The notes beneath the pieces were generated by a model, which was not told the DNA's origin, did not search any database, and saw nothing but the letters and a program-made list of their open reading frames with translations. From Flavobacterium limnosediminis JC2902 (GTDB lineage Bacteria; Bacteroidota; Bacteroidia; Flavobacteriales; Flavobacteriaceae), in the NCBI RefSeq assembly GCF_000498535.1, contig NZ_AVGG01000017.1, positions 62,001-126,000 on the forward strand: a stretch of DNA of 64,000 nt, given 5' to 3'. How positions within the stretch are numbered: position 1 is the stretch's first letter; each line of letters starts with the position of its first letter. Shown here piece after piece: positions 1-64,000 of the stretch. The translations under genes were made by a program, and so were the position numbers.

Positions 1-55
1 AGAAAGACAGTGAGAGAAGGGTTGCTATGAATAATTTTGTTTTCATGGTTTTTGT

Positions 56-412
56 TTATTCAGGGAAATCGGCTTCTTCCCAGGCTATTATCTGGTTAAT
101 TTGTGACTGTGGTAATCGTTGTCCTCCTCGTGGCATTAAAAAAGCCGCGTCAAAACTTGAAATCCGATCGATCAAACCTCGATTTATAATTGCTTCTTTC
201 AAGTCGTCGTAAGTTTCCAGTGACATTGGTGCCCCGGCTTGGGGAGGCTGCGAATGACACATGATGCAATTTTGTGTGATTATTGGTTTTATTGTTCTGT
301 TGTAAGTGATGTTGTCAGGACTGTTGTCGGTCAAATCTGATTCGGAATCATTTGTACAGCTTAAAACAGCTACGGCAGTCAGGCCTAAAATAATTTTTTC
401 TGATAAATTCAT
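56..412 (-). CDS. monoheme c-type cytochrome lipoprotein
   Basis: Small (118 aa) exported lipoprotein with one c-type heme site. The N-terminus has a hydrophobic segment ending in LSC, a lipobox-like cleavage site, followed by an acidic linker (TNDSESD) typical of Bacteroidetes surface or outer-membrane lipoproteins. The heme motif CIMCH lies near residue 50, and a methionine in FLMPRGG could be the distal axial ligand. It is divergent from the operon starting at 503 and probably shares its job in envelope redox chemistry. The electron partner is unknown. The heme motif is seen directly; the respiratory or sensory role is inference. Confidence 0.8.
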   Translation of the reverse strand: MNLSEKIILGLTAVAVLSCTNDSESDLTDNSPDNITYNRTIKPIITQNCIMCHSQPPQAGAPMSLETYDDLKEAIINRGLIDRISSFDAAFLMPRGGQRLPQSQINQIIAWEEADFPE

Positions 413-474
413 TTTAAATTATTAAATAATTCTAAAGTTATGATTTTTATTGTTAATATGAAAAAATAATTTGT

Positions 475-482
475 TAATTTTG
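475..482 (+). promoter_or_regulatory. -7 box of the 503-3075 operon
   Basis: TAATTTTG matches the Bacteroidetes -7 consensus TAnnTTTG, with a TTG at 450-452 (22 nt upstream) as a possible -33 element. It sits 20 nt before the first ATG of the operon. Confidence 0.5.
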
Positions 483-502
483 TAAGAAATAATTATCTAA
501 TC

Positions 503-898
503 ATGAAAAGAAATAAAATTATTGCGATTCTGATACTGGTACTAATTGCGGGTTATTTAATTTATTCATACATATATCAGTCCCATCGCGATATTGCCTC
601 CGAAGAGGGGAGTTTTACCGTTACGGCTGATCAAATTCACAACGAATTCAAAACAGACGAAAAGAAAGCAAATGAGAAATATCTTGACAAGACCATTGCT
701 GTAACCGGTACGGTTTCCAGTTTTGATGTGGCGGAAAATACCATAGTTCTCGATGAGAAAATGTTTGCTGTTTTTAAAGATAAACTGCCTGCCGACCTTA
801 AAGTACTTTCCAAAATAAAAATAAAAGGTCGTTTTATGGGGTATGACGATCTGCTTGAAGAATTGAAAATGGATCAATGTGTATTTGAATCGGAATAA
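503..898 (+). CDS. membrane-anchored OB-fold (tRNA_anti-like) protein
   Basis: 131 aa. One N-terminal transmembrane or signal-anchor helix (residues 5-25, KIIAILILVLIAGYLIYSYI) is followed by a soluble domain. That domain resembles the tRNA_anti-like OB-fold family of Bacteroidetes: a ...YLDKTIAVTGTVSSF... strand, then KIKIKGRFMGYDDLLEELKMDQCVF at the end. Members of this family are often found next to cytochrome and DUF5777 genes, as here. No enzymatic motif is visible; the OB fold suggests ligand or cofactor binding. It is the first gene of an operon, with the next ATG 1 nt after its stop codon. Confidence 0.65.
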   Translation: MKRNKIIAILILVLIAGYLIYSYIYQSHRDIASEEGSFTVTADQIHNEFKTDEKKANEKYLDKTIAVTGTVSSFDVAENTIVLDEKMFAVFKDKLPADLKVLSKIKIKGRFMGYDDLLEELKMDQCVFESE

Positions 899-899
899 T

Positions 900-1418
900 A
901 TGAAAAAAGTAATTGCGGCTTGTTTGCTTTCTCTTTTTTGTCAAATCGGTTTTTCGCAAGCCGATGTTTTTGACATCGCCAGAAAAGGGACGGTTTCGGA
1001 AATGAAAAGTGTAATCGGTGAAAACCCTGCCCTGATAAATTCGGTCAACAAAGAAGGCTATAGTTTGTTGGTGCTGGCGACCTACAGAGGAAACAACGAG
1101 GTAGCAAGGTACTTAATTGAAAATGGGGCAGAGATAAACGGGACAAGTAATTACGGTTCACCTCTTATGGCTGCTGTTGTTAAAGGAAATTTGGAAATAG
1201 CGAAATTGCTTTTGGAGCATAAAGCCGATACAAGTGTTGCGGATCAAAGCGGGAATACGGCATTGATTTATGCTGTGATTTTTAAAAAATATGATATAGT
1301 CGATTTGTTAGTGAAAGCTAAAGCAGATATTGACATAAAGGATATTCGCGGAAAATCGGCGATGGACTATGCAGTAATGACCAACGATGAAAAATTAGTA
1401 CAACTATTAAAAAAATGA
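900..1418 (+). CDS. exported ankyrin-repeat protein
   Basis: 172 aa from the ATG at 900. I prefer this start over an upstream in-frame ATG at 879 because it gives a clean signal peptide (MKKVIAACLLSLFCQIGFSQA) and does not overlap the previous gene. Four to five ankyrin repeats follow, with typical GYSLLVLATYRGNNEVARYLIENGAEIN and GNTALIYAVIFKKYDIVDLLVKAKADI segments. Ankyrin repeats mediate protein-protein contacts, here presumably in the periplasm. In many proteobacteria similar proteins sit beside catalase or cytochrome genes. The partner here is unknown. Confidence 0.8.
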   Translation: MKKVIAACLLSLFCQIGFSQADVFDIARKGTVSEMKSVIGENPALINSVNKEGYSLLVLATYRGNNEVARYLIENGAEINGTSNYGSPLMAAVVKGNLEIAKLLLEHKADTSVADQSGNTALIYAVIFKKYDIVDLLVKAKADIDIKDIRGKSAMDYAVMTNDEKLVQLLKK

Positions 1419-1422
1419 AGCT

Positions 1423-2193
1423 ATGAAAAAAATTACATTTACAATTTTGGGGCTTTTGTTTACGGCCGGTGGATTATTGGCTCAAACGTATTCTACCGGT
1501 ACTGTTCCTTTTTTTGGAGGAGGTCCAACGTTGGCCTATTCGGGTAAAGTGGACGTTACTGCCACAACAGTAACTGTTACGCTTATTGGTCCTTCTACAA
1601 GATGGTTTGGGATTGCTTTTAATGTCGCAGCACCGAATCAGATGGATAATATTGGAAGTGATGTGCTTATTTTTGACGGAACCAATATGACCGACAGAAG
1701 TTTTAACGGTCAAGGAATTGTACCGCCTCTAGATACTCAAAATTGGACGGTTACCTCTAATACCATAAGTTCCGGGGTCAGAACCGTCGTAGCTACAAGA
1801 AATAGGGTAGCAACTGAGGGGACAGATTACACCTTCCCGTTAGGTGCTCAGCCTTTGAATCTGACATTTGCAAGAGGGGTGTCTTTAACAGTTGCCTACC
1901 ATGAATCGGGAAATTGCGGAAGTACCGTATCTAATCTTGCCACGGATAGTTTCGACATTATGAGTTCCAAAATTTATCCGAATCCCGCCAATGATTTTGT
2001 TACGATAGAATTAGGGGATTTGGTTTATGAAGCCGATATTTTGATTTATGATGTGCAAGGAAAAAAAGTAAAAGAAACAGCAGTAACCCGTGAAAACAAT
2101 AAAGTTGATCTTGCCGGACTGCACTGCGGTTCCTATCTTTTGAATATAAAAACGGCGAGTGGTGAGGGAAGTAAAATGATAGTAATCAATTAA
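1423..2193 (+). CDS. T9SS-sorted DOMON-like surface protein
   Basis: 256 aa with a signal peptide (first ~20 residues, ending LLAQT). The central beta-rich domain (residues ~25-175) carries features of DOMON/heme- or sugar-binding domains: TRWFGIAFNV, VLIFDG and LTFARGVSLTVAYHESG. The last ~75 residues are a type A T9SS sorting domain (KIYPNPANDFVTIELG ... GSYLLNIKTASGEGSKMIVIN), so the protein should be secreted through the outer membrane and anchored or released. Its position between cytochrome-type genes and a DUF5777 barrel makes a redox or heme role plausible. The DOMON assignment is by pattern only. Confidence 0.65.
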   Translation: MKKITFTILGLLFTAGGLLAQTYSTGTVPFFGGGPTLAYSGKVDVTATTVTVTLIGPSTRWFGIAFNVAAPNQMDNIGSDVLIFDGTNMTDRSFNGQGIVPPLDTQNWTVTSNTISSGVRTVVATRNRVATEGTDYTFPLGAQPLNLTFARGVSLTVAYHESGNCGSTVSNLATDSFDIMSSKIYPNPANDFVTIELGDLVYEADILIYDVQGKKVKETAVTRENNKVDLAGLHCGSYLLNIKTASGEGSKMIVIN

Positions 2194-2196
2194 AAT

Positions 2197-3075
2197 ATGA
2201 AGAAGCTTTTACTGTTCTTTTTATTGTTTCCGGCATGCGTTTTTTCTCAGGATGATTTGCTTGCTGAAATAGATACTGTTAAAGCTGATAAAAAAGTTGA
2301 ATCCGCCTTTAAATCACTTAAAATTGTTAACCTTGAATCGACAAAATTAGCCGCAAAAGGCGACTTATACTTTGTGGTGGCACACCGGTTTGATTATATG
2401 AAAAATGGCTTTGATGATTTCTTCGGATTGGATAATGCCAACACACAGCTTAAATTCGTATATGGTGTAAGCACATGGCTCACGGTTCACGTTGCCCGAA
2501 GTGGTTTTCAGGAAACCTATGATTTAGCGGTAAAATATAAATTAAAAAGACAGGAGAAGGATGGTTTTCCGGTAGAATTGGTTGGGTTCAACAGTATAGC
2601 AATCAATTCGGAAATGAAGGAAGAGAATTATCCGGGGATGGAATTTGCCAATCGATTGAGTTATGTAACCCAATTATTGGTTTCGAGAAAATTTGATGAG
2701 AATTTATCGCTTCAGGTGGTGCCAACGTATTTTCATGAAAACACGGTTCGTGATGTTTTGGATGATAGCGGCATGCCTATTTTACCGAATCCTCAGTCCA
2801 ACAGTCAGTTTGCCATTGGCATGGGAGGTAGGTATAAATTAACAAAGCGTTGGTCCGTAAACATGGATTATGCGGCACATTTGAACCGGGCTTCCGAATC
2901 GATATACAAGAATCCGCTTTCGGTGGGGGTTGATCTGGAAACGGGCGGACATGTTTTTCAGATGCATTTTACCAATTCCAGAGCGATGCACGAAACCGGT
3001 TTTTTGGGACAGACTGCGGGAGATTGGTCAAAAGGGGAGATCTGTTTCGGTTTTAATCTGGTGCGTGTTTTTTAG
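2197..3075 (+). CDS. DUF5777-type outer-membrane beta-barrel protein
   Basis: 292 aa with a signal peptide ending near VFSQD. The remainder reads as alternating amphipathic strands ending in an aromatic residue (CFGFNLVRVF), the usual C-terminal signature of an outer-membrane beta-barrel. The motif LYFVVAHRFDYMKNGFDDFFGLDNANTQLKFVYGVS fits the DUF5777 family of Bacteroidetes, which usually lies beside cytochrome or YceI genes. It is the last gene of the 503-3075 operon and is followed by a strong bidirectional terminator. Function is unknown; a porin-like or scaffold role for the neighbouring envelope cytochromes is inference. Confidence 0.7.
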   Translation: MKKLLLFFLLFPACVFSQDDLLAEIDTVKADKKVESAFKSLKIVNLESTKLAAKGDLYFVVAHRFDYMKNGFDDFFGLDNANTQLKFVYGVSTWLTVHVARSGFQETYDLAVKYKLKRQEKDGFPVELVGFNSIAINSEMKEENYPGMEFANRLSYVTQLLVSRKFDENLSLQVVPTYFHENTVRDVLDDSGMPILPNPQSNSQFAIGMGGRYKLTKRWSVNMDYAAHLNRASESIYKNPLSVGVDLETGGHVFQMHFTNSRAMHETGFLGQTAGDWSKGEICFGFNLVRVF

Positions 3076-3091
3076 CACTTGTTTTATACAT

Positions 3092-3124
3092 AAAAAAAGT
3101 CCCGATTTTTTCGGGACTTTTTTG
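3092..3124. terminator. bidirectional intrinsic terminator
   Basis: Perfect inverted repeat AAAAAGTCCCGA / TCGGGACTTTTT flanked by A- and T-runs. It lies between the convergent genes ending at 3075 and 3129 and can serve both. Confidence 0.85.
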
Positions 3125-3128
3125 TGGG

Positions 3129-5147
3129 TTAGTTTTTGATAAACTTACCGGAGAATTTTTTGCCATATTCGTTTTCGAGAACAATCATATAGGTTCCGTT
3201 TTGTAAATCCTGTACGGATACTGCATTGCCGGAAGCAGTGTCTTTTTTAACCACTTTCCCAGAAATATCATAGATGGAAACCGATTTTATTTTTTCATCC
3301 GAATTTGAAGTGTTAAATCGGATGTATTCTCTCGTCGGGTTCGGATACATTGTGAAATTGCCTAAACTGTTATCTGTCATTTCCAATGTATTACTTCCTT
3401 CAATTACGGTTAAAACCTGGTTTGAGGTTGGATTAAGAATGGTGTCCACTACTCCCGAAGGCCAGCGGATGATAACCTGAGTGATTTGTGTTTCGGTTCC
3501 TATTCCGAAATGCGTGTTCAGCGTACTCATATATCGGAATCCGTCCCCACTTCTTACATCCCGGATTTGTCTACCCCAGGCACCGTAAATTTCCACACGG
3601 GCCCCGATTCCGTTACTGTTACTCTGAATACCTCTTAAGTTGATTTTAATCCAATGATTGGCATTTGGGTTGTTGTAATAAATGGTACTGCCGTTTTGGA
3701 TGTCTAAAAATCCGTCGTTATTCAAATCCCCAATCGGGCCATTGGAAGGTGTAACTGCATAAGGGGAAAAAGTCATGTTTCCGTTATTGATCATAATGGT
3801 ATTCCCGGCTCCAAAAACATCCACGAAACCGTCGTTATTGAAATCGTGGGCCACATGTTCAATCCCCATGGAGGAAAAAGTATCATAACCGGATCCGGCC
3901 GTAACATCGCTAAAAGTACCGTTTCCGTTATTTCTCATCAGTTTGTGCATTCCGTTTGCGCTGGAACTGGCACCAACTAAAGCATCCATGTCGCCATCGT
4001 TATCAAAATCACCCCAGGCGGAAGACCAGGTTTGTATAGGGTCTGCCATATTTGCGGCAACACTCACATTGGTAAAGGTGCCATTGCCATTATTTCGGTG
4101 TAATTCGTTAATATTTGCGGTTGTTGATCCGCCGCGACACTTGGCAATGAAAAGATCGGAGTCACCGTCGTTATCGTAATCTACCCAAATGGAACCGTAA
4201 TTCCCACCTTCCGTATGGTCACCTAAACCTCCTTGGTTGTATGTCAGAATACCGCTTCCGTTGTTCATAAAATAAACATTGGGATCAACGTCATGACAGA
4301 CAAAAGCATCGAGATTACCATCTTTGTTGATATCGGTAAAATTGGAACGCTGACAGAAAATGTACTGTGCATAATTCACAGAATTATAAATCGTACCGCT
4401 ATTTGCTGTCTGAAGAAAGGTTGCCCCGTTCCCGCCACCTAAAAGTAAATCGTTATATCCGTCTTTGTTGTAATCCCCTGCTGCTATACTCCAGGTGGGC
4501 AGGTTAGTCACACTCGTTGTCGGTATGACTGTACTTGTGAAGCCCGCTGTCGATGTGTTTTTGTATAAAATCTGGAGTTGAGAGGTGCTTACGGAAACAA
4601 TATCATCCAAGTTATCTCCATTCATGTCAACGACACAGTTGTTGTAGGTCCCGCTAAGAGAAACCGTTTGAGGTGAAAATGAAATCACCGGAACCACTAA
4701 AGGTTGTTCAATGATATCAAAAGTAAATCCGGAAGCATTCCATCGGTTATCAAAAGCTATGTAATACGTTGTTCCGGAGGACATATTTAAAGTGGCAGTG
4801 GATAGATAACCGTTTCCGATAACTCCACTGTCATCGTCTCCGGCCACACAGCTTAAAGCTGCGCAACCACCTGTGTATACATTGAATCGGGTGTCTTTTC
4901 CCGAGTTGATGGCTAAATCGGTTGTTATTGTTACCGTGTAGTTGTTGGTTGGAGTGTAGCTGTACCATTCACTAAGGGTAGCATTGGTAGTGTTTGGTCC
5001 GCACAATATTGTAATTGGGGTAGGACCGTCAACAGCATTTACCACATGGCTTCCCGCAGATATGGGAAGAGCCGCAGCACAAGTGTTTTGTGCGTTTGTC
5101 ATCCAGGAAGTTATCCCGAGAATAATTGAAAGAGTAATTTTTTTCAT
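3129..5147 (-). CDS. T9SS-secreted FG-GAP/VCBS repeat protein with ASPIC/UnbV domain
   Basis: 672 aa. A signal peptide (MKKITLSIILGITSWMTNAQ) is followed by a beta-sandwich region (residues ~20-145) and then about six FG-GAP/VCBS blades with Ca-binding DxNxDGxxD loops (DMNGDNLDD, DYNKDGYND, DINKDGNLD, DYDNDGDSD, DFDNDGDMD, DFNNDGFVD), consistent with an integrin-like beta-propeller. An ASPIC/UnbV domain follows (NHWIKINLRG ... IIRWPSGVVDT). The final ~75 residues are a T9SS sorting domain (FTMYPNPTREYIRF ... GKFIKN). It is probably a large surface adhesin or binding protein and is transcribed alone. Confidence 0.88.
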   Translation of the reverse strand: MKKITLSIILGITSWMTNAQNTCAAALPISAGSHVVNAVDGPTPITILCGPNTTNATLSEWYSYTPTNNYTVTITTDLAINSGKDTRFNVYTGGCAALSCVAGDDDSGVIGNGYLSTATLNMSSGTTYYIAFDNRWNASGFTFDIIEQPLVVPVISFSPQTVSLSGTYNNCVVDMNGDNLDDIVSVSTSQLQILYKNTSTAGFTSTVIPTTSVTNLPTWSIAAGDYNKDGYNDLLLGGGNGATFLQTANSGTIYNSVNYAQYIFCQRSNFTDINKDGNLDAFVCHDVDPNVYFMNNGSGILTYNQGGLGDHTEGGNYGSIWVDYDNDGDSDLFIAKCRGGSTTANINELHRNNGNGTFTNVSVAANMADPIQTWSSAWGDFDNDGDMDALVGASSSANGMHKLMRNNGNGTFSDVTAGSGYDTFSSMGIEHVAHDFNNDGFVDVFGAGNTIMINNGNMTFSPYAVTPSNGPIGDLNNDGFLDIQNGSTIYYNNPNANHWIKINLRGIQSNSNGIGARVEIYGAWGRQIRDVRSGDGFRYMSTLNTHFGIGTETQITQVIIRWPSGVVDTILNPTSNQVLTVIEGSNTLEMTDNSLGNFTMYPNPTREYIRFNTSNSDEKIKSVSIYDISGKVVKKDTASGNAVSVQDLQNGTYMIVLENEYGKKFSGKFIKN

Positions 5148-5179
5148 AGGCTTATTCGTGAAGTTGATTGGTTAAAGTG

Positions 5180-6292
5180 TTAATTACATGCCGGGTCTAA
5201 AGAGTCAATCCAATCCTGAATCAGTTGTACCCCTTCCTCGTGAACAATGGTTCTTCCCAAAAGAGGCATTCGGGTTGCTTCATTTACAGAACTCATCCTG
5301 AAATGCATTACCGATCGTTGTGAATTTCCTTTGGTTATTATATAAGTAAGCGAATTGTCAATGTTTTCCTGGGGAGCCACACATATGCCCAAATTTACGG
5401 GGTTAGTAGTTTCACTGAACGCAAAACGCATGGGGCGGTAGTCACAATGGCTGTTAGTGGAGTGGCAGTGCGCACAGTTGGCATCAATATAGGAGCGCAC
5501 TCTTGTTTCCAGCGGTTTAGAAGTGTCTTTCCAATCGACAGTACTTACAATGTTGTCTGAATAACTTTCCAGATAGCCTTCTTCCACCCATTTTGCCAAT
5601 TGGTTTTTAGTACCATCAGTATAGGTGTAACTGAAATTCAGGTTTTGAGGTTTAGGTCCGATGGGAATGGGTCTTTCGTTTGATTTGTGACACATCAGGC
5701 ATTCAGTTTCAGACGGAATTCTGTAATTGGATGATTTTACCACATTGTTTTCATTCTTCCAGGAAATAGGGGAATAACTTCCGTTCATGTCCAAATAAGC
5801 TTCTGTTTGTTCATCGTTCCATACGTAATTGGCGAAAGTCCACTCATCCTGTAAAGTGACTGGATTGACGCTTTTTTTGATCATTATTCTGGTTTCGATG
5901 ATTTGTCTCGTTTCAGACGGTTGGACATTGTCGTAATAAAATGTTTTAATTAACGCAGTACCAACCGGAAACTTTAAAATTTTTCCATCGCCGTCATAAG
6001 TGGCTTTTGTACCGGAAGGCATCCATACAAAACGTTTTTTTAGGGCATAATCCGTAAATAATCCGCTGGCAAGTTCATAAGGAATCACCTTGTAAGAAGG
6101 GTTGAGGTTTTTTAAAGTACCTTCAAAGAATTTGTAATCGGATAATTTTGGGTAGGGAACCCGGGTCAAATCCATGCTTACGGGTGAGACCGGAGTGTAC
6201 TCCGTATCTTCACTGGAATTGCAGGCAAGAAGAAAGACGAATGCTAAAAGTGATAAGAAAAGAAATGTTCTTAACAGGTATTTTTGTTGCAT
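5180..6292 (-). CDS. diheme c-type cytochrome lipoprotein (SO_2930 / HNE_0200-like family)
   Basis: 370 aa lipoprotein (hydrophobic N-terminus ending LLAC, then NSSED). Two heme motifs are visible: CLMCH near residue 200 and CAHCH near residue 275. The sequence LSDYKFF...VIPYELASGLFTDYALKKRFVWMPSG is typical of the TIGR03806-like family (SO_2930 family of diheme cytochromes), and the length fits. It has its own promoter region and does not overlap the neighbouring T9SS gene. It probably works in envelope electron transfer together with the monoheme protein at 56-412. The substrate is unknown. Confidence 0.8.
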   Translation of the reverse strand: MQQKYLLRTFLFLSLLAFVFLLACNSSEDTEYTPVSPVSMDLTRVPYPKLSDYKFFEGTLKNLNPSYKVIPYELASGLFTDYALKKRFVWMPSGTKATYDGDGKILKFPVGTALIKTFYYDNVQPSETRQIIETRIMIKKSVNPVTLQDEWTFANYVWNDEQTEAYLDMNGSYSPISWKNENNVVKSSNYRIPSETECLMCHKSNERPIPIGPKPQNLNFSYTYTDGTKNQLAKWVEEGYLESYSDNIVSTVDWKDTSKPLETRVRSYIDANCAHCHSTNSHCDYRPMRFAFSETTNPVNLGICVAPQENIDNSLTYIITKGNSQRSVMHFRMSSVNEATRMPLLGRTIVHEEGVQLIQDWIDSLDPACN

Positions 6293-6388
6293 AAAAAAGA
6301 TATATTTAAAACTTATTTAATCAAATATATGATAAAAATATGTTTTCTATGCAAAAATGTTATTTTTGGACAGTAGTTTGTTTGTGAG

Positions 6389-6931
6389 TTATATCTTTAA
6401 CTTCACGTTAAACAGCTGCAGGTTCTTTAATGCCTCATCGGAAGAAAAATCGAAAGTACGTTCAATGGCCTGATGTTCTTTTTTGGAACTGATTCGACGT
6501 AAGGCATCGTAAAAGCGACGGACTTCTTCCAGATTTGATAAAATTAAACCCGGTACCGGTGAAGACTTTCCGTTTCCGTCTTTGGCTACCATGGTAAAAT
6601 AGGAAGAATTGCAATGTTTGATTTTTCCTGTCTGGATGTTTTGTGATGTTACCCGGATACCGACAACCATGGATGTTCTTCCAACGTAATTTACCGATGA
6701 TTTCAGCGTCACGAGTTCGCCCACTTCGATCGGATTTAAAAAATCTACGGTATCAACTGAAGCGGTAACACAATACTTTCCGGAATATTTGGAGGCACAG
6801 GCAAAGGCAATCTGATCCATCAATGATAAAATATAACCACCGTGAATTTTCCCGCTGAAGTTGGAATGGGACGGCAGCATTAATTGACTTAAAGTGATTC
6901 TGGAAGCGCTTACTTTCTTAAAATTCTCCAT
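6389..6931 (-). CDS. acyl-CoA thioesterase, hotdog fold
   Basis: 180 aa. It matches the YciA/BFIT-like hotdog thioesterases: N-terminal PSHSNFSGKIHGGYILSLMDQIAFACASKYSG contains the HGG and D residues of the active-site helix, and VDTVDFLNPIEVGELVTLKSSVNYVGRTSMVVGIRV is the central sheet. Such enzymes hydrolyse acyl-CoA thioesters in the cytoplasm. It is the third gene of a minus-strand operon with rmuC and a small membrane protein (6 nt spacing). Chain-length specificity cannot be read from the sequence. Confidence 0.88.
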   Translation of the reverse strand: MENFKKVSASRITLSQLMLPSHSNFSGKIHGGYILSLMDQIAFACASKYSGKYCVTASVDTVDFLNPIEVGELVTLKSSVNYVGRTSMVVGIRVTSQNIQTGKIKHCNSSYFTMVAKDGNGKSSPVPGLILSNLEEVRRFYDALRRISSKKEHQAIERTFDFSSDEALKNLQLFNVKLKI

Positions 6932-6937
6932 TGGGTT

Positions 6938-7303
6938 TTATTTTTTAAAATGCGGAGATTCCTCCAATTGAACTTCGGTGACAAAATATTTCGTGTCTCC
7001 CCACCAGGCAAAAGTTTTATACCGTTCTATATAGGTTACTTTTACATATCTGCCCTGGTAAGACTGCAGATTATCAATAACTTTCTGATCCTTGTCCAAA
7101 ACGGAAAAAGCGAATATCTGGGCGCCCGAAATCCCTTGGCTTATTTCGCCTTCCCAGGTTTTCATTACAACACCCTTCTTACTGATCTTAATCAATTCAC
7201 CGGATCTTACCCCCTCGCTGTAGGGAATGTAGTAGATAAAAGCGAAATAACCGGCAAACATCAGTAAGAAAGCGATTAATCCGAAAAGAATATATTTTCT
7301 CAT
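6938..7303 (-). CDS. small membrane-anchored protein of unknown function
   Basis: 121 aa with one N-terminal hydrophobic helix (ILFGLIAFLLMFAGYFAFIYYI), then a soluble beta-rich domain (SGELIKISKKGVVMKTWEGEI ... YVKVTYIERYKTFAWWGDTKYFVTEV). I recognise this as a conserved flavobacterial protein that database records sometimes mislabel as a 6-phosphogluconate dehydrogenase. No dehydrogenase motif is present, so I do not use that name. It lies between rmuC and the thioesterase with short gaps, so the three are probably co-transcribed. Confidence 0.8.
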   Translation of the reverse strand: MRKYILFGLIAFLLMFAGYFAFIYYIPYSEGVRSGELIKISKKGVVMKTWEGEISQGISGAQIFAFSVLDKDQKVIDNLQSYQGRYVKVTYIERYKTFAWWGDTKYFVTEVQLEESPHFKK

Positions 7304-7314
7304 AGTCTTTGATT

Positions 7315-8679
7315 TTAGATGTTTTGTTCTTTCTCTAAGGCGCGTGCCAGAACGTTTTCCGGTAACGACTTCTTAGCTTTGGCTCCCATTTTTTTGAGTT
7401 TCTCCACACTGGTAATCAGGTTTCCTTTTCCGTCAACCAGTTTGTTCATGGCATTGCCGTATTCGCTTTTGGCTTCGTCCATTTTCTTTCCGATTTTAAC
7501 CAGGTCGGATACAAAACCTTCAAACTTGTCATACAAAGCTCCCGCCTGACGCGCAATTTCATAGGCATTCTCCTGTTGTTTCTGATTGGTCCACATGCTG
7601 TCAATCGTTCGGAGTGTCGCCAATAGGGTAGACGGAGTCACAATTACGATATTCTTCTCAAATGCTTTGTTGTAAAGCGAATTGTCTTCGTTTAAAGCCA
7701 TGGCAAAAGCGGGTTCCATCGGGATAAATAACAACACGAAATCAGGACTTTCGATCTGATATAAATCGTGATAATTTTTCGCGCTTAACTGTTCCACATG
7801 ACGTTTGATGGAATTCACATGTTCTTTTAAAAAGGAAGCTTTGGTGTCTTCGTCTTCTTCGTTGATGTAACGTTCGTATGCGGTTAAGGATACTTTGGAA
7901 TCCACTATCATTTTTTTTCCGTCCGGAAGGTTAATCACCACATCGGGTTGCACGCGGGAGCCGTCTTCGGTTACAAAACTTTGCTGTACTTCGTATTCTC
8001 TTCCCTTTTCCAGGCCTGATTTTTCCAATACGCGTTCCAAGATCAATTCGCCCCAGTTCCCCTGCATTTTATTGTCGCCTTTTAATGCTTTGGTCAGGTT
8101 CAGTGTTTCCTTGCTCATTTGTTCGTTCATTTCGCGCAATCCAAGGATCTGCTGGCGTAAAGCGGCATGATAGTCGATGCTTTCCTTATGGGTGTCTTCC
8201 ACTTTCTTCTCGAACAACTGAATTTTATCCTGTAGTGGCGAAAGGATATTTTTAAGATTTTCCTTGTTCTGCTCGGTAAACTTGCTCGTTTTTTCTTCCA
8301 GTATTTTGTTGGCCAGATTTTCAAATTCCTTGGTGAATTTCTCCTGAAGCTGATTCACTTCCTCTTTCTGTTCCTTATTGCGTTCCCAAAGATTCTCAAA
8401 ATCGACTTCCTTTTTGGATAATTGTATGGCAATCGCTTCTTTCTCGGTACGAATGGTTTCCTTTTCAGAATTTAATTGCGATACTTGTTTTTCGAAGGTA
8501 TTGCGTTCGTTCTGAAATTGCTCTTTTGCCTGTTGAATTTGGGAAGTCAGACCATTGATGCGTTCTTCCAGACCTGATTTTTCAGATTGGGATTTAGCGG
8601 AAAACAGTAGCTTTCCAATGTAAATTCCTATTCCCAAGGCGATACAAAATGCGGCTATTACTAAAAGGGTTTGCGACAT
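7315..8679 (-). CDS. rmuC: RmuC family protein
   Basis: 454 aa. The N-terminal membrane helix (LLVIAAFCIALGIGIYIGKLLF) is followed by a long coiled coil (about residues 30-170, rich in E/K/Q) and the RmuC nuclease-like domain (QPDVVINLPDGKKMIVDSKVSLTAYERY, then DFVLLFIPMEPAFAMAL). RmuC limits inversions at short inverted repeats in E. coli, and the domain is related to PD-(D/E)XK nucleases: the D...DSK pattern is visible. Length and architecture are standard. First gene of the operon down to 6389. Confidence 0.95.
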   Translation of the reverse strand: MSQTLLVIAAFCIALGIGIYIGKLLFSAKSQSEKSGLEERINGLTSQIQQAKEQFQNERNTFEKQVSQLNSEKETIRTEKEAIAIQLSKKEVDFENLWERNKEQKEEVNQLQEKFTKEFENLANKILEEKTSKFTEQNKENLKNILSPLQDKIQLFEKKVEDTHKESIDYHAALRQQILGLREMNEQMSKETLNLTKALKGDNKMQGNWGELILERVLEKSGLEKGREYEVQQSFVTEDGSRVQPDVVINLPDGKKMIVDSKVSLTAYERYINEEDEDTKASFLKEHVNSIKRHVEQLSAKNYHDLYQIESPDFVLLFIPMEPAFAMALNEDNSLYNKAFEKNIVIVTPSTLLATLRTIDSMWTNQKQQENAYEIARQAGALYDKFEGFVSDLVKIGKKMDEAKSEYGNAMNKLVDGKGNLITSVEKLKKMGAKAKKSLPENVLARALEKEQNI

Positions 8680-9032
8680 GGTTCTGTGATTTATTGTTTA
8701 CCGTAAAAGTAGCAAAAAATACAACGTTTTTTTCAACGATTTGAGGTGGGCTGACTTTAGTTCAAAATAGGCTCCTTTGTAATTTATAATGTCTGAAGTG
8801 ATGTAAGAGGCTTGTTGTTTTGTGAATTGTGTGTTTTTAACTGTTTGATAATTAGTTTAGTGGTGTGGTTTTTTGTCCGATTCGGTGATGGAATGCATGT
8901 ACTGTTTGAACTGATAATTCTGTTTAGTTCTATTCTGAATGAAATGGGTTTTATTAGGATTTTTATTGTTTTAAAATGGTTAAAATGATGATTTTTAATA
9001 TTTTGTATTCAAATAAGTAGTAACTTTACTCA
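8680..9032. other. non-coding gap upstream of the 6S-like RNA
   Basis: About 350 nt of A+T-rich sequence between the rmuC start and the 6S-like RNA. I see no credible ORF. The only recognisable signal is the promoter box TAACTTTA at 9021-9028 at its right end. Confidence 0.5.
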
Positions 9033-9168
9033 ACGGTTTTTGATTTGTTATTTGAATTTATTCATCCGTGAGAAGAGAATCTATTCGATAGTCGTTTCTA
9101 CTTGTATAGTGAAAGGGTAATAGTAAATCAAGTACTGTATTGAGGCCTGTAAAAAGGCCTCTTTTTTT
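9033..9168 (+). ncRNA. candidate 6S-like regulatory RNA
   Basis: An independent transcription unit with no ORF. A Bacteroidetes-type -7 box, TAACTTTA (9021-9028), would place the start at about 9033. Positions 9033-9052 pair with 9119-9138 as a 20-position stem with one T-T mismatch and four G-U wobbles. Inside is a nearly symmetric unpaired bubble (9053-9070 and 9100-9118), then an apical arm (9071-9075 with 9095-9099; CTAT/ATAG at 9081-9091). A GC-rich terminator hairpin (GAGGCCT/AGGCCTC, 9142-9161) and T-run follow. A closing stem, a central bubble and a terminal stem are the defining architecture of 6S RNA, which binds RNA polymerase holoenzyme. No sequence-level family match was made. 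Confidence 0.6.
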
Positions 9169-9257
9169 GTTGTTAATACTTCTCTTATTTCTGAATGTCT
9201 GCCAAATCCTAACTGTTTTATTAATAAAAGTCGTAATTTTAGCGTAATAAAAGTACG

Positions 9258-9818
9258 ATGAAAGTATATATTAAAAATATGGTTTGCCACCGATGCATTT
9301 TGGCAGTGGAAACAATTCTGAACAATTTGAATCTTGATTATAAAAGTGTCACTTTAGGCGAAATCGAGTTTCAGCATCCGTTAACCGCCGATACGAGAGA
9401 AAAAATGGCACAGCAACTTGAAACGATTGGCTTTGAACTCATCGACGATAAAAAACATCAGTTAATTGAGCGTATTAAAAATTATATCGTGCAGTTTATT
9501 CATCACGATAAGGAACTTCTGAAAATTAATTTATCCGATTTTTTAGCTAATGAATTAGGTTACGAATACAATTACCTGAGCAATTTGTTTTCGGAAGTGG
9601 AAGGAACGACCATCGAAAAATATGTTATTCTGCAGAAAATTGAAAAGGTAAAAGAACTCATTGTGTATGATGAACTTTCATTGAAAGAAATCGCGAACCA
9701 ATTAGGGTACAGCAGTGTGGCTTATCTGAGCAATCAGTTTAAAAAAGTAACCGGATTAACGCCTTCGCATTTCAAATCGATAGGACAACAGAAAAGAATT
9801 CCGCTTGACCATCTGTAA
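9258..9818 (+). CDS. AraC-family regulator with N-terminal metal-binding (HMA-like) domain
   Basis: 186 aa. The first ~70 residues resemble an HMA metal-binding fold with a CxxC pair (MKVYIKNMVCHRCILAVETILN). The C-terminal ~100 residues are an AraC DNA-binding domain with two HTH motifs (LSLKEIANQLGYSSVAYLSNQFKKVTGLTPSHFK). It stands directly upstream of, and in the same direction as, the copper ATPase and oxidase genes, so it is very probably their copper-responsive activator. The metal-sensing role of CHRC is inference from fold and context. Confidence 0.85.
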   Translation: MKVYIKNMVCHRCILAVETILNNLNLDYKSVTLGEIEFQHPLTADTREKMAQQLETIGFELIDDKKHQLIERIKNYIVQFIHHDKELLKINLSDFLANELGYEYNYLSNLFSEVEGTTIEKYVILQKIEKVKELIVYDELSLKEIANQLGYSSVAYLSNQFKKVTGLTPSHFKSIGQQKRIPLDHL

Positions 9819-9823
9819 AAGTT

Positions 9824-9834
9824 ACAACTCGTGA
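9824..9834. promoter_or_regulatory. possible regulator site upstream of copA
   Basis: ACAAC-T-CGTGA. A near copy, ACAAC-AA-CGTGA, lies at 12351-12362 upstream of the second copper unit. Shared placement before two copper transcription units suggests an operator for the AraC-type regulator. This is inference from two short matches. Confidence 0.3.
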
Positions 9835-9900
9835 TGTGAATCCTGTAATACTTTCTCTTGTTAGTTGACGGAACTTTGTGTTATCAAATACTAAGAGATT

Positions 9901-12321
9901 ATGGAAACACATGATAAAATACTGACTATCCCTCTTGAAGGCGTTCACAGCGAGCATTGTGCGTTGATTGTGGATGATGTACTTGCTAAGACCGAAGGCG
10001 TTTTATCCCACAAAGTGGAACTCAACAACCATCAGGCGAAAATAGACGTAGATTCAAAACAATTCAAATTAGGACAACTCACCAAAAACATTCGTGATTT
10101 AGGCTATGATGTTACTACCGTTAAAAAAAGTTTCCCGGTAGAAGGAATGACCTGTGCTTCCTGCGCCGTGAGTGTGGAAAGCATCCTGTCTTTTGAAGAG
10201 GGTGTCATTTCTTCATCGGTAAATTATGCCAATGCAACGGCTACGGTAGAATATGTCCCCGGAATTGCAAAGTTGGAAAATTTTAAAAAGGCAATCCAAA
10301 GCATCGGTTACGATTTAATTATTGGCGAATCAGAAAATCAGGAAGCCGAAATCGAAGAACGCCAAAACGAACAATTCACACTATTAAAAAAACGAACCAT
10401 TGCAGCCGCCCTGTTCACATTGCCGGTATTTGTTATCGGAATGTTTTTTATGGAGATGCCTTATGCGAATTGGATCATGTGGGCGTTTTCCACTCCGGTT
10501 TTGTTTTGGTTCGGAAAAAATTTCTTCATCAATGCCTGGAAACAAGCCAAACACCGCAAAGCCAATATGGATACATTGGTGGCATTAAGTACCGGTATCG
10601 CTTATCTTTTCAGCGTTTTTAATACGTTAAATCCCGATTTTTGGTACAGTCGCGGTTTACACGCCCATGTATATTTTGAAGCTGCCACGGTAGTTGTCAC
10701 TTTTATTCTTCTCGGGAAAGTACTGGAAGAACGTGCCAAAGGGAATACTGCTTCGGCAATAAAAAAACTAATGGGGCTACAACCAAAAACCGTTACCCGA
10801 TTAAATCAAGAAGGTAATCAGGAGGAAGTAAAAATCAGTAATGTTGTTTTAGGCGATGTGCTTCTGGCAAAACCAGGTGAGAAAATCGCTGTTGACGGGA
10901 AAGTCATTTCCGGAACTTCGTTTGTGGATGAAAGCATGATTTCCGGGGAACCTGTTCCGATTGCTAAAAGTGTTGATGATTCAGTTTTCGCGGGAACCAT
11001 CAATCAGAAAGGAAGTTTGCAATACACGGCAGAAAAAATTGGTGCGGAAACATTGCTCTCCCAAATTATTCAGATGGTGCAAAATGCGCAAGGCAGTAAG
11101 GCGCCGGTGCAAAAACTGGTCGATAAAATAGCCGGAATCTTTGTGCCGATTGTTCTGGTGATTTCATTGCTGACGTTACTGGCTTGGATTATTTTAGGAG
11201 GCGAAAACGGATTGACACACGGACTTTTAACCATGGTTGCTGTATTGGTAATCGCCTGTCCGTGCGCTTTAGGACTGGCAACCCCAACCGCGATTATGGT
11301 CGGAGTAGGGAAAGGTGCCGAAAAAGGAATTCTCATTAAAGACGCCGAAAGTCTGGAACTCGCACAAAAGATTGATACCGTGATTTTTGATAAAACAGGT
11401 ACGCTTACCGAAGGAAAACCGTCTGTAGTAGCTTCGTTGTGGAAAGAAGAAAATAAAAAAAATGCTGCAGTTTTATTTTCCATTGAACAACAATCGGAAC
11501 ATCCTTTGGCGGAAGCCGTGGTTAAAAACTATTCGGGAGTTACACCATTACTGGTTTCGGATTTTGAAAGCATGACGGGATTCGGCGTAAAAGCGAAAGT
11601 AGAAGGGCAATCCTATTTTGTTGGGAATAAACGGCTTTTGGATGAAAACAATATTGCAACGGACGGTTACTATACCGAGTTCATCGCAAAACATTCGGAG
11701 TTGGCGCACACCCTTTTATATTTTTCGGATTCCGATAAAGTGTTAGCCGTAATCGCCGTAGCCGATCAGATTAAAGAATCCTCGATTGAAGCCATAGCCC
11801 AACTGAAAGAGCAGGGGATAGAAGTGATTATGCTTACCGGAGATAATGAACAAACAGCTGCATCGGTAGCCAAAACCGTCGGATTGAACCGATACAAAGC
11901 GGGAATATTGCCCGAAGATAAATTGTCTTTTGTAAAAACCCTGCAATCGGAAGGAAAAGTGGTTGCGATGGTGGGCGACGGTATCAACGACAGTGCCGCT
12001 TTAGCTCAGGCCAATGTGAGTATCGCCATGGGAAAAGGATCAGATATTGCGATGGATGTGGCGCACATGACCATCATCTCTTCCGATTTGCTGAAAGTGC
12101 CCCAAGCCATAAAACTTTCCAGACAAACGGTAGCGACCATAAAACAGAACCTGTTCTGGGCTTTCATTTATAACATAATCGGTATCCCTATAGCCGCAGG
12201 GATTTTATATCCGATAAACGGATTTTTGCTGAACCCGATGATTGCGGGAGCTGCCATGGCGATGAGTTCCGTCAGCGTGGTTAGTAACAGTCTGCGGCTG
12301 AAGTTTAAAAAATTACAGTAA
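9901..12321 (+). CDS. copA: copper-translocating P1B-type ATPase CopA
   Basis: 806 aa inner-membrane copper exporter. Two N-terminal HMA-like domains are present. The first (residues ~5-75) has lost its CxxC, with HSEHC in its place; the second keeps GMTCASC near residue 81. Eight transmembrane helices include the CPC copper site (IACPCALGLATP, ~residue 448). The actuator motif is GEPVPI, the phosphorylation site DKTGTLTEG (~496), the HP motif EQQSEHPLAEA and the hinge GDGINDSAAL (~692). All catalytic motifs are intact and length is normal. Cu(I) is the expected substrate from the CPC motif. Confidence 0.95.
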   Translation: METHDKILTIPLEGVHSEHCALIVDDVLAKTEGVLSHKVELNNHQAKIDVDSKQFKLGQLTKNIRDLGYDVTTVKKSFPVEGMTCASCAVSVESILSFEEGVISSSVNYANATATVEYVPGIAKLENFKKAIQSIGYDLIIGESENQEAEIEERQNEQFTLLKKRTIAAALFTLPVFVIGMFFMEMPYANWIMWAFSTPVLFWFGKNFFINAWKQAKHRKANMDTLVALSTGIAYLFSVFNTLNPDFWYSRGLHAHVYFEAATVVVTFILLGKVLEERAKGNTASAIKKLMGLQPKTVTRLNQEGNQEEVKISNVVLGDVLLAKPGEKIAVDGKVISGTSFVDESMISGEPVPIAKSVDDSVFAGTINQKGSLQYTAEKIGAETLLSQIIQMVQNAQGSKAPVQKLVDKIAGIFVPIVLVISLLTLLAWIILGGENGLTHGLLTMVAVLVIACPCALGLATPTAIMVGVGKGAEKGILIKDAESLELAQKIDTVIFDKTGTLTEGKPSVVASLWKEENKKNAAVLFSIEQQSEHPLAEAVVKNYSGVTPLLVSDFESMTGFGVKAKVEGQSYFVGNKRLLDENNIATDGYYTEFIAKHSELAHTLLYFSDSDKVLAVIAVADQIKESSIEAIAQLKEQGIEVIMLTGDNEQTAASVAKTVGLNRYKAGILPEDKLSFVKTLQSEGKVVAMVGDGINDSAALAQANVSIAMGKGSDIAMDVAHMTIISSDLLKVPQAIKLSRQTVATIKQNLFWAFIYNIIGIPIAAGILYPINGFLLNPMIAGAAMAMSSVSVVSNSLRLKFKKLQ

Positions 12322-12350
12322 ATTTTACAAAACAAGGTTGTAATAGTATA

Positions 12351-12362
12351 ACAACAACGTGA
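12351..12362. promoter_or_regulatory. possible regulator site upstream of the HMA/DUF3347/MCO unit
   Basis: ACAAC-AA-CGTGA, matching the site at 9824-9834. A promoter-like GAAATTTGTA follows at 12374, compared with GAACTTTGTG upstream of copA. Confidence 0.3.
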
Positions 12363-12410
12363 CAACAACTTCCGAAATTTGTATAAGAATAATCACTAAA
12401 TTACAATGCA

Positions 12411-12632
12411 ATGAAAACGAAACAATTCAAAACTAATATCAACTGTTCCGGCTGTATCGCCAAAGTGACTCCGTTCTTAAATCCGTTATTGGGAGAAAAG
12501 CAATGGGAAGTGGATACGGCAAATAAAGATAAAATTCTAACCGTACCTGCTGAGAATCTGGATGAAAAAACACTTTTGGAACAGGTTAAAAACGCCGGAT
12601 TCAAAATCGAACTATTAACTGAAAACAAATAA
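12411..12632 (+). CDS. HMA-domain copper chaperone
   Basis: 73 aa, a single ferredoxin-like HMA domain. The metal site is CSGC (TNINCSGCIAKVTPFLNPLLG) near residue 14. It is the size of CopZ/Atx1-type chaperones, which hand Cu(I) to the ATPase N-terminal domain. It is followed after 3 nt by the DUF3347 gene and lies downstream of copA, so a copper delivery role is well supported by context. Confidence 0.85.
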   Translation: MKTKQFKTNINCSGCIAKVTPFLNPLLGEKQWEVDTANKDKILTVPAENLDEKTLLEQVKNAGFKIELLTENK

Positions 12633-12635
12633 ATT

Positions 12636-13106
12636 ATGAAGACTTTATTTTTAATTCTGATGAGTTGGGCCGGAATGGTGACAACTCAGGCACAAAGCAA
12701 AGATTGGAATCAATTGCTTAAGGACTATTTGGTTCTCGAAGATGCTTTGGTCGCTTCAAATGTAAACGATGCCAAAGACGCGATGGGAAGAATGCAGAAA
12801 GAAGTACTGCAGTTACAACCCGAAGCCTCCGGAAAAGCCTATCAAAAAGAACTGAAATTTTTGGCAGCTTATCTGGACTTATATGCCAAATCAGATTCAT
12901 TGGACGAAATCAGAACCGGATTCGGGAAAATATCAGGATCCATGATTGCCTTGGCAGATCAGAAAGTATTTGGCAGCGATACGTTGTACGTACTATTTTG
13001 CCCTATGAAAAAAACCAGTTGGCTCGATGACACCAAAGACGTTAAGAATCCGTATTACGGAAAAGCTATGCTAACCTGTGGTAGTGTAAAGAAAACAATC
13101 AACTAA
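12636..13106 (+). CDS. DUF3347 exported copper-associated protein
   Basis: 156 aa with a signal peptide (MKTLFLILMSWAGMVTTQAQ). The domain ends in the family hallmark FCPMKKTSWLDDTKDVKNPYYGKAMLTCGSV, whose Met, Cys and Trp residues are typical of DUF3347 proteins associated with copper efflux systems in Bacteroidetes. A periplasmic copper-binding role is the usual proposal. It is sandwiched between the chaperone and the multicopper oxidase in a tight operon. Confidence 0.8.
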   Translation: MKTLFLILMSWAGMVTTQAQSKDWNQLLKDYLVLEDALVASNVNDAKDAMGRMQKEVLQLQPEASGKAYQKELKFLAAYLDLYAKSDSLDEIRTGFGKISGSMIALADQKVFGSDTLYVLFCPMKKTSWLDDTKDVKNPYYGKAMLTCGSVKKTIN

Positions 13107-13118
13107 AAGATAAAGATT

Positions 13119-15308
13119 ATGAAAAGGCTGTTCCTTCTGTTGTTTTTAACGAACTTCTCTTTTGCTGTAATCGGACAAACGGTAAAGCGTTACGATCTGC
13201 ATATCAAAGATACGTTGGTGAATTTCACCGGAAAAACAAAACCCGGAATAGCTATTAACGGTCAGATTCCGGCACCCACTTTGGAGTTTACCGAAGGGGA
13301 TACCACCGAAATCCACGTTCACAATCACATGCACCACGAAACGTCTTTGCATTGGCACGGACTCATTTTACCCAATGAAATGGACGGAGTGCCGTATCTG
13401 ACCACAGCGCCCATCAAATCCCATTCTGAGGCAGTTTACCGTTTTCCGATAGTGCAAAACGGAACCTATTGGTACCATTCACATACGATGTTGCAAGAGC
13501 AGATAGGCATGTACGGTGCTTTAATCATTCATAAAAAAGAACCTTCTGCGATTAAGGAGAAAGTAGTCTTGTTAAGCGACTGGAGCGATGAAAATCCTAA
13601 CCAAATTGAACGTTCCCTGCATCAGGCAACCGATTGGTATGCGATAAAAAAAGGCGCAACGCAAAATTATGCTCAGGCCATAAAAGAAGGTCATTTCACT
13701 ACAAAATTGGAAAACGAATGGAAACGCATGATGGCCATGGACGTGAGCGACGTTTATTATGAAAACTTTCTGGTGAATGGCCGTCTTTCGGATGCGGTTT
13801 CCGATTTAAAGCCCGGAGAGAAAATCCGGTTGCGGGTAATTAACGGAAGTGCGTCGACTTACTTCTGGCTTCAATTTGCAGGCGGAAAGATGGAAGTGGT
13901 TGCCAGTGACGGTGCCGATGTAAAACCTGTAGCTGTTGACCGGTTGATTGTAGGGGTTTCCGAATCGTATGATATTCTGATTACGATGCCTGAAAAAGGG
14001 AGTTATGAGTTTCTAGCCACTTCAGAAGACAGAACCGGAAGCGTTTCGCTTTGGTTAGGTGAAGGAAATAAGATGCCGATGAAACCCATGAAACGTTTAC
14101 AGTATTTTGAAGGTATGAAAATGATGAACGACATGATGACGGTAGGCGGAAAAATGAATGATATGGGGATGAACATGAGTCTGCAGCAAATGGATATGAA
14201 CGCCGTGATGTATCCTGAGATTACAGGAAGTACTTCTGATGAGAAGAGTAATACTTCCGAAGAAAGCCATCACAATCATAAAGAAATGTCGGAGGAAGAA
14301 AAGGTGACGCTGAATTACAATATGCTGCAATCGGTAACCAAATCAACATTGCCCGATGCGCCTTTTCGGGAATTTACGTTCGAATTAACAGGAAACATGA
14401 ATCGCTATATCTGGACGATGGACAACAAAACGATATCCGAAGAAGATAAGATTCTGATCAAGAAAGGTGAAAACATCAGAATCACACTGAAAAACAATTC
14501 GATGATGCGCCATCCGATGCATTTACACGGCCATTTTTTCAGAATCGTCAACGAACACGGCGACTATTCTCCGCTGAAAAATGTAATGGATATCATGCCG
14601 ATGGAAACCAATGTGATTGAATTTCATGCTTCGGAAGATTATGGCGACTGGTATTTTCATTGTCATATTTTGTATCACATGATGTCGGGTATGGGAAAGA
14701 TTTTCAGTTATGAGAACTCGCCTTTAAATCCGGAATTGGGCGACCCGAAAAAAGCCTTGCGAAAAGTATATGCCGACGATCGCCGTTTTTATCTGGGTGC
14801 AGAAATCGGTCTGGAAAGCAACAGTAGCGATGGTGAAATTCGCTATTCAAACACAAGATGGATGCTGCAAACCGAATGGCATGTGGGTTTCCAAAAAGAA
14901 TATGGTTATGAAAACGAACTTCGGTTTGGCCGTCTTTTAGGTGTAAATCAGTTTTTGATGCCTTATGTAGGTTGGGATTTTCGTTATCGACCGGGAGGTG
15001 AAACCGAAACAAATGTATTCAATCAGACCAATACGAAAGATAAGCGAAGTGTTTTTTCCATGGGATTACAATATACTTTACCGTGGTTTATTGTTACCGA
15101 TGGCCGGATCGATACAGATGGAAAAGTCAGAGTATCGTTTTCCCGCGACGACATTCCGGTTACCGAAAGATTGCGCTTACGTGCTATGTGGAATACGGAT
15201 AAAGAATGGACCGTTGGTGCGAAATACATCTTCACAAAATACTGGGCAGTATCGACGCATTACGATAGTGATATGCGATGGGGAGCCGGAATTACGTTTC
15301 AGTACTGA
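13119..15308 (+). CDS. multicopper oxidase fused to a CopB-like C-terminal domain
   Basis: 729 aa, exported (signal peptide to about residue 20). Residues ~25-530 form a three-cupredoxin oxidase with all copper-ligand motifs: HWHGLILPNEMDGV, YWYHSHTMLQEQ, HPMHLHGHFFRI and WYFHCHILYHMMSGM. A Met-rich segment (about residues 318-367) and a His patch (HHNHKE) suggest Cu(I) binding, as in PcoA/CopA oxidases. From about residue 534 the chain continues as ~195 residues of amphipathic strands ending AGITFQY, similar to CopB/PcoB outer-membrane proteins. The fused oxidase and barrel probably detoxify periplasmic copper at the outer membrane. Confidence 0.88.
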   Translation: MKRLFLLLFLTNFSFAVIGQTVKRYDLHIKDTLVNFTGKTKPGIAINGQIPAPTLEFTEGDTTEIHVHNHMHHETSLHWHGLILPNEMDGVPYLTTAPIKSHSEAVYRFPIVQNGTYWYHSHTMLQEQIGMYGALIIHKKEPSAIKEKVVLLSDWSDENPNQIERSLHQATDWYAIKKGATQNYAQAIKEGHFTTKLENEWKRMMAMDVSDVYYENFLVNGRLSDAVSDLKPGEKIRLRVINGSASTYFWLQFAGGKMEVVASDGADVKPVAVDRLIVGVSESYDILITMPEKGSYEFLATSEDRTGSVSLWLGEGNKMPMKPMKRLQYFEGMKMMNDMMTVGGKMNDMGMNMSLQQMDMNAVMYPEITGSTSDEKSNTSEESHHNHKEMSEEEKVTLNYNMLQSVTKSTLPDAPFREFTFELTGNMNRYIWTMDNKTISEEDKILIKKGENIRITLKNNSMMRHPMHLHGHFFRIVNEHGDYSPLKNVMDIMPMETNVIEFHASEDYGDWYFHCHILYHMMSGMGKIFSYENSPLNPELGDPKKALRKVYADDRRFYLGAEIGLESNSSDGEIRYSNTRWMLQTEWHVGFQKEYGYENELRFGRLLGVNQFLMPYVGWDFRYRPGGETETNVFNQTNTKDKRSVFSMGLQYTLPWFIVTDGRIDTDGKVRVSFSRDDIPVTERLRLRAMWNTDKEWTVGAKYIFTKYWAVSTHYDSDMRWGAGITFQY

Positions 15309-16134
15309 TTTTTGAAAAATCGAAATCTTTTGGTTTAGGCAGGGTTACGGTAAATGTGGTTCCGATGTTTTTTTCCGAATTTACGGCTATGTTTCCGTTA
15401 AGGTATTCGGCAGCTTCTTTAACGATATAAAGACCCAGCCCTGATCCCATATTATTATCGGTTACAAAAAACATATCGAAAATCTTTTGAAGGTGGTCTT
15501 TTTTGATTCCTACTCCGTTGTCTTCAATTTCCATTACATAACAGGAATCCTTTTCATGGGTTTTAATGGCAATGTGTTTAAACGGTTTATTGGCATCGGA
15601 ATATTTTACGGCATTGGATATCAGGTTGTTCAGGATGATCCGTAGTCTCAGACTGTCGGTTATGATTTCATCGGCTAAAATGTTCTTTGTGATGGTAATC
15701 GGGTTTTCCTCCTTTATGTGCTGGTGCTGGGAAATTGCCTCGTCAATTAATTTGTTTAAGCTGACCGATTCAATACAAACCTGATTTCGTTTGTTTCTGG
15801 AGTAATCAATAATGTCGCGTATAAACTGGTCTTGTTGGGTAAGACTTTGATGCATCAGATTGAGGTATTCTTTTATCTGACTAATATTGTCTTCTTTTTG
15901 GGCAATTTCGACTAATCCTTTTACTGAAATAATCGGAGAGCGCAAATCGTGGGATATGCTGTATACAAACTTATCGAGTTCTTTGTTGATATTTAACAGG
16001 TTGTTGTTTTGTACTTCCGTTTCCTGTTTGGAAAGCATCAGTTTTTTTAGTTTGGCCGAATAGTAAATCACCAGGATGCTGATAATCGCCAGAATAAAAA
16101 ATATAGCGGTGATGATGAGGTAGTTTTTTGCCAT
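15292..16134 (-). CDS. single-TM sensor histidine kinase
   Basis: 280 aa from the ATG at 16134; an upstream GTG at 16140 would add two residues. One N-terminal membrane helix is followed by a short coiled coil. The HisKA dimerisation box contains SISHDLRSPIISVKG, and the HATPase domain shows the N box (NLISNAVKYSD), G1 (IEDNGVGI) and G2 (GSGLGLYIVKEAA). There is no periplasmic sensor domain, so the stimulus must act at the membrane or in the cytoplasm. No response regulator lies nearby. Its 3' end overlaps the convergent multicopper oxidase gene by 17 nt. Confidence 0.9.
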   Translation of the reverse strand: MAKNYLIITAIFFILAIISILVIYYSAKLKKLMLSKQETEVQNNNLLNINKELDKFVYSISHDLRSPIISVKGLVEIAQKEDNISQIKEYLNLMHQSLTQQDQFIRDIIDYSRNKRNQVCIESVSLNKLIDEAISQHQHIKEENPITITKNILADEIITDSLRLRIILNNLISNAVKYSDANKPFKHIAIKTHEKDSCYVMEIEDNGVGIKKDHLQKIFDMFFVTDNNMGSGLGLYIVKEAAEYLNGNIAVNSEKNIGTTFTVTLPKPKDFDFSKISTET

Positions 16135-16278
16135 ACACACAATCAGTTAAATTGTTAAATATTTAACCAAATTAATGAAAAATTTTATAAAAAAATGAAT
16201 TATCGTAAGAAATATTCTTTATTTTTTTAAAAATTGAAATAATCGCCTATATTTTAAGGGTTTGTTTTTAAAACGAAA

Positions 16279-17118
16279 TTAGGCATTGAGTAATGTTTCA
16301 ATGTCAAATTTTTTCATTTTGAGGAAGGCTTCCACAACTTTTTGCGATTTTTCCGGATTGTTCATCAGATTTTCTAAAATTTCAGGAATAATTTGCCATG
16401 AAACGCCGTACTGGTCTTTCAGCCATCCACACATACTTTCTTCTCCGCCTTCGGTTAGTTTTTCCCAGAAATAATCAATTTCTTCCTGATTTTCACATTC
16501 CACCACAAAGGAAACCGCTTCGTTAAAACCGAATCCCTTTGCCAGACCGCTGTCCATAGCCATAAAAACATTTTTATTGAGTCGGAATTGCGCGTGTTTG
16601 ACTGTTCCGGCAACATCATGGTCGTCTTCAGTATATCTGAGGATGCCAATAATATCCGAGTTTTTAAATACCGAAGTATAGAAGTTAATTGCCTGTTCCG
16701 CTTTACCGTGAACATTTTCGGTGAACATTAGTGTTGGTGTAAATTTCTGACCCACATCGGCTAATTTTCCAAACGATAATTGCCAATTAACACCAAATTT
16801 ATCCTGCACCCATCCGTATTTTTCACTCCACTCATATTTATCCAATGCCATGAGAACCGATCCGTCGTCAATGAGAATGTTCCAGGCTTTCATGAGTTCT
16901 TCTTCGGTTTCACACACCACAAAAAAGGAAATGGAAGGGTTTATTTTAAATAGAGACCCACCGTTCAAACACATGAATTTTTGTCCGGCCGATTCAAAAG
17001 TCACCACTATCGGATTTTCGGCGGTAATTTCAGTATCATTGAAAACGGTGCAGTAAAAAGCAGCGGCGTCTTTAGCCTGATTGTCAAACCAAAGACAAGG
17101 ATAAATCGGATTTTTCAT
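16279..17118 (-). CDS. tandem PhnB-like VOC protein
   Basis: 279 aa with two PhnB/3-demethylubiquinone-methyltransferase-like VOC domains: residues 1-~125 (IYPCLWFDNQAKDAAAFYCTVF ... WVQDKFGVNWQLSFG) and ~130-275 (TPTLMFTENVHGKAEQAINFYTSVF ... WLKDQYGVSWQIIPE). The paired copies imply an intragenic duplication. Function of this family is mostly unknown. It is third in a minus-strand run with a VOC and an SRPBCC gene, a common stress-linked grouping. Confidence 0.88.
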   Translation of the reverse strand: MKNPIYPCLWFDNQAKDAAAFYCTVFNDTEITAENPIVVTFESAGQKFMCLNGGSLFKINPSISFFVVCETEEELMKAWNILIDDGSVLMALDKYEWSEKYGWVQDKFGVNWQLSFGKLADVGQKFTPTLMFTENVHGKAEQAINFYTSVFKNSDIIGILRYTEDDHDVAGTVKHAQFRLNKNVFMAMDSGLAKGFGFNEAVSFVVECENQEEIDYFWEKLTEGGEESMCGWLKDQYGVSWQIIPEILENLMNNPEKSQKVVEAFLKMKKFDIETLLNA

Positions 17119-17128
17119 TTTTCAGGTT

Positions 17129-17536
17129 TTATTGTTTCGGGAATTTGCTGATATCCATATAAAAAACTTCCCAACAATGACCATCAGGATCTTCAAAACT
17201 GCGCTGTTGCATAAAACCGTAATCTTTGGGTTCGGAATATTCAACGGCACCGGCTTTTACTGCTTTGTCTGCCATATCATTCATTTTTTCAGTACTTTCA
17301 AGTGAGAGGGAATTGATAACTTCGGTAGTTTTCGACGTATCGGCAATCTCTTTTACGATAAAATATTTAAACTTCTCATGCGTTAGCAGCATTACGAAAA
17401 TTTCCTCGCTGAAAACCATGCAGGCTGCGGTTTCATCTGTAAACTGCGGATTGTTGGTGAAACCGATTTTGGTGTAAAAATCCATTGCTTTGGCGAGGTC
17501 TTTTACCGGAAGATTGATGAAAATCTGTGATTTCAT
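17129..17536 (-). CDS. VOC (glyoxalase/bleomycin-resistance fold) protein
   Basis: 135 aa single VOC domain: IFINLPVKDLAKAMDFYTKIGFTNNP at the start, and GFMQQRSFEDPDGHCWEVFYMDISKFP at the end with the C-terminal H and E metal-ligand positions. It is a typical lactoylglutathione-lyase-like protein without a predictable substrate. It lies 10 nt upstream of the tandem PhnB gene and 17 nt downstream of the SRPBCC gene. Confidence 0.88.
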   Translation of the reverse strand: MKSQIFINLPVKDLAKAMDFYTKIGFTNNPQFTDETAACMVFSEEIFVMLLTHEKFKYFIVKEIADTSKTTEVINSLSLESTEKMNDMADKAVKAGAVEYSEPKDYGFMQQRSFEDPDGHCWEVFYMDISKFPKQ

Positions 17537-17553
17537 GTAGTGTGATTTTGTAT

Positions 17554-17979
17554 TTAGTTAGATTCCGTATATTTTTTAAAGTTGTTCAGTATGGATTGCC
17601 AGCCGCCTTGTTGTAATTCTACTGAGTTGGTTTCTTCTGCTTCAAAGCATTCTGTGATGACTGTTTCAATACCAACAGTTTCGAAATGAATCTGAACCTT
17701 CCGTCCGTCAGCAATGGTGTAATCGATAAATTTGTTTGTTTTAATTTTGTCGTAAATGCCTTCAAAATCAAATCCGAAACTTCCGTCTTTAGCTTCCATT
17801 CTGAAACTGAATTTACCTTCAGGGCGTAAATCATTACTGGCGTGAGGAGTATGCCAGTCGTCAGAGGCATTATTCCATTTTGTAATGTGTTTCGGAAGCG
17901 TCCAGAATTCCCATACTTTCTCGACGGGAGCATTTACTTTTGCAGAGATTGTAACAGTGGTTTTTTGTGTTGTTGTCAT
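17554..17979 (-). CDS. SRPBCC (AHSA1-type) domain protein
   Basis: 141 aa from the ATG at 17979 (MTTTQKTTVTISAKVNAP); an upstream in-frame ATG at 18021 adds 14 residues that do not belong to the fold. AHSA1/START-like signature: VNAPVEKVWEFWTLPKHITKWN and the C-terminal GGWQSILNNFKKYTES. It binds a hydrophobic ligand in a helix-grip fold, with unknown specificity. First gene of the three-gene VOC run. Confidence 0.88.
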   Translation of the reverse strand: MTTTQKTTVTISAKVNAPVEKVWEFWTLPKHITKWNNASDDWHTPHASNDLRPEGKFSFRMEAKDGSFGFDFEGIYDKIKTNKFIDYTIADGRKVQIHFETVGIETVITECFEAEETNSVELQQGGWQSILNNFKKYTESN

Positions 17980-18061
17980 TGTATCTTGTTTATAATGAAA
18001 CGAATAGTGAACGAGTGTCATAAAATTACGATACTTTTGGCAAGCGATAAAACATAAAATG

Positions 18062-18069
18062 TACTTTTG
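18062..18069 (+). promoter_or_regulatory. -7 box upstream of the pseudouridine synthase gene
   Basis: TACTTTTG matches TAnnTTTG and lies 16 nt before the ATG at 18086. Confidence 0.4.
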
Positions 18070-18085
18070 TAAAAAAAAATAGTCA

Positions 18086-18664
18086 ATGCACCGCCACTTT
18101 TTGCTTCACAAGCCACACGGTTATTTGAGTCAGTTTATCTACGAAAAGAAGCGCTCCAAGAAAAAATTAGGTGAACTGTTTCCTTTTCCCGATGGAACCA
18201 TGGCAATCGGCCGTTTGGATGAAGATTCCGAAGGATTGTTATTGCTGACTACCGACGGCATGATGAGTGAGTTGGTAAGGAGCAAAACGGTCGAAAAAGA
18301 ATATTTTGCACAAGTGGATGGCATCGTAACCCAGGAAGCTATCGAACAACTCAAAAATGGAGTGGAAATAGGTTTTAAAGGGATTCGTTACACCACCAAA
18401 GAATGTAAAGCAAGAATAATTACTGATTTACCCGATTGTATTGGAGAGGGCAGACGTATCCGCGATGAACGCCACGGTCCGACCAGTTGGCTTTCGATTA
18501 CGCTGACGGAAGGAAAATTTCGGCAGGTTCGTAAAATGACCGCGGCAGTAGGTTTGCCTACCTTGCGACTGATTCGGGTAAGAGTCGGAACAATTGATTT
18601 ACACGATTTAAAAGCCGGAGAAGTTTTGGAAGTCAGTGATTTTCAGGTGGCAGTTAGCAGTTAA
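18086..18664 (+). CDS. RluE-type 23S rRNA pseudouridine synthase
   Basis: 192 aa, RsuA/RluB/E/F family without an S4 domain. The start LLHKPHGYLSQFIYEKKRSKKKLGELFP and the catalytic motif GRLDEDSEGLLLLTTDG (catalytic Asp of RLD) are clear, as is the C-terminal EGKFRQVRKMTAAVGLPTLRLIRVRVG. In E. coli RluE modifies U2457 of 23S rRNA; the same target is likely but not proven here. Transcribed alone or with trmL. Confidence 0.88.
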   Translation: MHRHFLLHKPHGYLSQFIYEKKRSKKKLGELFPFPDGTMAIGRLDEDSEGLLLLTTDGMMSELVRSKTVEKEYFAQVDGIVTQEAIEQLKNGVEIGFKGIRYTTKECKARIITDLPDCIGEGRRIRDERHGPTSWLSITLTEGKFRQVRKMTAAVGLPTLRLIRVRVGTIDLHDLKAGEVLEVSDFQVAVSS

Positions 18665-18729
18665 CAGATATCAGAAGGCAGATAGCAAATTCCAAACAAC
18701 CAAACAATCAAATAATCCAAAAGTCAAAT

Positions 18730-19185
18730 ATGTTAAACATCGTTTTAGTGGAACCTGAAATCCCCAACAATACTGGAAATATTGGCCGTTTGTGTGTCGG
18801 AACCGAAAGTAGACTGCACCTGATTCATCCGTTTGGGTTTGAGATAACCGATAAAAACCTGAAGCGTTCCGGATTGGATTATTGGGTACACCTGGATTGG
18901 CATCAGTATCAGAATGTGGCCGAATGGAAAGCGCAAATACCTGATTTATCGAGAGTATTTCTGATGAGCTCCCACGCCGAACAATCGTACCTTGAAGCGG
19001 ATTTTCAGGATGGTGACTGGTTGGTTTTCGGAAAAGAAAGCGTTGGTTTGAGCGATGAGGTTCTTCGTCAGTTCGAAAATCATCTGACCATTCCGATGTC
19101 GGATAAAATCAGAAGTTATAATATCGCCAATTCGGTTGCTTTTGTGGTAGGCGAGGCAAAACGTCAGATTGGCCTGAAAAAATAA
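18730..19185 (+). CDS. trmL: tRNA (cytidine/uridine-34 2'-O)-methyltransferase TrmL
   Basis: 151 aa SPOUT methyltransferase. It has the N-terminal LNIVLVEPEIPNNTGNIGRLC, motif FGKESVGLSD and the knot segment LTIPMSDKIRSYNIANSVAFVVGEAKRQ. TrmL methylates the ribose of the wobble base of tRNA-Leu isoacceptors. Length is that of the E. coli enzyme. It lies 4 nt upstream of an acyltransferase gene. Confidence 0.92.
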   Translation: MLNIVLVEPEIPNNTGNIGRLCVGTESRLHLIHPFGFEITDKNLKRSGLDYWVHLDWHQYQNVAEWKAQIPDLSRVFLMSSHAEQSYLEADFQDGDWLVFGKESVGLSDEVLRQFENHLTIPMSDKIRSYNIANSVAFVVGEAKRQIGLKK

Positions 19186-19189
19186 TTGT

Positions 19190-20158
19190 ATGGCAAGTCG
19201 CAATCCGTCAATCGATATACTGAAGTTAGGGCTGTCCTTTCTGATTGTGGCATTGCATATTTTTCCGGTTTCAGGATTAAAAGGAGTTTCCGGAATACTT
19301 TCCTATGAAATTGTTAACGGAATAACACGCATCGGTGTGCCGACATTTTTTATTATTTCCGGTTACTTTCTTCGGAACAAAATAAACGATAAAGCCTATC
19401 TGATGAAATACGGCAAGCGAATTCTGTTCCTCTTTATTGTCTGGCAGCTTATTTATCTTCCTGACCTGATTCGATTTTACAATTTAGGAAGATTTTCAAC
19501 TTTTGATCTGATTTTAAAACTCGTTTATGGGTATTGGCATTTGTGGTACCTCATGGCAACAGTTGGTGGTGTGCTGTTGTTGTACTGTCTGAGAATGAAA
19601 TCGGTACAACAAAAAATAATAGTAGCGCTCTTTTTGTTTTTTCTTGGATATGCGTTTCAGTTGGCTTATAAGACCAATTTGTTAAATGATTTTCCGGCTT
19701 TGAAACTCACATACGAAGTAATGGGAACATCTCGTAATTTTATTTTTATGGCATACCCTTTTTTGGTATTGGGTACTTTGTATGAGTATTGGAAAAACAC
19801 TGTTTATAAAATCCGTTTTTTGTTTGTGCCTTTTCTATTGCTGTTGTTTCTGGAGTCGTATCTGTATTATACCTTAAAAATTGGAGCTTTAGATTTTCTG
19901 ATAACGATATTGCCTTTGAGCTCGCTGTTGTTCTCATTGGCAGTTGAAAATAAGATGGCTTCCGTTCTTCAAATACCTTCAACCCTTTCGCTAGGCGTTT
20001 ATTTGTGTCATCCTTATGCGGTTCGATTGGTTTATGAATTCTTGCCTCAAAAAACGTTTGGATATGTTTCGCTCAAATATGTTTTGATTTGTCTTTTGGC
20101 TATCGCATTTTGGTTTATCGTGGAAAGAATTAACCGTAAATTTTCTTACTTCCTGTAA
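19190..20158 (+). CDS. acyltransferase-3 family membrane protein
   Basis: 322 aa with about ten hydrophobic helices and almost no soluble loops. The N-terminus (SIDILKLGLSFLIVALHIFPVSG) carries the conserved early His of the acyltransferase_3 family, and the segment GVPTFFIISGYFLRNKI is typical. Members O-acetylate or succinylate sugars of the cell surface. Substrate is unknown; no polysaccharide cluster lies nearby. Confidence 0.88.
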   Translation: MASRNPSIDILKLGLSFLIVALHIFPVSGLKGVSGILSYEIVNGITRIGVPTFFIISGYFLRNKINDKAYLMKYGKRILFLFIVWQLIYLPDLIRFYNLGRFSTFDLILKLVYGYWHLWYLMATVGGVLLLYCLRMKSVQQKIIVALFLFFLGYAFQLAYKTNLLNDFPALKLTYEVMGTSRNFIFMAYPFLVLGTLYEYWKNTVYKIRFLFVPFLLLLFLESYLYYTLKIGALDFLITILPLSSLLFSLAVENKMASVLQIPSTLSLGVYLCHPYAVRLVYEFLPQKTFGYVSLKYVLICLLAIAFWFIVERINRKFSYFL

Positions 20159-20167
20159 TTATTTTTT

Positions 20168-20175
20168 TAAATTTG
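20168..20175 (+). promoter_or_regulatory. -7 box of the VOC gene at 20202
   Basis: TAAATTTG matches TAnnTTTG, 26 nt before the ATG. Confidence 0.35.
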
Positions 20176-20201
20176 GATCTAATCAAAAAACTTTAAAAAA
20201 T

Positions 20202-20627
20202 ATGGCAGCAGTTAATCCGTACATTACCTTTAACGGTACATGCGAAGAAGCATTTAATTTTTACAAATCGGTTTTTGGAGGAGATTTTGCTTATATAGGT
20301 AAGTTTAAAGATATGCCTTCCGAATATCCGATGGCGGAATCTGAAAAAGAAAAAATCATGCACGTTTCCTTGCCGATCGGAAATACCGTTTTGATGGGAA
20401 GCGATGCGGCAGAAGGTTTTGGTGGGGATTATAAGGAAGGTAACAATATCACGGTTTCCATTAATACAGATAGTGAAGAGGAGGCAACAAGAATTTTTAA
20501 CGGACTTTCTACAGGCGGAAAAGTAGGTATGCCGTTAAATAAAACGTTCTGGGGAGCTTATTTCGGAATGTTTACCGATAAATTTGGAATCAATTGGATG
20601 GTTAACTACGATTACGAACAAAAATAA
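20202..20627 (+). CDS. PhnB-like VOC protein
   Basis: 141 aa single VOC domain of the PhnB type (NPYITFNGTCEEAFNFYKSVFGGDF ... TFWGAYFGMFTDKFGINWMVNYDYEQK). Full length. The last 44 nt of the gene are echoed at 21440-21490, where a remnant of a second such gene survives. Followed by its own terminator at 20647. Substrate unknown. Confidence 0.88.
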   Translation: MAAVNPYITFNGTCEEAFNFYKSVFGGDFAYIGKFKDMPSEYPMAESEKEKIMHVSLPIGNTVLMGSDAAEGFGGDYKEGNNITVSINTDSEEEATRIFNGLSTGGKVGMPLNKTFWGAYFGMFTDKFGINWMVNYDYEQK

Positions 20628-20646
20628 TTTCTGCAACTATCAATAT

Positions 20647-20674
20647 AAAGGCCCTATTTATCGGGCCTTTTTTA
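20647..20674 (+). terminator. intrinsic terminator after the VOC gene
   Basis: AAAGGCCC / GGGCCTTT hairpin with a T-rich tail. Confidence 0.75.
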
Positions 20675-20918
20675 TTTAAAAAAACTTGGTTGATTTTGTT
20701 ACGTAACGGGCTATCGACAGCTATCATGGAAATCTTTGTAATAAGATTGTATAAGTTTAAGACGTGTTGAAAACTTTGTTTTAAAATTTGAGGTAATTTC
20801 GTACTTTTGCTGTCTTGGCTATTTCGAAATACCTTTCATTAAGTAACGGAAAGGTATGGTGTTATGGTTAGTGTAAACAATTTGTATGCAATTCGACAAA
20901 AAATCAAAACCATTATTT
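20675..20918. other. non-coding gap, possible cassette junction
   Basis: About 240 nt without a credible gene. It holds a TAACGGGC-type sequence at 20703-20711 that resembles repeated intergenic elements I associate with Bacteroidetes cassette-like regions, and a -7 box TACTTTTG at 20802-20809 that probably drives the lipoprotein at 20919 with a leader of about 105 nt. Confidence 0.35.
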
Positions 20919-21323
20919 ATGACAAAAAATCTAATCTTATTCCTTATTTTGGGAATAGTAACAGCTTGTTCCAAAGATGATTCTTCAGAGAACACAACAC
21001 CAACAACAACAGCAACAATAATTTTAAAGGACGCAGGTGGAAACGCTGTTCCAAATGTTGAGGTTTATGCTTATGAAGAAAATAATTGGATTTTGAATAA
21101 CGATAATCCATCTTTTGCTGATTTCACAGTCACTTCAAACAGTGAAGGAAAAGCCATTTTCTCAAATATTGATGTAAATGACAACTTTAACGAAAGCAAT
21201 AATTATTACAATAATTTCAAATTTTCTGTTCATTATACTTTAGATGGAAGTGACATAGCTAAAATTGTAGCAATTCCTTTTAACAAAAATGATAACAAAA
21301 CTGCAACTTTGATTTTAAATTAA
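20919..21323 (+). CDS. small lipoprotein with Ig-like/carboxypeptidase-regulatory-like domain
   Basis: 134 aa from the ATG at 20919, chosen because it gives a lipoprotein signal (MTKNLILFLILGIVTAC then SKDDSSE); an upstream ATG at 20886 adds 11 polar residues. The mature part has a Thr-rich linker and one beta-sandwich domain (ATIILKDAGGNAVPNVEVYAYEENNW ... TSNSEGKAIFSNI), as in cell-surface carrier modules. Composition is more A+T-rich and Asn-rich than neighbouring genes, and the gene lies between a VOC gene and the remnant of a second one, which suggests insertion. Function unknown. Confidence 0.75.
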   Translation: MTKNLILFLILGIVTACSKDDSSENTTPTTTATIILKDAGGNAVPNVEVYAYEENNWILNNDNPSFADFTVTSNSEGKAIFSNIDVNDNFNESNNYYNNFKFSVHYTLDGSDIAKIVAIPFNKNDNKTATLILN

Positions 21324-21376
21324 TTTTTACCGCCATGTTGATTTGTTGAATTGCATACTTATCGAAAAATACTGCA

Positions 21377-21397
21377 TTCAATGCCAATATCACAATT
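21377..21397. repeat. short inverted repeat in cassette-like junction
   Basis: TGCCAAT-atcaca-ATTGGCA, a perfect 7-bp inverted repeat downstream of the lipoprotein and just upstream of the VOC remnant. It resembles the hairpins that flank mobile cassettes, but no integrase is visible. Confidence 0.4.
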
Positions 21398-21439
21398 GGC
21401 ACACGAGCATATCGATCACTGAAGGAATCTATAAGATCG

Positions 21440-21490
21440 GATAAATTCGGAATCAACTGGATGGTTAACTACGATTACGAAAATAAATAA
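21440..21490 (+). pseudogene. 3' remnant of a second PhnB-like VOC gene
   Basis: Encodes DKFGINWMVNYDYENK then stop. The first 44 nt match the end of the gene at 20202-20627 (from 20577) with two differences, both synonymous. The rest of this gene copy is missing. Synonymous-only differences suggest it was a functional paralogue before truncation. Confidence 0.75.
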
Positions 21491-21502
21491 TCATGATTAT
21501 CT

Positions 21503-21537
21503 AAAAGCTTCCAGCCTTTCAAAGGCTGGAAGCTTTT
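21503..21537. terminator. bidirectional terminator
   Basis: Perfect inverted repeat AAAAGCTTCCAGCCTTT / AAAGGCTGGAAGCTTTT between the VOC remnant and the convergent hydrolase gene. Confidence 0.85.
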
Positions 21538-21538
21538 A

Positions 21539-22312
21539 TTATTGGAACAATTCATCAAAGAAATCCAACATGGCTCTCCAAGAGCGTTTATCAGCTTTTT
21601 CGTTATAGGCAACGCCTTTGCTTTTGTCGCTTCCGGCGTCTTTATGGGTGAACGCGTGAACGGCATCGGCATAATACACCATTTGCCAATCGGCTTTTGA
21701 TGTACGCATTTCCTCCTGAAACGCTTTTATCTCTGCTTCGGGAACAAAAAAATCATCGGCACCATGAAGTACTAATACTTTGGGTTTTATCGTTTCAATA
21801 GTTCGGGAAGCATCACGACCCAAGCCGCCATGAAACGAAACGATACCTTTAACATGCATATTGGCTCTTGCGGCTTCCAAAGCACCAGAACCTCCGAAAC
21901 AATAACCGATTACGGCAATCTCATTGGGATTCGCGCCGGATTTTATCAGTTGTTCCAAAGCCAACTGAATGCGTTTCTGGTATTCTTTATAATTGGTTTT
22001 GAAATGACCGGCTTTTTTTCCGGCCTCTTGTGTGTTGGTTGGTTTATTCCCCACACCATAAATATCGGCTACAAAAGTATAATACCCTAATTTTGAAAGC
22101 GATTCCGCTCTTTCTTTCGAATTGGCATCAATTCCCATCCAGGCAGGTAAAATCAATACCCCGGCTTTTTTTGGGGGACTTTTTTTCGGGGTTCCGGAAA
22201 GACCTTCCAGTTTTTGATTTCCATCAGTGTATGCAACCGTTTTCAGTTGTGCCTGAGTTAGTACTGTTGTTGAGATAGTCAGTATTAAAGCAAGAAATGT
22301 TTTTGTTTTCAT
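21539..22312 (-). CDS. exported dienelactone hydrolase family protein
   Basis: 257 aa alpha/beta-hydrolase with a signal peptide (MKTKTFLALILTISTTVLTQAQ). The catalytic triad of dienelactone hydrolases is visible: Cys in GYCFGGSGALEAA, Asp in VLHGADDFFVPEAEI and His in YADAVHAFTHKDAG. The nucleophile elbow GxCxGG is intact. Export is less usual for this family; the substrate is probably an ester or lactone in the periplasm. Single gene. Confidence 0.88.
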   Translation of the reverse strand: MKTKTFLALILTISTTVLTQAQLKTVAYTDGNQKLEGLSGTPKKSPPKKAGVLILPAWMGIDANSKERAESLSKLGYYTFVADIYGVGNKPTNTQEAGKKAGHFKTNYKEYQKRIQLALEQLIKSGANPNEIAVIGYCFGGSGALEAARANMHVKGIVSFHGGLGRDASRTIETIKPKVLVLHGADDFFVPEAEIKAFQEEMRTSKADWQMVYYADAVHAFTHKDAGSDKSKGVAYNEKADKRSWRAMLDFFDELFQ

Positions 22313-22574
22313 AATCCGAATTTTGAAGTATAAAGTTACAAAAACTTTCAGTAGTTTTATTGGTCTCTAAAATACTTAAAACTTTGTATTTCAGTATTTT
22401 TTTGCTTTACTCAGGGAGGTGAATTTAGGTTTTCGTGAACCGTTTTGGCGTTACAGCTTCTGAAATATTTTTTTTGTCACGCATTCACAAATTGAAACTA
22501 ATTAATTTTTGAAAATTTGTGAATTCGTGGCTGATATCTAGTTTGTGGTTGACTTTTAGTTTATAGCAGTTTAG

Positions 22575-23354
22575 TTACCGGATGATAAATTTCCCCTTTT
22601 CAGCATCAAAAAAGATGTGTTCGTCTTTGAAAATAGTATTGAAAGTTCCGTCTGAAATTAAATTGCAAGGTTCATTCTGAACTACCTTTTCGGGAGTCAT
22701 CACAATCATCTCATCGCTTAACTGAATGGCCAGATCAACATCGTGCGTGGAAAATAAAATGCATTTCTTGGTTTCGTGGGTTAGCTTTTTCAGTAATTTG
22801 AAAAGCGCTACTTTATGAACCAGATCTAAATGCGTGGTAGGTTCATCAAGGATAATCAGATTGGTGTCTTGTGCCAATGCCCGAGCGACCAATACGTTTT
22901 GCAGTTGTCCGTCGCTGATTTCGTAATGCTTTTTGCCCGAGAGATGTGTTATTTGCGTCAGCTCCATGGCTTCATGAACTTTACGGATATCTTCTGCGGA
23001 TAATGTTCCGATCCAATTCGTGTATGGCTGACGGCCAAACGCGACCAATTCAAAAACAGTTAAGTTACTCGGCGGTAATTTTTCGGTTAAAACGATGCTG
23101 AGGTTTTGTGCCAGTTCCATCGGTTCGTAATCGGTAACCTTTTTTCCATTCAGAAAAACATCACCTTCCAATGGTTTCTGAATTCCGGTAATGGTGCGCA
23201 ATAAAGTCGATTTTCCGATTCCGTTGGCACCAATCAAAGCGATCAGTTTTCCTTCGGTTAATGTAAGATTCAGGTTATCAGCAATGACCGTTTTCCCGGC
23301 TTTGGAAGTGTAGCCAGTAGAGAGGTTATCGGTATGTAAGATTGTTTTTGTCAT
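22575..23354 (-). CDS. btuD: ABC transporter ATPase, cobalamin/siderophore type (BtuD-like)
   Basis: 259 aa. Walker A is GANGIGKST, signature EISDGQLQNVLVARAL (SDGQ in place of SGGQ), Walker B NLIILDEPTTHLDL, and the H-loop is FSTHDVDL. This is the FecE/BtuD subfamily. Third gene of a minus-strand set with substrate-binding protein and permease. The cobalamin assignment rests on the adjacent cobalamin salvage genes; iron-siderophore transport is the alternative. The second signature residue change is mild and probably tolerated. Confidence 0.82.
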   Translation of the reverse strand: MTKTILHTDNLSTGYTSKAGKTVIADNLNLTLTEGKLIALIGANGIGKSTLLRTITGIQKPLEGDVFLNGKKVTDYEPMELAQNLSIVLTEKLPPSNLTVFELVAFGRQPYTNWIGTLSAEDIRKVHEAMELTQITHLSGKKHYEISDGQLQNVLVARALAQDTNLIILDEPTTHLDLVHKVALFKLLKKLTHETKKCILFSTHDVDLAIQLSDEMIVMTPEKVVQNEPCNLISDGTFNTIFKDEHIFFDAEKGKFIIR

Positions 23355-23428
23355 CGGATAAAAAATTCTGAATACTGTTTACTAATTACTGTCTTCTGCT
23401 ACCTGACCATTGAATACTGACCATTGCT

Positions 23429-24460
23429 TCAATTCATCATTTTTCGTTTCCGAACCAAAAGCCAAATCACCACCGGAGCCCCAATTAGCGACGTTATGGC
23501 ATTTATTGGTAAAGTAACTTCCATGCCCGGCATTTGGGAAACCACATCGCAAATCAGCATGGTTGCCGCGCCGAGGAGTAGCGTACTCGAGTATAAGACG
23601 GAATGATTACTGGTTTGAAACAGTAATTTAGCAATATGAGGCACCGCCAGTCCGATAAAAGCAATCGGCCCTGCAAAAGCCGTGATGCTTCCGGTTAAAA
23701 CACTGGTGGCAAATAAAATGATTAGTCGGTATCTTTTGAAATTTAAACCCAAACTTCGGGCATAATTTTCACCCAGCAGTAATGCATTTAAAGATTTTAT
23801 GCTGAAAAGACTCAATAGTAAACCGATAAGCACGCAAACCGTCAGTATTACTATGGATGTCCAGGATAAGTTGCCTAAATTCCCCAATGACCAGAAAGTG
23901 AATTTCTGAAGTTGCTCGGCCGAACTGAAATAAGTCAGTATGCTTACAAAGGCATTGGTGAAACTGCTGAACATAAGTCCCATGATTAATATGGCCATCG
24001 TGTCGCGCAAACGTTGCGAAACCAAAAGAACCGCAAGTAAAACAACAGAACTACCAAATATGGAGGCCAGAACCAAACCATAGGATGAGAGCAGGATTGT
24101 ACTTAAAAATGGAGGCATAAAACCCGCGCCCAATATGACAAACGCCACACTTAAACTGGCTCCGGAGCTTAAACCCAAAACATCTGGTCCGGCAAGCGGG
24201 TTTCGAAACAACGTCTGCATTAATAATCCGCTGACGGAAAGTCCCATTCCTACGAGAATGGCGGTTATGGCTTTCGGTAAACGATAATTAATGATAATAT
24301 ATTCCCAAGTCGATTTACTTGCCTGGCTTCCGGTTAAACTAGCGAAAACCTCTTCAAAAGGAATGGTAACCGAACCGAAACTGATATTAACCAGCAATAG
24401 CGCAATTAATCCTAAACCAAGGAGAGTAAATAAAATCGTATTTCGTTTTCTGTTGGCCAA
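23429..24460 (-). CDS. btuC: FecCD-type ABC permease (BtuC-like)
   Basis: 343 aa with about ten transmembrane helices. FecCD/BtuC family motifs are present: YRLPKAITAILVGMGLSVSGLLMQTLFRNPLAGPDVLGLSSGAS near the N-terminus and GPIAFIGLAVPHIAKLL for the ATPase contact region. It imports cobalamin or a siderophore across the inner membrane. It lies between BtuF-like and BtuD-like genes; the gap to the former contains a strong palindrome. Confidence 0.85.
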   Translation of the reverse strand: MANRKRNTILFTLLGLGLIALLLVNISFGSVTIPFEEVFASLTGSQASKSTWEYIIINYRLPKAITAILVGMGLSVSGLLMQTLFRNPLAGPDVLGLSSGASLSVAFVILGAGFMPPFLSTILLSSYGLVLASIFGSSVVLLAVLLVSQRLRDTMAILIMGLMFSSFTNAFVSILTYFSSAEQLQKFTFWSLGNLGNLSWTSIVILTVCVLIGLLLSLFSIKSLNALLLGENYARSLGLNFKRYRLIILFATSVLTGSITAFAGPIAFIGLAVPHIAKLLFQTSNHSVLYSSTLLLGAATMLICDVVSQMPGMEVTLPINAITSLIGAPVVIWLLVRKRKMMN

Positions 24461-24481
24461 TTTAATTCGGTTTTTCTAGAT

Positions 24482-24514
24482 AGACCTGACAGGTTTTTAA
24501 AACCTGTCAGGTCT
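24482..24514. repeat. 33-bp perfect palindrome inside the ABC transporter operon
   Basis: Two 16-bp arms (AGACCTGACAGGTTTT and its complement) with a 1-nt centre, placed between the binding-protein and permease genes. It could attenuate or stabilise the message, or be a dispersed flavobacterial palindrome. There is no T-run suited to termination in the minus direction beyond AAAAC sequences. Confidence 0.8.
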
Positions 24515-24528
24515 GAAATGTTTAAATA

Positions 24529-25671
24529 TTAATTTAATTTCTGAGCAAAAGTAAGTGTGTAGTCCGGCAACAATTCCGGGTGGAAGATCTTGATGAAATC
24601 TTTCAAAACCAGATCGGGTCGGCTTGGTCCCGATTCATAATAAACGGTTCCTCCGGTCGCTCCCAGTTTCGCTTCAAAAGTATAAACGTTTTTCTTTTTA
24701 AAAGCGTCGAACTGACTGTAATGCGGGTTGCTTTCTTCCAGCTCCGCCAAGGTTTTATAAGGTCCTGCGGCAATCCAACATCCAGCATTTTTTGCCTTAT
24801 CCAGAATGTTCTCGAAAGATAATCCCAGGCTTCCGGTTCCTTCCAGGTCTTTCCAGAGATAATCCGCTTTCGCATCTCTTAAAAATTGGGCTACCCAACT
24901 GTTCCCTTTAGCAACATACCATTGGTCCTGATACATTGAACCATATAAAACAGTGGTTTCCGCTTTACTGTTTTTAACCGAATCCAATGCCTGATTGTAA
25001 TTTTTTACAATATCGTCAAATAATTTTTTGCCTTCTTTTTGTTTTCCGAATAAAGCTGCGTACAGTTTAATCCATTCGGCTTTTCCAAGCGGGGATTGTT
25101 CCATCCAATCGCCCTGAATCATAACTTTCAATCCGCTTTTTTCCAGATTTTGAATCATCGGATTGTTGTTGTCCACTCCGAAAGTCACGATTAATTCCGG
25201 AGCCAGTTCGATAAGTTGTTCCATATTCAGTTTTTCATTCTGACCTACGTTTTTCACCAAACCTTTATCGATTAATGCACGGGTTTTTTCGGAAGAAATA
25301 TAATCGGTATGCGGAAAACCTACAAGTTTGTTTTCAACGCCCAACATTTCCAAAAAAGGGACATTCGTGGTGGATGTCACAACAATCGATTGCAAAGGCA
25401 CCTGAATGGAGAGGTGTTGTTGCAGACTGTCAGGGACTACGGCGTTTTTTTCTTTCAGAACATAAGTGAAATCCTTATTCGCATCGGGCCACGGATTCGT
25501 CACTTTCACTACGGAATATCCATCGTATTCATAAATGGCTAGCCCGCTGGCGTATTTGATGGTGTTTTCTGCAGTTGTTATTTTAACGGAATCCGTTTTT
25601 TCGTTGTTCTTGCATCCGACCAAAGTCAGAAGAAAGAACACAAACAGCATTTTATAAAAATAATTCTTCAT
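24529..25671 (-). CDS. btuF: ABC substrate-binding lipoprotein (BtuF-like)
   Basis: 380 aa from the ATG at 25671; the upstream ATG at 25695 would add 8 residues before the signal sequence. Lipobox LTLVGC then KNNEK. Two-lobed periplasmic-binding-protein fold of type III: SIVVTSTTNVPFLEMLGVENKLVGFPH, then LAPELIVTFGVDNNN, with the long linker helix. It delivers its ligand to the FecCD permease. Ligand is cobalamin by context with cobU/T/S/C next door; heme or siderophore cannot be excluded. Confidence 0.82.
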   Translation of the reverse strand: MKNYFYKMLFVFFLLTLVGCKNNEKTDSVKITTAENTIKYASGLAIYEYDGYSVVKVTNPWPDANKDFTYVLKEKNAVVPDSLQQHLSIQVPLQSIVVTSTTNVPFLEMLGVENKLVGFPHTDYISSEKTRALIDKGLVKNVGQNEKLNMEQLIELAPELIVTFGVDNNNPMIQNLEKSGLKVMIQGDWMEQSPLGKAEWIKLYAALFGKQKEGKKLFDDIVKNYNQALDSVKNSKAETTVLYGSMYQDQWYVAKGNSWVAQFLRDAKADYLWKDLEGTGSLGLSFENILDKAKNAGCWIAAGPYKTLAELEESNPHYSQFDAFKKKNVYTFEAKLGATGGTVYYESGPSRPDLVLKDFIKIFHPELLPDYTLTFAQKLN

Positions 25672-25756
25672 TATGTTGTATTTCGATGTCCGCAAAGGTA
25701 TAAGAATTTACAAAAAAATCCTGCTTATTTTCTGAGCGTAAAAAACGCACAAATAG

Positions 25757-25764
25757 TATCTTTA
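25757..25764 (+). promoter_or_regulatory. -7 box of the CWC gene
   Basis: TATCTTTA, one mismatch from TAnnTTTG, only 4 nt before the ATG at 25769, so the mRNA would be close to leaderless. Confidence 0.3.
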
Positions 25765-25768
25765 CGGC

Positions 25769-26149
25769 ATGAATGTCATAAAAGTCAAAAAATGCTCTAC
25801 CTGTGGAACAGCCTTTAATTGCGGAGATACACCGGAAGGAAGCAAATGCTGGTGCAATGATTATCCGCCTATTTTTACTCCAACCGATGTTATTGATTGC
25901 CTTTGTCCGGGTTGTTTCAAAAATGCCTGTGCGGTAAGAATTGAGGAATATGTGGCCACAGTTTCACCGGAATCCGCATTGGAAAACAGAGCGAAAGACC
26001 TTCCGAAAACTACAAACCTGATTGAAGGAATTGATTATTACATCGAGAACGGAAACTATGTTTTTAAAGCCTGGTTTCACTTAAAACGAGGACATTGTTG
26101 TGAAAACGCCTGCCGTCATTGTCCGTATGGTTTTGAAAAACAGCATTGA
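25769..26149 (+). CDS. cysteine-rich CWC protein with C-terminal DUF5522 domain
   Basis: 126 aa with 15 Cys. N-terminal CWC domain: KKCSTCGTAFNCG...KCWCNDYPPI...CLCPGCF. C-terminal DUF5522-type domain: EGIDYYIENGNYVFKAWFHLKRGHCCENACRHCPYGF. Probably zinc- or other metal-binding, function unknown. Elsewhere these domains are often separate proteins; here they are fused. Divergent from btuF. Confidence 0.85.
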   Translation: MNVIKVKKCSTCGTAFNCGDTPEGSKCWCNDYPPIFTPTDVIDCLCPGCFKNACAVRIEEYVATVSPESALENRAKDLPKTTNLIEGIDYYIENGNYVFKAWFHLKRGHCCENACRHCPYGFEKQH

Positions 26150-26195
26150 GGTAAGTTAGAAAAATGCCTACATTTACTATAAAAACATAGGAATC

Positions 26196-26906
26196 ATGAT
26201 AGCGAATTTACCACCCTATATTTCAGCTGTTTTTGCACTGACCACAATTGCAACTTTGCTGCTTTTCCATCGGATAATTAAGAATTCGGATGATGAGGCA
26301 ATACGAAAAAAAGCAAATGGTATTGCATTAGTTTTGGTTGTTTGGCTGGCGCTACAGGCGGTTCTGGCACTTAACAATGTTTACAATTCGGATCTTGATT
26401 TTTTTCCTCCCAAAATTGCAATTTTTGGCGTTTGGCCAGCAATTATAACGATTGTTGTTTTGTTTGTTTCAGCGAAAGGAAGACGATTCATAGATTCGTT
26501 GCCGTTGGTAAATATCACGTATTTGAACACGATCAGAGTTGCCGTTGAGATAGTTTTATATTGGCTGTTTCTGAATAAGACGATTCCGCAGTTAATGACT
26601 TTTGAAGGTCGGAATTTCGACATCCTTGCCGGACTCACAGCACCTTTTATTGCTTATTTCGGATTTACGAAAGGTATATTGAACCAAAAAATTATCTTAG
26701 CATGGAATTTTATCAGTCTCGGACTTTTGGCGAATATTGTTATAAACGCAGTACTGTCATTACCAACGCCAATACAGCAGTTCGCCTTTGATCAGCCTAA
26801 TATTGCACTCCTGAATTCCCCTTTTAATTGGTTGCCCACTTTTATTGTTCCGATTGTTTTGTTCGGACATTTGGTATCTATCAGGCAGCTTTTAAAGAGA
26901 AAATAG
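26196..26906 (+). CDS. polytopic membrane protein of unknown function
   Basis: 236 aa with seven hydrophobic helices (for example AVFALTTIATLLLFHRII, ALVLVVWLALQAVLAL, IVPIVLFGHLVSI) and a short basic tail. I do not recognise the family. The pattern of tightly spaced helices with aromatic residues resembles small 7-TM membrane proteins without an obvious enzyme motif. Lies between the CWC gene and cobU, with a repetitive spacer after it. Confidence 0.75.
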   Translation: MIANLPPYISAVFALTTIATLLLFHRIIKNSDDEAIRKKANGIALVLVVWLALQAVLALNNVYNSDLDFFPPKIAIFGVWPAIITIVVLFVSAKGRRFIDSLPLVNITYLNTIRVAVEIVLYWLFLNKTIPQLMTFEGRNFDILAGLTAPFIAYFGFTKGILNQKIILAWNFISLGLLANIVINAVLSLPTPIQQFAFDQPNIALLNSPFNWLPTFIVPIVLFGHLVSIRQLLKRK

Positions 26907-26980
26907 AAGCAAGAGACAAGAAGCAAGAGGCAAGAAGCAAGAGGCAAGAGACCAGAAAATAGAAAATAGAAAATAGAATA
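26906..26980. repeat. degenerate short tandem repeats
   Basis: About 3.3 copies of the 14-mer GAAGCAAGAGGCAA (26906-26951), then three copies of AGAAAAT (26953-26980). A low-complexity spacer in front of cobU. Confidence 0.85.
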
Positions 26981-26995
26981 AGATTAGATATATAG

Positions 26996-27511
26996 ATGAT
27001 TTACTTAATAACAGGTGGGGAGCGCTCCGGAAAAAGCAGTTATGCCGAGAATTTGGCAAAAGAATTATCAGAGAAACCAATGTATGTGGCCACCGCGCGA
27101 AAATGGGATGATGATTTCCAGAAGCGTATCGACCGCCATCAGAAAGACCGAGACGAAAGATGGGTCAACATTGAAAACGAAAAGAATATCAGCGAAATTG
27201 ATTTTTCGGGTAAAGTGGCTGTTGTTGACTGCGTAACACTCTGGCTGACGAATTTCTTCATCGATACCAAAAACGATGTGCAGGCAAGTCTGGAGCAGGC
27301 TAAAGCCGAATTCGATAAAATCGCGGCTCAGGAAAATACAACTGTCATTATCATTACCAATGAAATCGGGATGGGCGTGCATGCGGAAACCCATATCGGC
27401 CGTAAATTCACCGAACTGCAAGGTTGGATGAACCAGTATCTGGCTAAAAACGCCGATGAGGTTGTTTTAATGGTTTCCGGAATTCCGGTAAAAATAAAAG
27501 AGAAGAAATAA
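26996..27511 (+). CDS. cobU: adenosylcobinamide kinase / adenosylcobinamide-phosphate guanylyltransferase
   Basis: 171 aa. P-loop GGERSGKSSYAE at the N-terminus, the RHQKDRDERW segment with the guanylyl-accepting His region, and VDCVTLWLTNFF. CobU phosphorylates adenosylcobinamide and attaches GMP, preparing it for ribazole transfer. Length matches CobU/CobP. It is the first gene of a cobinamide-salvage set continuing with bluB-cobT, cobS and cobC; no corrin-ring synthesis genes are seen here. Confidence 0.93.
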   Translation: MIYLITGGERSGKSSYAENLAKELSEKPMYVATARKWDDDFQKRIDRHQKDRDERWVNIENEKNISEIDFSGKVAVVDCVTLWLTNFFIDTKNDVQASLEQAKAEFDKIAAQENTTVIIITNEIGMGVHAETHIGRKFTELQGWMNQYLAKNADEVVLMVSGIPVKIKEKK

Positions 27512-27558
27512 TTTATTGTTTTCAGCTTGCCCGAAATCATAAGTAGTGATTAAATGAA

Positions 27559-29238
27559 ATGACAGATTTATACGAAATTTTACAATCGCGCCGTGACACA
27601 CGCCATTTTACCAATGATGCAGTTCCCGATGAGGTCATTGAAAAAGCATTACAAGCTGGGCATTGGGCGCCTTCGGTTGGTCTGACTGATGCTACAAAAT
27701 ATTATTTGATTACATCCGATGAAATAAAAAAAGCAATAAAAGAATTGTTTCTGGAATATGATGCAAAAGCCGCCAGTCAAACCGATAATCCCAGTCAGAA
27801 AGAGCAGTATAAAAACCTGAAACTGGAAGCTATTGAAGAGGCGCCACTGGGTTTGGTCATTTGTTACGATCGCTCGGTTCTGAATAATTTTACCATTGGG
27901 ACTGTCGGAAGTAATGAAGCGATAAAGTTCAGCGCCGTTTGTGCTGCCCAGAATATATGGCTTTCGTTAACGGAGCAAGGATATTCGATGGGTTGGGTTT
28001 CGATTCTGAATTATTATCAGTTTAAAAAATTATTGGGCTTACCCGAAAATATTGAACCACTTGGGTATTTCTGCATCGGAAAACCCGCTACGAACTACGA
28101 CAACCAACCGATGCTGCAACAATTGCATTGGAAACAGAAATCGGAAAAACCTTTTGTAGAGAAAATTTCAATGCTTCATGAAAGCGAGAATGAAAGGATA
28201 TTGACGGTTGATGAAGATGGTGAAGCAGTGTCAGCCGAATTCGAATCGTCTTTACAACATAAAATCGACAATAAAACAAAGCCCACCGGAGCTTTGGGAA
28301 TATTGGAAGTTTTGGCAAAGCAAATCGGAACCGTTTTTAAAACCCTGGAACCGAAAATCATTCAGCCGAATATCGTGGTTTTTGCTGCCGATCACGGAAT
28401 TGCCAATCACGGTGTAAGTGCGTATCCGCAGGATGTGACAAGACAAATGGTTGCCAATTTTCTGGAAGGAGGCGCGGCGATTAACGTATTCTGCAGACAA
28501 AATGATATTCAGTTATCGATAGTAGATTCTGGCGTGAATTACGATTTTCCACCCAATTCGAATCTGATTTCTGCAAAGATTGACCGGGGAACAAAATCGT
28601 TTTTACAAGGCCCTGCCATGAGCAAGGAACAATTGGAACTTTGTTTTGAAAAAGGAAGCGAAATTGTTTCGGCCATAGCAAAAAAAGGAAGTAATTGTAT
28701 CGGTTTTGGTGAAATGGGCATCGGAAATACTTCCACAGCTTCTGTATTGATGAGCATCATTACGGGAATTCCAATTGAAGATTGTGTTGGAAAAGGTACC
28801 GGTGTAAACGATGAGAAACTCCGATTCAAAAACGAAATTTTAAAAAAAGCGATTGATACTTACTCAGGAAATGAGTTCTTAGATGATAAATTGGCTTACT
28901 TCGGAGGATTTGAAATTCTTCAGATGGCAGGCGGAATGCTCGAAGCGTATAAAAACAACATGCTGATTCTGGTAGACGGATTTATTTGCAGTGTTGCTTT
29001 TTTAATTGCTTTCAAAAAGAATCCCTCGATTATAAAGAATGCGATTTTCAGTCATCAGTCAGCTGAACAGGCGCATATTAAACTGCTTAATTATTTGAAT
29101 ACGAAAGCGATTCTGCAACTCGACTTGCGTTTAGGTGAAGGAACAGGTTGTGCGGTTGCGTTTCCAATTATACAGTCGGCTGTGGCTTTTTTGAATGAAA
29201 TGGCTAGTTTTGAAAGTGCGGGGGTGAGTAATAAGTAG
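27559..29238 (+). CDS. BluB-CobT fusion: DMB synthase plus nicotinate-nucleotide:DMB phosphoribosyltransferase
   Basis: 559 aa, two enzymes in one chain. Residues ~1-215 are BluB, a nitroreductase-fold flavoenzyme that breaks down FMNH2 to 5,6-dimethylbenzimidazole (QSRRDTRHFTNDAVPDEVI, GHWAPSVG, YSMGWVSIL). Residues ~225-559 are CobT, which activates DMB to alpha-ribazole phosphate, with the GFGEMGIGNTSTAS motif and the catalytic Glu in LDLRLGEGTGCA. Fusion would channel DMB directly to its user. All motifs intact. Confidence 0.93.
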   Translation: MTDLYEILQSRRDTRHFTNDAVPDEVIEKALQAGHWAPSVGLTDATKYYLITSDEIKKAIKELFLEYDAKAASQTDNPSQKEQYKNLKLEAIEEAPLGLVICYDRSVLNNFTIGTVGSNEAIKFSAVCAAQNIWLSLTEQGYSMGWVSILNYYQFKKLLGLPENIEPLGYFCIGKPATNYDNQPMLQQLHWKQKSEKPFVEKISMLHESENERILTVDEDGEAVSAEFESSLQHKIDNKTKPTGALGILEVLAKQIGTVFKTLEPKIIQPNIVVFAADHGIANHGVSAYPQDVTRQMVANFLEGGAAINVFCRQNDIQLSIVDSGVNYDFPPNSNLISAKIDRGTKSFLQGPAMSKEQLELCFEKGSEIVSAIAKKGSNCIGFGEMGIGNTSTASVLMSIITGIPIEDCVGKGTGVNDEKLRFKNEILKKAIDTYSGNEFLDDKLAYFGGFEILQMAGGMLEAYKNNMLILVDGFICSVAFLIAFKKNPSIIKNAIFSHQSAEQAHIKLLNYLNTKAILQLDLRLGEGTGCAVAFPIIQSAVAFLNEMASFESAGVSNK

Positions 29239-29328
29239 GCAGATTGCAGGCAGCAGAAGGAAGAAATCAGAAGGCAGAAGATAATCTAAAATAATAATAA
29301 AAGCAGAGTAAACCGTGTTCGAATCAAA

Positions 29329-30126
29329 ATGAAGAAAGAATTACATATATTTTTTACAGCATTGATGTTTTACACCAGAATTCCGTGTCCGAAAAACATT
29401 GATCATAATCCTGATTATCTCAACAAAGCGTCCCGCTATTTTCCATTGGTGGGTTGGATTGTGGGGAGTGTGGCGTTTGGTGTGTACAGTGTTTTTAATT
29501 TTCTGATGGGTTCAGAAATTGCGGTTTTATTTTCGATGATTGCATCCATTTTAGTAACCGGAGCTTTTCATGAAGACGGTTTTGCCGATGTTTGCGACGG
29601 TTTTGGCGGAGGCTGGACCAAGGAAAAAATTCTGATGATCATGAAAGACAGTGCGATTGGTGCTTATGGTGCGATTGGAGTTGTCTTATTGTTATTGATG
29701 AAGTTTATGGCAGTAAGTACGCTTTTTAGAAATACAGAAATTGCCTCTCTGAATTTATATTTCGTTTTTTCATTACTGTTTGTAACCGCGCATTCCATAA
29801 GCAGATTGGCGGCAGTTTCCATAGTTTTTACGCACCAATATTCCCGAGAGGATGCTTCGAGTAAGAGCAAACCCATCGCTCAGAATTATACCTGGCGCGA
29901 AGTGCTGGGAGCTTTCTTTTTCGGATTGTTGCCGTTGGTTGTTTTGTCGTATTTTCAATGGCAATTGCTTTTGGTGTTAATCCCGGTTTTTGTTACCCGA
30001 TTTTTTATGGCGCGTTATTTTCAGAAGTGGATTGACGGTTATACCGGCGATTGTCTGGGGGCAACTCAACAGGTTTGTGAAGTAGTTTTTTATCTCTCAG
30101 CTATCGCGATATGGAAGTTTATTTAG
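29329..30126 (+). CDS. cobS: adenosylcobinamide-GDP ribazoletransferase
   Basis: 265 aa integral membrane enzyme joining adenosylcobinamide-GDP and alpha-ribazole (phosphate). CobS signatures: FYTRIPCPKN, a conserved FPLVGWIVG, the catalytic Asp-rich GAFHEDGFADVCDGFGGGWTKEKILMIMKDSAIGAYG, and GDCLGATQQVCEV. It overlaps the next gene by 16 nt, so the two are translationally coupled. Confidence 0.94.
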   Translation: MKKELHIFFTALMFYTRIPCPKNIDHNPDYLNKASRYFPLVGWIVGSVAFGVYSVFNFLMGSEIAVLFSMIASILVTGAFHEDGFADVCDGFGGGWTKEKILMIMKDSAIGAYGAIGVVLLLLMKFMAVSTLFRNTEIASLNLYFVFSLLFVTAHSISRLAAVSIVFTHQYSREDASSKSKPIAQNYTWREVLGAFFFGLLPLVVLSYFQWQLLLVLIPVFVTRFFMARYFQKWIDGYTGDCLGATQQVCEVVFYLSAIAIWKFI

Positions 30127-30638
30127 TGCGTCATACCGAAACCGTTTGCGAAAAAGGGATTTGTTACGGTCAGGCCGATGTTGGTTTATCGGAACCATTC
30201 CTGCATCAATTTGAAATCATTAAAAATCAGATTCCTGAAGATGCGGTGATTTATTCCAGTCCGCTGCAACGTTGTACGGTTTTAGCCGATTATTTATCAG
30301 GTGCCAATTATCAAACCGATTCCAGATTGATGGAAATGAGTTTCGGCGATTGGGAAATGAAAAAATGGGATGCCATTCCGCCAGAAGAAATCAACCCGTG
30401 GATGAATGATTTTGTGAATGTGAAAGTTCCTAATGGAGAATCATTTACCGAATTATATGCCAGAGTCATTGATTTTACAGAAATAGTCCTTCAATCGGAT
30501 AAAACAAAACCGATTGTTCTGATAACCCATGCCGGTGTGATACGAAGTGTTTTATGCAAAATATCCGATTTGCCTTTGAATGATGCCTTTCAGAATAAGG
30601 TCGATTTCGGACAAGTGATTAAAATCATAATGATATAA
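30111..30638 (+). CDS. cobC: alpha-ribazole phosphatase, histidine phosphatase family
   Basis: 175 aa. The phosphohistidine motif is VRHTETVCEKGICYGQADVGLS; the second His is in VLITHAGVIR. CobC removes the phosphate from alpha-ribazole-5'-phosphate or the final cobamide phosphate. Translationally coupled to cobS. General histidine-phosphatase fold, named CobC from context and the GICYGQ signature. Confidence 0.9.
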   Translation: MEVYLVRHTETVCEKGICYGQADVGLSEPFLHQFEIIKNQIPEDAVIYSSPLQRCTVLADYLSGANYQTDSRLMEMSFGDWEMKKWDAIPPEEINPWMNDFVNVKVPNGESFTELYARVIDFTEIVLQSDKTKPIVLITHAGVIRSVLCKISDLPLNDAFQNKVDFGQVIKIIMI

Positions 30639-30642
30639 AATG

Positions 30643-30676
30643 AAAACGACATCAAAATAAAGATGCCGTTTTTTTA
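30643..30676 (+). terminator. terminator after cobC
   Basis: AAAACGACATC / GATGCCGTTTT hairpin with one mismatch and a T-run. Confidence 0.6.
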
Positions 30677-30682
30677 ATAAGA

Positions 30683-31553
30683 CTATTTTTTTATGATTTT
30701 ATAATTGCTGCTTTTCCCATTTTCGAAGTCGAGTTGTAAAAGATACATTCCCGAATTTAATTTAGAGGTTTGCGTGTCCAACTCGCTTTTTTCAGTCGTT
30801 TTTATTAATTGTTTTCCAGTTACATCAAATAAGGTATATTGACTGATTTGCTCTTGATTTTCGATTTTGAAAGTTGTTGTGAATGGATTAGGGTAGATCG
30901 AAAAAGTGTTTTTATCAAACTCAGTGTTATTTAAAAGGTATATAGCAGTTGAATATTGAGTGCTTCCTGCCTCGATAACAGTTGTATAGTTGTCCAAAGC
31001 GGTTTTAAGCTGTACATTATCGCAATTGCAAACTACGTTATAATAGCGTAACAAAGGATGGTGAGATTGCAGATGGATAAGCCTGCGTATAGTAAAAAAC
31101 ATTATAATTTTGAAAAATTTGATTCAAACCTGCATCATTTGTGGTTATAATATTGTTGGAGCTTCCTGTTGGAATACCAATTCCCTGAGTTGCAATTTTC
31201 GTTTGAACAGCGTCTTTGAAAATGCCATAACTTGAAATCACTGCTTTTTCAACTACAGAGCTATATGTATTTAAGGCTGCGATAAATTGGTTAAGGTCTC
31301 CTGAAGCATAAATTTCCATCATTTTCATGCTGTAATCCGGATAAGGGTGTCCTGCTTTGTGTGTGTAATTATAAACGCCATAGGTCTGGAAAATTGCATT
31401 GAGCCCTGGATCACTTGAAGTTGTCACAGGGTTACCACAACAAGAACTACCACCAACAGGATTTCCTACCTGTGGATTCACCAATCGAATATCTACAACA
31501 GTTTGCCCAAAAGCGAAAGTCGTAAAAAGTAAAAAGAGGATTATTTTTTTCAT
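30683..31553 (-). pseudogene. frameshifted T9SS-sorted surface protein
   Basis: Two overlapping reading frames make up one gene. The 5' frame (31553-31038) encodes a signal peptide (MKKIILFLLFTTFAFGQ) and a repeat with GLNAIFQTYGVYNYTH, then a second copy GLNQIFQNYNVFYYTQAYPS. The continuation of that second copy (LLRYYNVVCNCDNVQLKTALDNYTTV) and the C-terminal T9SS sorting domain (FSIYPNPFTTTFKIEN ... SSNYKIIKK) are in the other frame, down to 30683. The shift lies near 31055-31070, without a homopolymer run that would suggest a simple sequencing slip. Promoter box TACATTTG at 31572-31579 (minus strand). Confidence 0.8.
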
Positions 31554-31747
31554 AAAGAAAAAATTAATTTCAAATGTACGAAAAATACGGATGTAATACT
31601 ATGTTGCTTAGCAATTTGATTTAAGATACGAGCGGATTTCGGATCGGTTGTTAAAATTCATTTGTAAAATTAACTTCAAAATAAGAGGCGAATAAAAGTG
31701 TTTTTTTTAGTTATTGTTTAAAAAAACTTTCAAAAACAGCAACAAGG

Positions 31748-31779
31748 TTGCATTATTGATAATTATAACTTTATATTTG
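31748..31779 (+). promoter_or_regulatory. promoter of the cobalamin riboswitch-btuB-btuG unit
   Basis: TTG at 31748-31750, 21-nt spacer, then TATATTTG at 31772-31779, a full match to the Bacteroidetes -33/-7 promoter. The transcript would start about 31786, immediately before the riboswitch. Confidence 0.7.
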
Positions 31780-31788
31780 CGCTCGATT

Positions 31789-31962
31789 AAGGTTGTGATT
31801 TACTTTTTTTTAAATCGCATTAAAAGGGAATTAGGTTCAAAACCTAAGCTGTTCCCGCAACTGTAAGCTATAAAGCTTGTTGTTAACTACAAAACCACTG
31901 TCCGCCAAGGCGAGATGGGAAGGTAAACAACAGGACGCAAGCCAGGAGACCTGCCTTTTTCT
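31789..31962 (+). ncRNA. cobalamin riboswitch
   Basis: Contains the conserved AdoCbl/B12 box elements in order: GGGAATTAGG, GCTGTTCCCGCAACTGTAA (31849-31866), CCACTG, then GATGGGAAGGT and the B12 box-like GCAAGCCAGGAGACCTGCC (31938-31956). Placed between a clear promoter and a TonB receptor gene. B12 binding represses expression of the downstream transport genes, as known for this RNA family. Confidence 0.93.
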
Positions 31963-32002
31963 TAACGAATATCGAACTTTCGGGAAAAAAGGTTCAGAAA
32001 TT

Positions 32003-33853
32003 ATGACTGCGAAAAAGCTACTTTTATTTTGTTTTTTGTTTTTGTGCCAATTAGTTTCGGCGCAAAATGACTCTATAACAAAATTAGAAGAATTGATAAT
32101 TTCGGATGTTTACCTGAAGAACAATCAATCGCAATCGATTCAGGTCCTTACGGATTCGGTAATCAATAAAAACCAACCCTCACTTACCGATTTGCTGAAA
32201 TATAACAGCGTTATTTACTTTAAGGAATACGGTCGCGGTATGTTGTCTACAGTTTCTTTCAGAGGAACAACAGCATCGCAAACGGCGGTAGTCTGGAATG
32301 GAATCAACATTAATTCGCAACTCAGCGGCAGCACCGATTTTAATACCATCACAACAAACGATTTTAATTCCATCAGCGTAAAAGCAGGTGGCGGCAGTGT
32401 GATTTACGGCAGTGGTGCCATAGGAGGATCGGTTCATTTAAACAATGATTTGGTTTTTAAAAAACAGTTCTGCAACGATTTCAGAATAGCTTATGGCAGT
32501 TTTGCGACTCTGGGAACGAATTACAGAATGGTGTTTTCGAATGAAAAGTGGAGTTCGCAAATCGGATTTTCGTATAACGGTTCGGAAAATGATTACCCTT
32601 ATGTGGGATTATATACATGGAAAGGGGAACAGCGTAAAAATGTAAACGGGCAGTATGAAAACACGAGTGTGAATGCCAGTTTAGGATATAAAATCAATGC
32701 GAAGAATAGTGTCAAGTTTTACAGTCAGACTTCCAATACCGACAGAAATATGGCTTTGGTTTCAGAGTCGGATACCAAAACGAAATACATTAATGGTTTC
32801 AGTCGGAATCTGATTGAATATCAAACGACACAAAACAAATTGACTGCCAATTTTAAAACGGCCTACATTTCTGAAAATTATCAGTATTTCGGAGATATCA
32901 ATAGCGATTATTTCAGTTTCGGAAAAACAGAATGCTTTATAACAAAATTTGATTTCGGATATGAAGTGTTGGAAAATCTAAAACTTAACGGTGTTGCAGA
33001 TTATAGTCATACCAACGGCTATGGCACCAGTTTTGGGAATAACGTAAGGGAGATCGGATCGGTTGCCTTGCTGGCACAATTTAATCCGATTCAAAAATGG
33101 CAAAGTGAGTTCGGTATCCGTAAAGAAATCACAGATAATTATCAGAGTCCGTTATTGTTTTCGTTGGGAACGTCTTATGCTTTCAGTAAGTTGTATACGT
33201 TGAAGGCTAATTTTTCAAGAAACTTTAGAATTCCGACTTTCAATGATTTGTATTGGGAAGAGGGAGGAAATCCGGATTTAAAACCGGAAAGTGCTTATCA
33301 GGCCGAAATCGGAAATGTTTTTTCGTATAAAAAAATCACATTGTCGCAAACGATGTATTATATGAAAATAAGAGATTTACTGCGCTGGGTTCCGGGAGAT
33401 GGAAGTTTCTGGTCACCACAAAATACAGACAGGGTAAACTCTTATGGTACCGAAATTTTGTTAGGATGGGCAGCGAATTACGGAAAACATTATTTCAATT
33501 TAAACGGTACTTACGCGTATACCATTTCGGAAAATGAGGCAACCGGCAAACAACTTTTCTTTGTGCCGTTTCACAAAACAACGGCTTCCGTGGCTTATTC
33601 CTATAAAAAGTTGTCGGCAAATTATCAGTTTTTATATAACGGATTTGTTTATACCAGATCCGATAACGATCCCAAAGAAATCATAGAAGCCTATAATGTA
33701 TCCAATATCGGAATTGATTATGATTTCGGATATTTTACCTCTTCAAAACTGGGTTTTCAGGTGTTGAATTTATTTAACGAAAAATACCAAAGCCTTGAAG
33801 ACAGACCTTTACCCGGTAGAAATTTTAATATATACATTAACCTTAAATTTTAA
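32003..33853 (+). CDS. btuB: BtuB-type TonB-dependent cobalamin receptor
   Basis: 616 aa from the ATG at 32003. The open frame extends back to 31877 but that part is the riboswitch, so the later start with a signal peptide (MTAKKLLLFCFLFLCQLVSAQ) is correct. An N-terminal TonB-box region precedes the plug (SLTDLLKYNSVIYFKEYGRGMLSTVSFRGTTASQTAVVWNGI), followed by a 22-strand barrel ending NIYINLKF. The riboswitch directly upstream makes cobalamin the expected ligand. Outer membrane. Confidence 0.92.
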   Translation: MTAKKLLLFCFLFLCQLVSAQNDSITKLEELIISDVYLKNNQSQSIQVLTDSVINKNQPSLTDLLKYNSVIYFKEYGRGMLSTVSFRGTTASQTAVVWNGININSQLSGSTDFNTITTNDFNSISVKAGGGSVIYGSGAIGGSVHLNNDLVFKKQFCNDFRIAYGSFATLGTNYRMVFSNEKWSSQIGFSYNGSENDYPYVGLYTWKGEQRKNVNGQYENTSVNASLGYKINAKNSVKFYSQTSNTDRNMALVSESDTKTKYINGFSRNLIEYQTTQNKLTANFKTAYISENYQYFGDINSDYFSFGKTECFITKFDFGYEVLENLKLNGVADYSHTNGYGTSFGNNVREIGSVALLAQFNPIQKWQSEFGIRKEITDNYQSPLLFSLGTSYAFSKLYTLKANFSRNFRIPTFNDLYWEEGGNPDLKPESAYQAEIGNVFSYKKITLSQTMYYMKIRDLLRWVPGDGSFWSPQNTDRVNSYGTEILLGWAANYGKHYFNLNGTYAYTISENEATGKQLFFVPFHKTTASVAYSYKKLSANYQFLYNGFVYTRSDNDPKEIIEAYNVSNIGIDYDFGYFTSSKLGFQVLNLFNEKYQSLEDRPLPGRNFNIYINLKF

Positions 33854-33858
33854 TAATA

Positions 33859-34929
33859 ATGAAGTTCAGTAAGTTTTTTTTAGTTGCTCTGGGGAGTATT
33901 TCAATGTTTGTTTCGTGTACCAATGACGATAGTGATTCAACAGTTGATTCAGGTGCGTATGAAAATGGTGTTTTTATTCTGAATGAAGGTTCGTCAGGAC
34001 AGGGTTCGGTATCTTATTTAAGTAGTGATCTGACGAATTTCACTCAGAATGTGCATGAAATAGTTAATCCCGGAGATTTGTTTGGGCAGTATGTGCAATC
34101 CATGTTTTTTAATGGTGACTATGCTTATATTATTGCAGGCGGATCCAATAAAATTAATGTGGTAAACAGAAAAACATTCAAATTGGTTGCGAAAATAGAA
34201 ACGGGTCTTGCAGCGCCGAGATATGGTGTTGTGAAGGACGGTAAAGCTTATGTTGTTAATGCGAATACATATGCAGATTTCGGAGCTCCAGCCGATGCAA
34301 TAGGTAATACGGACGATTATGTGGCTGTTATCAATCTTGCCACGAATGTAGTGGAAACAACAATTCCTTTGAATGCTACAGGAAACAGAATCCTATTGGA
34401 AAACGGAAAATTATACATTTCAGAGCCATACAACAATTCCAATATTCTGGTTGTTAATCCAACGACTAATACACTTGAAACGCCTATAAATGTTGGTTCT
34501 GATGCAGATACCATGGAAGTGAACAACGGATTTTTATATGTGTTAAGAAGTCCATACGGAGGACCAAGTGAAATCGTAAAAGTGAAATTGGCGGATTCCA
34601 GTATGACTAATATTGTCTTCCCGGCTGAATTAAACGATGCTAAAAATTTAGATATCTACGAGAATAAAGTGTATTATACCGTTGACACCTCTGTTTATGC
34701 AATGGATGTAACGGCTTCATCAGCTTCAACTACTGCGATTTTAAGCTATCCATCTACATCGGCTTATGGAAAAATGTATGGTTTCGCTGTTAATAACGGA
34801 CACATCTTTATCGCTGATGGTGGCGATTTTACGGCAAACAGTAAAGCATATGTTTATTCTTTAACCGGAACTTTGCATAAAGAAGTAACTGTGGGTGTTG
34901 GTCCAAACGGTTTTTATTTCAATAACTAA
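33859..34929 (+). CDS. BtuG-like surface beta-propeller lipoprotein
   Basis: 356 aa lipoprotein (SISMFVSC then TNDDSDS). The mature protein is a run of YncE/DUF5074-like propeller blades (FNGDYAYIIAGGSNKINVVNRKTFKLVAKIETG, LLENGKLYISEPYNNSNILVVNPTTNTLE, NNGHIFIADG). In Bacteroides, BtuG is a seven-bladed propeller lipoprotein beside BtuB that binds B12 with very high affinity at the cell surface. The same gene order here, under a cobalamin riboswitch, supports that role. Homology to BtuG was not tested. Confidence 0.8.
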   Translation: MKFSKFFLVALGSISMFVSCTNDDSDSTVDSGAYENGVFILNEGSSGQGSVSYLSSDLTNFTQNVHEIVNPGDLFGQYVQSMFFNGDYAYIIAGGSNKINVVNRKTFKLVAKIETGLAAPRYGVVKDGKAYVVNANTYADFGAPADAIGNTDDYVAVINLATNVVETTIPLNATGNRILLENGKLYISEPYNNSNILVVNPTTNTLETPINVGSDADTMEVNNGFLYVLRSPYGGPSEIVKVKLADSSMTNIVFPAELNDAKNLDIYENKVYYTVDTSVYAMDVTASSASTTAILSYPSTSAYGKMYGFAVNNGHIFIADGGDFTANSKAYVYSLTGTLHKEVTVGVGPNGFYFNN

Positions 34930-34981
34930 GGAAAAAGGACATACGATTTTTAGTAGTAATTAACCATTATCAGTATGTTTT

Positions 34982-35013
34982 ATCCCGATGTGAAAGCGTC
35001 GGGATTTTTTTAT
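34982..35013 (+). terminator. terminator after the btuB-btuG unit
   Basis: ATCCCGATG / CGTCGGGAT hairpin (one G-U) followed by a T-run. Confidence 0.75.
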
Positions 35014-35105
35014 TTTAAAAGAGTGCATTTTTTTTATTGTACCTTGTAACAAACCAATGAGTAGTTCGTCTAGATTGTATAAACCAACACCAAACCAATG
35101 AAATT

Positions 35106-35621
35106 ATGAATCAGCAGGAGTTTGTGAATTTAATTTCTCCTTTTAAAGACAAGTTGTTTCGGATGGCAAAAAGGCTGCTCGTGAGCACCGAAGAAGCCGA
35201 AGACGCAACACAGGAGGTTTTGGTGAAATTGTGGAAAAATAATAATGTTCTGTCGAATTATTCCAGTGTGGAAGCTTTCGCAATGACGATGACCAAAAAT
35301 TACTGTCTCGATCAGTTAAAATCGAAAAGGGCATCCAATTTGCAGATTGTGCACAATAATTATTCGGACCGGACGGCAAGTGTTCAAAAACAGATTGAAG
35401 ATAAAGACAGTTGGGATTGGGTGGAAAAAATAATGGAAACCCTGCCCGAACAACAAAGGTTGATACTTCAGATGCGGGATGTTGAAGAATATGAGTTTGC
35501 GGAAATCGCAAAAATTATGGAAATGAGCGAAACAGCAGTTCGGGTTGCTCTTTCCAGAGCGAGAAAAGAAATAAGAGAACAATTGGTTAAAAAGCATAAT
35601 TATGGAATTACATACAATTGA
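35106..35621 (+). CDS. ECF-type RNA polymerase sigma factor
   Basis: 171 aa with sigma region 2 (FRMAKRLLVSTEEAEDATQEVLVKLWKN) and region 4 (LPEQQRLILQMRDVEEYEFAEIAKIMEMSETAVRVALSRARKEIRE). The four-gene set sigma factor, anti-sigma-like membrane protein and two DUF4252 proteins is a recurrent envelope-stress type operon in Bacteroidetes. Overlaps the next gene by 20 nt. Confidence 0.93.
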   Translation: MNQQEFVNLISPFKDKLFRMAKRLLVSTEEAEDATQEVLVKLWKNNNVLSNYSSVEAFAMTMTKNYCLDQLKSKRASNLQIVHNNYSDRTASVQKQIEDKDSWDWVEKIMETLPEQQRLILQMRDVEEYEFAEIAKIMEMSETAVRVALSRARKEIREQLVKKHNYGITYN

Positions 35622-36051
35622 AAAACTAGTAGAAAAATACTTTTCGGGAGAAACCAGTATTGCCGAAGAAAAGCAGTTGAAAGAATACTTTTCATCCCCG
35701 GATGTGGCGCCCCATCTGGAACAATACAGAGCAATTTTCGGTTACTTCAAACAGGCAAAGCAAGAACAATTTACCAAAACGGTTCCATTACAACCCAGAA
35801 AACGAAGTTATGTAGCGTGGATTTCCGTAGCGGCCAGTGTGGCGGTTTTGTCAGGGACGCTTTACTTCATGAACCAACTATCGGAACAGCCTAATCTAAA
35901 TCAGGATTTGGGTACGTTCGAAAGTCCGGAGGTAGCTTTCCAGGAAACGCAAAAAGCATTGCAGATGGTTTCGGAAAACGTAAATGAAGGCGTAAAAAGT
36001 ATCGACTATATTAATGAGTACAATCAAACAACAAAAACAATCTTTAAATAA
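35602..36051 (+). CDS. anti-sigma-factor-like membrane protein
   Basis: 149 aa. The N-terminal ~70 residues are a zinc-less helical domain (LVEKYFSGETSIAEEKQLKEYFSSPDV), followed by one membrane helix (YVAWISVAASVAVLSGTLYFM) and a short periplasmic tail. This layout and its coupling to the ECF sigma gene suggest that it holds the sigma factor at the membrane. Not a classical ZAS domain: no HxxxCxxC. Inference from context. Confidence 0.7.
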   Translation: MELHTIEKLVEKYFSGETSIAEEKQLKEYFSSPDVAPHLEQYRAIFGYFKQAKQEQFTKTVPLQPRKRSYVAWISVAASVAVLSGTLYFMNQLSEQPNLNQDLGTFESPEVAFQETQKALQMVSENVNEGVKSIDYINEYNQTTKTIFK

Positions 36052-36060
36052 TCAAAAAAA

Positions 36061-36585
36061 ATGAAAAAGTTATTTTTAACCTTAGTAATAGCCTTGTTTT
36101 CATCAACACTATTTGCTCAGGCAGCTTTTGATAAGTTCGACGGACAGGAGAATGTAACATCGGTTATCGTAAACAAAAAAATGTTCGAATTGATGAGCAA
36201 GGTGAAAGTGGACGCTACCGATAAGGAAGCTCAGGCTTACATGAGTTTGCTTAAAAAATTAGAAAATCTGAAAGTGTTTACTACCAACAGTTCGAAACCG
36301 GCTTCCGAAATGAAATCAACGGTTAACAGTTATTTGAAATCCAATCCGTTAGACGAGTTAATGCGTGTTAATGATGGTGGGAAAACCGTTAAGATTTATG
36401 TGAAATCAAGCGCAAACGGCAATCAGGTAAAAGAACTGTTGATGTTCATCGAAGGAGCCAGCGCTAAAAACGAAACTGTATTGCTTTCTTTAACCGGAAA
36501 CTTTGACTTGGAGGAAATCTCTGCGCTGACTGAAAAAATGAGACTTCCGGGCGGAGATTCCCTGAAGAAAGCTTCTAAAAAATAG
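36061..36585 (+). CDS. DUF4252 exported protein
   Basis: 174 aa with a signal peptide (MKKLFLTLVIALFSSTLFAQ). DUF4252 features: VTSVIVNKKMFELMSKV, a KVFTTNSSKPASEMKSTVNSYL segment and SLTGNFDLEEISALTEKM. Periplasmic, function unknown. Third gene of the sigma operon, 9 nt after the anti-sigma-like gene. Confidence 0.88.
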   Translation: MKKLFLTLVIALFSSTLFAQAAFDKFDGQENVTSVIVNKKMFELMSKVKVDATDKEAQAYMSLLKKLENLKVFTTNSSKPASEMKSTVNSYLKSNPLDELMRVNDGGKTVKIYVKSSANGNQVKELLMFIEGASAKNETVLLSLTGNFDLEEISALTEKMRLPGGDSLKKASKK

Positions 36586-36588
36586 TTT

Positions 36589-37125
36589 ATGAAACGTTAT
36601 ATCTATTTGGGACTTTTTACAGCACTACTTTTTGCAGGTTGCGAGCAAAAGCCCACGTTGCAGAAGTATTTTGTAACCAATTCCGAGAATAAAGAATTTA
36701 TTTCACTGGATTTGTCGCCAACTTTCATCAATGTCGATAAGGTAACGCTGACGAGCGAGGAGAAAGAGGCGTTGCAGGCATTTGAGAAAATTAACATCCT
36801 TGCTTTCAAATCCGATTCGTTAAACCAAAACAGGTTTAATGAGGAACGGGATAAGGTAAACGCGATACTTAAAGATCAGACTTATCAGCAATTGATGAAA
36901 GTGGGTTCCGGTAAAGAAAGCGGTGCGATTTATTTTGTGGGTCAGGACGAACACATCGATGAGTTTGTGTTGTATGCCAATAAAAAGGAAAACGGTTTTG
37001 CCGTAGTTCGGATTATAGGCGATGATATGAATCCGACCGATGTTTTAAATCTGATGCGTCTGATGCAGAAAGCCAATATCGATATGGAGCAACTCAAACC
37101 TTTACAAGCGCTGATACAGCCTTAA
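36589..37125 (+). CDS. DUF4252 lipoprotein
   Basis: 178 aa lipoprotein (LFTALLFAGC then EQKPTLQKYF). Same DUF4252 fold as its neighbour (GAIYFVGQDEHIDEFVLYANKKENGFAVVRIIGDDMNPTDVLNLMRLM). Probably the surface or outer-membrane member of the pair. Its stop codon lies inside a 21-bp sequence that is duplicated in tandem (37110-37151). Confidence 0.88.
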   Translation: MKRYIYLGLFTALLFAGCEQKPTLQKYFVTNSENKEFISLDLSPTFINVDKVTLTSEEKEALQAFEKINILAFKSDSLNQNRFNEERDKVNAILKDQTYQQLMKVGSGKESGAIYFVGQDEHIDEFVLYANKKENGFAVVRIIGDDMNPTDVLNLMRLMQKANIDMEQLKPLQALIQP

Positions 37126-37151
37126 ATAAAGCTGATACAGCCTTAAATAAA
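37110..37151. repeat. perfect 21-bp tandem duplication over a stop codon
   Basis: GCTGATACAGCCTTAAATAA plus A, twice without mismatch (37110-37130, 37131-37151). The first copy contains the stop codon of the DUF4252 lipoprotein gene. A recent slippage or repair event. Confidence 0.95.
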
Positions 37152-37181
37152 AAAGTCCCGATTTTATCGGGACTTTTTTAT
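37149..37181. terminator. bidirectional terminator
   Basis: AAAAGTCCCGAT / ATCGGGACTTTT with flanking A and T tracts, between the sigma operon and crtZ. Confidence 0.85.
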
Positions 37182-37621
37182 TGTTTGAAATATTTTCTTG
37201 GAAAAAGTAGCATCCCAAAACATTCACCGTCTTCTTTACCCATATGTTTATGATGCATTTTATGCGCTCTTCTAACCGCTTTGGCATAACGACTGTTAGC
37301 ATTCCGGAACAATTTAAAACGTTGATGAATGAAAATATCATGAACCATAAAATAGGTTAAACCATAAACGAAAATACCAATACCGATGGCCAATCCGATG
37401 GATAGGATGTCAAATTTCCAAAGCAGGAAAAAAGTAATGCTGATGATGGCGTAAAACACAAAAAAAGCATCGTTGTGTTCAAACCAGGAATCGTGGTTTT
37501 TGCGATGATGGTCTTCATGCAAACACCATAAAAAACCATGCATGATGTACTTATGACTGAACCACGCCATGAATTCCATCAAGCAGAAGGTAAGCAGGAA
37601 AACTAATATATGTAACCACAT
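37178..37621 (-). CDS. crtZ: beta-carotene hydroxylase CrtZ
   Basis: 147 aa. Membrane di-iron hydroxylase of the fatty-acid hydroxylase superfamily with the His clusters HKYIMH, HEDHH (CLHEDHHRKNH), H in FMVHDIFIH, and HKMHHKH. CrtZ converts beta-carotene to zeaxanthin by hydroxylating both rings. Last gene of the regulator-crtI-crtB-crtZ operon. Confidence 0.93.
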   Translation of the reverse strand: MWLHILVFLLTFCLMEFMAWFSHKYIMHGFLWCLHEDHHRKNHDSWFEHNDAFFVFYAIISITFFLLWKFDILSIGLAIGIGIFVYGLTYFMVHDIFIHQRFKLFRNANSRYAKAVRRAHKMHHKHMGKEDGECFGMLLFPRKYFKQ

Positions 37622-37631
37622 AGCGTTGATT

Positions 37632-38471
37632 TTAAAGTAAATTTAAGCGATAATTTAAATAGCATTTAGCCAAAAGTCCTATTTTTTCATAATCAGGAAC
37701 ACGGATTCTCGTGTTTTTAATTTCCACGGAAGACGTTTTTTTTAATTTTGAAAGCAATTTTTTATAGTAAACATAAGCAGTGTAAACTCCGAATTTGGCT
37801 TCCAAAGGTAATTTTAGGATGCCTTTGAACCCGGCATCAAAATCAGCTTCGATCTCGGCAATAATCTGTTGTTTGGATTCTTCGTTTAAACAAGACAGAT
37901 CGGTTTCCGGAAAATAGGTTCGGTTTAAATCCTCGTAATCGGCTTTAAGATCTCTCAGGAAATTCACTTTCTGAAATGCCGATCCTAATCGCATGGCAGA
38001 TTCTTTCAATTCGTCATATTTTTTATCATTTCCGTTAACAAAAACCTTCAGGCACATCAAACCGACCACATCCGCCGAACCGTAAATGTATTCGTTGTAT
38101 TCCTCAAAAGTGGTGTATTCCTTTTTGTACAGATCCAACTTCATACTTTTCATAAATGCACCGATTAATTCTCGGGGGATAGCGTATTTGTGAACCGTGT
38201 GCTGAAAAGAATTCAACACCGGATTCAGACTGATTTTGTTTTGTAAAGCTTTTTCCAGATCCTCTTCAAAATAGGAAAAAAGTTTTTCCTTATCGTAGTC
38301 ATGGAAGGTGTCTACAATTTCATCGGCAAAGCGAACAAAACCATAAATGTTATAAATGTCCTGCCGGATAGCGGGCGCCAACATTTTAACGGCACTCGAA
38401 AACGAAGTGCTGTAGGCTTTCGTTACATTCTGACTGCATTCAAACGAAACCTTATCAAAAGTTGCTTTCAT
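37632..38471 (-). CDS. crtB: phytoene synthase CrtB
   Basis: 279 aa trans-isoprenyl diphosphate synthase. First Asp-rich motif is RFADEIVDTFHD, second is FLRDLKADYEDLNRTYFP; the N-terminus reads AYSTSFSSAVKMLAPAIRQDIYNIYGFVR. It condenses two geranylgeranyl diphosphates to phytoene. Its ATG overlaps the crtI stop by 4 nt, indicating translational coupling. No crtE is in the window. Confidence 0.94.
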   Translation of the reverse strand: MKATFDKVSFECSQNVTKAYSTSFSSAVKMLAPAIRQDIYNIYGFVRFADEIVDTFHDYDKEKLFSYFEEDLEKALQNKISLNPVLNSFQHTVHKYAIPRELIGAFMKSMKLDLYKKEYTTFEEYNEYIYGSADVVGLMCLKVFVNGNDKKYDELKESAMRLGSAFQKVNFLRDLKADYEDLNRTYFPETDLSCLNEESKQQIIAEIEADFDAGFKGILKLPLEAKFGVYTAYVYYKKLLSKLKKTSSVEIKNTRIRVPDYEKIGLLAKCYLNYRLNLL

Positions 38472-39949
38472 AGTTTTTGTTTTTCGGGTTTGTAGTGCTT
38501 TTTAATCAAATCGGAAACCAGTTTTCCTGAAATTAAGGAAGGAGGAACACCCGGTCCCGGAACGGTAAGTTGTCCCGTGAAATAGAGGTTTTTAACCTTC
38601 TTACTTTTTAATTTCGGACGCAGAAAGGCGGTTTGCAACAGCGTATTAGCCATGCCGTACGCATTTCCCTTGTATGAATTGTACTCTTTAATAAAATCGT
38701 TTACGCAAAAAGATTCTTTAAACAGAATTTTACTTTTAACCGATTGACCGGTAAGTTTTTCCAATCGGGTAATTATCTTTTCGAAATAGTGTTCCCGTAA
38801 TTCGGGCGTATCTTCAATTCCCGGAGCGAGCGGAATCAGAAAGATACCCGTTTCTTTTCCTTCCGGAGCCGAATTGGTATCAGTTTTTGATGGAAAACTG
38901 GCGTAGAACAGCGGGTTTTCCGGCCATTTAGGAGTGTCATAAATATCCGATGCATGTGCATCAAAATCAACATCAAAAAATAAGGAGTGATGTTCGACAT
39001 TGTTTATTTTTTTATCAAAACCAACGTAAAAAAGCAGGGAAGATGGCGCAAAGGTTTTTTTGTTCCAATAGGCTTCAGAATACGCACGGTATTTTTCATC
39101 CAGAAGCGTTTCCGTATGATGATAATCGGCGCCGCTTACGATAATATCGGCATCAATCTCCTGTCCGTTGACAACTATTCCGGAAGCTTTTCCGTTTTCG
39201 ACAGTGATTTTTTCGATGTTGGCATTGGTGTGGATTTTCACTCCCAATTCTTTTGCCAGAGTTTCCATCGCCATTATAACGCTGTACATGCCGTTTTTCG
39301 GATGCCAAGTACCCAGTCCGAAATCGGCAAAATTCATGAAACTGTAAAACGAAGGTGTATCCGATGGCTTAGCACCAAGGAATAAAACCGGAAATTCAAG
39401 AATCTGAACCAGTCGTTTGTTTTTGAATTGCTTTCGGATATCACGGGAAATGTTACCGAAGAATTGTCCGATTTTCAGCGTTGTTTCCGGAGTAATCAAT
39501 TCTAAAGGCGATTCTCCCGGACGGTACACCAAATCTTTAATGGCAATATTGTAATTGCTCTGCGCTTCTTTCATGAAAGCTGCTAATTTTTGCCCGCTTC
39601 CTTTCTCGATGCTTTCAAAAGTGATGATGATTTCGTCTAAGTTATCCGCAATCGTTATAAAATCGTTTACATCAAAATACACCTGATAGGCCGGACTTAA
39701 TTTGACGAGCTGATAATAATCGGAAGGTTTTTTATTGAAATCGGAAAAAAAACGCTCGAACACATCCGGCATCCAATACCAGGTCGGACCAATGTCAAAG
39801 GTGAAGCCGTCCTTCTTTAGTTGCCTTGCTCTGCCTCCAACAGTGCCGTTTTTCTCAAAGACAGTTACATCATTCCCTTCTTTGGCCAAATAGCAAGCCG
39901 CAGCCAATGAAGAAAAACCGGAACCTATTATGTGAATTGTTGTTTTCAT
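38468..39949 (-). CDS. crtI: phytoene desaturase CrtI
   Basis: 493 aa FAD enzyme. The dinucleotide-binding motif is IIGSGFSSLAAACYLAKEGNDVTVFEKNGTVGGRA, and the C-terminal carotenoid-desaturase signature is LYFTGQLTVPGPGVPPSLISGKLVSDLI. It turns phytoene into lycopene in steps. It is transcribed from a promoter that lies between two 12-bp inverted repeats (39950-39987) and has almost no leader. Confidence 0.95.
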   Translation of the reverse strand: MKTTIHIIGSGFSSLAAACYLAKEGNDVTVFEKNGTVGGRARQLKKDGFTFDIGPTWYWMPDVFERFFSDFNKKPSDYYQLVKLSPAYQVYFDVNDFITIADNLDEIIITFESIEKGSGQKLAAFMKEAQSNYNIAIKDLVYRPGESPLELITPETTLKIGQFFGNISRDIRKQFKNKRLVQILEFPVLFLGAKPSDTPSFYSFMNFADFGLGTWHPKNGMYSVIMAMETLAKELGVKIHTNANIEKITVENGKASGIVVNGQEIDADIIVSGADYHHTETLLDEKYRAYSEAYWNKKTFAPSSLLFYVGFDKKINNVEHHSLFFDVDFDAHASDIYDTPKWPENPLFYASFPSKTDTNSAPEGKETGIFLIPLAPGIEDTPELREHYFEKIITRLEKLTGQSVKSKILFKESFCVNDFIKEYNSYKGNAYGMANTLLQTAFLRPKLKSKKVKNLYFTGQLTVPGPGVPPSLISGKLVSDLIKKHYKPEKQKL

Positions 39950-39987
39950 ATTTTGTTTAACAAATGTACGAAAAAGTTAAACAAAAT
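39950..39987. promoter_or_regulatory. palindrome embracing the crtI promoter
   Basis: ATTTTGTTTAAC (39950-39961) and its exact complement GTTAAACAAAAT (39976-39987), spaced by 14 nt. On the minus strand the -7 box TACATTTG lies at 39968-39961, 11 nt before the crtI ATG. The geometry suits an operator that covers the promoter, most simply for the MerR/CarH-like regulator encoded upstream. Confidence 0.65.
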
Positions 39988-39992
39988 AAGAT

Positions 39993-40898
39993 TTATAAAA
40001 TTATTTCTTTCGTAAGTTCTTCAAACGATTTATAAATGGTTGTTTTTGGTGAGATGTTCTTACTTTCAATATGTTCTGTCAATCTTCCGAACAACCATAA
40101 GTTTGTATCGGTATCGTTTAGTAAAGCGGTATTCACGTCAACGAGATATTGGTTTATTTCTTCGGGAGATGGTTCTACGGTAATGTAGCTCACAAAAGTT
40201 ATCTTTTGAAAGTGTTTTTTAACTTCGAGTAAAGAGCTTATCGGAATGCTTGGACCTAAGTAAATGGTTTTGTAGCCTCTGTAGAGTATTTCGTAGTTCA
40301 GGTATAAAAGGCCTAATTCGTGAATTTCATTGGGAGGTAAGTATAATACAAACAGTTTGTCTTGTTGCTTTTTTTCAAGACTTTGCAGTTTTTCGGTGTT
40401 TATCAGTAATTTTTGTTTGATCAGATAGGATATGAAATGTTCGTGTGCCGGGCTTATGGTTTCCGTCTGCCACAATAATCCCAATTCTTCCAATAACGGA
40501 ATGAAAACCTCATGAAAAACTTCTCTGAATGATTTTTCCTTTAATAGATCGTTGTAGTTTTTAAAAAACATGGCCGAATCGAAATTCATCATTGCCATTT
40601 TAAAAGAATTCAAGGCATGGTTTTTAGCGTTTTTTTCAGAGGCGATTTCGTTGACCAGTGCCGCTATTTTTGCGGAGTCAAGGTTTGCGAGTTTTGAAAT
40701 TTTATAACCGTGCTGCAACAGCAGGCAAATGTTTAACAGTTTTTGAAGATTTGCTATATCATAACTTCTGATATTGGTATCAGTTCGCATAGGTTCCAGA
40801 ATGGCATACCTTTTTTCCCAGATGCGAATGGTGTGTGCTTTAATCCCGGATAGGTTTTCCAGATCTTTTATACTGAAGATACTTTTGATAACGTTCAT
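39993..40898 (-). CDS. MerR-family regulator with CarH-like cobalamin-binding domain
   Basis: 301 aa from the ATG at 40898 (MNVIKSIFSIKDLENLSGIKAHTIRIWEKRY); an ATG at 40922 would add 8 residues. The N-terminal winged HTH is of the MerR type. The remainder has the helical bundle plus Rossmann layout of B12-binding regulators: W-x9-EH (WQTETISPAHEH) in the helical part and E-x-H-x-x-G (NEIHELG) at the start of the Rossmann part, the ligand pattern known for CarH/LitR photoreceptors. Head of the operon with crtI, crtB and crtZ, divergent from crtY. Likely a B12- and light-dependent repressor of carotenoid genes. Confidence 0.85.
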   Translation of the reverse strand: MNVIKSIFSIKDLENLSGIKAHTIRIWEKRYAILEPMRTDTNIRSYDIANLQKLLNICLLLQHGYKISKLANLDSAKIAALVNEIASEKNAKNHALNSFKMAMMNFDSAMFFKNYNDLLKEKSFREVFHEVFIPLLEELGLLWQTETISPAHEHFISYLIKQKLLINTEKLQSLEKKQQDKLFVLYLPPNEIHELGLLYLNYEILYRGYKTIYLGPSIPISSLLEVKKHFQKITFVSYITVEPSPEEINQYLVDVNTALLNDTDTNLWLFGRLTEHIESKNISPKTTIYKSFEELTKEIIL

Positions 40899-40950
40899 CT
40901 TTTTGTCATTTTCATTAAACAAAATTACAGGTTTATTTACTTCGATTGGT

Positions 40951-40958
40951 TACATTTG
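40951..40958 (+). promoter_or_regulatory. -7 box of crtY
   Basis: TACATTTG matches TAnnTTTG. The extended sequence TACATTTGTTA is identical at the crtI promoter. Being inside the longer open frame, it shows that the TTG at 40946 is not the crtY start. Confidence 0.55.
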
Positions 40959-40975
40959 TTATAAATATTTCTGGA

Positions 40976-42124
40976 ATGACTGGATACGATTATATTTTTG
41001 CCGGAACCGGTTTAGCCGGTTTGATGGTACTGCATGAAATGAATAAGTCTGGTGTGTTGTCAGGAAAATCGGTTTTGCTTTTGGATCCGGAGGAAAAGGA
41101 TAAAAATGATCGTACCTGGTGTTTTTGGGAAAATGGAGCAGGGGAATGGGATTCTGTGGTAGCAAAACAATGGTTCAGCGGTTTTTTTGTTAACCGTGAA
41201 TTACGAAAAGAATGTTTTGGAAGCGGGATGAGTTATAAAATGATTGAATCGCAATCGTTTTACAATCGGATTTTTGATGAGTTGAAATCGTTTCCGGATA
41301 TCGTTTGGAAGCAAGAAAGGCTGCTGTCGTTTGTTGAAAGTGATTTGGAGGTTATTATTACTACTGATGTCAATACATATTCGGGCTCCGTTTTTTTTAA
41401 CAGTGTTTTGGATGCTGAAACTTTACGAAACAAGAAAAAATATCCCTTGCTTTTGCAGCATTTTCAGGGTTGGTTTGTGAAAACATCGGTTCCGTTTTTT
41501 AATCATGACAGCGCCACGTTCATGGATTTTTCCGTTCCTCAGAATGGGAATACGCGGTTTATGTATGTGTTACCGATTTCCGATACGGAGGCTTTGGTAG
41601 AGTATACCTTGTTTTCAGCGGATGTTCTTGCGGACGCTGAATATGAAAATGCTATTGCGGTTTATCTGAAGGAGAAAGGAATTGCGGATTATGAAATTGT
41701 CCGAAAGGAAAAAGGAGTTATCCCCATGACAACCTATCCTTTCTGGAAGGGAAATTCAAAACGAATACTCCATATCGGTTCTGCTGGCGGTTGGACGAAA
41801 GCCAGTACGGGATATACTTTTAAAAATTCTGTAAAGCAGTCCAAACGCGTGGCGGCTTATTTGAAAAGTAATCCGGTTGATTTTACTCATTTCTACAAAC
41901 CAAACCGTTTTACTTTTTATGACAGTCTGTTTGTGGATGTTTTGTATGGTGAGAATCAGTTGGGATGTAAATTGTTTAGCGGAATGTTTACCAAGGTACA
42001 ACCGAAGCTTGTATTTGATTTTTTGGATGAAAAGACAAGTTGGAAAGAAGAAATGAAAGTGATTTGGAGTTGTCCGAAGCTTCCCTTTTTGAAAGTGTTG
42101 CTGTTCCGATTGTTCCGGTTTTAA
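40976..42124 (+). CDS. crtY: lycopene cyclase CrtY
   Basis: 382 aa from the ATG at 40976; a TTG 30 nt upstream lies in the promoter. CrtY-type cyclase: dinucleotide motif YDYIFAGTGLAGLMVLHEM, DRTWCFWE, ETLRNK... and GSAGGWTKASTGYTF near the C-terminal third. It closes both ends of lycopene to give beta-carotene for CrtZ. Divergent from the regulator, so both promoters lie in the short intergenic stretch. Followed by a strong terminator. Confidence 0.92.
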   Translation: MTGYDYIFAGTGLAGLMVLHEMNKSGVLSGKSVLLLDPEEKDKNDRTWCFWENGAGEWDSVVAKQWFSGFFVNRELRKECFGSGMSYKMIESQSFYNRIFDELKSFPDIVWKQERLLSFVESDLEVIITTDVNTYSGSVFFNSVLDAETLRNKKKYPLLLQHFQGWFVKTSVPFFNHDSATFMDFSVPQNGNTRFMYVLPISDTEALVEYTLFSADVLADAEYENAIAVYLKEKGIADYEIVRKEKGVIPMTTYPFWKGNSKRILHIGSAGGWTKASTGYTFKNSVKQSKRVAAYLKSNPVDFTHFYKPNRFTFYDSLFVDVLYGENQLGCKLFSGMFTKVQPKLVFDFLDEKTSWKEEMKVIWSCPKLPFLKVLLFRLFRF

Positions 42125-42135
42125 TTTGTAAGCAT

Positions 42136-42178
42136 AAAAAAATCCAAACAACTAATTTTAAGTGTTTGGATTTTTTTC
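42136..42178 (+). terminator. terminator after crtY
   Basis: AAAATCCAAACA / TGTTTGGATTTT hairpin with T-run. Confidence 0.85.
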
Positions 42179-42183
42179 TGAAG

Positions 42184-42265
42184 TGACCACGATCAGATTC
42201 GAACTGACACGTCTTGCGACACCACCCCCTCAAGATGGCGAGTCTACCAATTTCTCCACGTGGCC
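42184..42265 (-). tRNA. tRNA-Leu (GAG)
   Basis: Acceptor GGCCACG pairs with CGTGGTC and discriminator A; anticodon stem CCATC/GGTGG surrounds the loop TTGAGGG, so the anticodon is GAG. TTCGAAT T-loop present. The 3' CCA is not encoded. Confidence 0.92.
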
Positions 42266-42309
42266 GTAAATAAAAAAAGTCATTCACCTTGGCGAACGAC
42301 TTCTTTTTG

Positions 42310-42382
42310 TGACCCGGCTGGGATTCGAACCCAGGACCCCATCATTAAAAGTGATGTGCTCTACCAGCTGAGCTACCGAGTC
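42310..42382 (-). tRNA. tRNA-Lys (TTT)
   Basis: Acceptor GACTCGG/CCGGGTC, D-arm GCTCAGCTGGTAGAGC, anticodon loop CTTTTAA (anticodon TTT), T-arm with GGTTCGAATCC. CCA is not encoded. Confidence 0.95.
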
Positions 42383-42415
42383 GTTGCTTTCAGGATATGA
42401 ATTAGGTCATTTTTG

Positions 42416-42488
42416 TGACCCGGCTGGGATTCGAACCCAGGACCCCATCATTAAAAGTGATGTGCTCTACCAGCTGAGCTACCGAGTC
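42416..42488 (-). tRNA. tRNA-Lys (TTT), second identical copy
   Basis: Same sequence as the tRNA at 42310-42382, anticodon TTT. Tandem duplication with an unrelated 33-nt spacer. Confidence 0.95.
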
Positions 42489-42616
42489 TGAAATCATATC
42501 CTGATTGCGGGTGCAAATATAGGGAGTATTATTTATTATGCAAGGGAAATTTATTATAAATTTGACTTTTTTTTAATCCGAATTGGTAAGCATTTAATTT
42601 ATAAGGTTTTATTGTT

Positions 42617-43135
42617 ATGCAAAAAATTATTTTAGTGGGGTATATGGGAAGCGGAAAGTCGACAATTGGTAAATTATTGGCTGAGAAAACAGGAATTCCC
42701 TTTTTTGATTTGGATGAAATGATCGAAAAAAATACTCAAAAAACGATATCGGAGTTGTTTTTCGAGATGGGAGAGATTCAATTCAGGAAATTAGAACACA
42801 AAACGCTAATCGATTTTATGGCAATTCATCAATATTATGTTTTAAGTTTGGGTGGAGGAACGCCATGCTACGCAAATAATCATTTGCAATTGCAAAAAGA
42901 AGATGTTGTTTCGGTTTATTTAAAAGGATCAAATGGAGAGCTTATAAATCGTTTAGCGCCACAAAAGAAACACCGCCCGTTGATAGCACATCAAAGCGAT
43001 GAGGAGTTGCACGAGTTTATTGCCAAACATTTGTTCGACAGAAGTTATTTTTACCACCAATCAAAACACACTGTTTCGGTAGATGGTAAAAATCCTGATG
43101 CTGTGGCAGACGAAATAAAGGAGTTGTTAACTTAA
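42617..43135 (+). CDS. aroK: shikimate kinase
   Basis: 172 aa. P-loop GYMGSGKSTIGKLLAE, then the shikimate-binding DLDEMIEKN and GGGTPCY motifs, and the lid (RLAPQKKHRPLI with the catalytic Arg). It phosphorylates shikimate in chorismate synthesis. Single gene downstream of the tRNA cluster; its 3' end overlaps the convergent gene by 9 nt. Confidence 0.94.
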   Translation: MQKIILVGYMGSGKSTIGKLLAEKTGIPFFDLDEMIEKNTQKTISELFFEMGEIQFRKLEHKTLIDFMAIHQYYVLSLGGGTPCYANNHLQLQKEDVVSVYLKGSNGELINRLAPQKKHRPLIAHQSDEELHEFIAKHLFDRSYFYHQSKHTVSVDGKNPDAVADEIKELLT

Positions 43136-43621
43136 ATAGGCGTACTCATCGTTTTCCTCAAATACCACCTGAATGTGCTCCAGTAATGATGTGGATAAAG
43201 AAATGCCTTTAAAATCGGCTTTTACGGGATATTTTTTGTGATTACGGTCTACCAGTACCGCGGTTTTGAATTTCTTCAAAGGAACGGCCAGAAAATACTT
43301 CACGCCATAAATCAAAGTGGTGCCCGAATTTAGGACGTCGTCAATCAGTACCAATCCTTTGTTTTGGTATTCTTCCGGTTTTAATGAGGTGATGATTTCG
43401 TCCTGCGGATTGTTTTTGTTGATCTGTACTTCACACAAAATCACATTCAGATCGGAAATCAAGGCAAGTTCGTTTGCAATCTTCTGTGCGAAAATATAAC
43501 CGCTGTTGGCAATCCCGGCCAGTACCACTTCGTTTTCATCTACAAAGGTTTCATAGATTTGATAAGCAATACGTTTGGTTTTATGCTGAATTTCACTTTT
43601 TGTCAGAATGATGTTTTTCAT
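43127..43621 (-). CDS. PyrR-like phosphoribosyltransferase
   Basis: 164 aa type I PRTase: PRPP motif VLIDDVLNSGTTLIYGV, substrate region LVDRNHKKYPVKADFKGISLSTS, and AGIANSGYIFAQKIA. The last pattern is typical of PyrR/uracil PRTases, but RNA-binding residues of true PyrR cannot be judged. No pyr operon nearby. It salvages a pyrimidine or purine base, specificity uncertain. Confidence 0.82.
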   Translation of the reverse strand: MKNIILTKSEIQHKTKRIAYQIYETFVDENEVVLAGIANSGYIFAQKIANELALISDLNVILCEVQINKNNPQDEIITSLKPEEYQNKGLVLIDDVLNSGTTLIYGVKYFLAVPLKKFKTAVLVDRNHKKYPVKADFKGISLSTSLLEHIQVVFEENDEYAYLS

Positions 43622-43720
43622 GTGTTGTGTTTCTGTTTTTTCAAGCCGACAGACTCGGGTTAAATAAAAATCAAAAATAAAGAATTTTTAATAAAGGCTG
43701 CTTTCTTCCCGGATTTAATG

Positions 43721-44308
43721 TTATTTCGGAAGAAAGATAAAAAACAATTCACGTGCTTTTCGGGGCTGTATTGAATTATGAGCTGTTTCCAATGTTTTGA
43801 TATGGAAAGTTTCCGAGAATAAACTCAGATATTCTTCTTTGCTTCCTCCAAATGGAGGGCCTTCTTCCGTTAATGGAAAATCAAACAGTAAACCGAACAG
43901 TTTTCCTTTGTCTGAAAGTAAGGAATGCATTTTGGAAACGTAATTTTTTCGGAGTTCCGGTGATAAGGCGCAAAAGAAGGTTTGCTCCAGGATCAGATCA
44001 AATTTTCCTTCCAATTCGAAGAAGTCGCTTTGGATGAGTTGTGCTTCGGGGAAATCGGGAATTCTATTTTTGATGTTCTTAAGTGGACTTGCCGCAAAAT
44101 CCGCCACAAACACATTTCTAAATCCTTTGGATACAAAATAGTCCAATTCATAACCGTTTCCTGCTCCCGGAATCAGTATTCTAATGTTTTTGTCTTCAAT
44201 CTGATCGATATAGTCTTTCAGTGGAGTGGTTATGGTGCCGACATCCCATCCGGTTTCCTTCGTTTGATATCGGTTTTCCCAATAATCCTTATTCAGTCGG
44301 TTCTTCAT
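43721..44308 (-). CDS. class I SAM-dependent methyltransferase (TPMT-like)
   Basis: 195 aa from the ATG at 44308 (MKNRLNKDYWENRYQTKETGWDVG); the open frame extends far upstream into the S4 gene but that part is not related. SAM motif ILIPGAGNGYELDYF and TPMT-family LEQTFFCALSPELR, then LFDFPLTEEGPPFGG. Probably a thiol- or thiopurine-type methyltransferase. It overlaps the upstream S4 gene by 20 nt. Confidence 0.85.
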   Translation of the reverse strand: MKNRLNKDYWENRYQTKETGWDVGTITTPLKDYIDQIEDKNIRILIPGAGNGYELDYFVSKGFRNVFVADFAASPLKNIKNRIPDFPEAQLIQSDFFELEGKFDLILEQTFFCALSPELRKNYVSKMHSLLSDKGKLFGLLFDFPLTEEGPPFGGSKEEYLSLFSETFHIKTLETAHNSIQPRKARELFFIFLPK

Positions 44309-44681
44309 TTTCGCCTGGTTCTGTTGTGTAATCGTCGATATCTCTTCGGTCTTTTTTTGTAGGTCGACCTTGGCCTTTGGTACGATAATGTTCTTTTGAT
44401 AGTTTAAGCAGTTCCAAATGTTCAAAAGCTTCTGCCGGGGTTTCGTCTTTGCGGTAAATATCAACCAATTTAGGGCCTACACGATTTTGAGGAACGTCCA
44501 AAACGGTCAAAACATAGTTGATCTGGTCTTTTCGGAGTGTGATTTTATCTGTAGGAAAAACTTCTCTTGAAGGTTTGGCATCCTGTCCGTTCACGGTAAT
44601 ATGTCCTTTTTTACAGGCTTCGGTGGCGATACTTCGGGTTTTGTAATAGCGAACACACCACAGGTATTTATCGACTCTCAT
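44289..44681 (-). CDS. S4-domain RNA-binding protein (Hsp15-like)
   Basis: 130 aa. N-terminal S4 domain: MRVDKYLWCVRYYKTRSIATEACKKGHITVNGQDAKPSREV. The C-terminal third is basic to acidic (RTKGQGRPTKKDRRDIDDYTTE). Hsp15 binds 50S subunits carrying stalled nascent chains. Length fits. Upstream gene of a two-gene operon with the methyltransferase. Confidence 0.88.
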   Translation of the reverse strand: MRVDKYLWCVRYYKTRSIATEACKKGHITVNGQDAKPSREVFPTDKITLRKDQINYVLTVLDVPQNRVGPKLVDIYRKDETPAEAFEHLELLKLSKEHYRTKGQGRPTKKDRRDIDDYTTEPGENEEPTE

Positions 44682-44762
44682 GCGAATTCGTTAAAATCAG
44701 TGTTAATAGCACTACAAAAATAAATGAAAATTGTATCTTGCGGCCATTAAAATAAACTAATA

Positions 44763-45824
44763 ATGAATAGAATTTTTAAGATATTTAGTATTTTGACTCT
44801 TGGGGTACTTTTTACCGCCTGTCCTAAGGATGATGCTCCGGAGCCGGTTCCTGCAAGACCTCATGCCGATGTTTACCCTGAAGATCTGATTAAAATTGAG
44901 GATTATCTGAAATCACATTATGTTGAAATTACAGACGAAGATTTGGATGGTGAAGTGGATGTGGCGGATATGAAAATTGATTCATTGGATGATACACATA
45001 CGGTTTCCATTTGGGATCAGACCGAATATCCTTTGGAAAATAAAATTGTGAAACTTTACGGTGTTGACTTTAAAGTGTACTATCTGAAATTTGACGGAAA
45101 GGCCGATACAGATGCGGAAGGGGACAAACCTTGTGGTACTGATCGTGTACTTGTTTCATATAGAGGTAGTCTTTTGGATGGATATCAGTTTGATTACGCA
45201 CCTAATCCTGTCGAATTTAATCTGATTGATGTTGTCAAGGGATGGGAATATATTATGCCTCAATTTAGAGCCGGTTATTTTGATCCTGTAGGTGGTGATG
45301 GTACACTGAATCCGAGAAATTTCGGTTCCGGAGTGATGTTTTTACCTTCAGGTTTGGGTTATTATAGTGGTGGTTTCGGGAATATTCCAGCGTATGCGCC
45401 TCTTGTTTTTACCTTTAATTTGTTTGCGGTAACGCGTTTGGATCAGGATATTGATAAGATTGAAGATAGATACGAGTATGAGTTTAACGAAGATGGTAGT
45501 TTAATTGATACGGATGCAGACGGAATTCCGAATGTGTTTGATAATGATGATGATGGTGATGGTTATAAGACAATAAATGAAATTAAACATACTTATGTTG
45601 ATAACGGGGTTACTTATACGGTATATTATCCGTTTACTGGAGCTGCTGTAGATAATCCAGCTACACCATTTGTGGATGAGACACAAGGTATTCCCAGATG
45701 TTTTACGGGGCCAAACAGCACAGAGTCTCCTTTTTTACCAACATCTGTTCCGGCTGATTTTACCGAGCCAACCAGGTTAAGAAGACATTTAGATCGTAAT
45801 TGCAAACCGCCATTTGGAGGATAA
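44763..45824 (+). CDS. FKBP-type peptidyl-prolyl isomerase-like lipoprotein with Ca-binding repeat
   Basis: 353 aa lipoprotein (TLGVLFTAC then PKDDAPEP). The central part (residues ~115-225) reads as an FKBP domain (GTDRVLVSYRGSLLDGYQFD ... VKGWEYIMPQFRAG ... GNIPAYAPLVFTFNLFAV). It is followed by a thrombospondin-3-like Ca motif (DTDADGIPNVFDNDDDGDGYK) and a Pro-rich tail. Such lipoproteins (gliding-motility associated FKBPs) help fold outer-membrane or T9SS components. The order of strands is altered around 226-240, and catalytic activity was not assessed. Confidence 0.8.
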   Translation: MNRIFKIFSILTLGVLFTACPKDDAPEPVPARPHADVYPEDLIKIEDYLKSHYVEITDEDLDGEVDVADMKIDSLDDTHTVSIWDQTEYPLENKIVKLYGVDFKVYYLKFDGKADTDAEGDKPCGTDRVLVSYRGSLLDGYQFDYAPNPVEFNLIDVVKGWEYIMPQFRAGYFDPVGGDGTLNPRNFGSGVMFLPSGLGYYSGGFGNIPAYAPLVFTFNLFAVTRLDQDIDKIEDRYEYEFNEDGSLIDTDADGIPNVFDNDDDGDGYKTINEIKHTYVDNGVTYTVYYPFTGAAVDNPATPFVDETQGIPRCFTGPNSTESPFLPTSVPADFTEPTRLRRHLDRNCKPPFGG

Positions 45825-45840
45825 TAAAATAAGTTGATGT

Positions 45841-45879
45841 AAAAAATCCCGTCTAGTTGTTACTAGACGGGATTTTTTT
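45841..45879. terminator. bidirectional terminator
   Basis: AAATCCCGTCTAG / CTAGACGGGATTT with A and T tracts between the FKBP gene and the convergent transketolase genes. Confidence 0.85.
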
Positions 45880-45897
45880 ATGAGTAAAAGAGAAAGA

Positions 45898-46851
45898 TTA
45901 TTTTCTCTTCATTACTTTTTCTACAGCTTCCACAATCGCCTGATTGTTTAACTTGTATTTTTCCATTAACTGCTCAGGTGTTCCTGATTCACCGAAGCTG
46001 TCCTGAACCGCTACGAATTCCTGTGGTTTCGGATTGTTCAAAGCCAATGTTCTGGCAACGCTTTCCCCTAAACCGCCAAGGATGTTATGTTCTTCAGCCG
46101 TAACCACACAACCTGTTTTGGCAACCGATTTTAAAATCGCTTCTTCATCCAAAGGTTTGATGGTGTGTATGTTGATTACTTCGGCAGAAATACCTTTTGC
46201 TTCCAAAGCTTCTGCTGCAATTAACGCTTCCCAAACCAAGTGACCTGTAGCAATGATTGTAACATCAGTTCCTTCGTTTAACATAATCGCTTTTCCGATT
46301 ACGAAAGGCTCGTCTGCAGGAGTGAAATTAGGCACTACCGGACGACCGAAACGCAAATAAGCCGGACCGTGATGGTCTGCCAATGCTAAAGTGGCCGCTT
46401 TTGTCTGATTGTAATCACAAGTGTTGATAACGGTCATGCCTGGTAACATCTTCATTAATCCGATGTCTTCTAGGATTTGGTGTGTTGCACCGTCTTCTCC
46501 TAATGTTAATCCTGCGTGAGAAGCACAGATTTTTACGTTTTTATCAGAATACGCCACTGATTGACGAATCTGATCGTAAACTCTTCCGGTTGAAAAGTTA
46601 GCGAAAGTTCCTGTGAAAGGAATTTTACCTCCGATAGTTAAACCGGCTGCGATTCCGATCATGTTGGCTTCAGCAATTCCAATCTGGAAAAAACGCTCCG
46701 GGTGGTTCTTTTTGAATTCGTCAAATTTTAACGAACCGATAAGGTCGGCGCAAAGTGCTACCACGTTTTCGTTTTTCTGACCTAATTCGGTCATTCCCGC
46801 TCCAAATCCTGAACGGGTATCTTTACTTCCTGTATTTGTATATTTTTTCAT
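45898..46851 (-). CDS. transketolase, C-terminal subunit
   Basis: 317 aa. Corresponds to the pyrimidine-binding (Pyr) and C-terminal domains of transketolase: GFGAGMTELGQKN, EANMIGIAAGLTIGGKIPFTGTFANF, EDGATHQILEDIGLMK, and VTAEEHNILGGLGESVA. It pairs with the N-terminal subunit encoded just upstream to give an active enzyme. The catalytic Glu in the Pyr domain (IAEANMIG) is present. Confidence 0.92.
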   Translation of the reverse strand: MKKYTNTGSKDTRSGFGAGMTELGQKNENVVALCADLIGSLKFDEFKKNHPERFFQIGIAEANMIGIAAGLTIGGKIPFTGTFANFSTGRVYDQIRQSVAYSDKNVKICASHAGLTLGEDGATHQILEDIGLMKMLPGMTVINTCDYNQTKAATLALADHHGPAYLRFGRPVVPNFTPADEPFVIGKAIMLNEGTDVTIIATGHLVWEALIAAEALEAKGISAEVINIHTIKPLDEEAILKSVAKTGCVVTAEEHNILGGLGESVARTLALNNPKPQEFVAVQDSFGESGTPEQLMEKYKLNNQAIVEAVEKVMKRK

Positions 46852-46947
46852 TGTTTTCTTTTAAGGTTCTGAGCCACTAAGGCGCAAAGGCTCTAAGGTT
46901 TTGAAATCAGTAATCAAGCTGACTGAGTACTGCGACTGAATACTAAA
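46852..46947. repeat. spacer with flavobacterial dispersed repeat
   Basis: Contains TTCTGAGCCACTAAGGCGCA-type sequence (46866-46898), a motif often seen between flavobacterial genes, and a run of CTGA/ACTG motifs (46907-46945) like those at 23371, 18664 and 62870. Confidence 0.4.
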
Positions 46948-47799
46948 TTAATAGTCTATTTCGTCTTCAGAATAGTTTTGGCTTAAGGCAGTTGCCAATT
47001 GCTCGTCGTTTGGTGCTTTACCGTGCCAAGCGTGAGTATGCATCATGAAGTCTACACCATGTCCCATTTCGGTATGTAGCAAAATACAAACCGGTTTTCC
47101 TTTTCCTGAAAGTGCTTTGGCATGGTTTAATCCTGCGATAATGTCTTCAATATTGTTTCCTTCTTTGATTTCAACAACATCCCAGTCGAACGCTTCAAAT
47201 TTAGCTTTCACACTTCCCATGTTTAAAACTTCATCCGTTGTTCCGTCAATTTGCTTTCCGTTTAAATCGATAGTGGCAATTAAATTGTCAACTTTTTTAG
47301 CAGAAGCATACATGATAGCTTCCCAGTTTTGACCTTCCTGAAGTTCTCCGTCACCTAATAAAGCATAAACGGTATGGTTGTCATTATTAAGTTTTTTAGC
47401 CTGAGCAGCTCCGATAGCCACAGACAAACCTTGTCCTAATGAACCGGAAGCCATTCTCACACCTGGTAAACCTTCGTGGGTGGTTGGGTGACCTTGTAAT
47501 CTTGAATTCAATTTTCTGAAAGTAGCCAATTCCGAAACCGGAAAATAGCCGCTTCTTGCCAGAACGCTGTAGAAAACCGGAGAAATATGTCCGTTCGATA
47601 AGAAGAATAGGTCTTCTCCGATACCGTCCATGTCAAATCCCGGTTTACGTTCCATGATGTTTTGGTATAAAACCACTAAAAATTCGGTACAACCCAAAGA
47701 ACCTCCCGGGTGACCAGAATTTACAGCGTGTACCATACGAAGAATGTCTCTTCTTACCTGAATCGTTAAATTGCTTAATTGTTGTGTGTTACGCTTCAT
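46948..47799 (-). CDS. transketolase, N-terminal subunit
   Basis: 283 aa from the ATG at 47799 (MKRNTQQLSNLTIQVRRDILRMVHAVNSGHPGGSLGCTEF); the longer open frame starts in low-complexity AT-rich spacer. TPP-binding motif GDGELQEGQNWEA...NLIATIDLNGKQIDG. Split N- and C-terminal transketolases are common in Bacteroidetes. Uses TPP and Mg in pentose phosphate metabolism. Confidence 0.92.
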   Translation of the reverse strand: MKRNTQQLSNLTIQVRRDILRMVHAVNSGHPGGSLGCTEFLVVLYQNIMERKPGFDMDGIGEDLFFLSNGHISPVFYSVLARSGYFPVSELATFRKLNSRLQGHPTTHEGLPGVRMASGSLGQGLSVAIGAAQAKKLNNDNHTVYALLGDGELQEGQNWEAIMYASAKKVDNLIATIDLNGKQIDGTTDEVLNMGSVKAKFEAFDWDVVEIKEGNNIEDIIAGLNHAKALSGKGKPVCILLHTEMGHGVDFMMHTHAWHGKAPNDEQLATALSQNYSEDEIDY

Positions 47800-48012
47800 T
47801 TTGTGTGTAAAAGTTAAACTGGTGCAAAGATAATCAGATAATTGGAATTTTTGGTGATTTGATAATTTGATAATTTGGAAATTTGAATGTCCGATTATTT
47901 GATAATTCAATAGTTTTGCTGTTTGGGACTTATTTTTTGGAATTTGGAATTCAGAATTTCTTCAGGATGTTAATTAAATTCATAATTCATAATTCATAAC
48001 TGACAATTCTTT

Positions 48013-48020
48013 TATCTTTG
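48013..48020 (+). promoter_or_regulatory. -7 box of tgt
   Basis: TATCTTTG, full match to TAnnTTTG, 19 nt before the tgt ATG. Confidence 0.45.
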
Positions 48021-48039
48021 CCGATTGTAAAATGTATAT

Positions 48040-49170
48040 ATGAAGTTCGATTTATTAAAGAAAGACCCGCAAACAAAAGCGAGAGCCGGATCCATAACCA
48101 CGGATCACGGTGTAATTGAAACACCTATTTTCATGCCTGTGGGAACTGTTGCTTCCGTAAAAGGAGTGCATCAGAGAGAATTAAAAGACGATATTAATCC
48201 GGATATTATTCTGGGAAATACCTATCATTTATACCTACGTCCGCAAACGGATATTCTTGAAAAAGCGGGCGGATTACACAAGTTCATGAATTGGGACCGA
48301 AACATACTGACAGATTCCGGAGGGTATCAGGTATATTCGCTTTCTTCCAATAGAAAAATTAAGGAAGAAGGAGTGAAATTCAAATCCCATATCGATGGTT
48401 CGTATCACGTTTTTACGCCCGAAAATGTAATGGAAATCCAACGTACCATCGGGGCCGATATTATCATGGCCTTTGATGAGTGTACGCCGTATCCATGCGA
48501 TTATCGTTATGCGCAGAAATCCATGAAAATGACGCATCGCTGGTTAGACCGTTGTATCAATCATTTGGAGAAATTACCTTTCAAATACGGTTACGAACAA
48601 ACTTTTTTCCCGATTGTTCAGGGAAGTACATATAAAGACCTTCGTGCACAATCGGCGGAGTATATTGCCAATGCCGGCGCACAGGGAAATGCTATTGGCG
48701 GACTTTCAGTAGGGGAACCGGCAGAGGAAATGTATGCAATGACTGAAGTCGTTACGGCTATTCTTCCGGAAGACAAACCCCGTTATTTAATGGGGGTGGG
48801 AACTCCGGCCAACATACTTGAAAACATAGCTCTTGGAATCGATATGTTCGATTGTGTTATGCCTACCCGTAATGCAAGAAACGGAATGTTGTTCACCGCT
48901 AACGGAACCATCAATATCAAAAACAAAAAGTGGGAAGCTGATTTTTCACCTATCGATGAGATGGGCCACACTTTCGTGGATACCGAATACAGTAAAGCTT
49001 ATTTACGCCATTTATTTGCGGCCAACGAATATCTTGGGAAACAAATCGCCACGATACATAACCTAGGTTTTTACATGTGGTTGGTTCGCGAAGCAAGGAT
49101 GCATATTTTAGCCGGCGATTTCCGTGAATGGAAAGAAATGATGGTAAAAAACATGAGTCAGAGATTATAG
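48040..49170 (+). CDS. tgt: tRNA-guanine transglycosylase without zinc cysteines
   Basis: 376 aa. It exchanges G34 for preQ1 in tRNAs with GUN anticodons. The catalytic Asp pair and motifs are present (TDSGGYQVYSLS, GGLSVGEPAEEMY, FDCVMPTRNARNG). However the zinc site usual in bacterial TGT (a CxCxxC block about 25 residues after NARNG) is replaced by MGHTFVDTEYSK, while the last His (ATIHNLG) remains. The fold is otherwise complete. Promoter TATCTTTG lies at 48013-48020. Confidence 0.9.
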   Translation: MKFDLLKKDPQTKARAGSITTDHGVIETPIFMPVGTVASVKGVHQRELKDDINPDIILGNTYHLYLRPQTDILEKAGGLHKFMNWDRNILTDSGGYQVYSLSSNRKIKEEGVKFKSHIDGSYHVFTPENVMEIQRTIGADIIMAFDECTPYPCDYRYAQKSMKMTHRWLDRCINHLEKLPFKYGYEQTFFPIVQGSTYKDLRAQSAEYIANAGAQGNAIGGLSVGEPAEEMYAMTEVVTAILPEDKPRYLMGVGTPANILENIALGIDMFDCVMPTRNARNGMLFTANGTINIKNKKWEADFSPIDEMGHTFVDTEYSKAYLRHLFAANEYLGKQIATIHNLGFYMWLVREARMHILAGDFREWKEMMVKNMSQRL

Positions 49171-49249
49171 TTAGTCTGTTGGTTTGGTTATTTGTTGATT
49201 TGATCAGCAGATAACCAATTTAACGAATAACCGAATTAACCAAGGAAGA

Positions 49250-50326
49250 ATGAAAATAATCGATAAATACATTTTAAAACGCTATTTAGGGACTTTTACC
49301 GTAATGTTGCTGTTGTTTATTCCAATCGGAATTGTAATAGACGTTTCGGAAAAAGTTAATAAGATGATTGAAAACAAAGTTCCGTTTGTTGATGTCGCTA
49401 AATACTATCTGGATTTTACGGTTTATTTCGCCAACATGCTTTTTCCGATATTTCTGTTCTTATCGGTGATCTGGTTCACTTCCAAATTGGCTAATAATAC
49501 GGAGATTATTGCTATTCTGAGTTCCGGAATTTCATTTACACGTTTTCTAAGGCCTTATATTATAGGAGCTACCGCAGTTTCTTTGTTTGCTTTGGTGATG
49601 GCCTTTTTCTTAGTTCCCAATGCGAGTAAAGGCTATAATGATTTCCGATACACCTATCTGAAAAACAATCCGAAAGTAAGGGAGAATCTGGATGTTTACC
49701 GCCAAATCAGCAAAGACGAGTTTATCTATGTGAGTAATTTTAATTACCTGACAAAAATGGGCTTTAACTTCTCGCTGGAAAAATTTAAAGGCGATAAATT
49801 AGAGTATAAAATTACCGCAAACCGCATAAAATGGAATGAAGCCGACAGTACATATACCTTGTTCGGGTTCAAAAAAAGGATTGTAGGTGACTTGGACGAT
49901 AGGTTGATTAACAGCGATCAGCGAAAAATGAAACTGAATTTCGATATAGATGATTTAACACCGGTAGTTTATATCGCAGAAACGATGACTTTCGGAGAAT
50001 TGAGTAAATTCATTGAAAAAGAAAGGGCAAGGGGTTCGTCCAATATCAATACTTATGAGGTTGTAAAATATAAAAAATTTAGTTTACCGATTTCGGCTTT
50101 TATCCTGACAATTATTGCTGTAGCTGTATCAGCAATGAAAAGAAGAGGGGGAATGGGTGTTAACCTGGCCCTAGGAATCGCGCTGGCGTTTACCTTCATC
50201 TTCTTTGATAAAGTATTCGGAGTGTTAGCCGAAGCTTCAAGCATCCCACCGATAGTAGCAGTATGGTTACCCAATACCATTTTCGGAATCCTGGCAATTT
50301 ATTTACTGAGAAATGCAAAACGATAA
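49250..50326 (+). CDS. LptF/LptG-family permease
   Basis: 358 aa with six transmembrane helices, three at each end (for example YLGTFTVMLLLFIPIGIVIDV and AFILTIIAVAVSAM), and a periplasmic jellyroll domain (residues ~130-255). This is the inner-membrane part of the LPS/lipid export complex LptBFG. LptF and LptG are hard to separate. Overlaps the following transporter gene by 14 nt. Confidence 0.9.
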   Translation: MKIIDKYILKRYLGTFTVMLLLFIPIGIVIDVSEKVNKMIENKVPFVDVAKYYLDFTVYFANMLFPIFLFLSVIWFTSKLANNTEIIAILSSGISFTRFLRPYIIGATAVSLFALVMAFFLVPNASKGYNDFRYTYLKNNPKVRENLDVYRQISKDEFIYVSNFNYLTKMGFNFSLEKFKGDKLEYKITANRIKWNEADSTYTLFGFKKRIVGDLDDRLINSDQRKMKLNFDIDDLTPVVYIAETMTFGELSKFIEKERARGSSNINTYEVVKYKKFSLPISAFILTIIAVAVSAMKRRGGMGVNLALGIALAFTFIFFDKVFGVLAEASSIPPIVAVWLPNTIFGILAIYLLRNAKR

Positions 50327-51197
50327 GGTAAGGAGTTATTTTCATCTCCACTTCATTGTATTCATTTGGGGATTTACGGCGGTTTTAGGAAAACTGATTT
50401 CGCTTGATGCCCTGCCGTTGGTTTGGTATCGTATGGTGATTGCCGTTTTGATTATTTTCGCCTACGTAAAAATCAGAAAGACTCCCTTAGCACTGTCAAA
50501 GCGATTGCTGTACGGATTTATATTTTCCGGATTAGTGATTGCATTGCACTGGCTTACCTTCTTTCAGGCTATTAAAGTGTCGAATATATCAGTAACCCTG
50601 GCGTGTTTGTCTACCGGGGCTTTGTTCGCTTCAATTCTGGAGCCCATTTTTTACGGAAAAAAAGTAGTGATCTACGAAGTGCTGTTCGGATTATTGGTTG
50701 TTTTTGGTCTGGGAATCATATTTAAAGTAGAGGGTAATTACGTGGAAGGTATTTTGTTAGCATTAACTTCCGCTTTCTTATCCGCGCTTTTTTCTGTAAT
50801 TAACGGAAAGTACGCCCAGCATACTGATGCAGCGGTTATCACCTTTTATGAGCTTTTTGGTGGAATCGGATTTTTGTCTGTTTACTTGTTGTTTTCAGGC
50901 GGTTTTTCGAAAGCCTTTTTCCAGATTTCCGTTTCGGATTTACTGTGGTTGTTCGTTTTAGGATCGGTTTGTACGGCATATGCGTTTCTGGCTTCCGTCA
51001 AAGTGATGAAGTTCCTGACGCCGTATACCGTAATGTTAACCATTAATCTGGAACCGATTTACGGCATCATACTGGGGATTATGGTGTTTAGCGAAAGTGA
51101 AAAAATGAGTCCCGAGTTTTATATAGGTGCTTCCATCATATTGATAACCGTAATATTGAACGGAATCATAAAAAATTACAAGAAAGTTAAAAACTAA
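50313..51197 (+). CDS. EamA/DMT-superfamily transporter
   Basis: 294 aa, ten transmembrane helices in two five-helix repeats. EamA signatures: FIVFIWGFTAVLGKLISLDALPLVWYRM and FLTPYTVMLTINLEPIYGIILGIMVF. Probably exports small metabolites. Coupled to the LptF/G gene by overlap. Substrate unknown. Confidence 0.88.
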   Translation: MQNDKVRSYFHLHFIVFIWGFTAVLGKLISLDALPLVWYRMVIAVLIIFAYVKIRKTPLALSKRLLYGFIFSGLVIALHWLTFFQAIKVSNISVTLACLSTGALFASILEPIFYGKKVVIYEVLFGLLVVFGLGIIFKVEGNYVEGILLALTSAFLSALFSVINGKYAQHTDAAVITFYELFGGIGFLSVYLLFSGGFSKAFFQISVSDLLWLFVLGSVCTAYAFLASVKVMKFLTPYTVMLTINLEPIYGIILGIMVFSESEKMSPEFYIGASIILITVILNGIIKNYKKVKN

Positions 51198-51233
51198 TTA
51201 TGAAATAGTTTCTGCATTGTGAAATGAAAATTT

Positions 51234-51241
51234 TATCTTTG
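51234..51241 (+). promoter_or_regulatory. -7 box of accA
   Basis: TATCTTTG, full match to TAnnTTTG. It lies within the 5' extension of the accA open frame, which supports the start at 51275. Confidence 0.45.
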
Positions 51242-51274
51242 CCGTCCAAACTAAAGTCAAAAGAATCAAACAAA

Positions 51275-52228
51275 ATGGAATACTTAGATTTTGAACTTCC
51301 GATTAAAGAGCTTGAAGATCAATTGGATAAATGCCAGATTATAGGTCAGGAATCGGATGTAGATGTTTCCACAACCTGCAAGCAGATTGAGCAAAAACTG
51401 GAAGAAACTAAGAAAGAAATATATAAAAATCTTACAGCGTGGCAACGCGTTCAGTTGTCAAGACACCCAAACCGTCCTTATACGATGGATCACGTAAGAG
51501 CGTTGTGTGGTGAAACCTTCCTAGAGCTGTTTGGTGACAGAGGTGTGAAAGACGACAAAGCCATGATTGGCGGACTTGGAAAAATCAACGGGCAATCGTT
51601 TATGATTGTTGGTCAGCAAAAAGGATACAATACAAAAACGCGTCAGTTCCGTAATTTCGGAATGGCAAATCCTGAAGGATACCGTAAAGCGCTTCGTCTG
51701 ATGAAAATGGCGGAGAAATTCGGAATCCCGGTTCTTACTTTAATCGATACTCCGGGAGCTTATCCTGGTTTGGAAGCGGAAGAAAGAGGTCAGGGTGAAG
51801 CTATCGCACGTAACATCTTGGAAATGATCCGTCTTAAAGTGCCTATCGTTTCGGTAATTGTGGGTGAAGGAGCTTCCGGAGGTGCATTAGGAATTGGTGT
51901 TGGTGACAGAGTACTGATGATGGAAAACACTTGGTATTCCGTTATTTCTCCAGAATCATGTTCATCCATCCTTTGGAAAAGCTGGGAATACAAAGAACAA
52001 GCTGCCGAAGCATTGAAACTGACTTCTGCCGACATGAAAAGACAAAAATTAGTTGACGATATCATTCCTGAACCGCTTGGTGGCGCTCATTATGACAGAG
52101 AAACCACTTTTAAAACGGTTGAGAAATATGTTATGAAAGCTTTTAATGAGTTGAAAGACTTATCAACAGAAGAATTGATAGCGCAACGAATGGATAAATA
52201 CAGTAAAATGGGTGAATACAAAGAGTAA
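51275..52228 (+). CDS. accA: acetyl-CoA carboxylase carboxyltransferase subunit alpha
   Basis: 317 aa from the ATG at 51275. The open frame continues upstream to 51224 but contains the -7 box TATCTTTG at 51234-51241, so the earlier ATG is not used. Sequence hallmarks: [51 protein letters not shown] and [32 protein letters not shown]. It carries the acyl-transfer step of malonyl-CoA synthesis with AccD. Confidence 0.95.
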
Positions 52229-52251
52229 AACCACCAGTTTTCAATAGAATC

Positions 52252-52282
52252 ATCCGAAGCCTTGCTGCTTCGGATTTTTTTT
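52252..52282 (+). terminator. terminator after accA
   Basis: ATCCGAAGC / GCTTCGGAT hairpin with T-run. Confidence 0.85.
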
Positions 52283-52288
52283 GACTTA

Positions 52289-52333
52289 TTAACAACGAAA
52301 GCCAAGTTGTTAACAGTGTCTTATTAACAACTC
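52289..52333. repeat. TTATTAACAAC-type motif cluster upstream of dnaB
   Basis: Three copies of a TTATTAACAAC-type motif: TTATTAACAAC at 52289-52299, the inverted GTTGTTAAC at 52308-52316 and TTATTAACAAC at 52322-52332. A regulator- or DnaA-type site cluster is possible. Confidence 0.3.
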
Positions 52334-52371
52334 AAATTTAAATTTCAGTAAAACTTGGTTACCTTAGCAGC

Positions 52372-53916
52372 ATGGAAAACCTTAAGAATGTAAACCCTTA
52401 TAAAGTGGATAAAACCACGATCATCAATCTCGAAAAAGGGAAGTTGCCACCACAGGCACTGGACCTTGAAGAGGCGGTGATTGGCGCCATGATGATCGAC
52501 AAAAAAGGTGTTGACGAGGTTATCGATATTTTGAGCCCCGAATCCTTTTACAAAGACGCACACAGGTACATTTTTGAAGCCATTGTCCAACTGTTCAATG
52601 ACACGCAGCCGATTGACTTATTAACAGTTTCGGCCCAATTAAAAAAGAACGGAAAACTGGAATTGTCAGGTGGGGATTTTTACCTTATTCAACTTACCCA
52701 AAAGATTTCTTCTTCGGCCCACATTGAATTTCACTCCCGTATTATTCTTCAGAAATTCATTCAGCGAAGCCTGATCCGGATTTCATCGGAAATTATCGAG
52801 GAATCCTATGATGAAACCACCGATGTTTTCGATTTGTTAGACAAAGCCGAATCAAAATTATACGAAGTAACGCAGGGAAATATCAAACGTAGTTCGGAAA
52901 CCGCTCAAAGTTTGGTAATCCAGGCGAAAAAACGAATTGAAGAAATTGCCAATAAAGAAGGTCTGAGCGGAATCCCAACCGGCTTTCACGATTTGGATAA
53001 ATTAACTTCAGGTTGGCAGCCTTCCGATTTGATCATTATTGCGGCTCGTCCGGGTATGGGTAAAACCGCATTCGTATTATCGATGGCTCGTAATATGGCG
53101 ATTGATGCGGGTGCTCCGGTGGCCTTGTTCTCTCTGGAGATGTCCTCAGTTCAGTTAATTACGCGTTTGATTTCTTCGGAAACCGGTTTGTCTTCGGAAA
53201 AACTGCGTACCGGTAAACTGGAAAAACACGAATGGGAACAGCTTTCCATCAAAGTAAAAGACTTAGAAAAAGCGCCGTTATATATTGATGATACACCGTC
53301 GCTTTCCATTTTCGATTTACGTGCAAAAGCCCGTCGTTTGGCGTCTCAGTACGGAATCAAGATGATTGTAATCGACTACCTTCAGTTAATGACCGCCGGC
53401 GGAAACGGTAAAGGAGGCGGAAACCGTGAGCAGGAGATTTCAACGATTTCCCGAAACTTAAAAGCTCTGGCGAAAGAATTGTCCGTTCCTGTTATTGCAC
53501 TTTCGCAGTTATCGCGTGCCGTGGAAACCCGAGGAGCCAGTAAGCGTCCGTTGTTATCCGACTTACGTGAATCGGGTGCGATTGAGCAGGATGCCGATAT
53601 CGTATCGTTTATCTACCGACCGGAATATTATAAAATTGACGAATGGGATGACGAAGAGCGTTCTCCAACGCAAGGTCAGGCCGAATTCATCGTGGCAAAA
53701 CACCGTAACGGTGGATTGGACAACATCCGATTGAAATTTATCGGAAACCTGGGTAAATTCGACAATCTGGATGATCATCATTCTTCATTCGACGATTTGC
53801 CTTCCCGAATGAACATGGACGACAATCCGTTTATCACCAAAAACCTTCCTTCGGCCAATGAAGCTTTCGGAAGTAACATGAACAGTTTCGACGATGACAG
53901 CGATGTGCCGTTCTAA
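52372..53916 (+). CDS. dnaB: replicative DNA helicase DnaB
   Basis: 514 aa. N-terminal DnaB domain (residues ~20-125) and RecA-like C-terminal domain with Walker A RPGMGKTAF, Walker B MIVIDYLQLMTAGG and the arginine-finger region SDLRESGAIEQDADIVSFIYRPE. Hexameric 5'-3' helicase. The C-terminal acidic tail (SFDDDSDVPF) is typical of flavobacterial DnaB. Ends before a terminator; the accessory region follows. Confidence 0.95.
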   Translation: MENLKNVNPYKVDKTTIINLEKGKLPPQALDLEEAVIGAMMIDKKGVDEVIDILSPESFYKDAHRYIFEAIVQLFNDTQPIDLLTVSAQLKKNGKLELSGGDFYLIQLTQKISSSAHIEFHSRIILQKFIQRSLIRISSEIIEESYDETTDVFDLLDKAESKLYEVTQGNIKRSSETAQSLVIQAKKRIEEIANKEGLSGIPTGFHDLDKLTSGWQPSDLIIIAARPGMGKTAFVLSMARNMAIDAGAPVALFSLEMSSVQLITRLISSETGLSSEKLRTGKLEKHEWEQLSIKVKDLEKAPLYIDDTPSLSIFDLRAKARRLASQYGIKMIVIDYLQLMTAGGNGKGGGNREQEISTISRNLKALAKELSVPVIALSQLSRAVETRGASKRPLLSDLRESGAIEQDADIVSFIYRPEYYKIDEWDDEERSPTQGQAEFIVAKHRNGGLDNIRLKFIGNLGKFDNLDDHHSSFDDLPSRMNMDDNPFITKNLPSANEAFGSNMNSFDDDSDVPF

Positions 53917-53925
53917 ATAAAATTG

Positions 53926-53952
53926 AAGCCTGCTTTTTGCAGGCTTTTTTTA
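53926..53952 (+). terminator. terminator after dnaB
   Basis: AAGCCTGC / GCAGGCTT hairpin with T-run. Confidence 0.85.
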
Positions 53953-53983
53953 TGACCTTATTATTTAACAAAACAATCATTTT

Positions 53984-54110
53984 AGTTATTAACTTCAATT
54001 GTCGAAAACTAATTTTGAAATGTTTTCGCATAAGTTTTACTTTCGACAACTCGAAGACAGCGTATACAACTTTCATCATGTATTGGCTCTGTTGTATATG
54101 TTTTTGAGTT
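53984..54110 (+). promoter_or_regulatory. structured leader, copy 1
   Basis: 127-nt sequence repeated at 55122-55249. Shared blocks: AGTTATTAAC, TTGTCGAAAACTAATTTTG (with the -7 box TAATTTTG at 54010-54017) and TTTTTGAGTT. In this copy an outer stem CAACTCGAAGA / TTTTTGAGTTG (54047-54057 with 54101-54111, three G-U) and an inner stem TATACAAC / GTTGTATA (54063-54070 with 54091-54098) form. Ends 41 nt before the ATG of the 284-aa gene. Confidence 0.65.
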
Positions 54111-54151
54111 GTATACCAGTGCAAAACAACAAAACGTTAAATTAGATAATT

Positions 54152-55006
54152 ATGAAAAAAGGATATTTTGCCTTTATAGTATTTTTATTTTGTGTTCAAA
54201 ACATTCAAAGTCAACTTCGATTCTATTTAGGAAAGCCTGATTTTGACAACGCAACCGTTCTTTTAACCAACGGACAAACACTAGTTGGTGAAGTGCAGGA
54301 TTTTAATTCACCAAACGCAGTTGAAATTGATAATCCGTTCGTTATGACAATGTCTGCCACGGAAGAACTCGAACTAAACTTAAATCTTGACCGTAAAAAA
54401 ATTAAGTTCCGTAAAAGTAAAAACGATTCATTTCGATTAATACCTTCGGATTCTATTGATGTTATTCAATTTTTTGACGAAGAACTCAATAAAAAAGCCG
54501 AGTTTAAACGACTAAAAATTACTAAAAGTGTAAATGGTGAAATTAAAGAAACTAATCGAACCTTATTTTTACCCATTTTCAAAAAAGATTTAATCAATTT
54601 GTATGGTTATCATTTTTATTCAAACGGACAATATGCTACCACGATTTTTTATCTAAATAACCCGAAAGATAATAGTGCTATAAGTCCTTATGACATACGT
54701 TTTGTCGAATTATTTAGTGCAAGGAAAAAATTCATCGAGCGAATAATTAGTTCTTATAAATTTGTTTCGGGAAATTGTCCGGGTTTCCACCAATGGCTGG
54801 ATGAGAAATTTTATGATGAAACCGATGAGGCCGTTAAAAAAGAGTTTAAACAATACTATAACACAACTCGAAAGGAAATAAAAGAAGGACAAAAAAATCT
54901 GAAAACCAAAGAGGAAAAGAAAGAATTTGAACAGCAAAAATGGGCTGAATATTATATAAAAACCTTTACACCAGCCATTGAAAAATATAAGGAATTGTGT
55001 AAATAA
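54152..55006 (+). CDS. exported protein of unknown function
   Basis: 284 aa with a signal peptide (MKKGYFAFIVFLFCVQNIQS). The body is rich in Lys, Asn and Phe, with no domain I recognise; the last ~60 residues (EFKQYYNTTRKEIKEGQKNLKTKEEKKEFEQQKWAEYY) are strongly helical and charged. Composition is more A+T-rich than dnaB upstream, and the gene carries the first copy of the structured leader. Probably an accessory, horizontally acquired gene. Confidence 0.7.
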   Translation: MKKGYFAFIVFLFCVQNIQSQLRFYLGKPDFDNATVLLTNGQTLVGEVQDFNSPNAVEIDNPFVMTMSATEELELNLNLDRKKIKFRKSKNDSFRLIPSDSIDVIQFFDEELNKKAEFKRLKITKSVNGEIKETNRTLFLPIFKKDLINLYGYHFYSNGQYATTIFYLNNPKDNSAISPYDIRFVELFSARKKFIERIISSYKFVSGNCPGFHQWLDEKFYDETDEAVKKEFKQYYNTTRKEIKEGQKNLKTKEEKKEFEQQKWAEYYIKTFTPAIEKYKELCK

Positions 55007-55018
55007 TGTAACCCTGAT

Positions 55019-55050
55019 GGCTCGGATTACAAATCCGTGCCCGCAAAGAG
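55019..55050. repeat. REP-like hairpin (divergent)
   Basis: CTCGGATT aca AATCCGTG followed by CCCGCAAAGAGAATAAAA, a divergent relative of the REP elements around the RAYT gene. Confidence 0.6.
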
Positions 55051-55071
55051 AATAAAATCTACTTCTGAACA

Positions 55072-55099
55072 AAAATCCCCAACCTGCATTGGGGATTTT
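55072..55099 (+). terminator. terminator after the 284-aa gene
   Basis: AAAATCCCC / GGGGATTTT hairpin. Confidence 0.7.
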
Positions 55100-55121
55100 C
55101 ATTTTACAAAACCATCCCTCA

Positions 55122-55249
55122 AGTTATTAACCTCATTTGTCGAAAACTAATTTTGCAATGTTTTCTTATAATTTTTACTTTTGGACAACTCAAAAATAGA
55201 ATATGCAACTTTTATCATGAAATGGTTTTGTTTCATGTGTTTTTGAGTT
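55122..55249 (+). promoter_or_regulatory. structured leader, copy 2
   Basis: Relative of 53984-54110 at an offset of 1138 nt. -7 box TAATTTTG at 55148-55155. Outer stem AACTCAAAAA / TTTTTGAGTT (55187-55196 with 55240-55249) and inner stem CATGAAA / TTTCATG (55216-55222 with 55231-55237). The stems are kept while their sequences differ from copy 1. Ends 25 nt before the ATPase ATG. Confidence 0.65.
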
Positions 55250-55274
55250 AGACGACATTTTAAATCACGTAAAG

Positions 55275-56864
55275 ATGAATAAAATAAACAATACTTTTCT
55301 CAAGCTTTCTAAGCGAGCAGAAACAAATGACATAGATTATCTGGTAAAAACATTTGTGAATAATGGCCCATTGTTTACCATTTTATCGAATAAAGATCAT
55401 GAAATTTTATATGGTCGTCGTGGAACTGGAAAAACACATGCTTTAGCTTATTTAAGTGATTCACTGAATTTAAAAAATGAAATAATAGTCACTATCGATC
55501 TTCGAACCATTGGTTCAAACGGAGGGATATTTTCCGACAACACAATTCCAATAAAAGAGAGGGCGACTAGACTATTAATTGATACTTTTAGTTTCATCAT
55601 TGATTCAATTATTGACACAGTGATTAATAACAATACTGGAAAATACAATTTGGCAAAAGTTAGTCCTATAGCGGACTTACTTTGGGATTCAGTTACTCAA
55701 ATTGTTGTAGATGGCGGTATAGAAATTGCTGAAAAATCTACAACAAATGATTCAACTAGCCAACAATCAAAATTTGGAGTCGACGTTGGCACAGATAAAT
55801 TTAGCGCTTCTAGTTCTACAGGAAAAGATAAAAAATCAGATGCTTCCACAGAAATATATACAAAACAAGAAGGAAAACAGTATCATCGGATAAATTTTTC
55901 GTCCGTTTATAAACATCTGCAAACTCTTAGTCAAGAATTAAACACTCATATTTGGATCATCTTTGACGAATGGGCAGAAGTTCCACAAGATTTACAGCCG
56001 TTTTTGGCTGAATTAATCCGAAGAACTATACTCCCAAATACTGGTATCACAGTGAAGATCGCGGCGATAGAACAAAGGACGAATCTATTATATATTGATG
56101 GTGTTGGAAATAGAATTGGTGTTGAAATCGGAGCTGATATTGCAGCTAGTCAAAACTTGGATGAATATATGGTCTTTGATAATGATGAAGAGCGTGCAAA
56201 AGTTTTTTTTACTGAACTTCTTTACCATCACTTTGTTAATATTGCGGAAACTGAACTTCTTGAAGAAACAGGAATAAATGAAGCTCAAAAACTCATAAAT
56301 TTAGCATTTACCCAAGTTAACGCTTTCAGTGAGTTTGTCCGGGCAAGTGAAGGTATTGCTAGAGACGCTATTAATATACTTGGAATCGCTGCGATAAAAG
56401 CAAATGATAATAAAATATCAATTGAAAATGTTAGAGCAGCAGCTAGAATTTGGTATACCAGAGGTAAAGAAAAATCCATTTCAACACACGAAAAAGCTTT
56501 AAATTTATTACAATGGATTATTGATGAAGTAATTGGTAAACGTAATGCAAGAGCATTTCTCCTGCAAACTAATCAGCGAGATCCTTTGATAGATTATCTT
56601 TTTGATGCCAGAGTTCTTCACATAATTAAGGAAAATGTATCTGGAAAGGATACGCCTGGTTTAAGGTATAATGTTTATAGTATTGACTATGGATGTTACG
56701 TTGAATTGATTAATACCGCAAATGCTCCTAAAGGTTTATTTGAGGCTCTTGCAGATGATGAGGAGGAAGCAGGAGAAATTTTTGTAGACGTACCTAAAAA
56801 TGATTATAGAGCAATTAGAAGAGCAATTCTTGATTTATCTGAATTCTATAAAGAAGTCGTCTAA
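55275..56864 (+). CDS. ORC/Cdc6-like P-loop ATPase
   Basis: 529 aa. Walker A in EILYGRRGTGKTHALAYL (~residues 43-60), Walker B in HIWIIFDEWAEV (~225), with a low-complexity Ser/Thr/Lys linker at ~165-200 and a helical C-terminal half (winged-helix-like ~400-480). It resembles the ORC-CDC6 or Sll1717-type AAA ATPases of bacterial accessory regions. No nuclease or protease domain is evident. Alone after a structured leader and before the REP/RAYT region, it could be a stand-alone defence ATPase or a mobile-element protein; function is not known. Confidence 0.78.
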   Translation: MNKINNTFLKLSKRAETNDIDYLVKTFVNNGPLFTILSNKDHEILYGRRGTGKTHALAYLSDSLNLKNEIIVTIDLRTIGSNGGIFSDNTIPIKERATRLLIDTFSFIIDSIIDTVINNNTGKYNLAKVSPIADLLWDSVTQIVVDGGIEIAEKSTTNDSTSQQSKFGVDVGTDKFSASSSTGKDKKSDASTEIYTKQEGKQYHRINFSSVYKHLQTLSQELNTHIWIIFDEWAEVPQDLQPFLAELIRRTILPNTGITVKIAAIEQRTNLLYIDGVGNRIGVEIGADIAASQNLDEYMVFDNDEERAKVFFTELLYHHFVNIAETELLEETGINEAQKLINLAFTQVNAFSEFVRASEGIARDAINILGIAAIKANDNKISIENVRAAARIWYTRGKEKSISTHEKALNLLQWIIDEVIGKRNARAFLLQTNQRDPLIDYLFDARVLHIIKENVSGKDTPGLRYNVYSIDYGCYVELINTANAPKGLFEALADDEEEAGEIFVDVPKNDYRAIRRAILDLSEFYKEVV

Positions 56865-56912
56865 CAGCCCTCGCTAACACGAGCATCTAACTCACAACCC
56901 GCTCCGCAAAGA

Positions 56913-56950
56913 CCCGATAGCGCGGATTTGCAATCCGTGCCCACAAAGAA
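56913..56950. repeat. REP hairpin upstream of the RAYT gene
   Basis: CCCGATAGCGCGGATT tgc AATCCGTGCCCACAAAG. The 9-bp arms GCGCGGATT / AATCCGTGC pair with one G-U. A second degenerate element (CTCGCTAACACGAGCATC) lies at 56868-56885. Confidence 0.8.
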
Positions 56951-57008
56951 AATAAATAAAAAGCTACAGCCGTAAAAAGTTGTAGTTTTGTTTTTTAAAC
57001 TAACCGCC

Positions 57009-57563
57009 ATGTCAACAAAATACAAAGCCACAACAACGGAAGATGCCTTCTTTATAACCATAACCGTAGTAGGTTGGGTTGATGTTTTTACAAGAGTGAA
57101 TCAAAAGTACATTTTGACAAATGCTTTACAGCATTGTCAGCAAAATAAAGGATTGGAAATATATGCTTATTGCATTATGTCAAGCCATATTCATTTACTC
57201 TGTAAAGCGACCGATGGTTTTATTTTATCGGATGTAATAAGAGATTTTAAAAAATTTACTTCAAAAAAAATAATTCAAACAATTATAGACGAACCCGAAA
57301 GCAGAAGAGAATGGATGTTGGGCTATTTCAAAAATGCCTGTGCGCATTTAAAAAGGGAGCAACAGTATAAAGTCTGGCAAGATGGCTATCATGCAGAGAT
57401 TTTAGAAACAAATTGGTTTATTAAGCAGAAAGTCAATTACATACACAACAATCCAGTTAAAGATAAAATTGTAGCATTTCCTGAAGATTATTATTTTAGT
57501 TCTGCCAGAAATTATGCCGGATTAGCTAATGATCTGGAAGTTGTTTTGTTAGATTTGTTTTGA
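57009..57563 (+). CDS. REP-associated tyrosine transposase (RAYT)
   Basis: 184 aa from the ATG at 57009 (MSTKYKATTTEDAFFITITVVGWVDVF); an ATG at 56988 would add 7 residues. Y1 transposase family: the HUH motif is in CIMSSHIHLLCK, and the catalytic region KVWQDGYHAEIL...KVNYIHNNPVKDKIV follows. RAYTs mobilise or maintain REP elements. Five REP-like hairpins surround the gene, so this is a native REP system. Domesticated rather than freely mobile, as is usual. Confidence 0.92.
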   Translation: MSTKYKATTTEDAFFITITVVGWVDVFTRVNQKYILTNALQHCQQNKGLEIYAYCIMSSHIHLLCKATDGFILSDVIRDFKKFTSKKIIQTIIDEPESRREWMLGYFKNACAHLKREQQYKVWQDGYHAEILETNWFIKQKVNYIHNNPVKDKIVAFPEDYYFSSARNYAGLANDLEVVLLDLF

Positions 57564-57584
57564 ATTTGATTGTGGAACCCCGCA

Positions 57585-57881
57585 CCCGATAGCGCGGATT
57601 TGCAATCCGTGCCCACAAAGAGAATCAAAACTACGGTTACGTAGATTTACTGAATTTGCAGGGAAGAGTCCCCCGCTAGCGCGAGCATCTTGCTCGCACC
57701 CACAAAGAATAAAACTACATCCCCAACGATGTAGTTTTTTTATACCCATCAAGATTCAAAAGGCGGCGAAGTAATTTGTTTTTAACAATGTAGCTGTAAA
57801 AACAAAAATAACATAACAAAAAATGTAATACAATTCCTTTGTTTTGCAGAAATTGCTATTTTTGGCAAATTATTAATTTAA
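57585..57881. repeat. 298-bp tandem repeat unit, copy 1
   Basis: Contains two REP hairpins (57585-57622 and 57670-57707, the latter with GCGAGCA tct TGCTCGC), a terminator-like hairpin (ACTACATC / GATGTAGT) and a possible -7 box TATTTTTG (57857-57864). Repeated at 57883 with about nine differences. Confidence 0.95.
57711..57742 (+). terminator. hairpin with T-run, copy 1
   Basis: AAAACTACATC / GATGTAGTTTT with T-run; likely terminator of the RAYT transcript. Confidence 0.65.
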
Positions 57882-57882
57882 A

Positions 57883-58179
57883 CCCGATAGCGCGGATTTG
57901 CAATCCGTGCACACAAAGAGAATCAAAACTACGGTTACGTAGATTTACTGAATTTGCAGGGAAGAGTCCCCCGCTAGCGCGAGCATCTTGCTCGCACCCA
58001 CAAAGAATAAAACTACATCCCCAACGATGTAGTTTTTTTATACCCATCAAGGTTCAAAAGGAAGTGAAGTAATTTGTTTTTAACAATGTAGCTGTAAAAA
58101 CAAAAATAACATAACAAAAAATGTAATATAATTCCTTTGTTTTATGGAAATTGCTATTTTTGGCAAATTATTAATTTAA
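57883..58179. repeat. 298-bp tandem repeat unit, copy 2
   Basis: About 97% identical to copy 1 by eye. It carries the same two REP hairpins (57883-57920, 57968-58005), the hairpin at 58009-58040 and the box TATTTTTG (58155-58162) that may drive the gene at 58197. Confidence 0.95.
58009..58040 (+). terminator. hairpin with T-run, copy 2
   Basis: Second copy of the AAAACTACATC / GATGTAGTTTT hairpin, 298 nt after the first. Confidence 0.6.
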
Positions 58180-58196
58180 TCAGAAAAATAGTATTT

Positions 58197-58928
58197 ATGA
58201 GTTCAACTAGTGAAACAGGACACGCGAAAAATATCGCTAACTTTCAAAACCTTATTCAATTCGCTGTCGGGTACGGAGCGGTCTACAATCCGTCAAAAAA
58301 CACCCTGAAGATCCCACAACTAAATACCATCGCTACCACATCAAACGCAAAATTGGCCGATGTCATTACCAAAAACACCGCCTTCAACAACGCCGTTAAC
58401 GACAGGCTAAATTCCTTCAAAGGCCTAATGACCTTATCAACAAGATTGGTCAACGCTTTGGAAATCACAAGCGCTTCCAAAGAAAAAATCAAAGACGCCA
58501 AAGGATTCCAACGCAAAATGAAAGGCAGAAGAGCATCCGAAGTTCAAACTTCAACAGACCCCAATGCGCCTGCCCCAAATACAATCAGTACGAGTCAAGT
58601 GTCGTATGACAATCTAATCCAGCATTTTGCAGGCTTGGTCGCGGTACTGCAATCGGAAGCAAGTTTCACACCCAACGAAACTGATTTAAAGCTTACCGCA
58701 CTAACCGCTAAACAAGCCGATTTAGTAGCTAAGAACAATGCCGTGGCGGTAGCTCACACCGCAATAAGCAATTCAAGAATCGCCAGGAACAAAACCTTAT
58801 ACGACGAAGGAACCGGTTTGGTAGACACCGCACTGGAAGTAAAGAAGTATGTGAAATCGCTGTTCGGCCCATCAAGTCCGGAATTCGGTCAGGTAAAAAG
58901 TATTGCATTTAAAAATATTCCAAAATAA
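58197..58928 (+). CDS. internally duplicated helical protein of unknown function
   Basis: 243 aa from the ATG at 58197 (MSSTSETGHAKNIANFQNLIQFAVGYG); the upstream ATG at 58137 lies in the repeat. The chain is almost all helical and has two similar halves: residues ~14-110 (FQNLIQFAVGYGAVYNPSKNTLKIPQLN...KLADVITKNTAFNNAVNDR) and ~135-235 (YDNLIQHFAGLVAVLQSEASFTPNETDLKLTALT...QADLVAKNNAVAVAHTAI). No signal peptide or catalytic motif. I recognise only that similar proteins occur in flavobacteria, without known function. Terminator follows. Confidence 0.75.
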   Translation: MSSTSETGHAKNIANFQNLIQFAVGYGAVYNPSKNTLKIPQLNTIATTSNAKLADVITKNTAFNNAVNDRLNSFKGLMTLSTRLVNALEITSASKEKIKDAKGFQRKMKGRRASEVQTSTDPNAPAPNTISTSQVSYDNLIQHFAGLVAVLQSEASFTPNETDLKLTALTAKQADLVAKNNAVAVAHTAISNSRIARNKTLYDEGTGLVDTALEVKKYVKSLFGPSSPEFGQVKSIAFKNIPK

Positions 58929-58947
58929 CGCTACTAGATTTTTCAGG

Positions 58948-58994
58948 CTCCCTACACTATGTCGATATATCTTAAGTGTAGGGAGTTTTTTTTT
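58948..58994 (+). terminator. terminator after the helical protein gene
   Basis: CTCCCTACACT / AGTGTAGGGAG hairpin with a long T-run. Confidence 0.88.
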
Positions 58995-59020
58995 AACGGT
59001 AAAATGAAAACGCTTTGCTG

Positions 59021-59299
59021 CAATGTTGGAGTTTCCTCCTGCAAAGTCGGAATTCCCTCCTGCAAAGTCGGAATTCCCTCCTGCAAAGTTGGAATTTCCT
59101 CCTGCAATGTTGGAGTTTCCTCCTGCAAAGTTGGAGTTCGCTCCTGCAAAGTTGGAGTTCGCTCCTGCAAAGTTGGAGTTCGCTCCTGCAAAGTTGGAAT
59201 TTCCTCCTGCAAAGTTGGAATTCCCTCCTGCAATGTTGGAGTTCCCTCCTGCAATGTTGGAATTCCCTCCTGCAAAGTTGGAATTCCCTACTGCAAAGT
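59021..59299. repeat. 21-bp minisatellite, about 13 units
   Basis: Unit TCCTGCAAAGTTGG followed by AATTCCC, AATTTCC or AGTTCGC. Period 21 is a multiple of 3, so at least five of six frames stay open (SCKVGIP, PAKLEFP, LLQSWNS, LQEGIPT, RREFQLC repeats). Three neighbouring units with GTTCGC are identical, a sign of recent copying. Lies between a terminator and the next gene; no promoter, start site or cysteine-spacing logic supports a protein. Confidence 0.95.
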
Positions 59300-59418
59300 T
59301 TGTTATGGGACAAACAAGACTATAGTGTTTGACGCAGCAAGCACTTCTATTGGCAAACTTTCGTTATATTTGTGCAACATCAGTAATAAAAATCCCCACC
59401 GGATACAAAGCCGGCAGG

Positions 59419-60699
59419 ATGATAAAATTTTTCAGGATGCACTTTAAAAAAACACTATATATCCTCCTGTTTCTGGTCTCATTATCAGCAAAGGCCTCTT
59501 TCGTACTCTTGCCGATGGATCCCGAAACACAACAAAATCACTTAAAAGCTTACGGGATTACCTATTGGGCTTTGGACAAACAATACAAAGTAAGCTGGTT
59601 ACTAAACTACCGCGGTGGCTCGTTTTTATTGCCCGACGCTCCCGAAATCCGCAAAGAATGCCAGATCCGCGGCGTAAGTTTTGAAGTCCTTTCCGACGGC
59701 ACTGCCAACGGAATCCTTGAAGAAATCAGTTCGCCTTCCCAAAATATGGAAACAGTCGTTCTGGAAAAAGCGCCCAAAATCGCAGTCTATACCCCGAAAG
59801 GGAAACAGCCTTGGGACGATGCGGTAACTTTAGTGTTAACCTATGCCGAAATCCCGTTTACTCCGATTTATGATGAAGAAGTTTTAAACGATGCGTTGTT
59901 GTTGTACGATTGGCTGCATTTACATCATGAAGATTTTACGGGCCAGTACGGTAAATTTTTCGGAGCCTACAGAAATGCACCCTGGTACATCGAACAGAAA
60001 AAAGAAGCCGAAGCTTTAGCTACAAAGTTGGGGTACAGTAAAGTATCACAGGAAAAATTAGCGGTATCTCATAAAATAAGAAACTTTGTAATTGGCGGCG
60101 GATTCATGTTTGCGATGTGCTCGGCAACCGACAGTTTTGATATCGCACTTTCAGCGGAAGATGTGGATATCTGCGAAACGATGTTTGACGGGGATGCAAG
60201 CGATGCGAACTATCAGGCCAAAATTGATTACAGTAAAACATTTGCTTTTAAAGATTATACCCTGGAACGTAATCCGGTTGCGTATGAATTTTCGAATATC
60301 GATGTGACCAATACCCGTCGCGTTTTGCCTGATGTGGATTATTTCAGCCTTATGGAATATTCGGCAAAGTGGGATCCGATTCCGACGATGTTGTGTCAGA
60401 ATCACACCCAACTGATAAAAGGTTTTATGGGACAAACCACGGCTTTTCAAAGTGATCTGATAAAATCGAACATTCTGATTATGGGTGAAAACAAACAAAA
60501 CGGTGAAGCCCGTTACATTCACGGAACCAAAGGAAAGGGAATGTTCACGTATTACGGCGGTCATGATCCCGAAGATTATAAACACCAAGTGGGTGACGCA
60601 CCAACGGTTTTGGATTTACATCCCAATTCTCCGGGCTACCGTTTGATTTTAAACAACGTATTGTTTCCTGCGGCTAGGAAGAAAAAGCTGAAAACATAA
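59419..60699 (+). CDS. exported protein of a family labelled asparagine synthetase B
   Basis: 426 aa from the ATG at 59419 (18 nt later, 59437, is an equally possible start); the open frame upstream runs into the minisatellite region. Signal peptide MHFKKTLYILLFLVSLSAKASF. The mature sequence (DPETQQNHLKAYGITYWALDKQYKVSWLLNYRGGSFLLP ... APKIAVYTPKGKQPWDDAVTLVLTYAEIPFTPIYDEEV) belongs to a flavobacterial family often called asparagine synthetase B. It lacks the N-terminal glutaminase Cys and the AMP-binding SGG motif, so that function is not supported. A Rossmann-like glutamine-amidotransferase fold is possible. Unknown role in the periplasm. Confidence 0.8.
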   Translation: MIKFFRMHFKKTLYILLFLVSLSAKASFVLLPMDPETQQNHLKAYGITYWALDKQYKVSWLLNYRGGSFLLPDAPEIRKECQIRGVSFEVLSDGTANGILEEISSPSQNMETVVLEKAPKIAVYTPKGKQPWDDAVTLVLTYAEIPFTPIYDEEVLNDALLLYDWLHLHHEDFTGQYGKFFGAYRNAPWYIEQKKEAEALATKLGYSKVSQEKLAVSHKIRNFVIGGGFMFAMCSATDSFDIALSAEDVDICETMFDGDASDANYQAKIDYSKTFAFKDYTLERNPVAYEFSNIDVTNTRRVLPDVDYFSLMEYSAKWDPIPTMLCQNHTQLIKGFMGQTTAFQSDLIKSNILIMGENKQNGEARYIHGTKGKGMFTYYGGHDPEDYKHQVGDAPTVLDLHPNSPGYRLILNNVLFPAARKKKLKT

Positions 60700-60705
60700 T
60701 AAAAT

Positions 60706-60741
60706 AAAAAGACGAAAGTGATTTAGCTTTCGTCTTTTTTT
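60706..60741. terminator. bidirectional terminator
   Basis: AAAAGACGAAAG / CTTTCGTCTTTT hairpin between convergent genes. Confidence 0.85.
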
Positions 60742-60787
60742 GTCCTATGTATTGTGCAATTTTTTCAAAGAGCTTCTCTGAATTTAA

Positions 60788-61222
60788 TTAAGCTACTTCT
60801 AATCCTGTGGCAATTGCTATGCGGTTCCAGGCATTTATGGTAACAATCATCATGATGATTTGTGCCAGGTAATTTTCATCAAACAGTTTTGCCGCCGCCT
60901 GATAGGTCGCATCTGAAACATGATTTTGAATAAGAGTGACTTCTTCCGTCAAGGCAAGTATAGCTTTTTCTTCTTCCGTAAAAAGTGACGTTTCTCTCCA
61001 AGCGTTCAAAAGATAGATGCGTTGTTCTGTTTCTCCCATCTTTCTTGCATCGGTGGTGTGCATATTGATGCAAAAAGCACAACCGTTAATTTGAGAGGCT
61101 CTTATTTTAATGAGTTCCTTATGAATAGGATTCAGTTTTGATTCTGCCAAATATTTTTCTAATCCTAATAATGCGTTGTATGCTCCGGGTTCGGTTTGTT
61201 GCATGTTGATTCTTGTAGTCAT
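60788..61222 (-). CDS. AhpD-like carboxymuconolactone decarboxylase family protein
   Basis: 144 aa all-helical protein. The CMD-family catalytic motif is ING-CAFC-INMHTTDARKMGE, with the CxxC and His of AhpD-type peroxidase/disulfide reductases. It probably reduces alkyl hydroperoxides or a related thiol substrate. Divergent partner is absent; the next gene upstream on the same strand is a Crp/Fnr regulator, which may control it. Confidence 0.9.
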   Translation of the reverse strand: MTTRINMQQTEPGAYNALLGLEKYLAESKLNPIHKELIKIRASQINGCAFCINMHTTDARKMGETEQRIYLLNAWRETSLFTEEEKAILALTEEVTLIQNHVSDATYQAAAKLFDENYLAQIIMMIVTINAWNRIAIATGLEVA

Positions 61223-61300
61223 TTTGTATTGTTTTAAAATTACAATACAAAGTTCTGTATGTCAGGTTTTAAAAAACTTGAAGTACTTCAAGAAATAAGG

Positions 61301-61873
61301 TTATATTTTGCCGGATCTTATTTTACTCATGAATTCGGCAGAGAAATCAAGATAGGAAGCCAGCATGTATTGCGGAACCCGTTGGACAAATTCGGGAAAA
61401 GAGTTGTTGAAATGGTGATAACGTTCTTCGGCACTCATGGTAAAGAGAAACTTAATTCGCATTTGCGAGGCGGCAAACGATTTTTGAAGAATCATTCGGA
61501 AGTAACGTTCCAATTGCGGGATTTCTGAAAATAAATATTCGATATCGTTTTTGTGAATCAGTACGATTTCCGAATTCTCAACGGCCTGAATATAAAAATG
61601 CGAAGGTTTTTGATTGTCAAAACTCATGTAATCTGTAATCCACCAGTTTTCGATACCAAACTGCAGTGTTTGTTCGTTGCCTTTTTCATTGATGATATAC
61701 AGTCGAAGACAGCCTTTTGCAACGAAACACAAGAAATCGCAAATTTCACCTTCCTGTAAAAGAAGTTCTTTTTTGCTGATTTTTTTAGATTCGATTTTGG
61801 AAAGAAGAAGTTCCTGCTCTTCCGCTTTTAGGCTAATTTTTGTTTGTATATGTTCGAGTAAAGCGGATTGCAT
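61301..61873 (-). CDS. Crp/Fnr-family transcriptional regulator
   Basis: 190 aa. N-terminal cyclic-nucleotide-binding beta-barrel (LLLQEGEICDFLCFVAKGCLRLYI...QTLQFGIENWWITDY) and a C-terminal HTH of the Crp type (RVPQYMLASYLDFSAEFMSKIRSGKI) that ends shortly after the recognition helix. The cAMP ligand residues are not conserved well, as in most Bacteroidetes members, so the effector is unknown. Upstream of the AhpD-like gene in the same direction. Confidence 0.88.
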   Translation of the reverse strand: MQSALLEHIQTKISLKAEEQELLLSKIESKKISKKELLLQEGEICDFLCFVAKGCLRLYIINEKGNEQTLQFGIENWWITDYMSFDNQKPSHFYIQAVENSEIVLIHKNDIEYLFSEIPQLERYFRMILQKSFAASQMRIKFLFTMSAEERYHHFNNSFPEFVQRVPQYMLASYLDFSAEFMSKIRSGKI

Positions 61874-61917
61874 AACAAATCAGTTTACACAAAGATACTT
61901 TATAAACAGTTTCCGCT

Positions 61918-62832
61918 TTAAAAACGCCACACCAAAATACGGCTCACTTTATTTCCCTGTTCCATATCGATGGTTTTTACATTGGTGGCATTTACTTTTT
62001 TCAGTACCGTATATAAAGGTTTCAGATTTTCTTTTTTGGAAACGAGTGATGAAAATGCTTTGCATTGTGTTTTGAAATGCACGCTTTCGTAAATCATATT
62101 GGTGATAAAAGCTAGTTCGCCGCCTTCGTACCACAGTTCGTTATTTTGTCCGCTGAAGTTTAAAACCGGTTTTCCTTCCACGGTTTTTCCTAAATTTTTC
62201 AGTTTTCGTGTGGTTCCTTTTGTGGCTTCTTCTTTGGAGTTGTGAAACGGCGGGTTGCAGATGGTCATGTCAAAATGTTCCCCCGGTTGGATAATCCCTT
62301 TGAAAATGTTGCGTTTGCTTTCCTGAAGTCGTACAGTAATCGCATCTTTCAATTCCGGATTTTTACTGATGATGGTTTCGGCGGTTTGTTTTGCCGGTTT
62401 GTCCACTTCGGTTCCGACAAATTCCCAACCGTATTCCTGATGCCCGATGATGGGATAAATGCAATTCGCTCCCACACCGATATCCAGAATTCGGATGTTG
62501 GTTCCTGTTGGGATTGTACCATTATTGTTTTCACCGAGAACATCTGCGATGTAATGAATATAATCGGCGCGCCCCGGAATAGGAGGGCAGAGGTTGGTTT
62601 TCGGTAATTCCCAATAACTGATGTTGTAAAAGTGTTTCAGTAAGGCTTTGTTTAAAGCACGAACCGCATCAGGATTGGCAAAATCAATACTTTCGTTTCC
62701 AAATTTATTCACTCCCACAAACGGTTTCAGTTCAGGCGAAGTTTCGATTAAGGTGTTGAAATCGTAATTGCCATTGTGTTTGTTTCTCGGATGTAAACTC
62801 TTTTGCGGAGTATCGTTTTTTGTGTTTTTCAT
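61918..62832 (-). CDS. rlmF: 23S rRNA (adenine-1618-N6)-methyltransferase RlmF
   Basis: 304 aa. RlmF-type SAM methyltransferase: RADYIHYIADVLGENN, IRILDIGVGANCIYPIIG for motif I, and the catalytic NPPF in DMTICNPPFHNSKEEA. The N-terminus (KSLHPRNKHNGNYDFNTLI) is the family's characteristic start. It methylates A1618 of 23S rRNA. Length is standard. Confidence 0.93.
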   Translation of the reverse strand: MKNTKNDTPQKSLHPRNKHNGNYDFNTLIETSPELKPFVGVNKFGNESIDFANPDAVRALNKALLKHFYNISYWELPKTNLCPPIPGRADYIHYIADVLGENNNGTIPTGTNIRILDIGVGANCIYPIIGHQEYGWEFVGTEVDKPAKQTAETIISKNPELKDAITVRLQESKRNIFKGIIQPGEHFDMTICNPPFHNSKEEATKGTTRKLKNLGKTVEGKPVLNFSGQNNELWYEGGELAFITNMIYESVHFKTQCKAFSSLVSKKENLKPLYTVLKKVNATNVKTIDMEQGNKVSRILVWRF

Positions 62833-63342
62833 GGGAATGGAATTGGGGTCAAAGGTAAGGAAAAGTATTCAGTGGTCAGTGGTTAGTTACAGTGTTCAGT
62901 CGCAGTTGTCAGTTGTCAGTGATCGGATAAAGATTGCAAATTTTGTTTTCAAATCGCAATGGAATAGCTGCGGTTGGGAATTTAAAGTTTCCAAAAAGTA
63001 AAATGGTTTTCCGTTTAGCCCTGATTGCAGTGGAAATCCTGGCTTTGTGAGATTGCTTCGCAAGTTCGCACTGACAGATTGGAACGGAAAGCAGGAATAG
63101 GGTTTGCTGATAAGTTCCGAACCTTTCGCTTCAAAGAATACAGAAATCATTGTTTGTTTACTTTGAGAATATGCAGAGTAATATTGTTAAAAATGTGTAA
63201 ATATCTCTAAAAAAATATTAAATTTACTCTTGTTGATTTGGGAGCTCCACCAAATTGCATTTCCTACATATAGTTTTTAACTGAGAGAAAGTTAGCGGTT
63301 ACCATTGTTTTGTCGTTTTAATTAAATTTTAAAATACAGCAA
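62833..63342. other. non-coding gap with repeat-like spacer sequence
   Basis: About 510 nt. Starts with a CAGT-rich low-complexity run (62870-62926), then a segment (63015-63105) with AGCCCTGATTGCAGTGG and CGGAAAGCAGG motifs that look like a dispersed flavobacterial intergenic element, then an A+T-rich leader before the antiporter gene. An 84-codon minus-strand frame here has no signs of coding. Confidence 0.5.
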
Positions 63343-64000
63343 ATGTCAACTATTACAACTATTTTACGAGAGCACCCTGAATTGGCAATTTTTTTGATGT
63401 TGGCCTTGGGGTTTTCTTTGGGGCGAATCAAAATAGGGTCGTTTAAAATTGGTGTTGTTTTAGGGACTTTGTTTGCAGGAGTTCTTATCGGACAATTGGT
63501 TATTGAAGTACCCGATATCGTAAAAACAGTTTTTTTCGATTTGTTTCTTTTTGCAACGGGATATAAGGTAGGGCCTCAGTTTTTTCAGGGACTTAAGAAA
63601 AATGCATTCCCACAATTAATGTTAACAGTGGTTATTTGTGTTTCCTGTTTATTGATAGCCTTTGCAATGTCCAAATTTTTAGGCTATGATGTAGGAACGG
63701 CTGCCGGTCTTTTGGCAGGTGCTTTTTCTGAATCCACAATTATCGGAACCGCTTCGGAATCAATTAATCAACTTCCGATTTCCGATATCGAAAAATCAAA
63801 TTTAATACATAATATTCCGGTTGCTTATGCTGCAACTTATCTCATTGGGGCTACCTCTTTTGTATTTTTTATGACGACCATTGCTCCTAAATTATTGGGG
63901 GTAAATTTGGTGGAGGAAAGTCAGAAATTGAGCCAGTCCCTAACCGGAGAAACAGAACACGAGCCCGGAATCGATTCAGCTTATCGAAGATGGATCATCA
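63343..64000 (+). CDS. AspT-type (aspartate:alanine antiporter family) transporter, 5' part
   Basis: Partial, 219 codons to the window edge. Starts MSTITTILREHPELAIFLMLALGFSLGRIKIGSFKIG, followed by helices GVVLGTLFAGVLIGQLVI and FDLFLFATGYKVGPQFFQGLKKNAFPQLMLTVVICV, and GAFSESTIIGTASESI, the repeat signature of the AspT/YidE/YbjL family. The open frame runs off the end. In other bacteria AspT exchanges aspartate for alanine beside an aspartate decarboxylase, which would lie beyond the window. Confidence 0.88.
   Translation, partial: MSTITTILREHPELAIFLMLALGFSLGRIKIGSFKIGVVLGTLFAGVLIGQLVIEVPDIVKTVFFDLFLFATGYKVGPQFFQGLKKNAFPQLMLTVVICVSCLLIAFAMSKFLGYDVGTAAGLLAGAFSESTIIGTASESINQLPISDIEKSNLIHNIPVAYAATYLIGATSFVFFMTTIAPKLLGVNLVEESQKLSQSLTGETEHEPGIDSAYRRWII

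Follow-up and report, generated by a model that had tools for sequence, protein, structure and literature searches.

To our knowledge, few Flavobacterium sRNAs have a known role and the Flavobacterium group lacks Hfq. The mapping of 85 new Flavobacterium sRNAs has been described, and in that description the deletion of one of the F. psychrophilum transcripts, Rfp18, lowered two metalloprotease mRNAs (PMC9723704). In Bacteroides, the FopS/GibS sRNAs are described as a multicopy family with 14 members in B. thetaiotaomicron and canonical promoters, in which FopS has the seed R1', acts as a translational repressor of SusC-like transporters and is antagonized by RbpB; the same source names LhrC1-7 (Listeria) and Qrr (Vibrio) as sibling sRNAs (PMC11697453). 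A 6S RNA family for the Flavobacteria group, 6S-Flavo (RF01685), is also already known and appears in Table 1 of PMC2864571.

Here, we analyze a window, by which we mean the whole stretch of 64,000 nt from Flavobacterium limnosediminis JC2902 (NZ_AVGG01000017.1, positions 62,001-126,000, forward strand), in which the original prediction had read positions 9021-9168 as a free-standing gene for 6S RNA. The RNA encoded there resembles 6S-Flavo in its similar size, its free-standing gene and its occurrence in Bacteroidota, but 6S-Flavo is another gene elsewhere in the genome, does not, when folded alone, form a three-way junction and gives no model match at the interval. Like FopS/GibS as described in PMC11697453, it belongs to a multicopy sRNA family in Bacteroidota; the difference, by description only, is that FopS has a seed whereas here a closed stem and junction are conserved and no seed was found. 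LhrC1-7 and Qrr, likened to it by description only, are sibling sRNAs kept in several copies, Qrr being tied to a regulatory system, but they belong to other phyla. Rfp18 is similar, again by description only, as a structured sRNA conserved in the genus (PMC9723704). No published description of the RNA family was found in the searched open-access literature, which is not proof of absence. We give a probability of roughly 0.6 to the reading that the window holds one copy of a tandem-expanded Flavobacterium family of trans-acting structured sRNAs, which would answer to one regulator and use its closing stem (P1) and junction as a scaffold. Judged from sequence comparison, it is very likely that the family consists of structured trans-acting sRNAs and is not 6S RNA.

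Layout, fold and comparison with 6S RNA

The interval 9021-9168 is flanked by rmuC (7315-8679, minus) and a gene for an AraC-type regulator (9258-9818, plus), which is followed by a copper-type P-ATPase gene (9901, plus). Over the RNA, the sole listed ORF of at least 60 aa is a mechanical 69-aa GTG ORF on the opposite strand. The promoter box that the original prediction had pointed out is present at 9021-9028 (TAACTTTA, sigma-A type) and, given that the Flavobacterium sigma-A box is reported at -12 to -5 for F. psychrophilum (PMC9723704), it places the predicted RNA start at 9033, which is indeed the first paired base. The terminator foreseen in the same prediction lies at 9142-9168, and a further box-like TAATTTTA at 9234-9241 precedes the downstream AraC-type gene. 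By eye, the N-terminal half of the AraC-type regulator resembles a metal-binding domain, with no Pfam match there. The features of the locus are as follows.

8968-8984, plus strand: upstream direct repeat, probable regulator site (GTTTTA at 8968-8973 and GTTAAA at 8979-8984, 11 bp apart)
9002-9005, plus strand: TTTG, a -33-like element (T at 9003-9004 on the conserved -18/-17 columns before the box)
9021-9028, plus strand: -7 box, sigma-A type TAnnTTTR (family-wide box pattern)
9033-9168, plus strand: predicted RNA of ~136 nt (start placed from the box, end from the terminator)
9033-9051, plus strand: 5' strand of closing stem P1 (MFE fold, pairs with 9120-9138; covariation)
9052-9088, plus strand: P2 arm (MFE fold, base 9052-9057 with 9083-9088; covariation)
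9092-9117, plus strand: P3 arm (MFE fold; covariation)
9120-9138, plus strand: 3' strand of closing stem P1 (MFE fold; covariation)
9142-9168, plus strand: intrinsic terminator (stem 9142-9148 with 9155-9161, U-tract 9162-9168)

The MFE fold of the RNA has -37 kcal/mol and a z-score of -4.15, better than 200/200 shuffles, and five homologues folded singly, including the doubtful copy L032 discussed below, gave z-scores of -4.1 to -6.1. The closing stem is real, with somewhat different limits: it had been claimed as 9033-9052 with 9119-9138 and is read here as 9033-9051 with 9120-9138, forming 18 pairs with one 1x1 mismatch (9038/9133). The supposed 'nearly symmetric central bubble of 18 and 19 nt' dissolves into two paired arms, P2 and P3, which covary, and the RNA is therefore a compact three-way junction of P1, P2 and P3.

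From a first MAFFT alignment, RNAalifold found P1 and P3 in part and missed P2, and this incomplete structure was replaced by one drawn by hand from the single folds and then tested by counts. The covariation alignments were fitted to the drawn structure, which leans the counts towards it, and kinship among the sequences inflates shuffle tests; hence, structures slid along the alignment are the safer comparison. In an alignment of 143 distinct rows, 91.8% of cells pair in the drawn structure and 30 to 53% in the slid ones. In that alignment two-sided changes occur in 26/32 pairs, and 230 double-change cells were counted against 66.6 in shuffles; on none of five measures did any of 500 shuffles reach the observed value. 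A smaller alignment of 71 copies had double changes in 21/32 pairs and 137 two-sided cells against 36.3 in shuffles. By helix, 96.2% of cells are paired in P1 (14 model pairs), 90.4% in P2 and 87.1% in P3, with two-sided changes in 6/6 model pairs of P2 and 12/12 of P3, and two P1 pairs keep U-G in 78 and 83 of the 143 rows. By column, P1 is the most conserved part and the junction is still fairly well conserved; the loops are less so, being variable and having no strongly conserved unpaired stretch. Copies from the same genome have an average identity of 78.9% in the stem and junction, 60.1% in P2 and 60.3% in P3 (137 pairs, 23 genomes), the arm values being possibly understated owing to gapped alignment. 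The covariation in the stem that had been proposed as a check is thus present and favors a structured RNA, although the structure differs from the 6S reading. Together with the homologues, and with a box and a terminator at almost every copy examined, it supports the part of the original prediction that saw a free-standing RNA gene here.

A second 6S paralogue, or a 6S RNA binding RNA polymerase as an open-promoter mimic, would fit the long closing stem, the promoter box of its own and the size of ~136 nt, and two 6S RNAs occur in some bacteria. However, in an Rfam scan of the whole window at gathering cut-offs no family reaches its cut-off at the interval, and the eight Rfam matches listed for 8700-9300 at E up to 10 include no 6S model such as RF00013 or RF01685, the best of them being Phe_leader (RF01859) at 29.5 bits, below its cut-off of 55. 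The genome has its own 6S-Flavo RNA at G000:C17:29507-29612 on the minus strand (L001:1501-1606), with 87.9 bits against an Rfam cut-off of 85; folded alone it gives a weak rod with internal loops and a hairpin (z -1.35). A separate 6S-Flavo match, one per genome, was present in 20/20 chosen carrier genomes (E 1.4e-10 or better), though only 3/20 exceed the curated Rfam cut-off. With the bubble segments paired and covarying, and the junction closed, we regard the 6S reading as already largely refuted and any remaining form of it as highly improbable. The genome's own 6S-Flavo RNA shares the contig with the window and lies ~32 kb ahead of the window's first position.

Two other known classes were considered and rejected. 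For bacterial Y RNA, the partner Ro60/Rsr (TROVE, PF05731) was searched for at E up to 0.1; the window's own genome had no match, and 1/14 control genomes had one. Flavo-1 (RF01705) was found within the window at 63013-63102 only (58 bits), and it also occurs in four of 12 scanned family loci, its four matches all lying off the RNA copies. The window also holds a cobalamin riboswitch at 31773-31972 (103.3 bits).

Homologues and distribution

When 191 bases were compared by BLAST with 60 relatives, a single long match appeared, in genome G007 (69%, E 4.2e-6), along with many short pieces that were mostly noise, some of them lying side by side in G007, G009 and the window's own genome. The loci behind such adjacent pieces proved to hold copies in tandem, with seven of them in G007 and three in G009. 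One BLAST locus in the first alignment, L043, resembled coding sequence and was dropped before any counts. A covariance model from 12 copies (R1) matched 41/199 genomes of the genus at E up to 0.01, and one from 71 copies (R2) matched 89/398 at E up to 0.001. The 71 rows behind R2 (alignment A4) come from 79 matches, of which three L047 duplicates and five weak matches (E 0.007 to 0.047) were left out; by eye, two of the weak ones (L066, L067) look real and three are antisense. A model from 150 copies (R3), the 150 being taken from 156 matches (alignment A5), found the family in 94/398 sampled Flavobacterium genomes at E up to 0.01, which is a lower bound. No R3 match was found in the other 304/398, which suggests that the RNA is not needed everywhere, though some members escape the models. 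Across a sample of the order, R2 matched 9/395 genomes (again a lower bound), all of the same genus, so that 1/108 genera carried a match and the 107 other sampled genera of the order had none with this model. Large searches use stricter filters and lose weak matches, and a divergent member in L213, described below, was missed by the models; hence, all carrier counts are lower bounds.

Among the R3 carriers, 40/94 have at least two matches and 54/94 a single match, with a maximum of seven per genome; multiple copies frequently stand head to tail. An HMM built from 144 copies, with L032, L066, L077 and the window copy itself left out, recovers the window copy at 9038-9131 (E 4.1e-8, the next best in the window being 0.96), so its detection is independent of its own training. 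The window's own genome has one sure copy and a doubtful one, L032 (G000:C3:262-376), at a contig end. L032 could be a divergent second copy: it is 65.9% identical to the window copy over 176 columns, has a z-score of -5.45 and carries a box and terminator. It is matched by R1, which was trained on it, reaches 16 bits with R3 (E 2.2) and is absent from the R2 matches, which leaves the assignment doubtful.

A single-copy subtype (L164, L166-L172) occurs in eight genomes of 2.5-3.2 Mb, seven of its members being near-identical and L164 more divergent. BLAST against phages and plasmids gave no match to the RNA, and a consensus pattern, which would not match the window copy itself, was absent from IMG/VR. 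Named carriers include F. frigoris, F. xanthum and F. fryxellicola, and many named hosts of a match to the consensus-biased pattern bear names suggesting cold habitats.

Promoter repeat, arrays and chromosomal setting

The TAnnTTTR box stands at the expected place in 143/145 distinct copies, compared with 5/145 in a control window further upstream, and a terminator follows 141/145 copies, compared with 3/145 after shuffling; some frame of 30 codons or more is contained in 9/145. Several putative free-standing paralogues, each with its own predicted promoter and terminator, are thus found, as in multicopy trans-acting sRNA families. Further upstream, 142 copies define a direct repeat with an 11-bp period, GTTAA(A) at columns -53 to -48 and GTTAAA at -42 to -37 from the box start. 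In the window, GTTTTA (8968) and GTTAAA (8979) stand at the family-typical distances, the first half being imperfect; the original prediction had not listed this repeat. OmpR/PhoB-type response regulators bind direct repeats of such a kind.

A strict promoter pattern (GTTAA-N6-GTTAAA-N34..38-TAnnTTTG) run over 20 chosen genomes gave 57 matches in 18/20, and the reversed control gave 0; the window's own genome and G221 had 0 matches. RNA copies account for 32 of the 57 (16 read, 16 assigned since they abut model matches). The 25 elsewhere were grouped by letters and position. One TetR gene is preceded by 14 of them, of which six were read and eight assigned because their pattern letters are near-identical; a DUF5117/DUF5118 Met-zincin gene is preceded by 5, two of them read and three assigned. 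Of the remaining 6, the five read stand before an HlyD-type gene, a histidine kinase, a DUF3108 gene, another TetR gene and one unnamed gene. Loci in which the pattern was seen before TetR, HlyD-type or Met-zincin genes include L176, L179, L184, L185 and L194. In L179, the one locus examined for this, an outer-membrane efflux (OEP) gene follows the TetR gene, and the TetR-gene site also occurs in G004 and G006, genomes without a match to the RNA. A promoter pattern common to the RNA, TetR/efflux and metalloprotease genes points to a possible envelope-related response. That Rfp18 affected metalloprotease mRNAs, as described in PMC9723704, and that a metalloprotease gene has the same promoter pattern here is a lead and no more.

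The copies in G007 are near-identical, and in L033 TRF reports an array of 5.2 copies of 340 bp at 91%. The chromosomal setting was counted over 59 chosen loci, with domains tested on one representative each. RdgB/Ham1 lies within two genes upstream in 38/59 loci (51/59 showed any upstream ORF); in 32 it is the first gene and it is divergent in 32/32. A DEAD-box helicase gene lies upstream in 25/59, and the downstream genes are NYN-LOTUS (19), glutamate-synthase-like (17) and 7TMR-DISM (15). The window copy represents a second site, beside rmuC, that it shares with the single-copy subtype in L164, L168 and L171 (three loci examined). In L066 and L077 the downstream genes of the window copy are present and rmuC is not. 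The NYN-LOTUS gene downstream of arrays is convergent to the RNA, for example in L128, L131, L134, L145 and L156. It was considered as a partner of the RNA; in L217, rdgB adjoins NYN without a visible RNA, and no link between NYN and the RNA is therefore claimed.

Thirty rdgB loci without a model match were also searched, 26 of them with R3 without filters; with an E limit of 1 this yielded five matches, the strongest having 24.8 bits and E 0.089. Among the loci, L213:1120-1209 on the minus strand (G217, counted as a non-carrier) has 24.0 bits (E 0.12) with R3 and lies upstream of rdgB. By eye it is a divergent member, with the expected place and strand, a box, a repeat-like stretch upstream, the junction letters and a terminator. 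All 30 loci were also put through a home-made scan that looks for a box, a long stem and a terminator, in which L213 scored 16/18 pairs. Of seven positive-control loci, six scored in this range and L072 scored 14/16; the other candidates were L202 and L210 only, at 11/13, which equals the control noise level. Hence, 1/30 presumed-empty rdgB sites is occupied, and the remaining sites gave no member by R3 (26 scanned) or by the home-made scan (30 scanned).

Alternative explanations and biological meaning

One rival reading is a protein sponge, in which the copies act by their number to titrate a regulator or RNA-binding protein and the arms have a purely structural role: conservation peaks in P1 and the junction, the loops have no strongly conserved unpaired stretch and the G007 copies are near-identical. 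Yet within one genome the arms differ more than the stem, and 54/94 carriers have a single match, and we consider the sponge somewhat unlikely. The RNA could also be already known as a transcript, although undescribed as a family, if it is the same as one of the F. psychrophilum RNAs Rfp1-89, such as Rfp18, for which wide conservation in the genus, strong folding and expression in F. columnare as well are described (PMC9723704). The single-copy subtype in the eight genomes of 2.5 to 3.2 Mb agrees with this identity, which we rate as unlikely.

The neighborhood in the window raises the thought of a cis-acting leader or attenuator of the downstream AraC-type regulator and copper-type P-ATPase genes, as both are on the same strand (9258, 9901), the terminator stands in between and relatives of both genes also follow in L066 and L077. 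However, the downstream gene has a box-like element of its own, and most other loci examined have a different next gene, often on the opposite strand, which makes regulation in cis very unlikely. Tandem direct repeats and a patchy distribution could likewise arise from a DNA-level or mobile element (cruciform, integration site or repeat) instead of an RNA, but many G-U pairs are kept in P1, the box and terminator are strand-specific, the chromosomal site is conserved, the consensus pattern is absent from viral contigs and phages and plasmids gave no BLAST match; such an element is extremely unlikely.

We therefore prefer the trans-acting structured sRNA family, for which the following mechanism may be proposed. 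A single regulator, of a type binding direct repeats spaced by one helical turn, would switch the copies on together, and the copies would be transcribed and act in trans. A cellular protein would recognize the conserved P1 and junction as a scaffold; this part of the mechanism, taken on its own, is put forward tentatively, on grounds of conservation. The arms, more divergent between copies of one genome, would be the copy-specific part, reflecting either target contact or drift, and tandem duplication could then raise the dose or widen the target range. It is a more speculative and on balance improbable extension that arrays of up to seven RNAs under one 11-bp-repeat regulator, with a common protein-binding junction and differing arms, represent growing specificities in an envelope/efflux response, which would be new to Bacteroidota.

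The RNA family is readily testable, given its structure model, its rdgB-adjacent site, its clear promoter signals and a candidate operator common to efflux and protease genes. It would offer a way into sRNA regulation in Flavobacterium and a natural copy series, from genomes with no match through one copy to two to seven, which suits the question of why bacteria multiply sRNA genes.
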